The notes below the pieces were generated by a model, which was not told the origin of the DNA, ran no database searches, and saw nothing but the letters and a program-made list of their open reading frames with translations. 39,696 bases of DNA from Bacillota bacterium (GTDB taxonomy: Bacteria; Bacillota; Sulfobacillia; Sulfobacillales; JAIMBI01), in contig JAJYPH010000010.1 in the NCBI GenBank assembly GCA_021795575.1, forward strand, positions 1 through 39,696, read 5' to 3'. Below, piece after piece: positions 1-39,696 of the stretch; the stretch's first letter is position 1; each line of letters begins with the position of its first letter. The position numbers and the translations under genes are program-made.

Positions 1-50
1 AGCGCTACGGGGTGATCCATCCGCGCGAGTTCATCGCGCAGATCGCGTAG
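1..50 (+). CDS. C-terminal end of a gene cut by the window edge
   Basis: One frame is open from the left edge to a TAG at 48-50 and encodes ...RYGVIHPREFIAQIA. The ending 'V.HPREFIAQI' resembles the last helix region of PIN-domain (VapC-like) proteins, which often end in 'V.sPreFLael'. Only about 16 residues are visible, so this is a guess about family and no active-site residue can be checked. The downstream gene starts about 310 bases later behind its own promoter candidate, so the two need not be co-transcribed. Confidence 0.35.
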   Translation, partial: RYGVIHPREFIAQIA

Positions 51-294
51 GCCCGTGGGCCCCGTCATCGGGTTTCTCCTCCGGCCGGATCCCCCGGTCT
101 GCCGCCGCCTGGCCGTCGCGTGGCCCCTGGGCCCCCCGCGCCGCGTCGGTGCCTCGATCCGGGGTCACGACGGCGTTCACACTGCGGGGCGACACCCCGA
201 CCCATGGTCCGGCTAGCGACTATGGGTCAACCCTGCTGTCAATCGAAAAGCACCGCGTCGCCGCCATCGGTCGCAGGGGCTCCCGAGCTCACCG

Positions 295-303
295 TGCTAA
301 AAT
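295..303 (+). promoter_or_regulatory. extended -10 promoter candidate for the oxidoreductase gene
   Basis: The sequence TGCTAAAAT matches an extended -10 element (TGn followed by TAAAAT, 5 of 6 to TATAAT). No convincing -35 hexamer lies 16-18 bases upstream, which is tolerable for extended -10 promoters. Transcription would start near 310, giving a leader of about 50 bases to the ATG at 363. The rest of 51-362 shows no coding pattern I can recognise. Confidence 0.35.
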
Positions 304-362
304 GCCGACGTCACCACGGCGGGCTGCACTCCAGGGCTCGGTGTTTGTTGAAGGAGGCCTTC

Positions 363-1334
363 ATGACTGTCAAAGTTCGGTGGGGCATCTTAGGGACCGC
401 GAACATCGCGCAGGCCGCGTTTCTTCCCGGGCTCCGGGCCGCGGGTGGGCGGGCCGCGGCGGTGGCGGGGCGGGATGCCGAGCGCACGCGACGGTACGCC
501 CAGCAGCACGGCATCGAGCGTGTGCATACCGGATACGAGGCGCTCCTGGACGATCCCCTGGTTGACGCGGTGTATGTGCCGCTGCCCAACGCCCTGCATC
601 TGCCCTGGGTGCTGCGGGCGTTGGAGGCGGGCAAGCCGGTGCTGTGTGAGAAGCCCTTAGGCCTCACCGCCGCCGACGTGGACACTATGATCGACGCCTC
701 ACGGAAGACCGGGGTCCCCCTCTGGGAAGCGTTTGTATTTATGTTCCGACCGCACTTTGCGCAGATTCAATCCTGGATCGGCGACGGCGCCATCGGCACC
801 CTGCAGGCGGTGGACTCCCACTTTTGTTTTGCCCTGCGCACCCGCAACAACATTCGACTCCGCCCCGAGCTCGGCGGCGGGGCGCTGTACGATGTGGGCT
901 GCTACCCGGTGCACCTGGCGACCCAGCTGTTTGGCGGAGCCGGCCTCCGCGCGGCCGTGCTGGCGGACCGGGACCCGACCGGCGTGGACGCCGCCACGTC
1001 GGGGGTCGTGGCGTTTGAGACGGGCCACCTGCTGTTTCGCGCCAGCCTGGCCTCGGGGCCCGACACGTTCACCCGCATCGTGGGCAGCGAGGGGGTCATC
1101 ACCACGTCCAATCCTTTTCATCCGGGCGATGGCGACGACCTGACGCTGCAGCAGCGTTCTCGTATGACCAGGGTGCGGGCCGGTGACGGGACGCCGTCGT
1201 TCACGGCCCAGATCGCGCATATCCAGCGGGTCGTTCAAGGCGAGGAGGCGGCCCGCGCCACCGCCGCCACCACGTCCCGAGCGACGGCCGCTACGCTGGA
1301 CCTGATTCGCGAGACGGCGGCCCGGGACTCGTGA
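363..1334 (+). CDS. Gfo/Idh/MocA family NAD(P)-dependent oxidoreductase
   Basis: The 323-residue protein starts at the ATG at 363, behind GAAGGAGGCC with ideal spacing; the longer ORF from 120 has no such site. Residues about 8-16 (GILGTANIA) form the Rossmann dinucleotide-binding turn, and the EKP motif in 'LCEKPLGLTAADV' (about residues 93-100) supplies the family's conserved Lys. The C-terminal half carries the typical 'GGGALYDVGCYPVH' segment of the substrate domain, with the His of the catalytic region. The layout is closest to the glucose-fructose oxidoreductase and dihydrodiol/xylose dehydrogenase subgroup. It is a soluble cytoplasmic enzyme oxidising or reducing a sugar or cyclitol; the substrate cannot be told from sequence. 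It appears to be monocistronic. Confidence 0.9.
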   Translation: MTVKVRWGILGTANIAQAAFLPGLRAAGGRAAAVAGRDAERTRRYAQQHGIERVHTGYEALLDDPLVDAVYVPLPNALHLPWVLRALEAGKPVLCEKPLGLTAADVDTMIDASRKTGVPLWEAFVFMFRPHFAQIQSWIGDGAIGTLQAVDSHFCFALRTRNNIRLRPELGGGALYDVGCYPVHLATQLFGGAGLRAAVLADRDPTGVDAATSGVVAFETGHLLFRASLASGPDTFTRIVGSEGVITTSNPFHPGDGDDLTLQQRSRMTRVRAGDGTPSFTAQIAHIQRVVQGEEAARATAATTSRATAATLDLIRETAARDS

Positions 1335-1668
1335 CCCCGCGTCGTTGACCTGACAGAGGCGCGACACCCTGCAGGGGACCGCCCACGCGTCGGAGGCGTC
1401 GCGTGCCATAGGTCCCCGGGAACACCCCGCGCCCCGTGGCCGCCCAGCGCTGCGGGGGCGGTCCCCGGTCGTTCGTCGCGGATCGGCGTGGCCTGGGCCC
1501 CCTGTCCTTTCGCGAAAAGGTTGATCGCCTGCGCCTTTGCTGGCAGGAGTCGGTCGCGGGCGGGGCGAACGGTCATGCGATACCCTCGGCGGCCAGCACA
1601 CGAGCTAGGCTTAGGAGGCCGGGAGATGCGCCGCGGCTTCAAGACCGGGAGGCACGGAGGAGGGGCTC
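1335..1668. other. intergenic region without recognised gene
   Basis: About 330 bases between two plus-strand genes. Open frames cross it, but they have no ribosome binding site and no family resemblance. A near-palindrome CCTTTCGCGAAAAGG occurs near 1505-1519, and the ribosome binding site of the next gene (GGAGGAGG) sits at the right end. No clear promoter hexamers were found. Confidence 0.4.
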
Positions 1669-3408
1669 ATGGCCCATACATCCGAGGAGAAGGCGAGGGA
1701 GCTCACGGCCGTCATCCGTGAGACCCTGGATGCGTTCGACGTCGTCGGGGCGGCGGCGGCCGTTGTTCACCACGATGCCGTGCTGGTATCCGACGGCGTG
1801 GGGATGCGCGACCTGGACAGCGGCATGGCGGCCGACCAGGACACGCTGTATGCCATCGGGTCGTCCACCAAGGCGTTCACCGCGCTGTCCATCGCGCAGC
1901 TGCACGAGGCGGGGATGCTGGATTGGGATACGCCCGTCCGGCATTATCTGCCCGAGTTCGCGCTTCACGATCCGGTCGCCAGCGCGGAAGCCACCCCGCG
2001 GGACCTGGCCACCCACCGGGTCGGCTTGCCGCGACACGAGTTTTCCTGGTACAAGGCCCGTCTGTCTCGCGCCGAGCTGGTGGCCGGTCTGAAGTATTTG
2101 GAGCCGAGCCGTCCCTTTCGGACAACCTTCCAGTACCAGAACATGATGTACGTGACGCTGGGCTATCTCGTGGAGAGACTCACCGGGACCCCGTGGGAAG
2201 CTTATATGCAGGACCGCATCCTCTCCCCGCTGGGCATGAGCCGCACCAATCTGTCCGCCGCGCTGGCCGAGGCCGACGCCAATCACGCGCGGCCCTACAG
2301 CACTCACGACGGCCAGCGACTCCCCGTGCCCTTTGCCGACATTGATGCCATGGCGCCGGCGGGGGCCATCAACGCGTCCGCCCGCGACCTGGCGCGATGG
2401 ATGCGTCTTCACCTGAGCGGCGGTGCGGTTGACGGCGCGCGCATCGCGAGCGAGTCCAGCATCCGCATGATGCACACCCCCCAGATGGTGCTGACGGCCG
2501 ACCCCGACGTGGATCAGCAGATCTTGGCGCCCGCCTACGGCCTGGGGTGGTTTACGGGCGTGTACCGCGGCCATCGCGTGGTGCACCACGGCGGCAACAT
2601 CGACGGCTTCACCGCGCTCGTCCTGCTGGTGCCAGACGAAAGTCTGGGGGTCGCCGTCGTGTGCAACCAGGAGATGAGCGCCATGCCAGCGGCGGCGGCG
2701 TTTGCGACGGTGGATCGGGTATTGGACCTGTCCCCCCGGGACTGGACCGCCAAGTACCGTGAGCGGTATGACAAGATTTTCGCCGCCCTGAGGCAAGGCG
2801 GCGACTTTAGTGCGGAGCGCGTGGCCGGCACCGCGCCCAGTCGGCCGCTGGAAGCGTTTGCGGGTGTGTATGAGCATCCGGCGTACGGGACCGTTACGGT
2901 GGGCCGCACCGCCGACGCCCTCGAGCTCCGCTATCACGTGTGGGCCGACCCCCTGCCGTTGGAGCACTTCCACTACGACGTGTTTGTCGTCCACGCGAAC
3001 GTGGGAGCCGTGCCGACCAGCTGGCGCGTGCCGTTTCGCGCCGGGCTGGACGGGGCCGTGGAGTCGATGGAGGTGCAGTTCGAGGCGCTGACCGCACCCA
3101 TCGTGTTTACACGCCGGGCCTCGACCATCGCCGTGTCCCGGGAGGATCTCACTCCGATGGAGGGGCGCTATCTCATCGCGGGCCTGCAGCCCGTGACCAT
3201 CGCGCTTCCGGGCGAAGAGCTCGTGGCCACCGTGGCCGGCCAACCCCCGCTGGCGCTGGTGGCCACGGGCGACCGCCGGTTTGGGATCAAAGGCCTGGAC
3301 GGCTACCGTGTGCAGTTCGACCCGGTGGTCGACACAAAATGTCCTGGCGGGCAGTTCGTGCAGCCGAACGGCATCTTCCCCTTTGTTCGCGTGGATGACG
3401 AAGGCTGA
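1669..3408 (+). CDS. serine hydrolase, class C beta-lactamase/penicillin-binding fold
   Basis: This 579-residue protein starts at ATG 1669 behind GGAGGAGG. The N-terminal 370 residues are a beta-lactamase-related domain. The SxxK motif SSTK (residues 65-68) holds the nucleophile Ser and general-base Lys, YQN (about 157) is the YxN motif, and HHGGN (about 307) corresponds to the third, HxG/KTG-like motif. The C-terminal 200 residues look like the DUF3471/lipocalin-like domain that often follows this domain in esterases and D-aminopeptidases. No signal peptide is visible, so it is probably cytoplasmic. It could be an esterase, a D-amino acid peptidase or a lactamase-like hydrolase; lactamase activity is not implied. 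The gene ends just before a hairpin shared with the convergent peptidase gene. Confidence 0.9.
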   Translation: MAHTSEEKARELTAVIRETLDAFDVVGAAAAVVHHDAVLVSDGVGMRDLDSGMAADQDTLYAIGSSTKAFTALSIAQLHEAGMLDWDTPVRHYLPEFALHDPVASAEATPRDLATHRVGLPRHEFSWYKARLSRAELVAGLKYLEPSRPFRTTFQYQNMMYVTLGYLVERLTGTPWEAYMQDRILSPLGMSRTNLSAALAEADANHARPYSTHDGQRLPVPFADIDAMAPAGAINASARDLARWMRLHLSGGAVDGARIASESSIRMMHTPQMVLTADPDVDQQILAPAYGLGWFTGVYRGHRVVHHGGNIDGFTALVLLVPDESLGVAVVCNQEMSAMPAAAAFATVDRVLDLSPRDWTAKYRERYDKIFAALRQGGDFSAERVAGTAPSRPLEAFAGVYEHPAYGTVTVGRTADALELRYHVWADPLPLEHFHYDVFVVHANVGAVPTSWRVPFRAGLDGAVESMEVQFEALTAPIVFTRRASTIAVSREDLTPMEGRYLIAGLQPVTIALPGEELVATVAGQPPLALVATGDRRFGIKGLDGYRVQFDPVVDTKCPGGQFVQPNGIFPFVRVDDEG

Positions 3409-3474
3409 GCCAGCGGCTGGTCCTGGCCGCGGTAGCCGGAGGCCACACCATCCGCGCTGCACGGAGGACCAGAG

Positions 3475-3506
3475 CCCCTTCCCATCCCGGGCAGGATGGG
3501 AAGGGG
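3475..3506. terminator. bidirectional hairpin between convergent genes
   Basis: CCCCTTCCCATCC (3475-3487) and GGATGGGAAGGGG (3494-3506) form a perfect 13-bp stem with a 6-base loop. It lies between the stop codons of the convergent genes ending at 3408 and 3554. There is no clear T-tract, so it may act as a barrier or RNA 3'-end stabiliser as well as a terminator. Confidence 0.65.
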
Positions 3507-3553
3507 GATGATTCTCCACCCGCGGGCCGGTCCACCGCGTTGCTGCGCTGAGG

Positions 3554-5545
3554 TTACAGTTTTCGGGCAAACCAGTCGCTGACGCGGCGCACGACATCCA
3601 CCCGGAGACTGGGCGTGGGTCCAAGCCACAGCCCCACGTGGCTTTCCCGCGGATAGCGCACGAACGTCACATCCCGGCCGCGCGCCCGAAGCGCCGCGTA
3701 GAACTCCTCGGTTTGCCCAATCGGGCAGCGGTCATCGCCCTCCGCGTGATACAGCAGGGTCTTGGTGTTCACGTTCTGCACGTACGCGAGGGGCGACATG
3801 GACCACAGATGCGGCATGTCCTGCCACACCGTGGCGGCATGCTGCAGGGGGCCCCAGTACCACCCGATGTCGGACGTGCCATGAAAGCTGACCAGGTTGG
3901 TGACGCACCCCCCCGGCGCCGCCGCCTTGAACCGATCGGTGTGTCCAATCACCCACGTGCTCATGAACCCGCCGTAGCTGTACCCGGTCACCCCAAGCCG
4001 GGCCGGATCGGCGACGCCCCGATCCACGGCGGCGTCGACCGCCGCCATCAGGTCCTGGTAGTCTTTGTGCCCCCAGTCGTTGATGACGGCGTTGGCAAAA
4101 TCTTTGCCGTACGCGTCGCTCCCGCGCGGATTGACATACAGCACCGCCAAGCCCCGCGCCGCCATCGCCTGCACATCAAACTTGAAGCCGCACCCGAAGC
4201 TGCCGCGCGGGCCGCCGTGAATGTCCAGCACCAGCGGGTACGGGCCCTCGCCGGCGCCCGGCGGCCGCTGCAGAAAACCCTCGACGGTCCATCCGTCGGG
4301 GCCGGTGAATTCAAAGGGTTCCACCGACCGGAGGTCCCACGACGCGCGCACCGCCTGATTCAGCGTGGTCAGGGCGTGTTCCCGACCCGCGGAATCCAGC
4401 CAGTACAGCTCGTCGGGCGTAGTGGAGTCGCTGGCGGTGAACAGGACCGAGCCGTTGTCGGCTTGCGCATACTGTCCGACCGCCTTCTGGTCCTCGGGCG
4501 TCACGGTGGCCATGGCCCCCGACACGGGGTCCACCTCGTACAGGCGGGAGACCCCCCGGTCGGTGGCCAAAAACCGGACACGAGTGCCGCCCGACGCGTA
4601 CGAGGGGCCCGACGCGCTCATGGCCGAGCGCAGGTCGCTGCCCTGACCCATGGCCGGACGGTCAAAGTGGGGGGCCAGGTCCTGGCCGGAGCCGCGGGCC
4701 AGGTCCAGCTGCCACACCGCCACCGTCCCGTCCGCCACCAAATCGTCTCGGGACGCCAGGAACACCAGTCGCTGGCTGTCGGGGGCGAACGACGGGAACA
4801 TGGTCATGCCGCGTCCCGGAAAAGCCACGCGGGTGTCTCCGCTCGTGACGTCCGTGAGCAACAGGTCCTGGATGAACACCGAGGTGTCGTCGGCATGGGC
4901 GGCCGTGAAAGCAAACTGGCGGCCGTCCGGCGACAAGGCCGACGAGGCGATGGCCCCGGCGTGGGACAGGATCCGGCGCTGGAAGGCGCCATCCACGGAC
5001 ACCTGCCATACCTCGGTGGTCACGGGGTCGACCAGCCCCGACCCATCCGCCTTGAAGCGCGGCGACGTGTAGACGCGAATGCCCGCTGGCGGCTCGTGAA
5101 CCTGCACCCGGGCTACCAACACGGACTGCCCGTCGGGCGCCCAGTGCAGGACGCTGCCCAGCACCTTCTGCTCGAACAGACTCTGACGGTCGTCCACCTC
5201 GGAGGAGTTGTCGTCTTCGCTCGCTCCTCGGGCCAGGATGTCCTCCACCCGCGCCAAGCGGACCCGGGCGAGGTTTTGGCCTCCGGCCACCCAGGCCACC
5301 TGGGTGCCGTCCGGCGACAGGGCGAGGGTCCGAGCATTTTCCCCGGCATTCGCGAGGATCCCGGTTCGGTCGCTGGCCAGGTCGCGCACATGAATCGCGC
5401 GACGGTAACGGTCGTGACTTGGCTCCGCCTGCTCCACGAAATAGACGGCCAGTCGACCGTCCTGGCTGATCCTGGGCTCATGAACCGTCTTCAGCTGCCA
5501 GTAGTCTTCCGCCCGCACGGGGCGCGGGGAATGCTGTCCTGCCAA
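3554..5545 (-). CDS. S9 family peptidase (prolyl oligopeptidase / acylaminoacyl-peptidase type)
   Basis: The protein of about 663 residues has an N-terminal beta-propeller region with WD-like repeats ('LSPDGTQVAW', 'LSPDGRQFAF', 'FAPDSQRLVF') followed by an alpha/beta hydrolase domain. The triad is visible: Ser in GYSYGG (about 523), Asp in GDDRCP (about 602) and His in RESHVG (about 633). The oxyanion region HGGPRGSFG also fits family S9. I place the start at the TTG at 5545: AAAGAGGGG lies eight bases upstream of it, whereas the same motif overlaps the GTG at 5554 used in the ORF track. There is no signal peptide, so it is a cytoplasmic oligopeptidase or acylaminoacyl peptidase recycling peptides. 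It is convergent with the serine hydrolase gene. Confidence 0.92.
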   Translation of the reverse strand: MAGQHSPRPVRAEDYWQLKTVHEPRISQDGRLAVYFVEQAEPSHDRYRRAIHVRDLASDRTGILANAGENARTLALSPDGTQVAWVAGGQNLARVRLARVEDILARGASEDDNSSEVDDRQSLFEQKVLGSVLHWAPDGQSVLVARVQVHEPPAGIRVYTSPRFKADGSGLVDPVTTEVWQVSVDGAFQRRILSHAGAIASSALSPDGRQFAFTAAHADDTSVFIQDLLLTDVTSGDTRVAFPGRGMTMFPSFAPDSQRLVFLASRDDLVADGTVAVWQLDLARGSGQDLAPHFDRPAMGQGSDLRSAMSASGPSYASGGTRVRFLATDRGVSRLYEVDPVSGAMATVTPEDQKAVGQYAQADNGSVLFTASDSTTPDELYWLDSAGREHALTTLNQAVRASWDLRSVEPFEFTGPDGWTVEGFLQRPPGAGEGPYPLVLDIHGGPRGSFGCGFKFDVQAMAARGLAVLYVNPRGSDAYGKDFANAVINDWGHKDYQDLMAAVDAAVDRGVADPARLGVTGYSYGGFMSTWVIGHTDRFKAAAPGGCVTNLVSFHGTSDIGWYWGPLQHAATVWQDMPHLWSMSPLAYVQNVNTKTLLYHAEGDDRCPIGQTEEFYAALRARGRDVTFVRYPRESHVGLWLGPTPSLRVDVVRRVSDWFARKL

Positions 5546-5720
5546 TATGTACACCCCTCTTTAGGGTCATTCGGGTCATCTTGCGGGTCCAGGTGCTGGG
5601 GATCCCGGCCATACCCTCCGGCGGCGACGCGGTGAAGACTGCGCTCTCATGGTATCAGACGGGTCGTCGAAACCGTTGCGCCGCGTGGGGACAGCGTCTG
5701 GGGTGACCTCCGGCGGCCTG

Positions 5721-6338
5721 TCAGACGCGCAGCCGCACCGTGGCCAGGGCGGGATCCAGCTCCCCCGAGACCACCGCGATGCGCGGGGCATGCCCCAGCC
5801 CAAAGTGGACACGGGTCAGCACGGCGGCCCAGACGGCCCGCCCCGGAGCATCCAGGTCCTTCGCACCGCCGGCCACCAGCCACACGAGGGGATCCGGCAA
5901 GAGGCTCGCCGCCAGTAAGAGCCGCCGCATCTCGCCCCCCGACAGGTTGGCGAGCCGCCGGCGGCGCAGGGGATCCAATCCCCAGCGGGCGCTCTCTCGG
6001 TCGATGGCGTCTCGCGCCCGGGCCCCCGTGACGTTCCACAACAGGGCGGCCAGGCGCAGGGCCTGGCGCACCGAAAGGTGCCCCGCCTCCCAGGGCCGGT
6101 CGGGCACCAGGGTGGTGCGGCGCTGCCACCCCACCAAGTCGGCGCCGGCCACCGGCCGGTCGTTCCACACACACGTGGCCCCGGTCGGCCGCACGACGCC
6201 CGCCAGGCATTCCAGCAGCGCCGGTGCCGCTCCGCTGCCCTCGTCCAGCAGCCAGGTCACACCGGGACCGGCCCGAAACGCCTGGGTCTCTGCGGAGCCG
6301 ACGCCGTCCACCCCAATGGCGACCAGGTCACGTGTCAT
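5721..6338 (-). CDS. degenerate ABC ATPase subunit (signature intact, nucleotide site lost)
   Basis: This 205-residue protein is shaped like an ABC nucleotide-binding domain. The Walker A position reads 'LLDEGSGAAPALL' with no GK[ST]. The Q-loop position is 'LVPDRP' without Gln, the Walker B position 'VWLVAGG' lacks Asp and Glu, and the switch His is absent ('VVSGEL'). The signature, however, is a clean LSGGE in 'LANLSGGEMRRLL', and the D-loop region keeps 'DLDA'. It should therefore not hydrolyse ATP alone but can complete a partner's site. The start ATG (6338) overlaps the stop of the upstream membrane protein as ATGA. It is the last gene of the sigma/ABC operon; its partner is predicted to be the ATPase at 9874-10827. 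The ORF-track start at 6947 is an upstream extension with no support. Confidence 0.8.
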   Translation of the reverse strand: MTRDLVAIGVDGVGSAETQAFRAGPGVTWLLDEGSGAAPALLECLAGVVRPTGATCVWNDRPVAGADLVGWQRRTTLVPDRPWEAGHLSVRQALRLAALLWNVTGARARDAIDRESARWGLDPLRRRRLANLSGGEMRRLLLAASLLPDPLVWLVAGGAKDLDAPGRAVWAAVLTRVHFGLGHAPRIAVVSGELDPALATVRLRV

Positions 6339-7201
6339 GGCGTCCGCTCCCCGCCCACGCGACGGGCGTTCCAGAGGCCAAACGCCCACACGACCGCCCC
6401 CACCGGTACCCAGACGGCCGCCGGCGCCCTTAAGAGCGCCAGCACCGGCACCCACTCGGGACGGCCCGCCGTCAGGGCGGCCACCACCGCCAAGCCGTTC
6501 GCCACCCCGAGCGCGGTGAGCGCGCCGTTCAGCCGGCGCGGCGGCAGCAGGGCTGAGCTGGCCAACCCTAGGGCCAACGACGCGCTGAATCCCACTCCGG
6601 CCGCGGCGGCCCAGGGACCCAGCTGGGCACTGTCGGCAAGCCCCCCGTACCCCAGCGCGATGGCCAGCGCCACCACACCGGTCAGCGCCGCCCCGACCCA
6701 GCGGGCGGCGCGGGCGCGCCCGGCGGACAGCGGCGCGATGCGTGTCCAGGCATCCAACACCCCCGTGACCGCCGCGCCACGGCGGCCCATGGCCCAGAAA
6801 CCCAGCCACGGCGCCATGATGGCCCACAAGTCCAGGCCGATGGGGCGCTGGGGCAACAGCGAGGTAAAGAGCTCGCCGGCGATGAGCAGGAGGGCCGCCA
6901 GCGCGGGCGCCACCAGTCGGCCGGGCTGGGCCACCAGCTGCCACCATGCCAGCCGGACCACCGCCCCCCGGCGCGGCCCGGATTCAAGGGGAAGCCGCCA
7001 CCCCGAATCCCGCTCCGCCTCGATGCGCGCCCACAGCGTGGGGGCATCCGGGTGCGGGCCGACCGCCGGCCAATCCTCGCGATGCTGCGCCAAAAGTGCC
7101 TGGTCATCCGCCGACAACCCGAGCGCGGACCACTCCTCCGCCCGAGCGCGGCGCCGTCCGTCCCCGGCATCGCGTCCCTCGGCGCCCGGCGGTTGGTTCA
7201 T
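6335..7201 (-). CDS. membrane protein, ABC-2-like permease or sigma-linked sensor
   Basis: The 288-residue protein has a charged cytoplasmic N-terminus of about 95 residues followed by about six hydrophobic segments (roughly 97-116, 123-139, 166-186, 194-217, 226-244, 252-275). No family is recognised with certainty. The transmembrane pattern and the ATPase gene directly downstream suggest an ABC-2 type permease subunit. Because its ATG overlaps the stop of the ECF sigma gene (ATGA), and genes just downstream of ECF sigma factors usually encode anti-sigma factors, the soluble N-terminus could bind the sigma factor. There is no zinc-finger HxxxCxxC motif, so it is not a classical ZAS anti-sigma factor. 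It overlaps the downstream degenerate ATPase by four bases, so translation is probably coupled. Confidence 0.75.
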   Translation of the reverse strand: MNQPPGAEGRDAGDGRRRARAEEWSALGLSADDQALLAQHREDWPAVGPHPDAPTLWARIEAERDSGWRLPLESGPRRGAVVRLAWWQLVAQPGRLVAPALAALLLIAGELFTSLLPQRPIGLDLWAIMAPWLGFWAMGRRGAAVTGVLDAWTRIAPLSAGRARAARWVGAALTGVVALAIALGYGGLADSAQLGPWAAAAGVGFSASLALGLASSALLPPRRLNGALTALGVANGLAVVAALTAGRPEWVPVLALLRAPAAVWVPVGAVVWAFGLWNARRVGGERTP

Positions 7202-7761
7202 GATCCCTCCCCCTTTCGCAACGCGGCCAACAGCCGCGGATACGCCCGCGCCAGCCGCGTCTTGACGGTGCCCACCGGCACCCCGATCACTTCGGCCACC
7301 TGTTGGACGGGCAGATCCGCGAAGTAGTGCAGCGACACCGCCATACGCTGCTCACGCGACAAGCCTTCCAGTGCCTGGCGAAGCGCGTCGGCGGTCTCCA
7401 CCGCCTCCGTGAACGGTGCGGCGGGGGAGCTGGCCACGTCCCCGAGCGTCGGCTCCGAATCCGCCACCGTCTCATAGCCCCGCCGTCGAAACACGTCGCG
7501 CGCCCGGTTCATGGCGACCCGATAGAGATACGCGCGAAAGCGAAAGGCACCCGACCCCATAGGACCACGAGTCATCACCGCGACAAACGCATCCTGCGCA
7601 ACGTCTTCGGCCAGCAGTCGGTCACCGCTCCACGCCACGAGAAACCGATACAGCCCGTCGCGGTGACGCGCATACAACACGCCAAACGCGTCGGAATTCC
7701 CCTGCCGGGCCGCGCGGTACAGCGTGTCGTCCCCACCCCGCTCGTCTGCCGCCGTCGTCAT
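7198..7761 (-). CDS. ECF-type RNA polymerase sigma factor
   Basis: This 187-residue protein has sigma-70 region 2 at residues 18-95 ('DAFGVLYARHRDGLYRFL', 'AEDVAQDAFVAVM', 'FRAYLYRVAMNRARD') and region 4 at 124-180 with a helix-turn-helix ('QQVAEVIGVPVGTVKTRLARA'). Region 3 is missing, as expected of ECF factors. The start is the ATG at 7761; GGAGG lies rather far upstream (about 15 bases), so initiation may be weak or coupled to the preceding gene 85 bases away. The gene sits in the middle of an ABC transporter operon, comparable in concept to the SigY operon of Bacillus subtilis, which includes ABC transporter genes. It probably directs the operon's own promoter at 10855-10881. Confidence 0.92.
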   Translation of the reverse strand: MTTAADERGGDDTLYRAARQGNSDAFGVLYARHRDGLYRFLVAWSGDRLLAEDVAQDAFVAVMTRGPMGSGAFRFRAYLYRVAMNRARDVFRRRGYETVADSEPTLGDVASSPAAPFTEAVETADALRQALEGLSREQRMAVSLHYFADLPVQQVAEVIGVPVGTVKTRLARAYPRLLAALRKGEGS

Positions 7762-7846
7762 GACCGTCGATTCCAACCTCCGAGCCGGTGCCGCCTTGTC
7801 CCTCACGGTACCAGACCAGCCGGAAACCGGTGCCCACTCCCGCTCG

Positions 7847-9877
7847 TCACGCATGCGCCGCCTCCCGGCGCGCCACGGCGCGCCACTGGGCCACTTGGCG
7901 GGCGGTGGGCCACCGGCCGTTGGCTGCGGCCGCGGCGAACTGTCGCCACAGAGCACGCACCTGGCCCATCGACAGGCCGCCAAACGCGTGGACGTGCATC
8001 GGAAACGGCCCGCCCACCAGACCGCCTCCGCCAAACACGCCCGGCCACCGGTTTAAGAGCCAAAGCAGCACGCGATCCGCGGGCCGCTGATTGACCGCCC
8101 ACGGCCGGTCGAACGAGGCGAAGCGCGTCCAGTGGGGCGAGATGGCCGACCACAACAGCGCCGTCTGGTCCACGGCCTCGTGGAACGGGATGGATACGGC
8201 GGGGTTGGTTGTGAAAGCGACGGACATGGCCGGCAGCCAAGGGGGCGTGCCCGAGACTATCAAGGGGCCGACCGGGGCCCCAATGGGGTTGGGGTTGCCC
8301 AACGCCACCAGGCCGCTGGGCACTGAGCCAAACACCAAATCCACAGCGTTTAACCGGCGGACCGAAACCCCAGCGACTTGGGCGCGGATGGCACCGGCCG
8401 TCGGCTGATAGTCCACTGCGTAGGGCAGGATCATGCCCACATGGCGATACCCGCCGTCGACCGTCACCCGCTCGGACGGACCCGCCCACAGCGTGATGCC
8501 ATGGGACACCACCGGGGCGAAGGTCCCGGCCACCAGCGTGACGCCCGTGGTGCCGTGGCCCACCGCCTTGGGCCCCAGCCGGCCAAGGTTGCTTTCCACG
8601 ACGAGCCAGGGCGCCCGGACCGATACGGTGTACCGGGCGACCGGCGGCGTGTTGACCCGACTCGGGTCCGGCGGCACCACCGGATACCAGCCCCCGGCCG
8701 GCAGGTATGCACCTGCAGCCGACGCAAAGGCGGTGGTGACGGCGTTTTGGCCGCTGCCGGACCAGCCCCACTCGTCCAAAAACCCTCCATAACGCACCAC
8801 GACCGCGCCCGACCCGGCGGGGTGGCCCGCCACCCGGATGTAGCCTCCCGACCGGTGGAACGCCACGGAGCTCCCGTTGACGCTCACCCCCGACACGGTG
8901 AGGGCAGGGTTCAGCCACAGATCCACCAGCGCCGACACCGGACGAATCGTCGCCGCGGCGGCCATCGGCCCACTCGCGCCGATCGTCAGCGCGATCCGTT
9001 CGCTGGCGATGGCGGGCCCGCCGGCCGCCGCTTGGACCGGCGGTGTCGGGGACGGGGAATTCGGGCGCCACGCGGCCGCTAGCGTGATCGCCAGCAGGGC
9101 GACGGCCACGAGGGCGCTGGGCCCCCGCATCCGCCACCCGCGGTCCGGCAGGTTCAGCCGCCGAAGGAGAGATGCCCCCACCAACAGCACCGTGGCGGCG
9201 GCCATCATGCCCATAACGGCGTGAAAGAGCCCCGCAAACCCGCCAAAGCCCCAGGTGTCGGACCCGGCGCCCGCCAGCACGGTCCATGGCGTCATGGCCG
9301 TGAGCCCGACGCCCAGGACCCAACCGGGGGACGCGCTGCGAACCAACAGGATCGTGTTGGCCACCACGCCCGCCAGCGGCACGCTGACCACGACCGCCAT
9401 GCCGGCGGGTCCGGGCCACCAGCTGCCCACCCACGCCCCAAAACTCCACAACAGAGCAAAGTCCAGCCACAACATGACCGCGAGGTCGCCGGCGTCGGCC
9501 CATCCCTGTAGAGAGCTGGCCGTCACGGCCACCACCCCACCGGCCAGGAGCAGGGCGGCCGCCCCGGTCACCACCCCGATGCCTCCCAACTCCGCCACCC
9601 AGGCGCGAGCACCGGAGCCCAGCCACACGGCCCGAAGCGTCCCGACGTCCGCCGCGGCTCGGCGATAGCCCGTGTACGCCCACACCAGGCTCGTGGGCAG
9701 CATGCACAGGATGGGCGCCCACACCAGCCAGGGCAACGGCCCCTCGCGCAGCGTGCTGACCGCCACCACACCCACCGGCGCCGCGACGGCCACGACCACG
9801 ACCCACCACAAGAGCCGGGTGTACGCGAGCCAACGCGCCAGCGTCCGGACTTCCAAGCCCATGAGCCGCCCGGTCAT
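7847..9877 (-). CDS. ABC-2-like permease fused to a large M1-peptidase-like ectodomain
   Basis: The 676-residue protein has about seven membrane segments (near 24-43, 50-68, 98-120, 133-152, 158-180, 213-238, 253-270) and then some 400 residues predicted outside the membrane. The ectodomain begins with beta-rich sequence ('LWLNPALTVSGVSVNG', 'VVVRYGGFLDEW', 'YLPAGGWYPV', 'YTVSVRAPWLVVESN') like the N-terminal sandwich of M1 aminopeptidases. Fusions of ABC permeases to M1 peptidases are a known architecture. Where HExxH is expected the protein has FHEAVDQ (about 565-571), so the zinc site is broken, and no true GAMEN is seen. It is therefore likely a binding or sensing domain. The start overlaps the stop of the upstream ATPase gene (ATGA). 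The M1 relation is an inference from sequence patterns. Confidence 0.75.
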   Translation of the reverse strand: MTGRLMGLEVRTLARWLAYTRLLWWVVVVAVAAPVGVVAVSTLREGPLPWLVWAPILCMLPTSLVWAYTGYRRAAADVGTLRAVWLGSGARAWVAELGGIGVVTGAAALLLAGGVVAVTASSLQGWADAGDLAVMLWLDFALLWSFGAWVGSWWPGPAGMAVVVSVPLAGVVANTILLVRSASPGWVLGVGLTAMTPWTVLAGAGSDTWGFGGFAGLFHAVMGMMAAATVLLVGASLLRRLNLPDRGWRMRGPSALVAVALLAITLAAAWRPNSPSPTPPVQAAAGGPAIASERIALTIGASGPMAAAATIRPVSALVDLWLNPALTVSGVSVNGSSVAFHRSGGYIRVAGHPAGSGAVVVRYGGFLDEWGWSGSGQNAVTTAFASAAGAYLPAGGWYPVVPPDPSRVNTPPVARYTVSVRAPWLVVESNLGRLGPKAVGHGTTGVTLVAGTFAPVVSHGITLWAGPSERVTVDGGYRHVGMILPYAVDYQPTAGAIRAQVAGVSVRRLNAVDLVFGSVPSGLVALGNPNPIGAPVGPLIVSGTPPWLPAMSVAFTTNPAVSIPFHEAVDQTALLWSAISPHWTRFASFDRPWAVNQRPADRVLLWLLNRWPGVFGGGGLVGGPFPMHVHAFGGLSMGQVRALWRQFAAAAANGRWPTARQVAQWRAVARREAAHA

Positions 9878-10827
9878 CGAGACGCCACCCGCCGGCGCGC
9901 CAGCACCAACGCCTGGTGACCATCCTCGACCGTCGGCACAGCCAATTCCTCAGCCACCTCCGCCGGCACGGGCACCGGGCCCACCACACGCACGGCCACC
10001 TGGTCCTCGGCCGGGTAAATGGCCGTCGCCGTGGCCCCGGCGAGCGGCAGGGCCGCCAGCCAGGTCTCCCCCGCACGGTCCCAGAGATCGACGGGCCAGT
10101 GCGTCAGGCGCACTTGGCCCGCGCCGGCAGCGGCAACGGCCTCGGGCGACCCGTCGGCCACCACCGCGCCCTCGGCGATGACCACCACGCGTCCGGCCCG
10201 CCCCATCACCGCGGGACCCACGTGCGTCGCCACGATGACGGTGGCCGCTTGGCTGCGTTCCAGCAACAGGGCCCCGAGCCGCTCCTGGTCCCCTGGCGGC
10301 AGGCGCTCGGTGGGCTCGTCCAAGATCCACACCGGCGGCGCGCCCAGGAGAGACTGCGCCACCAGGGCCCACTGCTGCACCCGTCCGGGGGCGCGAGCCA
10401 GCGACACCGACTCGTGGCCCGTGACCCCCAGCGTTTCCAACAAGTCTTCCGCTACACTGGCGGCCGCTCGCGCCGACCCCAGTCCCCGCTGGACAGCGGC
10501 GGCCGCGACCCAGTCGCGGGCCGTCAGGTGATGATCCAAGTGGGCCCCCTGTGGGACATAACCAACATTCGCCCGCAGGTGTGCCACGTCGCGCGGGAAT
10601 TCCCAGCCATCGAAGCCCACGCGTCCCTGGGTGGGCGTGAGCACCGTGGCCATGATTTTTAACAGCGTGCTTTTGCCCGCGCCGTTGGCCCCCAGCACGA
10701 CATGCAGGCCGGAGCCAAACGCCAGCGTCACGTCCGCGAGCGCTTGGTGCGCGCGGAAGCGCCGAGACACCTGCCGCACCCACACCTCCACGGCATCCCG
10801 TTCCTCTCCCGTTGTTGGTCCCGCCAC
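9874..10827 (-). CDS. ABC transporter ATPase with intact nucleotide site but degenerate signature
   Basis: This 317-residue protein has Walker A GANGAGKST (about 49-57), Q-loop 'VGYVPQ', Walker B 'VWILDEPTE' and switch His in 'VIVATHV'. The signature that should read LSGGQ is 'APGRV' (within 'LARAPGRVQQW'), and the D-loop reads 'RLPP' instead of 'GLDP'. It can thus bind ATP but cannot complete a site opposite a second copy of itself. About 85 extra C-terminal residues follow the ATPase core. The ORF begins at GTG 10827 without an obvious ribosome site; GTG 10791, preceded by GGAGAGG at 11 bases, is an alternative start. It is the first gene of the operon and is followed by the permease with a four-base overlap. 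Confidence 0.88.
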   Translation of the reverse strand: MAGPTTGEERDAVEVWVRQVSRRFRAHQALADVTLAFGSGLHVVLGANGAGKSTLLKIMATVLTPTQGRVGFDGWEFPRDVAHLRANVGYVPQGAHLDHHLTARDWVAAAAVQRGLGSARAAASVAEDLLETLGVTGHESVSLARAPGRVQQWALVAQSLLGAPPVWILDEPTERLPPGDQERLGALLLERSQAATVIVATHVGPAVMGRAGRVVVIAEGAVVADGSPEAVAAAGAGQVRLTHWPVDLWDRAGETWLAALPLAGATATAIYPAEDQVAVRVVGPVPVPAEVAEELAVPTVEDGHQALVLARRRVASR

Positions 10828-10854
10828 CGATCATGCCGCGCGGTTCTAGGATGA

Positions 10855-10881
10855 GACGGGTGAGGTGCCGTTCGGGTTTCA
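10855..10881 (-). promoter_or_regulatory. ECF-type promoter candidate of the sigma/ABC operon
   Basis: On the minus strand TGAAACC (10881-10875) is followed after exactly 16 bases by CGTC (10858-10855). This is the classical ECF promoter form (SigW-type promoters are TGAAAC-N16-CGTA). Transcription would begin near 10848, about 20 bases before the GTG at 10827. Its position directly in front of an operon that encodes an ECF sigma factor suggests autoregulation. Similar strings occur by chance elsewhere in this window, so position is the main support. Confidence 0.5.
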
Positions 10882-11500
10882 TCACGGTCGCCGTCCCCCG
10901 GCGCGCGTCGCCGACGAGTGCGGCGCCCTATAAGCGCACCGCCCGACCCCGGTGCGATGGCGGTGCGGGCCAGCATCGCGGCCGCAATGTCCGCGCCATC
11001 GCCGCGGCCGGACAGCTTCTGGGCCCTCAGCGCACACCGGGCCGGGTCCGTTCGGTGAATGACGGACGGCGATGGTCATTCGCATCGCCCGGCACCGACG
11101 GTCCTTGGGGCCGGGGAACACTCGAGGCGGGCTTTAGCCCCCAAGGACGCCACCAGCCGTGTGGGACCGGCGGCCTCGCAAACCCACGGGCCTCCCAGGC
11201 ACCGGAGATGCAGCGAGCCTTAAGCGCCTACCACGGTCAGCACCTCCGTGGAGCCGGTCCGCCAGCAGCGGGGCCTCGCCTCGCCGCCAACCACTCCTGT
11301 ACCGTCGCGTTCCAGCGCGCGGTGGCTGACGCAAAACCGGTGCCCCGTCTTGGGAGGCGTCCGTTCCCCCGCCCCGGCAACACTGGTTCGGCGGGCGTAC
11401 TGAGGCGGTCGCGTCGGCACCGCGATGCGCGCGGGGCCCGGATGGGCCGCCGCGGCCGTTTTAGGCCCCACGTCGGGAATCCCTGGGTGGCGGCGGAGGG
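10882..11500. other. long non-coding stretch between operons
   Basis: About 620 bases between the 5' end of the sigma/ABC operon and the 3' end of msrB. Open frames crossing it lack ribosome sites and recognisable domains. It contains GGGCTTTAGCCC (near 11129-11140), a short inverted repeat, and a TATAAG string near 10929 without a -35 element. I see no gene, decayed or intact. Confidence 0.4.
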
Positions 11501-11938
11501 CTAGTCGGGAAACAGGGACAAGTACTCCCCGTAGCCCTCCGCCGCCAACTGGTCCTTCGGCACGAACCGCAGGGCCGCCGAATTGATGCAGTAGCGCAGT
11601 CCCCCCTTGTCGCGGGGGCCATCGTGGAAAACATGGCCCAGATGGGCCCCGGTGTCCGTGGAGGTGACCTCGGTGCGCACCATGCCGTGGGTCAGATCCA
11701 CGTGGTTGCCGATCCGGTCCGTGCTCATGGGCTGCGTAAAGCTGGGCCAGCCACAGTCGGAGTCAAACTTGTCCTGCGAGGAAAACAACGGGGCACCCGA
11801 AATCACGTCGACGTACAAGCCCTCTTCATGATGGTCCCAGTAGGGGTTCTGAAACGGCGGCTCTGTGCCTTTTTCCTGAGTGACCTTGAACGCCAGTGGA
11901 CTGAGCCGCGCTCGCAGGGCCTCGCGATCCGTTGCCAT
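11501..11938 (-). CDS. msrB: peptide-methionine (R)-S-oxide reductase MsrB
   Basis: This 145-residue enzyme reduces methionine-R-sulfoxide in proteins. The catalytic Cys117 lies in 'RYCINSAALRF', the probable resolving Cys62 in 'DCGWPSF', and the conserved 'HLGHVF' is at 99-104. The two CxxC pairs that bind structural zinc in many MsrB proteins are absent, so this is the zinc-free type. I use the ATG at 11938 because AGGAGG lies seven bases before it; the GTG at 11944 abuts that site. The gene is followed upstream on the same strand by a methyltransferase about 55 bases away, possibly in one transcript. Confidence 0.95.
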   Translation of the reverse strand: MATDREALRARLSPLAFKVTQEKGTEPPFQNPYWDHHEEGLYVDVISGAPLFSSQDKFDSDCGWPSFTQPMSTDRIGNHVDLTHGMVRTEVTSTDTGAHLGHVFHDGPRDKGGLRYCINSAALRFVPKDQLAAEGYGEYLSLFPD

Positions 11939-11992
11939 CCTCACACCTCCTGGCTCTATGGTACCAGGGCTGCGCCCCGGGCTCGCGGCCGT

Positions 11993-12718
11993 TCAGCGCC
12001 GACGTGCGCGGATGCCCAGGACGGCCGGGCACTTGCGATTCTGGGTCAGGCGTCCGGGCGCCGCCTCCCACCCGGGCGCTGTTCCCGTCGGCTCCACTAT
12101 CGCCTGAATGGCAAACCCCCCCGCCAAAAGCGCGGTGGCCCACGTGCTCACCGTTCGATGCCACCGCACCACCACCAAGTCTCCCCGCTGGTCCCGCACG
12201 GGTCCCTCCTCAAGGTAGCGGTCGACAGGCCATGCCGCCTGGGGCGTGCCGTCATCCAGCCAGTGGTCCCGACGACTGGCTGTCCCCAGGGGATGTTGCA
12301 CCGTAAGCGCAAACCAGCCGTCCTGGACGAGCCATCGGTGCACACGCTGAACAACCCGCGGCAGGTGTTCTACATAATGCAGCGCCATGCTGCTGAACAC
12401 CCCGTCCACGCTCTCGGTGGGCAGATCGACATCCTCCATGCGGGCGTGGACATAGCGGACGCGCGGGTGCTCCCGCGCCAGAGCCAACATGGCGCTGGAC
12501 GCCTCGACGGCCACGACCGAGCGGGCTCCGCCCCCGGCACACTCGCAGGCAAAATCCCCCGCGCCGGCCCCCAGGTCCACCAACGCCAATCCCCCCACGG
12601 GACCCATCAAGGCTCGCAAAGCGGGCTTTTCGATGTACTGATTCACCGGGGATGACCCACGCACGGCCGCGACGTATTCGGCCACCGCCTCGGGATCGTG
12701 CCAGGCGTCGCGCTCCAC
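11993..12718 (-). CDS. class I SAM-dependent methyltransferase
   Basis: This 241-residue protein starts at GTG 12718 with GGAGGAGG in good position. Motif I is 'LVDLGAGAGDFA' (about 46-57), the acidic end of strand 2 is 'VVAVEASSAML', and motif IV is 'FSSMALHYVEHLP', all typical of the Methyltransf_11/25 small-molecule methyltransferases. The C-terminal half has the 'GWFALTVQHPL' post-motif strand. The substrate is not deducible. The stop lies about 55 bases before the msrB start, so the two may be co-transcribed. Confidence 0.9.
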   Translation of the reverse strand: MERDAWHDPEAVAEYVAAVRGSSPVNQYIEKPALRALMGPVGGLALVDLGAGAGDFACECAGGGARSVVAVEASSAMLALAREHPRVRYVHARMEDVDLPTESVDGVFSSMALHYVEHLPRVVQRVHRWLVQDGWFALTVQHPLGTASRRDHWLDDGTPQAAWPVDRYLEEGPVRDQRGDLVVVRWHRTVSTWATALLAGGFAIQAIVEPTGTAPGWEAAPGRLTQNRKCPAVLGIRARRR

Positions 12719-12942
12719 AGGCGCACCTCCTCCCGGACCTGTCGAGGAGACGCGGTCTCCCCCTGGACCCTCCTACTCGCCTGACGCTCCCTGCGATTGT
12801 ATCGCCATCGGTGTGAGGGGGATGGCAGGACACGCGGGCAGGGCAACGGCCGAGGTCTGCGGTCCCCCACGAAACCGTCGCGGGCATTGGCCCGGTCCGG
12901 TTGCCACGGGCTGCTCGGACCCCGGACGCCCCCGTGTAGCCC

Positions 12943-13692
12943 CTACTGCGCCGCGAGCGGCGTACCCGCCGAGGACTCCAACACGGTGACCTTCTGCCCG
13001 GCGGCCAGATGCGCCAGCCGCTGCGGCGCGCCCAAGAATGGCAGCGACGCCGTGTCCTTACCGCCCACGGAGGCCACGATGGTGGAACCGCTCTTGCTCA
13101 CCAGCGTGCCATGAACCGGCGTCGGCACTCCGGCCAGCCCCAGCAGGCCGGCGGGATGGGACCGGGTCGCCAGGATGGCCACGTGAGCTCCCACCCCGAG
13201 GGGTTGTCCCACGTCCACCGTATCCCCAGCGGGATAGGTGCTCGGGAGGCTCACGGTCAGCGACTTGTGCTTGGCCGTCGTGACCACCAGGGTGCTGGCA
13301 CTCGCTTGCTGAATGGTGCCGGTCGCCGTGGGGAGCAGCTCCAGCAGCGACGGCGCGGCGGTGGTGCCCACGACCCGCACCCGTTCTCCCGCGTGCAGCC
13401 ACCCCGTGGCGGGGATCCGCGCCCCCTCAAAGTACAGGGGCACGCTGGTGGACACGCTGACCGCGGTGTGGTGCCCCTGCTTGAGCGTGAGCGATGACGC
13501 AGCCACCCCCACGACCCGATACGCGGCCAGACGATGTGCTTTCCGCCGATGATGGGCATGGCTCTTGCCAGCGGGCGGCGAGGTACTATTGGTCGCGGGG
13601 GGCGTGCTGGACGTAAAGCCACAGGCACTCATCAGCACGGCGGCGGTCGCCGCCCCAATCACGCGGCTCCCAAGTTTTCGAACGCTGGTCAT
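12943..13692 (-). CDS. repeat lipoprotein of unknown function
   Basis: This 249-residue protein starts at ATG 13692 behind AAGGAGG. A signal peptide with lipobox 'LMSAC' predicts lipidation at Cys24, followed by a Ser/Thr/Pro-rich linker and a His-rich patch (HAHHRRKAHR). Three similar beta-rich units of about 50-55 residues follow, each opening with 'V.G.(V/I/L)....S.L.V' and closing with 'AG..V.V'. They resemble DUF5666-type OB-like repeats. It is anchored on the outer face of the cytoplasmic membrane. No catalytic motif is seen; function unknown. Confidence 0.8.
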   Translation of the reverse strand: MTSVRKLGSRVIGAATAAVLMSACGFTSSTPPATNSTSPPAGKSHAHHRRKAHRLAAYRVVGVAASSLTLKQGHHTAVSVSTSVPLYFEGARIPATGWLHAGERVRVVGTTAAPSLLELLPTATGTIQQASASTLVVTTAKHKSLTVSLPSTYPAGDTVDVGQPLGVGAHVAILATRSHPAGLLGLAGVPTPVHGTLVSKSGSTIVASVGGKDTASLPFLGAPQRLAHLAAGQKVTVLESSAGTPLAAQ

Positions 13693-14065
13693 GGAGCGCC
13701 TCCTTCAATATGCACAAGTAGGCAACGGTCAGCACCAAACGTTTTACCAGCCCGACGCGCCGGCGGCGGTCGACACCCGCGTGTGGTCCGAAGCGCCATT
13801 CCCCATCCAGAATTACCAGAGACCTGTGGGAAAAAGATTAAGACGCAGCCCCTTCTGGCGCGCGCTTGATCTCGTGGGCAGCACCTCGCTCTCGGGGCAC
13901 CCGCGGTCGCGCGGAGATGACCACCCAGGGAACTTTTTCGGGGCCAGCAGGAAAACGCGAGCGAGGCGCGAACCTTCCGCCGCTCACTGGGGCCCCCCCT
14001 TGATCGCCGGAGGATCAGGGCGCGTCGGGGCGGAGAAACGTATCGGCGACAGGGAGGCTGGCAAC
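13693..14065. other. divergent intergenic region
   Basis: About 370 bases separate the divergent lipoprotein and thiamine-diphosphate enzyme genes, so both promoters should lie here. The part near 13805-13845 is A-rich, but I could not fix a -35/-10 pair. No T-box motif (GGGTGGTACCGCG) and no other riboswitch consensus is seen in front of the acetolactate-synthase-like gene. AGGGAGG at its right end is the ribosome site for 14066. Confidence 0.4.
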
Positions 14066-15787
14066 ATGTCGACTAGATATCACGGGACGGGCGCAGACAT
14101 TTTGGTGGAGGCGCTGGTGAGAGCCGGGGTGACGGTGCTGTTTGGCTTCCCGGGCGACACGGGGGTGGCTTTCTATGACGCCCTCGGCCGCCGCCAGGAC
14201 CAGATCACGCACGTGCTGGCCCGGGATGAGCGGGCCGCCGCCAGCATGGCCGACGGCTACGCGCGCGCAAGCCACCGCATTGGGGTGGTGGAAGCGTCGA
14301 GCGGCGGGGGCGCCACCTTTTTGGTGGGGGGGCTGGGCGAACCCTTTGCGGCCTCCGTGCCTGTGCTGGTGATCACCTCCGACATTCATCGGTCCAGCCG
14401 TGGCACGTCCGCCATCACCGAGATTGACCAGCAGAGACTTTTTTCGGCCGTCACCAAGGCCCAATGGGTAGTGGAGCGGGCCGATGACATGGCAGACCGC
14501 GTGATGGCGGCCGTGGCGCTGGCGTGGGACGGCCGACCGGGGCCGGTGAGTCTCATCATCCCCGAAGACGTTTTTGACGAACCGGGGACGGCCGACTTTG
14601 CGACGGCGGCTCCTGGATCGGGGAGAGACGCCCAAACGCTTCGGGAACCCGACTGGGCGAGTGCTGCCACGGCGGCTGCCCGGGCCCTAAGCCATGCGCG
14701 GCGGCCGGCGTTGCTCTTGGGCTCAGGGGTGCACTGGAGCCAAACCTATTCGGTGGTGCGCGAGTTGGCGGAACACGTGGGAGCGGGCGTCGCCACAACG
14801 ATTCATGGCAAGGGGGCGTTCGATGAGTCCCACCCTTTAAGCCTCGGCGTGGTGGGTGCCAACGGCGCGCGGGACTACGCCAATCGCTTCCTGGCGGAGG
14901 CCGACGTCGTGCTCATGGTCGGGACGCGCGCGAATGCGACGGACACCGATGGCTTTCAAAGCCCGCGCCGGGGCGGGCCCCGGGTGTTCCACCTGGACAT
15001 CGATCCCATGCGCGCCGGGCGAAGCTATCCGGGATCCACCCCGCTGGTGGGCGACGCCGCCGTGATCCTCCCGCACCTGCTGAACAGCCTCCCCGCGGAC
15101 TCCGCACGGCGGCTTGCCACCCAACGGGAGATCCTGGCGGAGCGCGCGCGCTTCGAGCAGCAGCGCGCGCTGCCGCCGCAGAGGGGCCTGTCGCCGCGCG
15201 ATGTGGTGGAGGCGCTGCAGGCCGCCTACGGGCACCAGGCGGTGGTGGTAGGAGACGCCGGTACACCCACGCCGTATCTCGCCGCGTACTGGCGCACGGA
15301 AGGCACCCGGCGCGAAGTCATCCTGCCGCGCGGCCACGGCGCCATGGGGTTTGCGCTGCCGGCCGCGGTGGGACTGGCCTGGGCCGAACCCGCACGCCCG
15401 ATCATTGCGGTCACGACCGACGGCAGCCTGGGCATGGCGTGTGGCGAGCTGGACACGATTGCGCGGCTTGACCGCCCGGTGCTCATCCTGCATCTGAGCA
15501 ACGGATCGCTGGGATGGATCAAAGCGCTGCAGCACTTCTATTTGGAGCGGCGCTACTTTGGGGTGGATCTGAAGCCCGTCGATGCCGTCAAGATTGCGGA
15601 GGGGTTCGGCATTCCGGCCGTCCGCACGCCCACGTTGGCAGCCCTCCAGGAGGTGATCGCGGAAGCCAAGGCCGGTCTGGTTCCCCGCTTTGTCGACATT
15701 CCCGTCCCGGAAGAGTTTGACTACCTGCCGCCCGTGGCGCCGTGGGCCGCCACCCTCGTTGGACCGGCGGGGCGTCCCGTGTATTGA
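14066..15787 (+). CDS. thiamine-diphosphate-dependent enzyme, acetolactate synthase-like
   Basis: The 573-residue protein starts at ATG 14066 behind AGGGAGG; the ORF-track start at 13565 is far upstream and unsupported. It has the three-domain plan of the acetolactate synthase/benzoylformate decarboxylase family. An N-terminal pyrimidine-binding domain carries the catalytic Glu55 in 'LARDERAAASMADGYARA', a central domain follows, and the C-terminal domain carries 'TTDGSLGM' through 'HLSNGSLG' (about 449-483), the GDG...N cofactor/metal motif. Usual length is 550-600. No regulatory small subunit gene follows, so it is more likely a catabolic or side-pathway decarboxylase/carboligase than biosynthetic IlvB. 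The substrate is unknown. Confidence 0.9.
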   Translation: MSTRYHGTGADILVEALVRAGVTVLFGFPGDTGVAFYDALGRRQDQITHVLARDERAAASMADGYARASHRIGVVEASSGGGATFLVGGLGEPFAASVPVLVITSDIHRSSRGTSAITEIDQQRLFSAVTKAQWVVERADDMADRVMAAVALAWDGRPGPVSLIIPEDVFDEPGTADFATAAPGSGRDAQTLREPDWASAATAAARALSHARRPALLLGSGVHWSQTYSVVRELAEHVGAGVATTIHGKGAFDESHPLSLGVVGANGARDYANRFLAEADVVLMVGTRANATDTDGFQSPRRGGPRVFHLDIDPMRAGRSYPGSTPLVGDAAVILPHLLNSLPADSARRLATQREILAERARFEQQRALPPQRGLSPRDVVEALQAAYGHQAVVVGDAGTPTPYLAAYWRTEGTRREVILPRGHGAMGFALPAAVGLAWAEPARPIIAVTTDGSLGMACGELDTIARLDRPVLILHLSNGSLGWIKALQHFYLERRYFGVDLKPVDAVKIAEGFGIPAVRTPTLAALQEVIAEAKAGLVPRFVDIPVPEEFDYLPPVAPWAATLVGPAGRPVY

Positions 15788-15830
15788 GCGCAGGGCGGCC
15801 ACGAGCGACCGGGCTGTCCCTGCGATCGTT

Positions 15831-15859
15831 TGCCCACGGATGGGCACTTCCGATGCCCA
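15831..15859 (+). terminator. hairpin with alternative partner downstream of the thiamine enzyme
   Basis: TGCCCA (15831-15836), loop CGGA, TGGGCA (15841-15846) forms a 6-bp tetraloop hairpin 43 bases after the stop. A second TGCCCA (15854-15859) can pair with the same TGGGCA, so two exclusive hairpins are possible. There is no T-tract; a 3'-end function is inferred. Confidence 0.4.
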
Positions 15860-16268
15860 GCAGGAACTTAAATCACCACGACGAATCAGAGCCCCCAGGC
15901 GGTCCGTGCACTCCGTATGACGGCGCAGGGATCAAAAGACCAGCGGACGGACCGGGATTGGGAAACGTGCCTGGACACGATCCGATAACTCCCTGAGGCC
16001 CGGCGGCGGAGCGAGCAGACGCGCCCGGCGGTAAGGCGGGCCACCGACGGGATCGGCGCTGGACGAACGTCTCGTGGCGTTTCGGCAGTGGCCGGCCCCG
16101 GCTCCTACGTGTTTGGGAAGGATCCCCGGCACGTGAAAATTCGTGACGGCGTCCGCAGCTGAGCCTGGCGAACGGGGTAGCCACCCGGTCGATCCGCGGC
16201 CCGACCGTCCCCTCGTACCTTCGGCATCGGCTTGGTGGGGACGGGAATCACCGGGAGGTGCATCAGCA
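15860..16268. other. intergenic region before the glycoside hydrolase
   Basis: About 400 bases with no recognisable gene. The ORF track extends the next gene back to GTG 16143, but that part (rich in Pro, Arg and Ser) lacks a ribosome site. A weak promoter-like pair (TTGGGA, 17 bases, AAAATT) occurs around 16110-16142; I do not trust it much. Confidence 0.35.
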
Positions 16269-19200
16269 GTGAGCAGGAGCGTTCCGGTCAGCCCCAGCGA
16301 GGACGCGTCTGGAACCTGGGTTCGGGAGTTTCGGATGGCAGATCCGCGGTTTGGTCCCGTGCCCTTGTGGTGGTGGGATGCGGAGCAAGTGACGCCTGAG
16401 CGTATTCGCTGGCAGATGGAAGCACTGCGTCGGGGTGGCTTGCGAAATCTCTGCATCATCAATCTGGCGCCCGCTGGTCCGAATGCCGGGAGTCGGGGCA
16501 GTCTACCGTCCTTCTACGACGAGTCGTGGTGGGAGTGTTTTGACACGGCCGTCCGCACCGCAGAGCGCTTGCACATGTTTTTGTGGTATTACGATCAAAT
16601 CGGGTTCTCGGGGGCCAACTTTCCCGCCCAGGTTGCCAGTGCTCACCCGGAGTTTAGAGGGTTTCAGTTGCGACGCTGGAAGACGCCGGCGGCCGGCCCC
16701 GAGCCTTCGGCCTGGCTAAAGGCTGGAGAGTGGACGTACGGCGTGGAACGGGGAGGCTTTGATTGGACCAATCCCCGAGCGGCCGCCGCGCTGCTCGATC
16801 GGATTCATGGAGAAATGGAGCGTCGTTTTGGGCGGTGGTTGGGCAGCGTCATCGTCGGCAGCTTTCAGGACGAGCTACCGCCGATGCCAACCTGGAGCGG
16901 TCAGCTCCTGGCTCAGTACGCGGAGCGCTACAACGAGGCATTGGAGACCGACCTGCCCCGGTTGTTTGGCGACGAGGACGCTTCGAAGCGGACGGCGCTG
17001 GTGCGTCGACGGGTGTACGCACTGTTGGGCGAAATGGTGGAAACGGCGTTCTTTCGACCCTTAGGCGAATGGCATCGACGCCACCACCTGCTCCTCGGCT
17101 GCGACCAAGCCGGACCAGGTCGAGAAGTCGATCCCTATGGCGCTCAGCGCCTCTATCTCGACTACCCCAGGACGCACCGCTGGTTTTCGGCACCGGGCAA
17201 CGACCCCGACGGTGAAATTAAGCCGCACGCATCGATCGCCCATCAGTGGCAAGGCGGCCGGGTGTGGTTGGAAGCTTTTCACTCCAGTGGATGGGGCGGT
17301 ACGCTCGAAGACACGTTGCACTGGTTGTTGCCGTGGTATCAAGCAGGAGCCACCCTGTACAATCCGCACGCGATCTATTTCAGCACGGTCGGGGGGTGGT
17401 GGGAGTGGGCGGCCCCCGATACGGGCTGGCGTCAGCCCTACTTTGAACACTACCCGGTGTTTGCGGACACGGTGGCACGCCTGTCCAAGGCTTTAAGTAT
17501 GGGACACCATGTGGCCGACATTGCCGTCTATTATCCCGGCCGAGCGCTGTGGTCGAGCATGGCCTGGCCCAGCGGCGCCACGCCCCCGCACCCGATGGCG
17601 CTGGCCCGCGAGCACACCCATGCCAGGCTGTCCGCCATCAGTCAGCCGTACTGGGACCTCATAGGGCGCCAAAACCGGCTACGGCCAGAATTAGGGGCCT
17701 TACGTGAAGCCCGGTGGGATTTTGACACGATCGATGACCTAGGCTTAATGGCGGCGACGTTTGATACGACCGGCATCCAGATCGCCCAGGAGACCTATCG
17801 CGTGTTGGTGTTTGCCGGTACCGAGCAGATGGACGCCGAAAATCAGGTGACCGTGCAGCGGTGGGTGGACCGTGGTGGCTTGGCGATCGGCGTCGGGGTG
17901 CCCGAGGATGAGCGACGCATTCGCGGTGCCGTAGAAATCGCCATGGCCAGCGAGATCGGAGACATTCTCGAGCAGCGGCTGACACGACGTGTCCAAGGAC
18001 CCGGGCAAGCCCTCATCCGTCAGTATGATCAAGAGTCCACGTTGTTTTTCTTGATGCCGCCGGAAGGCGCGCTGGCTCCGATGCACGAGACGGTAGACCT
18101 TAGCCGCCCGGTCCCGACGACCGTGGACTATTGGATTCAAGCGACCGGACAAGCCGAGCTTTGGAACCCGGTGACCGGAGAGACAGAGCCCTTGTCGGCC
18201 GTGGTCGAGAGAGACGGCCTTCGGATGGCGGTCCCCCTGACGGCATGGCCCGCAGCGTTGGTCATGGTCCACCATCGATCGCACACCCCTCATCCCGGGG
18301 CCAGAGTCGTACCTCAAGAGGAGACCGAACCGCCATATCCGGCTCACACCGGAAGCGAACCGACGGGGACGGCGACCCGCCTGTCCGACGGCGGTTGGAC
18401 GATTCGGGTTGAGCCCACGTTGGACAACCGCTATCACGATTTTGACCGACACACGGACCAGGCGTGGGTTCAGGTCGAAATTCGACGGGTGGAGGTGGCT
18501 CCGGACCCTTCCGATGTGGGTGGTGATCAGGCGTGGTATCAACCCGGATCGGATGCGACCACGTGGACAAGTCGACTCTGGAGCGAAGCCGCCTACTGGA
18601 AAGAAACCGGTGGGCCATCGGCTTTGTCGGCGCTAGTGTACAGCACTCGGCTCGGCGACCTCAGTTTTCGCAGTTGGGACGGACGGATGGCTCGTATTCC
18701 TCGGACCTTCATGAATTTGGGCGACCTGGCCCCTGGAGCACGGCGACGGGTGCAAAGCTTTGCTTCGGTTCCCGAGACCGGTCGCTATTGGCTTCAAGTT
18801 GAAGGAGATGGCGCGAAGACCGTCCTCGTAGATTCAGTCCCTCGGCTGCTTGATGTAACCCGCTACGGTGCGAAAGCCGCCGTGGAGCTTAGCGCAGGGT
18901 GGTCTAGCGTAGAGGTGGAAGTGAAAGCGCTTCACCCCGGTCCCATGCGTCTGGGCGTAGCCATCGGGACGCATGAACCGGCCGCGTACCCCGAGTGGGT
19001 CCAGGGGGCAGCAGGCCAACGGGGGTATAGTACGCACGTCAGGCTGCCCGACACATTTCACACCGCGCAGTTGCACCTGGTGGTCATGGATGGCGTGGCC
19101 GATTTAGAAGTCAATGGCTCGCATCGGCTGCACTTAGGCGATTACATGCCCTATAGCCACTGGGGTCAGCAAGCGTGTGACGCCAGCCTCTGGCTTCATC

Positions 19201-20060
19201 CCGGTGATAATGTGGTGCGCTTGCGGTGGATAGACGATCCGCATACCGTTAGAGCCTTCTTGGAGGGAACGTGGACGGATGCCGACGGCGCGGTTCACCC
19301 TTGGGAGTGTAGTCCGTGGCTCAGCGACGACGGACGGCCGTCGGAGCCGGTAGCCTTGTCCACCGAGGCTCATTGGTTGGTCCCGCGGCCCCATCTGCTT
19401 CCGGACATTGGCTGGCTGCAGCCCCAGGCCGTGCCCCAGGGGTTGCTGACGTGGTCGATTGACCCCAGCGCCGTGGGACACCCGGTGTGGATCCGTTGCA
19501 CGCTGCCGGTGGGCGCTCGGCAGATTACGCTCAATGTCGCGGGCCGCGTCGAAGCCTGGGTGGATGGCCAAGCGGTTGCGGTCCGCCACGGTCGATTAGA
19601 TCTGATCCCTGGTCCTGCTGGGCGCGTCCTCGTGTGCCGAGTCATTCCTCAAGGACTCGAGCGGGAAGCGTCCGTGTTGAAGGCCCCGATCGTGGTGGGG
19701 ACCGCCGCAGCCCCCGGATACCTAGGCACTTGGTCGGGTGCGCTGGGACTCCATACGTACAGCGGAGCGGTCGAATATGAGCGCGAGGTCGGCGGCCAGG
19801 GCCAATCCGCAGTGCTCGATCTGGGCGCTGTGCGGGGCACCGCCGAGGTCTGGGTGGACGGATGGAATGCCGGTGTCCGGCTGTGGCACCCCTATCGGTT
19901 TGATCTGAGCCCCGCTTGGGGCAATGGCCGCCGGCGAATCCGGATTCGGGTGACCAATACGTTAGGGGCCTTTTATGCCGATGGGAAGCCGACGGACTTC
20001 TGTCCCGTCCCACAACAAGCCAGCGGTCTCTTGGGCCCGGTGACCTTGCGTGAGGACTAA
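16269..20060 (+). CDS. very large glycoside hydrolase, GH106 / alpha-L-rhamnosidase-like
   Basis: The protein of about 1263 residues starts at GTG 16269, placed by GGAGGTG eight bases upstream. Near the N-terminus 'VPLWWWD' and 'ERIRWQMEALRRGGLRN' open a TIM barrel as in GH106-type rhamnosidases. 'FQDELPP' (about 200) is a candidate catalytic-acid region. The C-terminal 250 residues contain a GH2-type sugar-binding jelly roll ('VLDLGAVRGTAEVWVDGWNAG', 'WHPYRFDLSP', 'IRVTNTLG'). No signal peptide is present, which implies action on imported oligosaccharides. The gene stands alone, with no sugar transporter or regulator beside it, and its codons use more A and T at third positions than neighbours, suggesting recent transfer. 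Family assignment is by pattern; the exact substrate is unknown. Confidence 0.8.
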   Translation: MSRSVPVSPSEDASGTWVREFRMADPRFGPVPLWWWDAEQVTPERIRWQMEALRRGGLRNLCIINLAPAGPNAGSRGSLPSFYDESWWECFDTAVRTAERLHMFLWYYDQIGFSGANFPAQVASAHPEFRGFQLRRWKTPAAGPEPSAWLKAGEWTYGVERGGFDWTNPRAAAALLDRIHGEMERRFGRWLGSVIVGSFQDELPPMPTWSGQLLAQYAERYNEALETDLPRLFGDEDASKRTALVRRRVYALLGEMVETAFFRPLGEWHRRHHLLLGCDQAGPGREVDPYGAQRLYLDYPRTHRWFSAPGNDPDGEIKPHASIAHQWQGGRVWLEAFHSSGWGGTLEDTLHWLLPWYQAGATLYNPHAIYFSTVGGWWEWAAPDTGWRQPYFEHYPVFADTVARLSKALSMGHHVADIAVYYPGRALWSSMAWPSGATPPHPMALAREHTHARLSAISQPYWDLIGRQNRLRPELGALREARWDFDTIDDLGLMAATFDTTGIQIAQETYRVLVFAGTEQMDAENQVTVQRWVDRGGLAIGVGVPEDERRIRGAVEIAMASEIGDILEQRLTRRVQGPGQALIRQYDQESTLFFLMPPEGALAPMHETVDLSRPVPTTVDYWIQATGQAELWNPVTGETEPLSAVVERDGLRMAVPLTAWPAALVMVHHRSHTPHPGARVVPQEETEPPYPAHTGSEPTGTATRLSDGGWTIRVEPTLDNRYHDFDRHTDQAWVQVEIRRVEVAPDPSDVGGDQAWYQPGSDATTWTSRLWSEAAYWKETGGPSALSALVYSTRLGDLSFRSWDGRMARIPRTFMNLGDLAPGARRRVQSFASVPETGRYWLQVEGDGAKTVLVDSVPRLLDVTRYGAKAAVELSAGWSSVEVEVKALHPGPMRLGVAIGTHEPAAYPEWVQGAAGQRGYSTHVRLPDTFHTAQLHLVVMDGVADLEVNGSHRLHLGDYMPYSHWGQQACDASLWLHPGDNVVRLRWIDDPHTVRAFLEGTWTDADGAVHPWECSPWLSDDGRPSEPVALSTEAHWLVPRPHLLPDIGWLQPQAVPQGLLTWSIDPSAVGHPVWIRCTLPVGARQITLNVAGRVEAWVDGQAVAVRHGRLDLIPGPAGRVLVCRVIPQGLEREASVLKAPIVVGTAAAPGYLGTWSGALGLHTYSGAVEYEREVGGQGQSAVLDLGAVRGTAEVWVDGWNAGVRLWHPYRFDLSPAWGNGRRRIRIRVTNTLGAFYADGKPTDFCPVPQQASGLLGPVTLRED

Positions 20061-20075
20061 ACCGAGACGGGATGC

Positions 20076-20105
20076 AGCCACCCACGAGATCCCAGGTGGG
20101 TGGCT
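20076..20105 (+). terminator. terminator-like hairpin after the glycoside hydrolase
   Basis: AGCCACCCAC (20076-20085) pairs perfectly with GTGGGTGGCT (20096-20105) around a 10-base loop, starting 16 bases after the stop codon. There is no T-tract. Confidence 0.6.
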
Positions 20106-20608
20106 CTAGGCGTGCCACGTCCAACCGGGCCAGCCAGACCGTGACCCAAGGGTCCCGACCCCTAACGGGGTCCACCACCGGTCGTGTTTCCCTTCGCCCT
20201 GAGCGCATCGCGGACGGATTCACCCCTGGAACAGCCACGATCGCGGGCAGCCCACACGTGGGGCAGGCTCGTTGGGGGCGTGCCCGCAGCGGCGGCCGCC
20301 TGTTGGGGCTCCGGTCGCCACGGATGGATACCCCGGCTGTGAAGCGCGGGGTACCATGCCCGACGGGATGGGCGCCTATCGGTAGGCCCTCCTGGTCGGC
20401 AGGACGGCCAGCGAGCCGTGCTGAGCCTCGTCACCCAGCCGTAGGCGGACCGGTGTTCCTGGCGGGCCGGCCGTAACCGCGTATCAGCGCAATCGGGGAA
20501 GTCGCGTCCGTCACAACGGGGAGGTTCATTCACGGAGAACCGCGGAGTCGACCCATCCCCCACGACTTGGTCGCAAAGCGACCGGATCGGCAGAGAGGAG
20601 ACCCGAGT
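20106..20608. other. non-coding region with a second hairpin
   Basis: About 500 bases with no supported gene. TACCCCG (20329-20335) and CGGGGTA (20347-20353) form a stem around an 11-base loop. The string ACGGGGAGGTTCA near 20517-20529 recalls right ends of IS200/IS605 elements, but no transposase or TnpB remnant is visible, so I do not call an insertion sequence. Confidence 0.35.
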
Positions 20609-21061
20609 GTGGACCCGTTGGATCACCTCTGGGTGGCCTGGCAGCCCATCATGGACTTGGCCGATGGCACCGCGATGGGGTACGCCTCTCGCACCCGCGG
20701 ACCCGAAGACACAGCCCAGGCCATGCCAGTCGCACAGTTGGCCCGGGCGCCTGACGCGGGCAAGACGCCGCGCTGGGCACCTGGTGGTGGTCGACGACTA
20801 TGGGACGGGCTATGGGGGGCCGCGGAACAGCTGGCCTTGCAGCCCGCCATCGTCAAATTGGATCGGATCCTGATCGCGGGGATCGATCACGCCGTCCACC
20901 AGCCGTCGCTGATACGGGCAGTGCGCACCTGGACCGGTGACCGGGGCCTGGGCCAACTGTCTCCATCCCCGCGGGCGACCCAGATTTCTATCACGTCCCT
21001 TCATACCGCTCACATCGCTATAGGCGGCCCGACTCGCCGCGCCATCCTGCACCGCCGTTAA
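20609..21061 (+). pseudogene. decayed EAL-domain (cyclic-di-GMP phosphodiesterase) gene
   Basis: The frame from GTG 20609 (preceded by GAGGAG) reads 'WVAWQPIMDLADGTAMGYASRTRGP', matching the start of an EAL domain (QPI.dl..g...GyEaLlRgP) with the EAL motif itself altered to ASR. A second frame (about 20780-20835) encodes 'LVVVDDYGTGYGG', the conserved DDFGTGYS segment. The first frame then resumes with 'LQPAIVKLDRILIAGID', the family's P..iKlD..li.gi motif. About 100 residues between these blocks are missing and the end is unrecognisable. It is thus frameshifted, internally deleted and lacks catalytic residues. A living copy would hydrolyse cyclic-di-GMP. Confidence 0.75.
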
Positions 21062-21126
21062 ACGTCTGACCTTATTCCATGGGAACGTAGGCCATGGTAC
21101 GCTCCCCGCAACAGGGGGCGAATCTC

Positions 21127-24100
21127 ATGGCGACGAGGGACGGCGCAAGGGTTCTGCCGGAGGCGGTCTTGAGCCACCTGTCCTGGCGCCTGGTGGGTCC
21201 GCATCGGGGCGGCCGCGCGGCCGCCGTGGCGGGCGACGTGAGCGATGTGGCCACGTTTTACTTTGGGGCGGCGGCGGGCGGCGTGTGGAAAACCACCGAT
21301 GCCGGCATCAGCTGGCGCAATGTGTCCGACGGCTTTTTCGGCACGGCGGCCGTGGGGGCGTTGGCGGTCTCTCCCTCTCACCCCCGCATCGTATACGCCG
21401 GCACCGGCGAAACGTGCATTCGCAACGACGTGTCGCACGGCGACGGGGTCTACCGCTCCGACGACGCCGGCCGCACCTGGCGGCACCTGGGGCTTGCCGA
21501 GACGCGCCACATCGGGCGCATTCAGCTTCATCCCGAAAACCCCGACGTCGCCTATGTGGCCGCGCTGGGCCACGCGTGGGGAGACAACCCCGAACGCGGC
21601 ATCTTTCGCACGCGCGACGGCGGCCAACACTGGGAGCGGGTGCTGCACGTGAGCCAGCGCACCGGCTGCCACGACGTGGCTCTCGACCCGAACAACCCTC
21701 GCGTGCTGTTGGCGGCGGCCTGGCAAACCCAGCGGTCGGCCCATGCGCTGTGGAGCGGTGGGCCCGAATGCGGTCTCTGGCGCAGCATGGACGGAGGCGA
21801 CCACTGGGAGGACATCACGCGTCACCCGGGCCTGCCCACTGGGATGCTGGGCAAAATCGGGGTGGCGCTGTCGCCCGCACAGCCAGGGCGCGTCTGGGCC
21901 TTGGTGGAGGCCGAGGACGGGGCGCTGTTTCTCTCGGATGACTATGGCGAGCACTTCACGCGCCGCTCCGAGCAGTCTCTGTTGCGCACACGGCCCTGGT
22001 ACTACATGCACGTCACCCCCGACCCCGTGGACCCCGAGACCATCTACGTCCAGAACTATGGGATCTGGAGATCCATCGACGGGGGCGCACACTTCACGGA
22101 GCTCCCGACCCCGCACGGGGATGAGCACGCGCTGTGGATCGACCCGGTCAACCCGCGGCGCCTCATCAAGGGGGACGATGGCGGGGCGGCGGTCAGCCTA
22201 AACGGCGGCGTCAGCTGGAGCACCCAGTACAACCAGCCCACCGCGCAGATGTACCACGTGACCACCGACGCCCGCGAGCCGTATCGCATTTACGGCTCAC
22301 AGCAGGACAACAGCGCCGTGAGCTTGCCGAGCCTGTCGGTGTCTGGCGCGATTCACGAGCGCGACTGGTTTCTCCCGGGGGGCGGTGAAAGCGGGTACAT
22401 TGCCGTCAAGCCCGACGACCCCAACCTGGTGGTGGCGTCAGGCCCCGCGGGGCGGCGGGCGTTCAACGACCTCCTGACGCTGTACGACCACCGCACCGAA
22501 CAGCGTCACAACATCACGGTGTGGCCAGAACTTTACGGCTGGGGCGTGGGTGCCGAGGGACTCCGGTACCGGTTCCCGTGGACCTTTCCCATCTTGTTTT
22601 CGCACGTGGCCCCCCACGCGCTGTACGTGGCGGGCAACCACGTATTTCGGTCGGATGACCTGGGGTCCCACTGGACCGTGGTCAGCCCGGATCTGACCCG
22701 CAACGACCCCGCCAAGCTCGGTTCGTCGGGCGGCCCCGTGACGCGCGACAACACCGGGGCCGAAGTGTACTGCACGGTGTTTGCGTTGGCCGAGTCGCCG
22801 TGTCGACCCGGCCGGCTGTGGGCCGGGTCGGACGACGGCCTGATTCACGTCACCGAGGATACCGCAGATACCCGCACGGGCGGCTTGGCCTGGCGCGCAG
22901 CGACACCGCCGACCGCGGTCCTCCCGGAGTGGGCGCTCGTCAGCATTATCGAGCCGTCGCCGCACGACCCTGACACCGCGTACGTGGCGGCGACCCGCTA
23001 CAAGCATGGTGACAACCAGCCCTATCTCCTAAAAACCACCGACGGCGGGCGCAGCTGGCAGCTCATCACCGACGGCCTCGCGGCCAACGAGTTTACGCGC
23101 GTCATCCGGGAAGATCCCGCATGTCCCGGGCTGCTGTACGCCGGAACCGAGACCGGGCTCTATGTTTATCTCCAGGGGACGTGGCACCGGCTGGGGGGCA
23201 ACTTCCCGGTGGTGCCCGTGTACGACCTCATCGTGAAGGGCCGCGATCTGCTGGTGGCCACGCACGGCCGGTCGTTCTGGGTGCTGGACGACCTCGAGCC
23301 GCTCAGGGCCCTGGCTCGCGGGACCGTCCCGCTGGGCTCGCACCTGTTCGCCCCCGCCCCGGCGCGGCGCATTCACACGTACGGCGGGGTGCCTAAGGCG
23401 GGCACCCCCGGCTTTCTCAACTACTTTCAGGTCAACACCAGCACGGCCGCGGCCTGGGTCGACGAAACCGCCGACGGGTCGCTTCGGGTGGATCCCGTGA
23501 ATGTCGGCGTCAATCCGCCGGACGGCGTACTGGTCCAGTACCTGCTGCCCGACCCCGCGCCCGCGTCACTGGCGTTCAGCGTCACGGCCAGCGACGGCAC
23601 TCCGCTCCTGTCCACCGCGGACCTTCCGTGCCAGCCCGGACTGAACCGGTGGGTGTGGAATCTTCGCACCGCGGGAGCGGAGCGGGTGCACGCCCCCGAC
23701 CTCGAACCGTGGGACCGCCCTGACGGGCCTCGGGTGCTGCCCGGCACGTATGAGGCGACGCTCACCGTAGACGGCCAGGCGCTGCACCAGCCGGTCGAGG
23801 TGCTTCCCGACCCCCGAGGGGTCGCGCCACCCGAGGCGCTGGCCGAGCAGTTCGCGTTTCTCTCGACGGTATTGGCCACGCTGTCAGCCTGCAACCGCCT
23901 CATCAACGGAGTGAGCGAGCTGTCGGACCGCGTACGGAAATGGCGGCAGTGGGCCACGGACGCCGCACTGACGGTACGGGACGCCGCGCTGGCCGTGGAG
24001 TCGGGGCTGGCGGCTGTCCGCTCCGAGCTGATTGACGTGCACATGCCGGGTGCACAACCCTGGCCCAGTGGGCTGCACGAGAAACTGAACGCGCTCTACG

Positions 24101-24321
24101 CGGCCGTGGACAGCGCGGACGGCGCGCCCTCCGCCCAGGCCGTGGCGGTGTTGGCCGAGCTGCAGCCACAGCTGGGCCGCCTGGCCGCCCAGCTGGGGGC
24201 GCTGAGAGACGGGCCGCTGGTGCAGCTGGAAGAGGCCTGCCGCCCGCATGGGCGGCGGTGGCTCCTTATGGACGCCGCGTGGTGGGATGGCCTGAATGCG
24301 GTGGAAGGGGTCCTGCCGTGA
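21127..24321 (+). CDS. BNR/Asp-box repeat protein, sortilin/sialidase-like propeller
   Basis: The product has about 1064 residues from ATG 21127, chosen because AGGGGG precedes it by about eight bases and the protein then opens with the family-like 'LSWRLVGPHRGGR'; ATG 21094 is the longer alternative. At least eight Asp-box repeats (SxDxGxxW) are visible: 'TTDAGISW', 'SDDAGRTW', 'TRDGGQHW', 'SMDGGDHW', 'SIDGGAHF', 'SDDLGSHW' and 'TTDGGRSW' among them, indicating one or two large beta-propellers. A C-terminal region of about 300 residues includes a beta-sandwich-like part and a helical tail. Related proteins are annotated as glycosyl hydrolases, but catalytic residues are not established. Unusually there is no signal peptide. 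Its 3' end nearly touches a GrpB remnant on the other strand. Confidence 0.88.
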   Translation: MATRDGARVLPEAVLSHLSWRLVGPHRGGRAAAVAGDVSDVATFYFGAAAGGVWKTTDAGISWRNVSDGFFGTAAVGALAVSPSHPRIVYAGTGETCIRNDVSHGDGVYRSDDAGRTWRHLGLAETRHIGRIQLHPENPDVAYVAALGHAWGDNPERGIFRTRDGGQHWERVLHVSQRTGCHDVALDPNNPRVLLAAAWQTQRSAHALWSGGPECGLWRSMDGGDHWEDITRHPGLPTGMLGKIGVALSPAQPGRVWALVEAEDGALFLSDDYGEHFTRRSEQSLLRTRPWYYMHVTPDPVDPETIYVQNYGIWRSIDGGAHFTELPTPHGDEHALWIDPVNPRRLIKGDDGGAAVSLNGGVSWSTQYNQPTAQMYHVTTDAREPYRIYGSQQDNSAVSLPSLSVSGAIHERDWFLPGGGESGYIAVKPDDPNLVVASGPAGRRAFNDLLTLYDHRTEQRHNITVWPELYGWGVGAEGLRYRFPWTFPILFSHVAPHALYVAGNHVFRSDDLGSHWTVVSPDLTRNDPAKLGSSGGPVTRDNTGAEVYCTVFALAESPCRPGRLWAGSDDGLIHVTEDTADTRTGGLAWRAATPPTAVLPEWALVSIIEPSPHDPDTAYVAATRYKHGDNQPYLLKTTDGGRSWQLITDGLAANEFTRVIREDPACPGLLYAGTETGLYVYLQGTWHRLGGNFPVVPVYDLIVKGRDLLVATHGRSFWVLDDLEPLRALARGTVPLGSHLFAPAPARRIHTYGGVPKAGTPGFLNYFQVNTSTAAAWVDETADGSLRVDPVNVGVNPPDGVLVQYLLPDPAPASLAFSVTASDGTPLLSTADLPCQPGLNRWVWNLRTAGAERVHAPDLEPWDRPDGPRVLPGTYEATLTVDGQALHQPVEVLPDPRGVAPPEALAEQFAFLSTVLATLSACNRLINGVSELSDRVRKWRQWATDAALTVRDAALAVESGLAAVRSELIDVHMPGAQPWPSGLHEKLNALYAAVDSADGAPSAQAVAVLAELQPQLGRLAAQLGALRDGPLVQLEEACRPHGRRWLLMDAAWWDGLNAVEGVLP

Positions 24322-24334
24322 CGGCGTGGCCCAG

Positions 24335-24640
24335 AGTCGTCTCAACAAACGCCGCCTGGCCCGCCGCGGCCAGCCGCCGCGTCAGCGGACCGTAGGCGGC
24401 GGCCGTCTGGGGATGCCTGCGCAAATCGTCGCGGAAGGCAAGACGCCCCCGCTGGGGGATGGCCGGCCCCTAATTGGTGCAGATGGTGTGCCGGGTTGCC
24501 ACCGGGCGCAACCCGCTTCGCGCCCGACGATACCCCGATCCCCTTCGGCCTCATAGCCCCGCCGCGTGATCGTGCGGCATCCAGCGGGGCGGTGTCGGCG
24601 ACCAGCGCACTCCGGTCGATGACCGGTGTCGCGGCCACAC
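24335..24640 (-). pseudogene. decayed GrpB/UPF0157 nucleotidyltransferase-like gene
   Basis: On the minus strand three frames together spell a GrpB protein: 'TPVIDRSALVADTAPLDAA' (compare kPvIDi.alVaD...Ldaa), then shifted 'RGYEAEGDRGIVGREAG' (aGYe..Ge.GIpGR), then 'HHLHQL', then shifted 'LAFRDDLRRHPQTAAAYGPL' followed by 'TRRLA' (the hLaFRDyLR.hP..a..Y..Lk..La block) and 'AAFVETTLGHA'. Frameshifts separate the blocks, and the segment before the final helix is deleted. The N-terminus is missing. It is clearly inactive. Confidence 0.7.
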
Positions 24641-24744
24641 CCGGTGCTCAGCACCCGGGCTCACAGGGGCTCAAACGGCTGCGTCGTACGGCAGCACCTC
24701 CACGGCGTGCGGCGGGTCGGCCTCCCTTGATCGCCAGAACGTGA

Positions 24745-24773
24745 GCAGGCCCGACCGTTCAGGTCGGGCCTGC
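24745..24773. terminator. strong hairpin downstream of the peptide-binding lipoprotein gene
   Basis: GCAGGCCCGACC (24745-24756) and GGTCGGGCCTGC (24762-24773) form a perfect 12-bp stem with a 5-base loop, 17 bases beyond the stop of the minus-strand gene at 24791. No T-run follows on either strand. Confidence 0.7.
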
Positions 24774-24790
24774 GTCGATGATGCCCGATC

Positions 24791-26503
24791 TCAGGAACCG
24801 AGGGTCCAGTCGTTCGGGTAGTAGAACCCGGTGATGGGGTTGAACGAGTTGGTGAAGCCGCTGAGCGACTTGCCCGTCTCAAACAGCTCCGGGGTGAACG
24901 GCACGTACAGCACCGGCAGCTGCTGAGCCTCGTATGACAGGAACGCGTCGAAGCGCGCCGTCACCTGCGCCGGGGTGCCCGACGTGTAGGTTTGCTGGAT
25001 CAGGTGCGTCATCTGGCTGTTGCTGTATCCCTCGTTGTTCGCGCCGGCACTGGGCAAGTAGAACTCGCCGCCCGTGGGATAGAAGTCCGGGCCATAGTAC
25101 CAGCCAATGGTGTTGGCCATCGACCAGGTGTTGGGGCTGGACTGCGATGCGGTGGCAAACACCGTGCCGCCAGATTCGGCCCGCAGGGTGACCTTCACGC
25201 CTTCTTGGGCCCACGTGGTGGCCAGGTACTCCATCGCGTTCTGGAACGTGGTAGAAGCCGACGGATACAGCAGCGTGAACGCGAGCTGCATCGATCCCTT
25301 GGTCATCACGCCGGCACTGTTCAAGGACCAGCCATGCGAGAGCAGCAACTGCTTGCCCGCCTTGGGATTGTACGTCACGGCCGGCACGTTCGGGTCGTCA
25401 AACACCGTCGGCGGCTGTGCCGGCACCTGGTCGTACTCCGGCGTGCCCAACCCATGGTAGATGGCCGCGATCATGGCCTTTTGGTTGATGCCCATCTCCA
25501 GCGCCTGCCGCACGTACGTCAGGGCGAATGCCCCCTTTACGCCAGGAGCGGACGCGCTTTCGTTGGGCGTGAGGTAGTTGAACCCGTATGGGTAAATCAC
25601 GCGCAGCTTGTCCGCTGTCAGCTGGTTCCGGGAGTTGTAGAGCGAAAACGGCAGGGTCCCCACCTGGATCTTGTTCCGCTTCAAGGCCGCAAACTCGGCG
25701 GGCGAGGACGCGAAGTACTGGAACACTACGCGCCGGGTGGCTTTGTGCCCGTAGTACGTGGGGTTGGGCTTAAAGGTCCAGAACACGTTGTTCGACGTCG
25801 AGGCGAACTCATACGGGCCGTCCACCACCTTGTAAATCGCGTTGGTGGGCTGGCTCGCCACTTTCAGGATGAACTTCAACTCCTGGGTCATGTTGCTCGG
25901 ATAGCGATTCCACTGCGCGGCCGGCATCGGGAATATTTGACTGAGCCCGTTGTGCTCAAACCACTGCGGGTTGGAGGGTGTGTTGAGGGTGACCACGACC
26001 TCGTGGGTACCCTTGGCCACCACGCTCGTCCAGCGGGTCGGCACCCCGCCCATACCGGCCGCGCCGTACGTCCACGGGGGCGCCGGCTTGCTTTGGCTGG
26101 CCGCCGCCATGACGTTCCACGAAAACACGACGTCGCTGGCCGTGACCGGCTGGCCGTTCGACCACTTGAGATTGGGCTTCAGGTACACCTTGTAGACGGT
26201 CCCGGTGCTGTTGGCCACAATCTTGTCCGCCACGGCCTGCCGGAAGCTGATGGCGTTCGTGTGGCTCACATTCACCAAGGGCAGGTACATCAGGTGGTTC
26301 ATCTCACCGTTCAGTTCGGTGAAATCGGGCGCCGAGTTCATCGGAAACCAGAAGTTGGGCGTTCCGCCCGTAATCGCCACCACCACGGCGCTGGTCGCGC
26401 TGGGGGGCGCGGAAACCGCGGAACCGCAGGCGGCCAGCAGGGCCGCCGCACCAGCCAGTGCGGCCGCGCGCGTCGCCACCGTTCGGACCAAGCGGCTGTT
26501 CAT
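24791..26503 (-). CDS. peptide/solute-binding lipoprotein of an ABC importer (SBP_bac_5 family)
   Basis: This 570-residue protein starts at ATG 26503 behind GGAGGT. A signal peptide ends in lipobox 'LAACG', predicting lipid anchoring at about Cys26. The mature part has the extracellular solute-binding family 5 layout (DppA/OppA-like): 'VYKVYLKPNLKWSNGQPVTASDVVFSW' is the hallmark segment, with 'ALTYVRQALEMGINQKAMI' and the C-terminal 'EAQQLPVLYVPFTPELFE'. It would capture oligopeptides or related solutes for uptake. No permease or ATPase gene is next to it, so it is an orphan binding protein here. It lies 46 bases downstream of the PuuD-type gene on the same strand, probably one transcript. 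Confidence 0.93.
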   Translation of the reverse strand: MNSRLVRTVATRAAALAGAAALLAACGSAVSAPPSATSAVVVAITGGTPNFWFPMNSAPDFTELNGEMNHLMYLPLVNVSHTNAISFRQAVADKIVANSTGTVYKVYLKPNLKWSNGQPVTASDVVFSWNVMAAASQSKPAPPWTYGAAGMGGVPTRWTSVVAKGTHEVVVTLNTPSNPQWFEHNGLSQIFPMPAAQWNRYPSNMTQELKFILKVASQPTNAIYKVVDGPYEFASTSNNVFWTFKPNPTYYGHKATRRVVFQYFASSPAEFAALKRNKIQVGTLPFSLYNSRNQLTADKLRVIYPYGFNYLTPNESASAPGVKGAFALTYVRQALEMGINQKAMIAAIYHGLGTPEYDQVPAQPPTVFDDPNVPAVTYNPKAGKQLLLSHGWSLNSAGVMTKGSMQLAFTLLYPSASTTFQNAMEYLATTWAQEGVKVTLRAESGGTVFATASQSSPNTWSMANTIGWYYGPDFYPTGGEFYLPSAGANNEGYSNSQMTHLIQQTYTSGTPAQVTARFDAFLSYEAQQLPVLYVPFTPELFETGKSLSGFTNSFNPITGFYYPNDWTLGS

Positions 26504-26523
26504 AGAAACACCTCCGTCAGTTG

Positions 26524-26536
26524 TGAGGGACCCTCA
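26524..26536. promoter_or_regulatory. palindrome upstream of the binding-protein gene
   Basis: TGAGGG-A-CCCTCA is a perfect 13-base palindrome in the 46-base gap between the PuuD-type gene and the lipoprotein gene, 20 bases before the ATG. It could be a small RNA hairpin setting relative expression of the two genes, or an operator. This rests on symmetry alone. Confidence 0.3.
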
Positions 26537-26549
26537 TCCGTCTGGGTGC

Positions 26550-27284
26550 TTAGCCAGCTTCCTGGCTCCGCCTGCGCCGCCGGTAAACCTCTGCCGCCTG
26601 GACCACCGCCGAAAACAGGCGGCGGGCATGCTCTTCGTTGCCCGTCAGGTTTTCGGGATGCCACTGCACCCCGAGGCAGAACGGCCGCGTCGGGAGCTCC
26701 ATGCCCTCCAAGAGTCCGTCGTCGGCCCACGCCACCGCACGAAAGCCGTCCGGCAGTCGGTCCACCGCCTGGTGGTGAAACGAGTTCACGCGGATGGCGG
26801 TGGCGCCGAGCGTCTGGGCCAGCTGGGAGCCGGGCTCTATGTTGACGCCGTGCGTGCGGGCGTCCCGCCCCATCTCCTGCGCGTGGACGAGCTCGCTGGG
26901 ACGCTCCGTGGGCACATCCTGAATGAGGGTGCCCCCATACGCCACCGCCAGGGCCTGAATACCCCGACAGATGCCCAGGATGGGCAGGTCCGACGGGGCC
27001 GCGCGCAGCAGCGCCAGCTCTGTCTGGTCCCGTTCGGGCGACACCCCCGCCATGTGGGCCCCGCTGGGCGTCTGCCCAAAAGTCCCCGGGTCAAAGTCAC
27101 CGCCCCCGGAAATCACGAGCGCATCCAAGAGACTGAGCGCAGCGGCATCCCCGAGATTGGGCAGCAGCACCGGCAGCCCGCCCGCGTCCCGAATAGCGAG
27201 GATATACGAGGAGGACAGCCGGTCATTGGGTAGCACGCTGTCGGCAACGTGTGATGTGGTAATTCCGACAATAGGCTGGGTCAT
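26550..27284 (-). CDS. class I glutamine amidotransferase-like hydrolase, PuuD / peptidase C26 type
   Basis: This 244-residue protein starts at ATG 27284 with GAGGAGG in front; the ORF-track start at 27407 lacks support. The class I amidotransferase nucleophile Cys106 is in 'LGICRGIQ' and the His-Glu pair in 'VQWHPE' (about 206-211). 'LVISGGGDFDP' and 'NSFHHQAVDRLPDGF' are typical of gamma-glutamyl-gamma-aminobutyrate hydrolase (PuuD/C26) proteins. It would cleave a gamma-glutamyl amide in the cytoplasm. The linkage to a peptide-type binding lipoprotein suggests use of imported gamma-glutamyl compounds or polyamine derivatives, which is an inference. No other puu genes are nearby. Confidence 0.9.
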   Translation of the reverse strand: MTQPIVGITTSHVADSVLPNDRLSSSYILAIRDAGGLPVLLPNLGDAAALSLLDALVISGGGDFDPGTFGQTPSGAHMAGVSPERDQTELALLRAAPSDLPILGICRGIQALAVAYGGTLIQDVPTERPSELVHAQEMGRDARTHGVNIEPGSQLAQTLGATAIRVNSFHHQAVDRLPDGFRAVAWADDGLLEGMELPTRPFCLGVQWHPENLTGNEEHARRLFSAVVQAAEVYRRRRRSQEAG

Positions 27285-27539
27285 GAGCCGAACCTCCTCT
27301 GGGTCGGTTGGGAACCCGTTTTTACGGTAGCTCCGAATGGGTGGACGAATTTTTAGCCCGGGGCGGTCATCGAGGGCAGCGCGCTGGCGTGCCCCGACCC
27401 GCGACACGCCTCATTCAGGGTTATGGTTGGGCGAAAACATTGTGTGCAGGGTAGCACAGAGGCTGTCCACAGTATAGGAAAGAAACTTCCATCCCCTTCG
27501 AGCGCGCTTCGGGGCTGTCGGCCCACCCGAAGCGCGCGG

Positions 27540-28091
27540 GAGCGGGCCGCACCGGCGCCGCCCATGCCGGTGGCGGTGTTGGGCTGCTTTCCACCACGGT
27601 CACCGAGGGGAGACGCTGGCCGGAGGCCACGCGGTCGTTGACGTCGACGGCCAGTTTTTTGTCCTCGGCGCTCCGGCCCGTCCGCCCCACCACCGGCGCG
27701 CGCGGGGCTTCCCCCAAAGTGGGTCCGCTGGGCCAATCCCGAAAGATTCCCGCACCGCGGGGAGCGCGGCCAGCACCCCCTCAAGCTCAAGACCCGACAC
27801 CCTGTCGTGGCCCACCACGACCACGTCGTGGCTGCGGTCCACCACGTGGATGCAGCCCTCCGGGTTGACAACGGCCAAATCTCCGGTGGCGCACCAGCTG
27901 TCGTGCAGCATGGCGGGCGTTTCCTGGGGTCGGTTCGGTTGGTTCCCGTAGCCCCGATGACCGGGTCCCCACGCGTGAGGTCGCCCACCCGGTCGCCCCC
28001 GGGCCACGCCCATCACCGTGCGGGCCTGGGTCGGCGGCTGGCCCCGTTCGTAATTCTGGTGTTCCGTCGGCGACCGATCCTGGTCGTGCAC
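27540..28091 (-). pseudogene. C-terminal remnant of an AMP-dependent (acyl-CoA) synthetase
   Basis: On the minus strand one frame reads 'HRGYGNQPNRPQETPAMLHD' then 'SWCATGDLAVVNPEGCIHVV' and 'DRSHDVVVVGHDRVSGLELE', matching the adenylate-forming family's GYw..pe.T, GW..TGDla..de.Gyi..vDR.kD and hinge. It continues with 'GVLAALPAVRE'. A second frame (27540-27717) continues with 'RTGRSAEDKKLAVDVNDRVASGQRLPSV', the C-terminal lid region. The N-terminal AMP-binding domain is absent and the frame is broken, so this is a fragment. The 250 bases from 27285 to 27540 hold no gene. Confidence 0.7.
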
Positions 28092-28241
28092 GCCGACGTT
28101 CGTACCGGACAGCGTGTGGGCCCGCTCGAGTCACGCTCCTGCCCCTGCCCGCCACACCCTGGGCACCCTCCCCCCAATGCCCGGGACGTGCCCCCCCGCT
28201 CGGCGGCATCGGGTCGTTCGCCCCGCGAATCCGAGCCGGCG

Positions 28242-30038
28242 TCACGGCGTGGCCGGTGTTTCGGCCCAGGCTCCCCCGTCCACCTCGGCGACGTGGCTCA
28301 CCGAGAGCTGCACCACGTGGCGAAGGCGGTCCTCCAGCTGCGCCCGTGCCAGGGAGGCCCCCGGCCGCTTCGCCTCCACCCAGATAATGGCGGGCGGCAC
28401 GTCCCCGGTGCCTGCGACCAGGACGACGCCGTCCAGCTCGGCACGGACCTGGGATTCGCCATACAGCACCGTTTGCCCACCGTAGGCCAGGACCGGGCCG
28501 CGTGCGTGCAGTGCCTCGCACACGGCCGCCAGCACGCGCACCTCGTGGAGGACGGAAGCGTGAACCGCCTCGGTCGCGGCGTCAGCCCACTGGCGGAGTG
28601 CCGGCGCCACATCCATGGCTCGTCGCCCCCAAAACACCGGCTCCGGGTGGCCCCCCAGGGGATCGGACCGCACCGCGGGGAGGAGGCGGTCTCCCAGGGC
28701 GGCGCGCAGCGCATAGAGATAGAGCGCGCGCGCACTGGAGACGCTGTCGCCCGCCGGAGCGGCCGGCTCCGTCGCGCGCCGCAACACCGTCTGCCAAAAT
28801 CCGGCCGCGACCCGGGCCCACTCATCCGGAGGAAGATGAGGAACCGGGGCAAACGCGATTCCCAGAGTGTGGGAACTGGCATCCCAGTCGCACGCCGCGC
28901 GGGAACGGGCGTCGGCCTGGCGCCCCAGAGCTTCCTCCAAGGCCACCGTGTTGCGCCACACCGGCCGGCGGTCTGCCAGCGGCACCTCCAGCGCCACCGT
29001 CCGGCGGGCGTCCACATCGGAGGCCGCCGCCGCGGCGAGCGTGCCATGCAGCACAGCGGCCAGCTTGGAGCCCGGCTTCGGGTAGATCGCCGAGAACCAG
29101 CCGTTCGGCTGCATGAGCTGGTCGCGGGCGCGGGTAAGACGGGTGATCCGTTCCTGGGTGATGGCCGCCATCGACAGGAGCGCCAGAGGGGATTGGTACA
29201 CCAGGCGCCGCATCACCTGGTTCAACTCCCAGAGCGCCATCTGAAAGGGCGACGTGTCCAGCATATACGCCTCGGGGTTGCGGGCCAGGTCGTCTTCCAG
29301 CGTGGCAAACTCGATGGAAAAGGGGGCGGGCGTGTAGAGCGTATCCAGAGTCAGATACGCGATGCGGCGCACCTGTTGGCCCAGCTTCTGAAAGCGCCCC
29401 CATTTGGGATTGTCGTCCGGCGCCAGCTGATGCCACAACACCTGCCGGCCGTACTGCACCACCTGGGGATCCGCGTCAAAGCTGCGCACCTGCTCGAGCC
29501 ACAGCCAAGCCAGGTACAGGTGCAGCCCGTAGGGATTAAACTGCTGCAGGGCGATCCCAAAGGCGGGGCCGGCTTCGCCCAGCAGGTTTTGAAACGCGCG
29601 GCGCAGGTCCGCGTCATCGGCCAGCACGGCCAGCACCGCGCGTTCGCCGGCCAGCGTTTCCGGCAGATGCCCCACGTTGGCCAACAGCACCGCGGTTTGC
29701 AGGACGTCCACCCCGGCGGGGGGCCCCGCCCCGTCCCGCTTCGGCAGGTCCCGCACCCCGCCCGCCAGGCCCAGGGTAGGCTCGCTAACACCTTTCGCCT
29801 TCGTGAGGCGGTCCAAGAGGTACCACTGCAACAGAAGATACTCATACCGCGTGTGATGGGCCCCGGGATAGAAGTAGCGCAGGTTGCCCAGCTGATCCGT
29901 CTGCTTAAGCCGGGTGATGAGCTGTCCCTGGGTTTCGAAAAGGTCGGCCAGTGCACGGGTGTAGCCGCCCACGTGAATGCTGAGCCGTCCATGCTTGGGA
30001 AAGTGATACGCAATCTGGTCCGGCATGCCTTGGTCCAT
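28242..30038 (-). CDS. large protein with degenerate HD domain and PD-(D/E)xK-like C-terminus
   Basis: The product is 598 residues from ATG 30038 (GGGAGG upstream); the ORF-track extension to 30665 crosses another gene. Residues 58-70 'PGAHHTRYEYLLL' resemble the first motif of HD phosphohydrolases (gA.HtRyeHsl). Residues 118-132 'LLANVGHLPETLAGE' align with the LLHDiGH.P....E motif, but the HD pair is replaced by AN. The domain is therefore likely catalytically dead. A long helical middle follows. Near the C-terminus 'RAELDGVVLV' and 'AIIWVEAKRPG' give the D...ExK pattern of PD-(D/E)xK nucleases. No family is recognised for the whole protein. It is divergent from a PH-like gene across an AT-rich palindrome. 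Confidence 0.75.
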   Translation of the reverse strand: MDQGMPDQIAYHFPKHGRLSIHVGGYTRALADLFETQGQLITRLKQTDQLGNLRYFYPGAHHTRYEYLLLQWYLLDRLTKAKGVSEPTLGLAGGVRDLPKRDGAGPPAGVDVLQTAVLLANVGHLPETLAGERAVLAVLADDADLRRAFQNLLGEAGPAFGIALQQFNPYGLHLYLAWLWLEQVRSFDADPQVVQYGRQVLWHQLAPDDNPKWGRFQKLGQQVRRIAYLTLDTLYTPAPFSIEFATLEDDLARNPEAYMLDTSPFQMALWELNQVMRRLVYQSPLALLSMAAITQERITRLTRARDQLMQPNGWFSAIYPKPGSKLAAVLHGTLAAAAASDVDARRTVALEVPLADRRPVWRNTVALEEALGRQADARSRAACDWDASSHTLGIAFAPVPHLPPDEWARVAAGFWQTVLRRATEPAAPAGDSVSSARALYLYALRAALGDRLLPAVRSDPLGGHPEPVFWGRRAMDVAPALRQWADAATEAVHASVLHEVRVLAAVCEALHARGPVLAYGGQTVLYGESQVRAELDGVVLVAGTGDVPPAIIWVEAKRPGASLARAQLEDRLRHVVQLSVSHVAEVDGGAWAETPATP

Positions 30039-30090
30039 GGCGAATGCGCCTCCCTCACGTGCAGCCACCACCGAGACGATCCAGCAACGG

Positions 30091-30113
30091 TATAATTGTG
30101 CCACAATATTACA
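30091..30113. promoter_or_regulatory. AT-rich divergent promoter/operator with palindrome
   Basis: ATTGTG-C-CACAAT (30095-30107) is a perfect palindrome with A/T flanks. On the plus strand a consensus TATAAT (30091-30096) overlaps its left arm, without a recognisable -35. It lies between the divergent genes starting at 30038 and 30207 and is among the most AT-rich spots in the window. A repressor bound here could block RNA polymerase; the regulator is unknown. Confidence 0.5.
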
Positions 30114-30206
30114 CCTCCCGGAGTGGGCGGCGGTCTGACCGGCAGGGATCTGAGGTCGGGCAGCGAATGTCACCCATTCACTGACAGGACACGGAGGAGG
30201 CGGGCG

Positions 30207-30554
30207 ATGGCGACCCTGGTTCGAGAAGGCGACACCCTGTGGCTCAAGCTGTCGACAGCGGAGAAATTCGAGGGCGTGCATGGGGACCTCCACGCGCCGG
30301 TGGCCAGTGTCGTGGCGGCCACGACCCTGGACGATGCCATTCACGCGGTGCACGGCATGAAGCTGCCCGGCTCGCAGCTGCCGGGGGTGTTTGCCATGGG
30401 CACCTTTCTGGACAGCGATGGGCGCACGTTTGCCATCGTCCACCACCACCCCGCGGGGGGCGTCCGCGTCACGTTCCGGGGCGGAAGCAGCTACACCCAG
30501 TGGATCGTGAGTGCAGACGACCCGGCGGCTGTGGTGGCGTCCTTGGGCTTCTGA
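30207..30554 (+). CDS. small PH-like domain protein of unknown function
   Basis: This 115-residue protein starts at ATG 30207 behind GGAGGAGG. Its pattern ('LKLSTAEKFEGVHGDLHAPV', 'MKLPGSQLPGVFAMGTF', 'DGRTFAIVHH', 'WIVSADDPAAVVASL') matches a widespread family of short bacterial proteins, mostly in actinobacteria, that look like a bacterial pleckstrin-homology fold. No function is known to me. It is soluble, with no signal peptide, and stands divergent to the HD/nuclease-like gene, sharing the palindromic regulatory region. Confidence 0.8.
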   Translation: MATLVREGDTLWLKLSTAEKFEGVHGDLHAPVASVVAATTLDDAIHAVHGMKLPGSQLPGVFAMGTFLDSDGRTFAIVHHHPAGGVRVTFRGGSSYTQWIVSADDPAAVVASLGF

Positions 30555-30955
30555 GTCCTGACGCGGCCGCTTCGCCGTTCGCCGCGGGGTCCGTTCCCAA
30601 AAACAGATCCTGCGGAGGGCCGTCCTCAAGTGCGCGCAACGCCTTGGGGAGGGGGGCAGGCCCACGGCGCCGGTGGCGCTCCTCCAGGCCGTCCCCCTGT
30701 CCGCTGAACGTTACCCCCCGCGACGCCGCAATGCCCTGCGGCTAGGCGGTCCCGCGCCGGCAGCTGGCAGCGAATGCGTAGCCACAGCCGCCGTTTCCCA
30801 GGGGCTTGGGGAGCTTCACCCGGGGTGGGTCCGCACCCAACTGGCTGCATTCGGGCGGTACCGGACACGGTCCTCGGATGGGAGTTTGCGGGATTGGGGT
30901 CATGGCCCCTGCAACCACCTGGCACTCCGTTCTGGACACCGTGGCGCTTCCGACA
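30555..30955. other. intergenic region between converging units
   Basis: About 400 bases between the stop of the PH-like gene and the stop of the minus-strand response regulator. Open frames here have no ribosome site or domain. Small inverted repeats such as GGGT-CCGC-ACCC (near 30825) occur, but no convincing terminator. Confidence 0.35.
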
Positions 30956-31591
30956 TCAGGGTGGCGGCTTTAAGATGGCACGGGCCTGCAGCGCAGCGGA
31001 CGTGCGATTTTCCACCTGCAGCTTGCTCAAAACCGACGCCACGTGATTCTTTACCGTGTGCTCCGTGATGTGCAGCAGCTCCCCGATGCGCCGGTTGGAA
31101 CACCCCTCGGCCAAGAGGCGCAACACGTCTTCCTCGCGCGGCGTCAGCGGGTCCATCGGCGGAGGGGGAGCGGCCGCCAGCCACTGCAGGTACTTCTGCG
31201 CCACGCTTGGCTGGATGAACGTGTCGCCCGCCGCAATGCGCCGGATGATGGCGGCCAGCTCATCCACGTCGACGTCTTTCAGGACGTACCCGGCCGCACC
31301 GGCCCTGAGGGCCGCCAGCACGTAATCTTCCACGTCAAAGGTGGTCACCACCAGCACCCGGCTCCAGTTGTGACCCGCCACCTGGCGCGTGACCGCGACG
31401 CCATCGGTGTCGGGTAGCCGCATGTCCAACAGTGTCACGGTCGGCCGGTGTTCCTCCGCCAGGCGCAAGGCCGCTTGGCCCGTCGCCGCTTCCGCGACAA
31501 TCTGAAAGTCCGGCTCCAACCCGAGCACGGTGCGAAAGCCGTGTCGCACCAGCGCGTGGTCCTCCACCACCAGAATCGTGATCGGGGTCAT
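30956..31591 (-). CDS. NarL/LuxR-family response regulator
   Basis: This 211-residue protein starts at ATG 31591. The receiver domain has the acidic pair E10-D11 ('VVEDH'), phospho-acceptor Asp56 in 'TLLDMRLP', the T/S switch in 'VVTTF' and Lys in 'YVLKD'. The C-terminal LuxR helix-turn-helix (about 145-205) includes 'LTPREEDVLRLLAEG' and 'HTVKNHVASVLSKL'. It is the last gene of an ABC-permease-kinase-regulator operon and overlaps the kinase stop by ATGA. It probably activates the exporter operon itself when phosphorylated by the kinase. Confidence 0.95.
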   Translation of the reverse strand: MTPITILVVEDHALVRHGFRTVLGLEPDFQIVAEAATGQAALRLAEEHRPTVTLLDMRLPDTDGVAVTRQVAGHNWSRVLVVTTFDVEDYVLAALRAGAAGYVLKDVDVDELAAIIRRIAAGDTFIQPSVAQKYLQWLAAAPPPPMDPLTPREEDVLRLLAEGCSNRRIGELLHITEHTVKNHVASVLSKLQVENRTSAALQARAILKPPP

Positions 31592-32784
31592 GGCTCCGTC
31601 CTCCCTCCGACGGGGACCGTGGCCACCACCTTCGTGCCCTGCCCCGGCTGACTCTCCACAGACAGCGTACCGCCCGCCCCCTCAATCCGCTCGCGCATGT
31701 TGACCAATCCCCAGTGCCCGCCAGCCGCCGAGGGATCCTTGGGCATTTCGAATCCGTCGCCGTCGTCCTGCACCACGGTCCTGACGGCGCTGGCCTCCTC
31801 TCGCACCGTCACCGTCACGGTCGCGGCATAAGCATGCCGCTCGGTGTTGGTCAGCGCCTCCCGCACCACGGGAACCACGAGGGCGGCCTCGGGCGGCAGC
31901 CCATCGGCCAGCGCGAGCTCAAGGTGCCATCCATTGCGCCGGGCTGCCTCCGTCGCGAGGCGTTGCAGTTCCCTGCGGGGGTGGACCGACCCCGCCGGGT
32001 CCTGCCGCAGGCCGCCCACGAAGTCGCGCAAGTCAGCCATGGCTTGGCGGGCCACCGACTGGGCGGCGCCGGCGGCGGCCGCCGCCTCGCCCGGTGAACG
32101 GGCCACCAGCCGGCGCACCGCCTCCAGTTCAATGGTAACGGCGGACAGCGAATGACCCAGCGTGTCGTGCAGGTCGCGCGCCATGGCGGTGCGCGTCCGT
32201 AGCTCCACCACTTCGTCGGCCTCCGCGGCATACCGCGCCAACTCGCGATTGGCCGCCTCCAGCTGCGCGATGGCCTCCTGCTGAGCCCGGCCGGTAATGG
32301 CGTTTAAGTGGAACGCGTAACCGATCACCATCGGCCATACCAGGTTCATCGCGACCGTGCCCGCTTGGCCCAGCGTGACGTGCCAGGTGGGATACCAGAT
32401 GGCCGCGAGCGTGGCGGCCACCGCCGCCGCCACGAACGGCTTGGCGCGGCCGGGGGTCGCCAGGGTGCCCGCGACGCCCAGCGTCAGCATCAGAAAGCCG
32501 TCCTGAGCCGGCACGGTACGCGCCATGAACACAGCCGCACCCCAGGCTAGCACCAGCGCTGCCGGTCGGGCCCGGGGCAGAGAAAACGCCAGCATCGCGA
32601 GCAACCAGACTGCCATGACGCCCAGCCGCACGTGCTCCGACGCCGTCGTCCAGTTTTCTCCCTCCAGGGTGAGAACGGCCACCCCCAGGCACAACAAGTA
32701 GAAGGCGTACGAGGCGTTGGCCCACCGCGGTGCCCACGCCGACCGACGTCTGTCCGGTCCACCCGCGTACACTGGGGCCTCCAT
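31588..32784 (-). CDS. membrane sensor histidine kinase (HisKA_3, DesK/NarX-like)
   Basis: This 398-residue kinase starts at ATG 32784 (GGAGGGG about ten bases upstream). About five hydrophobic segments cover residues 25-165 with very short loops, so the sensor is intramembrane. A coiled linker follows, then the HisKA_3 site His206 in 'MARDLHDTLGHSLS'. The ATP-binding domain has the N box 'VVREALTNTERHA' and 'DDGDGFEMP' plus 'GLVNMRERIEGAGG'. One base separates it from the upstream permease stop, and it overlaps the response regulator. Kinases with short-loop sensors beside ABC exporters commonly detect membrane stress or antibiotics, which is the likely role here. Confidence 0.94.
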   Translation of the reverse strand: MEAPVYAGGPDRRRSAWAPRWANASYAFYLLCLGVAVLTLEGENWTTASEHVRLGVMAVWLLAMLAFSLPRARPAALVLAWGAAVFMARTVPAQDGFLMLTLGVAGTLATPGRAKPFVAAAVAATLAAIWYPTWHVTLGQAGTVAMNLVWPMVIGYAFHLNAITGRAQQEAIAQLEAANRELARYAAEADEVVELRTRTAMARDLHDTLGHSLSAVTIELEAVRRLVARSPGEAAAAAGAAQSVARQAMADLRDFVGGLRQDPAGSVHPRRELQRLATEAARRNGWHLELALADGLPPEAALVVPVVREALTNTERHAYAATVTVTVREEASAVRTVVQDDGDGFEMPKDPSAAGGHWGLVNMRERIEGAGGTLSVESQPGQGTKVVATVPVGGRTEP

Positions 32785-32785
32785 G

Positions 32786-33574
32786 CTATCGGTCCCCTCC
32801 CTCCCAGCGAAACGCAACCACCCCCACGACGCCGGTCACCACAATCCAAGCCACCAGGCCGCCGGCGTCGTGCCACGCGGTCGGCCCCCAGGGTTGACCC
32901 TGCAGCGTAGGAACCAGCAGCGCACCAGCCAGGCGCACTGGGGTCCACTCCGCCACGTGCCGCCAAAACACAGGCCACACCTGCAGGCGGATAAAAAAGC
33001 CCGTCAGGAACAGCGACACCATGAGGACCAGCCGGGCCAGAGCGGTCGCCGACTGGGCACGGGCCGTGCGTGCCACGATCACCTGGGCTAGAGCCACGGC
33101 GGACAACCCGCCCAGCGCCATCACCCCCAGGCCTCCCGCTACCGTCGCCACCGTGGGGTGCACGTGGTACGCCAGCGCGGCCACCACGACCACCACCAGG
33201 AATGCCAGCAGCATCGCCGCCAGTGCGGCCATCGCGCGCACCACCAGGATAAGGCTGGCGGGCACCGGGGTGGTTCGCAGGCGGCGAAACACGCCCCGCT
33301 CGCGATACCCCACCAAATCCGTGGAATACCCCACCAGCCCAAGCACAAACGCCCCCATGACGGCGGCCAGTGCCACGATGGCCCACACACGGCCTGGCGA
33401 CGCATGCCCGGACACCTGACTGACACCCAACACCAGTATGGCCACGGGCACCGCCGTGGTCCACAGGAGCGAACGCCGATTCTTCGCCATGCCCGCCAAC
33501 TCGGCGGTGGCCAGCAGCGTGAAGGCCCGGCGTACAGATGGTGCGGGCCGCGGCCCGGGGAGTGCTGCACTCAC
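32786..33574 (-). CDS. ABC-2 type transporter permease
   Basis: This 262-residue membrane protein starts at GTG 33574 with AGGAGGT upstream, overlapping the ATPase stop by four bases. Six hydrophobic segments are visible (for example 'LLWTTAVPVAILVLGV', 'LVVRAMAALAAMLLAFLVVVVVAALAY', 'LARLVLMVSLFLTGFFI'). The conserved ABC-2 pattern 'GYRERGVFRRLRTTPVP' (about 87-103) marks the cytoplasmic coupling region. With the ATPase it forms an exporter of unknown substrate, probably a drug, lipid or peptide. Confidence 0.92.
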   Translation of the reverse strand: MSAALPGPRPAPSVRRAFTLLATAELAGMAKNRRSLLWTTAVPVAILVLGVSQVSGHASPGRVWAIVALAAVMGAFVLGLVGYSTDLVGYRERGVFRRLRTTPVPASLILVVRAMAALAAMLLAFLVVVVVAALAYHVHPTVATVAGGLGVMALGGLSAVALAQVIVARTARAQSATALARLVLMVSLFLTGFFIRLQVWPVFWRHVAEWTPVRLAGALLVPTLQGQPWGPTAWHDAGGLVAWIVVTGVVGVVAFRWEGGDR

Positions 33575-34353
33575 TGGGCACCTCCTGTCAGCGCCAGGAA
33601 CACATCTTCCAAGGTGGTGGCCTGCCCCCGCTGGGATCGTGCCACCCGTGGATCGCCCTGGAACTCCTGCACGAGCTGTTCCGGCGTGCCGGCGGCTCTG
33701 ACGCGCCCGTGGTGCATGATCACCAAGCGGTCTGCGAGAGCAGCGGCCTCCTCCATCGAATGCGTGGTCAGCACCACCCCGGTGCCTTCCCCCGCCAGCC
33801 GCTCAATGCGGTCCCACAGCTCCCGCCGGGACTGCGGGTCCAACCCGGTCGTGGGCTCATCCAAAAGCGCCAGGGCCGGTTCATGGATGAGCGCCACCAA
33901 CAGCGCGAGGCGCTGCTGCTGGCCCCCGGACAGCTGAGAAAACCGGCGTCGAGCTTCGCGGCGGAGCCCAACGCGGTCCAACCCCGCGATGGCCGCGGCG
34001 GTGTCCACCTCCATCCCGTGCAGGCCGCTGTAGAGCCTGACCAGCTGGATGAGCGTGAGGTCGGGTTGAAACGCCGTCTGCTGCAACTGTACCCCCATCT
34101 GCGCCCGGACTGCCACCGGATGCTGCCGTGCGTCCACGCCCGCCACCGTCACCCGGCCCGACCGGGCCGCCACCAGCCCCTCCACCACGGACAGCAGGCT
34201 GGTTTTGCCGGCGCCATTGGGCCCCAGCAACCCGACCACCTCGCCCGCAAACACCCGAAAGCTCACCCCGTCCACCGCGCGCACAGGCCCGTAGTCCACC
34301 ACCAACTGGTCCACGTCCAGCACGGGGGGCTCGTGAAGGGCACTTTGATCCAC
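33571..34353 (-). CDS. ABC transporter ATP-binding protein (exporter)
   Basis: This 260-residue protein starts at GTG 34353 with GAGGTG in front. All motifs are canonical: Walker A GPNGAGKT, Q-loop 'MGVQLQQT', signature LSGGQQQR, Walker B 'ALLDEPTTGLDP' and switch His in 'VVLTTHS'. It belongs to the CcmA/NatA-like drug-export ATPases. It is the first gene of the ABC-permease-kinase-regulator operon and contrasts with the two degenerate ATPases at 5.7-10.8 kb. The 220 bases upstream show no clear promoter. Confidence 0.95.
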   Translation of the reverse strand: MDQSALHEPPVLDVDQLVVDYGPVRAVDGVSFRVFAGEVVGLLGPNGAGKTSLLSVVEGLVAARSGRVTVAGVDARQHPVAVRAQMGVQLQQTAFQPDLTLIQLVRLYSGLHGMEVDTAAAIAGLDRVGLRREARRRFSQLSGGQQQRLALLVALIHEPALALLDEPTTGLDPQSRRELWDRIERLAGEGTGVVLTTHSMEEAAALADRLVIMHHGRVRAAGTPEQLVQEFQGDPRVARSQRGQATTLEDVFLALTGGAQ

Positions 34354-34572
34354 TCGACATCACCTCAGACCCATGGTGCGCGAGCGCCCATGCCGGTCCG
34401 AGAGTCATTGGGCTGATTTTGGAGACGCGCCCCCGAGCGAGGTGTCATGGGTCAAAAGGGCTACCGACCCCGATGCGACCCGCGATCGCCTCGTGGTGCC
34501 CGGCGGATCGGCGGCCAACCGCGACGAGTCCCGACCACGGGATCTTGACTCCGACTCTGGGAGCCGAAGCCC

Positions 34573-35481
34573 TCACCGCGGACCGCGATGGGCGGCACTC
34601 CCCGCGTCGGCCACCAGCGCATCAACCAACTGGTGCGCTGAGATCGCGCCCGTGGCATAGCTGGACCAGGCCGCGGCCAGTCCCGGCAGCCCAAAGCGCC
34701 GATACAATCCTCGACGTTCGGCGTAGTCGCCGTGCGCCGGGTCCACAAACCGACGCACCTGATAGCCACTGGAGGCAAAAATCACTGCATGCCACAGTGT
34801 CCACGCGATGGCACCATCCAGGCCCTGCTTCTCCACCGCGGCGGACACTTCGTGCTTAAGGCTGGCGCTGCCTCGACGCGAGGTTTCCACGTCCGCCACG
34901 TGCGTGAGCTCGTGAAGGAGGGATTCCCCTAGCGCCGACCCACGATATTGGGTGACATCGATGGTCGTCGGATGGCTATAGGCTCCCGCAGGATCATAGC
35001 AGGCCACGACGAGGTAGACGTCGACCGCGTCGGGGAAGTGCAAGCGCAATCCCTCCGCCTGGGCCTGGACCATCGCAGGCAAGGCGGACGCAAGGGGCCC
35101 TTGGATGGTGGCCACCGCTTCATCGAGGGCACTTTGCTGTGCTGGCCACACGGTGGACAGGAACCCAGGCAGGGCCAACTCCATGGCCCGCCCAACCTGC
35201 TCGGCGGTTTCCCTCTGCCTGTCCCCAAGTCCCTGAATGACCTCGTCCACCGTGCGGGCCGCGGGGATGGCTGCTTCCCATCGGTCCCAGGGGCCATGGC
35301 GGCCACGAGGAAACCGTGCGGCTGTCATCAGGCGCACAGCTTCCAGAAGCGGGGGGTCGTCCACCGCGGGCATCGGGCCGAGCCCGGCCACCCAGTGGTA
35401 CAGCGAATACAGGGGGCTCGCGATGATGCGCACGTGAGGGGAATGTGCGCCCCCGGCAAGTTCGACTCGCAGCGGATCCAT
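34573..35481 (-). CDS. uncharacterised HExxH metallopeptidase-like protein
   Basis: This 302-residue protein starts at ATG 35481 behind GAGGAGG; the ORF track adds five residues from a TTG. The only strong motif is 'SLLHELTHVADVETS' with HELTH at 190-194, a zincin active site. A third zinc ligand cannot be assigned with confidence; Glu or Asp residues in 'VDPAHGDYAERRG' are candidates. There is no signal peptide or membrane segment. The family is not recognised, and proteolysis is an inference from the motif. It is monocistronic and divergent from the downstream two-component genes. Confidence 0.7.
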   Translation of the reverse strand: MDPLRVELAGGAHSPHVRIIASPLYSLYHWVAGLGPMPAVDDPPLLEAVRLMTAARFPRGRHGPWDRWEAAIPAARTVDEVIQGLGDRQRETAEQVGRAMELALPGFLSTVWPAQQSALDEAVATIQGPLASALPAMVQAQAEGLRLHFPDAVDVYLVVACYDPAGAYSHPTTIDVTQYRGSALGESLLHELTHVADVETSRRGSASLKHEVSAAVEKQGLDGAIAWTLWHAVIFASSGYQVRRFVDPAHGDYAERRGLYRRFGLPGLAAAWSSYATGAISAHQLVDALVADAGSAAHRGPR

Positions 35482-35956
35482 GACGCCCCTCCTCAAGAGA
35501 CCGGGCTGTACGGCACGGGGTGCGGATCCCGTGGTCCCGCATCAGGACAGCGATTCCACCGACGATGTGCAGTCTGCGGCCACCGCCTATGCGGCATTCA
35601 AACGGGGCCCATGCCGCTAGCCGAAAAGTTCGCGCCCCCGGACCACTTTTCCTGCACGGGACCGACCATGCCGTGCGGACGGAGCACGTGCCCGTCGACG
35701 TCTGGACCTTACCAACGGATGAGCTTGGCGGAGCGAGCTTTGGACGACCCCACGGTGCTCGCCACCCCCGGGGGGCCCGTCATGGACGCGGGGCGGCAGC
35801 CCGGGTGCGGATGGTCCTGGGGTGGTCACTCCCCGGTCCCCGTAGTCAGGAATCGGCCAAGCCACGACCCGTCATTGGCCTCGCGGCGGACCTGCGGTAC
35901 GCTGAATCGGACGATAGCGAAGCCCGCGTGCAGGCACGGCGAGAGGACGAGGTGGC
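35482..35956. other. divergent intergenic region before the second two-component system
   Basis: About 475 bases. No supported gene; frames such as the one with 'EHVPVDVWTLPTDELGG' have no ribosome site. A weak promoter pair TTGGCC (35875-35880), 17 bases, TACGCT (35898-35903) lies 53 bases before the ATG at 35957 and is the best candidate for the kinase gene. Confidence 0.3.
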
Positions 35957-37540
35957 ATGGATCCTTTGTGGCGGGTGGCCATCGTGTGGGAGCCCGAGGA
36001 CCATGCCGCGGACTGGGGCTTGGCGCCCGGTGACGTGTTGCCGGGGCTCGGCGTGGTGTATCACGGCCCTGCACGGGGGCTGTGGAGTCTCTCGGACGAA
36101 TCGGCTCCCCACGCGGTGGTGATGGCCGCCGAGGCCACCACCATTTCTTTGGCGCGGCGGCTCGCGCAACGCTGGCCGGCCGCCCGCCTGTTGTGGGCGG
36201 TGCGGCCGGGGACCGAGCCCTCGGTCCTCACGGGACTGCAGCGCGGCGTGCGCGGCGTGGTGCGCCTGCCCACGACGCCAGCCGACCTTCTGGCGGCGGT
36301 GGACACGGTCGCCCGTGGTGGCCTCTCCGTCGACGGCGGGCTGGTGGCGAGTCTCCGCCATGAGTTGGCGGCCACCCCGCGCCTGCAGGCCGCTCTGGAC
36401 CGGGACCAGGCGCTCCGCCAACGGCTCCAGGGACTCCTGACCGGGCTCACCGCGGTGGCGGCCCACAAGTCGGTCGACACCATGCTGCCCGCCGTGGTCG
36501 AGCTGGCTCAGACGCTGTGCCACGCCCAATATGCCGCCATGGCCATTTTGGACGCCGACGACCGGATCGAACACTTCATCACCCGCGGACTGTCCGACGC
36601 CGACCGCCGGGCGATGGGCACCCTCCCCCACGGCCAAGGGCTTTTGGGCGAGGTGATTCACACCCGCCGGCCGCTTCGCGTGCCCTCCATCGAGCGTCAT
36701 GCTTCGTCAAGCGGGTTCCCGCCCCACCATCCCCCGATGGACAGCTTTTTAGGCATGCCCATGCTGTTTCAGGACGAGGTGGTGGGCCACCTGTACTGCA
36801 CCAATCGCGAGGGGGGCCCCTTCAGCGGCGAAGACGAGGAGCTTTTGGGGCTCCTGGCCCGCCACGCCGCCGTCCTGATCCACACCGCGCGGCTCACCCA
36901 GGAGCTCAAAGACGCGGTGGTGGCGGGGGAGCGCCAGCGCATCAGCATGGAGCTGCACGACGGGACGCTGCAGGCGCTGTACGGCATCGTGCTGAGCGTA
37001 GACAGCCTGTTGGCCCGCGAGGCGGACGGCGACAGCGACCGCCAGGCGCTGGCGACGTTTGCGGACCGCGTCACCCGCGTCATCGAGTCCGTACGGCAGA
37101 CCGTGCAAAATTTGCGCGCCCCCCCGCCTGATCTCCTGACGGCCCTTCAAGCCATGGTGGCCGACCTGTCCGCGGCGGGGCGAGTGCGGGTGCAGTCGGC
37201 CGATACCGAATACCGCCGCCTGTCCCCGGAACAGACCGAGCAGGTGGTGGCCTGGGCGCGTGAGGCGGTCAGCAACGCGATTCGCCACGCTGACGCCGCG
37301 CAAATCGATGTAACCTGGCACGCGGCGACTGGGGCCTTTCGACTCGTGGTCACCGATGACGGTGTCGGATTTGACGTCGACGCGGCGCGCCGCACGGATC
37401 ATTTTGGCCTCACCCATCTGGACACCCGAGCGGCGTGGCTGGGCGGTCGCGTGCTGTGGGACAGCACCGTCGGCGCGGGCACCGCCGTCACGCTGGAGGC
37501 CCCCTGGACCCTGCCGGATGGTGGGGCCGCGTCCCGGTGA
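35957..37540 (+). CDS. soluble GAF histidine kinase with N-terminal pseudo-receiver
   Basis: This 527-residue protein starts at ATG 35957 (GAGGTGG close by). Residues 5-125 look like a NarL-type receiver: 'HAVVMAAE' at the strand that should hold the phospho-Asp, and 'GVRGVVRLPTTPADLLAAVDTVARGG' matching the GA.GYLLK......l..ai..v..G end, but the Asp and Lys are missing. A GAF domain follows (about 172-312), then a HisKA_3 region with His334 in 'ISMELHDGTLQALYG' and an ATPase domain ('EAVSNAIRHADA', 'DDGVGFDVD'). There are no membrane segments, so it senses a cytoplasmic signal, perhaps redox or a gas as in DevS/NreB-like kinases. Its regulator follows 67 bases on, and respiratory genes come next. 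Confidence 0.9.
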   Translation: MDPLWRVAIVWEPEDHAADWGLAPGDVLPGLGVVYHGPARGLWSLSDESAPHAVVMAAEATTISLARRLAQRWPAARLLWAVRPGTEPSVLTGLQRGVRGVVRLPTTPADLLAAVDTVARGGLSVDGGLVASLRHELAATPRLQAALDRDQALRQRLQGLLTGLTAVAAHKSVDTMLPAVVELAQTLCHAQYAAMAILDADDRIEHFITRGLSDADRRAMGTLPHGQGLLGEVIHTRRPLRVPSIERHASSSGFPPHHPPMDSFLGMPMLFQDEVVGHLYCTNREGGPFSGEDEELLGLLARHAAVLIHTARLTQELKDAVVAGERQRISMELHDGTLQALYGIVLSVDSLLAREADGDSDRQALATFADRVTRVIESVRQTVQNLRAPPPDLLTALQAMVADLSAAGRVRVQSADTEYRRLSPEQTEQVVAWAREAVSNAIRHADAAQIDVTWHAATGAFRLVVTDDGVGFDVDAARRTDHFGLTHLDTRAAWLGGRVLWDSTVGAGTAVTLEAPWTLPDGGAASR

Positions 37541-37607
37541 CCCCGCATGCCGCCGCACGCGACGCCGTGATACGATGGCGCCAAAGAGACAGAGCGGAGG
37601 AATCACC

Positions 37608-38279
37608 ATGGCGAACCCGGACCCCATTCGCGTGGCGCTGGTGGATGACCACGAACTGGTGCGGGTGGGCCTAGCCGACCTCCTCACAGGTCACATCGAC
37701 CTCACGGTCGTGGGCCAGGCCGCCTCCGTGGCCGAGGCGACGGCCCTCATGGCCGAGACGCCCGTCGACGTGCTGCTGTTGGACGTGCGCCTGCCGGACG
37801 GGTCCGGCATCGACGTGTGCACCGCCTGGCGGGACCAGCAGCCCGCGACCCGGATCATCATGCTGACGTCGTACTCGGACCCGGAGGAACTGTTTCGCGC
37901 GCTCGGCGCCGGCGCGGCCGGCTACCTCCTGAAAAGCACCCGCGGGCCGGACCTGTTGGCCGCCCTCCGGACGGTGCACGGGGGCGGCACGGCGTTGGAC
38001 CCGTCGCTGGCGCCCCTGGTCATGGAGCGCGCGGCGCGCGGCGCCCCGCCGGATCCGCTGCAGGGGCTCTCTCCACGCGAGCGCGCGGTGCTGGCCCTCA
38101 TTGCCGATGGCTGCACCAACCGCGAGATTGCCGACCAATTGTCGCTGTCCGAGACCACCGTCAAGCACTACGTGAGCAACCTGCTGGGCAAAATGGGCTG
38201 GGCCCGGCGCGCTGAGGCAGCCGCCTTTCTGGCGAGACTGGCCCCGGATCACCGACCCGACGGGTCAGGCACCGTCTGA
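37608..38279 (+). CDS. NarL/LuxR-family response regulator
   Basis: This 223-residue protein starts at ATG 37608 behind CGGAGG. The receiver has acidic D13-D14 ('LVDDHE'), phospho-acceptor Asp59 in 'LLLDVRLP', 'MLTSY' and Lys in 'YLLKS'. The LuxR helix-turn-helix reads 'LSPRERAVLALIADG' and 'TTVKHYVSNLLGKM'. It is paired with the pseudo-receiver kinase just upstream. Because a cytochrome b6-type operon begins about 190 bases downstream, control of respiratory genes is plausible. Confidence 0.94.
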   Translation: MANPDPIRVALVDDHELVRVGLADLLTGHIDLTVVGQAASVAEATALMAETPVDVLLLDVRLPDGSGIDVCTAWRDQQPATRIIMLTSYSDPEELFRALGAGAAGYLLKSTRGPDLLAALRTVHGGGTALDPSLAPLVMERAARGAPPDPLQGLSPRERAVLALIADGCTNREIADQLSLSETTVKHYVSNLLGKMGWARRAEAAAFLARLAPDHRPDGSGTV

Positions 38280-38403
38280 GGCAAGCCGGGTTCGGGGTGG
38301 TGGCCGATGGCCCGCGCCCTTCGTTCCCACCCACCGCGCCCATCCGCCCTGCGCAACTACGAACCGACGATCCTATTGCCCACCCGGCCGACTGAGCAGA
38401 ATC

Positions 38404-38416
38404 ACGGTAGAACCGT
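38404..38416. promoter_or_regulatory. inverted repeat upstream of the quinol oxidase genes
   Basis: ACGGT-AGA-ACCGT is a short perfect inverted repeat between the response regulator gene and the small membrane peptide gene, about 55 bases before the ATG at 38470. It could be a response-regulator binding site. The evidence is symmetry and location only. Confidence 0.3.
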
Positions 38417-38469
38417 CGGCGCGGGGAGTCAGGGACGACGCCCGATGGGTGGGAAAGGGGACGAGCGCG

Positions 38470-38556
38470 ATGATGGGAACGGCGAACATTTTGGTGGTGA
38501 GCCTGCTGCTGGGCGTATTTGTTGCGGGACTGGTTCTGCCGGTGCATCATAAGTAA
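38470..38556 (+). CDS. 28-residue single-span membrane peptide before cytochrome b
   Basis: This gene is too short for the ORF track. ATG 38470 is preceded by AAAGGGGACG in ribosome-site position, and the frame runs to TAA 38556. The peptide begins MMGTANILVVSLLLGVF and ends VLPVHHK: one hydrophobic span of about 20 residues and a short positively charged His-His-Lys tail. The next gene, cytochrome b, follows after 78 bases on the same strand. Small single-span subunits are known in cytochrome b6f and bd complexes, so it could be an accessory subunit. It may instead be a leader peptide; no homologue is known to me. Confidence 0.55.
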   Translation: MMGTANILVVSLLLGVFVAGLVLPVHHK

Positions 38557-38634
38557 CGGCCAGCCGCCGACTCATAGCCTCTTTTCTGGGAGACAGCGGT
38601 CGTGGCGGGCGGGCCGGCCGAAAGGGGGCACCGC

Positions 38635-39270
38635 ATGAACTGGACCGAATACGTGCGCGACAAAATGGGCGTGCTGCTGTCGGTGGACACCTGGCTGCCG
38701 CGTGACCTGCCGGAGTATGCGTTTGGCCTGCTGTACACGCTGGGGTCGCTCACCGCGTCCAGCTTCGTGGTGCTGCTGGCGTCCGGCATCCTCATGGCCG
38801 CCAACGGACCCCAGTGGTGGACGGTGTCACCGATCGGCTTTTTTGTCCGCGGCGTCCACTTCTGGGCGGTGCAGGCGTTCTTTTTCTTCATGGTGCTTCA
38901 TCTGCTGCGCGTTTACTTCTCGGGAGCCTGGCGCGGGGGCCGCGAAAAAACGTGGCTGTTGGGCACGCTCTCGCTGCTGGTGGCCATCCCCACCGCCTTT
39001 ACCGGCTACCTGATGCGGGGCGACTTCTATTCGCAGTGGAACGCGGTTCAGGCCAAGGATGGCCTGAACGCCATGGGGCTCGCCTGGTTCAACGTCCTGA
39101 ATGCCGGGCAGATGTACGGGATGCACGTGGTCGTGCTGCCGCTGGTGCTGTCCGTTTTGATTGCCCTGCACATCACACTCATCCGCGTGAAGGGCGTCGT
39201 ACCGCCCTATCCCGCCCGCGATGAGGATGAAGCGGCGCGCCGCGAGGAGATGGCCCATGCACAATCCTAA
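38635..39270 (+). CDS. cytochrome b6-type subunit of a quinol:acceptor oxidoreductase
   Basis: This 211-residue protein starts at ATG 38635 behind AAAGGGGG; the ORF track's GTG at 38602 is upstream of that site. It covers the N-terminal four-helix haem domain of cytochrome b. His75 and His89 are 13 residues apart, and His164 and His179 are 14 apart, the latter spacing typical of b6 rather than mitochondrial b. 'GYLMRGDFYSQW' marks the quinol-site loop region. The protein has no Cys at all, so it lacks the Cys that attaches haem c(i) in chloroplast and Bacillus b6. It transfers electrons from menaquinol across the membrane with a Rieske partner outside this window. The downstream gene overlaps its end. 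Confidence 0.92.
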   Translation: MNWTEYVRDKMGVLLSVDTWLPRDLPEYAFGLLYTLGSLTASSFVVLLASGILMAANGPQWWTVSPIGFFVRGVHFWAVQAFFFFMVLHLLRVYFSGAWRGGREKTWLLGTLSLLVAIPTAFTGYLMRGDFYSQWNAVQAKDGLNAMGLAWFNVLNAGQMYGMHVVVLPLVLSVLIALHITLIRVKGVVPPYPARDEDEAARREEMAHAQS

Positions 39271-39696
39271 GCAAGACCTCACGCATCGGTATCAGTATGT
39301 GCGGGCAGACTTTTTGAAGCACCTGGCGGGCACCACGCTCGTCGTGGCGGTGCTGGCCGTAGGGCTCTCGCTCTGGTTTCGCGAGCCCGTGCGGCCCGCG
39401 CTGCACATCCGCACCGTGGCCACCAGCACCCCGCTCTTGTTTGAAAAGGTGGCCATCGGGGACCTCACCGGCACCGGCATCATTGCCAGCTACGGCCCTC
39501 CCTACAACCATGCCTCTGGCAATGTGCAGAGTCCGCTTCAGAAACTGGTGGGCGTGATTCACCCGGTCAACCCGGCCCAGGACTTCATCCTGAAGCCCCT
39601 GGGCATGGCGGCGGTGCTGAACCCCCAGGTAGCGGCCGCTCTGGCGGCGTGGCATGCCGCGTCGGTGGGCCAACGGGAGGTGTGGGCCGCCAACTA
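39257..39696 (+). CDS. membrane-anchored protein of the cytochrome b operon (cut by window edge)
   Basis: ATG 39257 lies inside the end of the cytochrome b gene (14-base overlap) and follows GAGGAG, so translation is coupled. The visible 146 residues have a short cytoplasmic N-terminus ('MHNPKQDLTHRYQYVRADFLKH'), one membrane span (about 23-43) and then a domain outside the membrane. It is not the subunit IV/C-terminal half of cytochrome b (no PDW motif seen so far), nor a Rieske protein as far as visible. It may become a cytochrome c or unknown subunit further on. Truncated at the right edge. Confidence 0.75.
   Translation, partial: MHNPKQDLTHRYQYVRADFLKHLAGTTLVVAVLAVGLSLWFREPVRPALHIRTVATSTPLLFEKVAIGDLTGTGIIASYGPPYNHASGNVQSPLQKLVGVIHPVNPAQDFILKPLGMAAVLNPQVAAALAAWHAASVGQREVWAAN

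Follow-up and report, generated by a model that had tools for sequence, protein, structure and literature searches.

An ECF sigma factor paired with a permease-like six-TM protein in ABC transporter operons of Bacillota: a candidate transporter-borne anti-sigma factor

What holds an ECF sigma factor in check when its gene lies in the middle of an ABC transporter operon, with no classical anti-sigma gene at its side? The locus that raises this question lies on the minus strand of the window, by which we mean the whole stretch of 39,696 nt analysed here. Its gene order is borne out as originally read: an ABC ATPase of the DrrA-like kind (ATPase1, 9874–10827; PF00005, E 7e-21), with Walker A (GANGAGKST) and Walker B (LDEPT) intact; a 676-residue ABC-2-like permease with 6–7 TM segments and a C-terminal ectodomain of ~390 residues (the ecto-permease, 7847–9877); the sigma factor, 187 aa long, from ATG 7761 to TGA 7198; a 288-aa six-TM protein with a predicted cytoplasmic N-terminal extension (6335–7201), our candidate for both anti-sigma factor and ABC permease subunit; and a short, degenerate second ABC ATPase (ATPase2, 5721–6338; PF00005, E 9e-7). 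For ATPase1, conservation and the position of the Shine-Dalgarno sequence make GTG 10791 a likelier start than 10827. ATGA overlaps had been claimed for four of the five genes; three of the four junctions have one (9877/9874, 7201/7198 and 6338/6335), and permease and sigma are separated by a gap of 85 nt. An in-frame ATG at 7854 would give the sigma gene an 8-nt overlap with the permease stop; this start would add 31 poorly conserved residues, and an indel seen there within the genus preserves the frame. A gene for a zinc-finger anti-sigma factor is indeed absent, as had been stated, and a zinc anti-sigma domain (HxxxCxxC) is excluded for the six-TM protein because it contains no cysteine. 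Upstream of the operon lie a methionine sulfoxide reductase B gene (11501–11944, minus strand, SelR domain) and then a methyltransferase gene (11993–12718). On the other side, 166 nt past the operon and on the same strand, is an S9 prolyl-oligopeptidase-like gene (3554–5554, minus strand); in genome G001, and probably in G003, a frame of equal size occupies that position.

By its domain content, the sigma factor (7198–7761, minus strand) is an ordinary ECF (group IV) sigma factor. It consists of regions 2 and 4 only, without sigma1 or sigma3: PF04542 covers residues 29–95 (Sigma70_r2, E 4e-12) and PF08281 residues 125–174 (Sigma70_r4_2, E 2e-15). These two families and TIGR02937 match above cut-off, and the score against the NCBIfam superfamily sigma70-ECF is 91 bits (cut-off 43). 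Orthologues are present in all three other genomes of the genus. In a tree of 53 sigma factors, the 30 that are ABC-linked cluster: they need 2 label changes, compared with 17.7 for shuffled labels, none of 500 shuffles being as low; the topology is compatible with a single origin of the ABC-linked sigma factors.

Is the adjacent membrane protein a constant partner of this sigma factor? A check for fixed pairing across genomes had been proposed, and the pairing holds. The query for our search of 399 genomes of the phylum was a profile built from just the six-TM protein, so that adjacency was not presupposed (its seeds, however, were all sigma-adjacent); it yielded 24 places in 23 genomes. One of them begins at a contig end, which leaves 23 testable; in 22 of these, the gene immediately upstream of the six-TM gene encodes an ECF sigma factor. 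Homologous operons lacking the sigma gene had been named as the finding that would speak against a link. One weak match alone is of this kind (G129, at 24 bits in the HMM check the weakest six-TM match of all): here a permease follows an ATPase, its soluble N-terminus is ~26 residues long, and it thus lacks the N-terminal extension as well as the sigma gene. Every clear ecto-permease homologue whose flank was intact also adjoined a sigma gene or shared a cluster with one. Matches to the permease profile among named genomes fall in metagenome bins labelled 'Bacillota bacterium', plus one marginal match in Acidobacteria; no homologues were found on named plasmids.

Closer to the window, the order of the whole operon is kept. 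The four species-level genomes of the window's genus have it in identical form, and at class level we find homologous operons in G004 (split over contigs), G006, G008 (two), G014, G029, G011 and G085, mostly in the order ATPase, permease, ecto-permease, sigma, six-TM protein, ATPase2. Most class operons carry one extra small permease between ATPase1 and the ecto-permease, which the window's genus lacks. Many of the genomes compared are fragmented and have contig breaks. The conservation of gene order in the genus and in many relatives is far beyond chance. Genomes G000 and G002 hold a homologous operon also as a second copy. That of G000 (L028, L133, L146) is diverged and apparently split over contigs C166 and C216 inside the six-TM gene; G002 has the same second copy, on C44. 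At another locus (L027, G014:C148), the ecto-permease gene is spread over several reading frames, as a pseudogene or through assembly errors; its sigma and six-TM genes are intact.

Farther out, sigma directly upstream of the six-TM gene stays constant though the other ABC genes change place. In G077 the order is sigma, six-TM protein, ATPase, ecto-permease, ATPase, permease; in G149 sigma and six-TM protein come last, after ecto-permease, permease and ATPase. This mobility favours one rival explanation, in which the six-TM protein, though of permease descent, has left the transporter and become a dedicated multi-pass anti-sigma factor that itself senses envelope stress or a ligand, the ABC genes being only its targets. 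Two loci (G164 and G453) that have no ATPase gene directly downstream of the six-TM gene point the same way, and there is a precedent in the microbisporicin system, where the ECF sigma factor MibX and the membrane anti-sigma factor MibW, which sequesters it, are co-transcribed and, through a feed-forward loop, govern genes for ABC transport and immunity (PMC4973701). Sensing by the anti-sigma factor itself has been proposed for MibW; unlike the protein studied here, it is not described as part of an ABC complex, whereas the partner in the window resembles an ABC permease and is encoded inside a transporter operon. That resemblance counts against a separate anti-sigma factor, as does the ABC ATPase gene found behind the six-TM gene in every sigma-paired locus but the two just named. 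We consider this explanation unlikely, if a serious competitor.

The case for a transporter subunit turns on the six-TM protein itself. It matches no Pfam or NCBIfam family, permissive thresholds included, and neither it nor the ecto-permease has a meaningful match in a sequence search of the PDB. Profile comparison is more informative: over 120 columns, the membrane domain can be aligned to the small ABC permeases that related operons encode, at an hhalign score of 34.5 (P 2e-4), against maxima of 12.6 for shuffled and 11.9 for reversed controls; the two are remotely homologous. By the positive-inside rule, the distribution of lysine and arginine over the loops of nine homologues assigns both termini, as well as loops 2 and 4, to the inside. 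The N-terminus is accordingly predicted to be cytoplasmic, and its soluble segment, residues 1–75 in the window (6977–7201, minus strand), is a candidate sigma-binding segment. This segment measures about 55–95 residues in the window's clade. Against the N-termini of phylum-wide members it reaches a profile score of 17.1 (shuffled maximum 8.9), a homology at the edge of detection. An AlphaFold model built from nine sequences is poor (pLDDT 48) and places three short helices, at low confidence, before the membrane; a fold search with it gave uninformative noise. Residues 1–95 had been put forward as the sigma-binding part. We narrow this to about residues 20–75 as a plausible candidate because residues 77–91 look, in the model, like a helix leading into the membrane domain.

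It is also possible that no anti-sigma factor is at work. The sigma factor, governed by the transcription of its gene or by some other signal, would then simply autoregulate a transporter operon in which the six-TM protein serves as a permease subunit of the ordinary kind. The N-terminus indeed shows no detectable homology to anti-sigma domains: it matches no anti-sigma family of Pfam or NCBIfam, and two hhalign comparisons with the N-termini of 14 single-TM anti-sigma-like proteins, encoded beside other ECF sigma factors of the same order, were negative, the second, with shuffled controls, giving a score of 6.6 (shuffled maximum 7.0). ECF groups with conserved ABC transporter or ATPase neighbours and no known anti-sigma factor, such as ECF257, have been listed (PMC8999054), and since that review lists them, the ABC link of ECF sigma factors is not in itself new. 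For the window, by contrast with these groups, we propose a candidate regulator, the paired membrane subunit with its cytoplasmic extension. Against an ordinary permease speaks the fixed adjacency, throughout the phylum, of a sigma gene and this one permease-like subunit with its additional, conserved segment on the cytoplasmic side, and we regard control without an anti-sigma factor as quite improbable.

The remaining ABC genes bear on what such a transporter might sense and how it might be driven. The ecto-permease, homologues of which adjoin the sigma gene in related operons, has no Pfam or NCBIfam match. Its structural model is poor (pLDDT 47), and all 50 PDB matches listed by Foldseek for it are M1-type enzymes; the best has E 4e-6 and probability 1.00 at a TM-score of about 0.2, for a model that is itself of low confidence. 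The HExxH zinc motif is absent from the alignment of ecto-permeases and from more distant ones. We considered an active M1 peptidase, since FHEAVDQ in the window resembles a degenerate HExxH, and rejected it: the stretch is not conserved in the sister genomes. Because HExxH is not conserved, the ectodomain, predicted to be M1-aminopeptidase-like, would be a non-catalytic relative at most, one that perhaps binds peptides.

ATPase2 has retained its signature (LSGGE) in the window and has lost the Walker A lysine (GSGAAPA) and the Asp/Glu of Walker B (LVAGGAKDL); both Walker motifs are destroyed throughout the window's genus. Judged from these motifs, half of the presumed motor is not normal in the genus, which counts against a working transporter whose permease doubles as anti-sigma factor. 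Walker A is intact in G004, in G006, in one of the two operons of G008 (C199) and in loci outside the clade. In G014, G029, G011, the other G008 operon (C172), G085 and G002 (C44) it has been lost via different substitutions, and since these differ between loci, ATPase2 must have decayed more than once, or early and then drifted. That the gene is retained without its Walker residues in the window's genus and several class members suggests a non-transport role, and with it a third rival: the degenerate ATPase2 could act as anti-sigma factor or as switch, anchored to the membrane through the six-TM protein. However, outside the class the ATPase at that place has normal motifs, and in two loci it is missing from the position while the pair of sigma and six-TM protein is kept. 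We think this very improbable.

How would the sigma factor act on its own operon? An ECF-type promoter, TGAAACC-N16-CGTCTCA, lies at the head of the operon (10852–10881, minus strand) and is the sole match in the window at up to 2 mismatches. Its core, GAAACC-N16-CGTCTC, occurs exactly once in each genome of the genus (4/4), each time just upstream of ATPase1. We also used a looser pattern, GA[AT][AC]C-N16/17-[CA]GT[CT], which was picked after viewing the sequences. Of 13 homologous operons, 12 match it no farther than 110 nt from ATPase1, as against 1.05% of random stretches. Despite the after-the-fact choice of pattern, the excess is large and the position shared, and an ECF promoter upstream of ATPase1 is therefore very likely. 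The shape of this putative promoter, AAC at -35 and CGT at -10, is as expected for the operon's own ECF sigma factor, which would imply autoregulation. Upstream of ATPase1 in L034 and L036, and also in L032, we find GTGATCCAAA, with a CGTC -10 in L034 and L036. Read as the different -35 of one sub-clade, GTGATCCAAA suggests that promoter specificity diverged there together with the sigma factor.

In front of the sigma gene itself, the looser ECF pattern used upstream of ATPase1 was not found in 16 phylum-level loci, a point against our reading; a still looser one, AAC-N16-18-CGT, stands there in 4 of the 16 (6.8% expected), too weak an excess for use. In the window, the 85-nt gap contains a putative extended -10 element, TGGTACCGT (7805–7813, minus strand), a weak candidate for an internal sigma promoter, and the pattern TGnTAnnnT is conserved at this place in the four genus members and in G008. 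Such an element could, on weak grounds, supply basal sigma factor, which would suit control without an anti-sigma factor; it may instead lie inside coding sequence, if the sigma gene starts at 7854. A scan for sigma70-type promoters and terminators returned nothing.

Taken together, we lean somewhat towards a self-regulating ABC unit, in which the permease-type six-TM subunit doubles as anti-sigma factor and the state of the transporter frees the sigma factor. The original prediction that the ABC complex itself is the anti-sigma device is, at the level of sequence comparison, partly supported. Under this proposal, the cytoplasmic N-terminus of the six-TM protein, probably through about residues 20–75, would keep the ECF sigma factor inactive at the membrane. 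An external ligand, most likely a peptide or a cell-envelope-active compound, would bind the M1-peptidase-like ectodomain or be transported, and ligand or transport cycle would alter the ABC complex so that the sigma factor is freed. Free sigma factor would then fire the single ECF-type promoter before ATPase1 and raise expression of the whole operon, anti-sigma factor and transporter alike, so that shut-off would come after induction. The conserved gene order, the fixed pairing, the permease homology, the N-in pattern and the conserved, genome-unique promoter are seen in the sequences; the binding of the sigma factor, the nature of the ligand and the release through the transport cycle are steps that we infer.

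Two known systems invite comparison. The SigY (YxlB) operon of Bacillus subtilis, in which ABC genes are reported, had been offered as a partial precedent, and it too has an ECF sigma factor with a membrane partner gene downstream, as in the window. The precedent proves weaker than claimed. We tried SigY as the identity of the window's sigma factor and rejected it, at 71 bits against a cut-off of 194 for NCBIfam NF007216; the ABC-linked sigma factors of G217, G496 and G424 rank with the best of those matches to this model that stay below its cut-off. G217 also encodes a true SigY (237 bits), whose partners are two small 2-TM proteins and which has no ABC genes beside it; a distinct sigma factor of the same genome carries the set of sigma, six-TM protein, ATPase and permease. 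The 113-aa 2-TM partner of this SigY differs from the 288-aa six-TM partner in the window, which is not of the small YxlC type. In the BceAB-BceRS flux-sensing modules of Firmicutes, an ABC transporter does the sensing for the regulator that controls the transporter's genes, and the transporter in the window would do likewise. There, however, the regulator is a histidine kinase with a response regulator and the extracellular domain is of the Bce type, whereas here they are an ECF sigma factor and an M1-like domain. In a literature search that was short on subscription papers, including the main ECF classification, we found no paper in which an ABC permease is put forward as anti-sigma factor. 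Thus, ABC-linked ECF sigma factors are known, and the architecture seen in the window appears to be new.

The recurrence of the pair of sigma and six-TM protein across the phylum suggests that holding and releasing the sigma factor falls to the transporter itself. A broader version of the idea, that signalling ABC transporters of this kind exist Bacillota-wide, their permease subunit having acquired a cytoplasmic anti-sigma segment and ligand binding or transport releasing a dedicated ECF sigma factor, strikes us as plausible but slightly doubtful. Recurring ECF sigma factors without a known regulator, found in about 5% of the phylum's genomes sampled here, gain a candidate anti-sigma factor and a testable promoter, and the M1-like ectodomain points to peptides as the ligand class for transporters that are unnamed in protein family libraries. 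If true, the proposal would describe a new signal route, in which an ABC transporter reports its ligand or activity to RNA polymerase via a sigma factor, without a kinase or a proteolytic cascade; it would be the sigma-factor counterpart of transporter-coupled two-component sensing.
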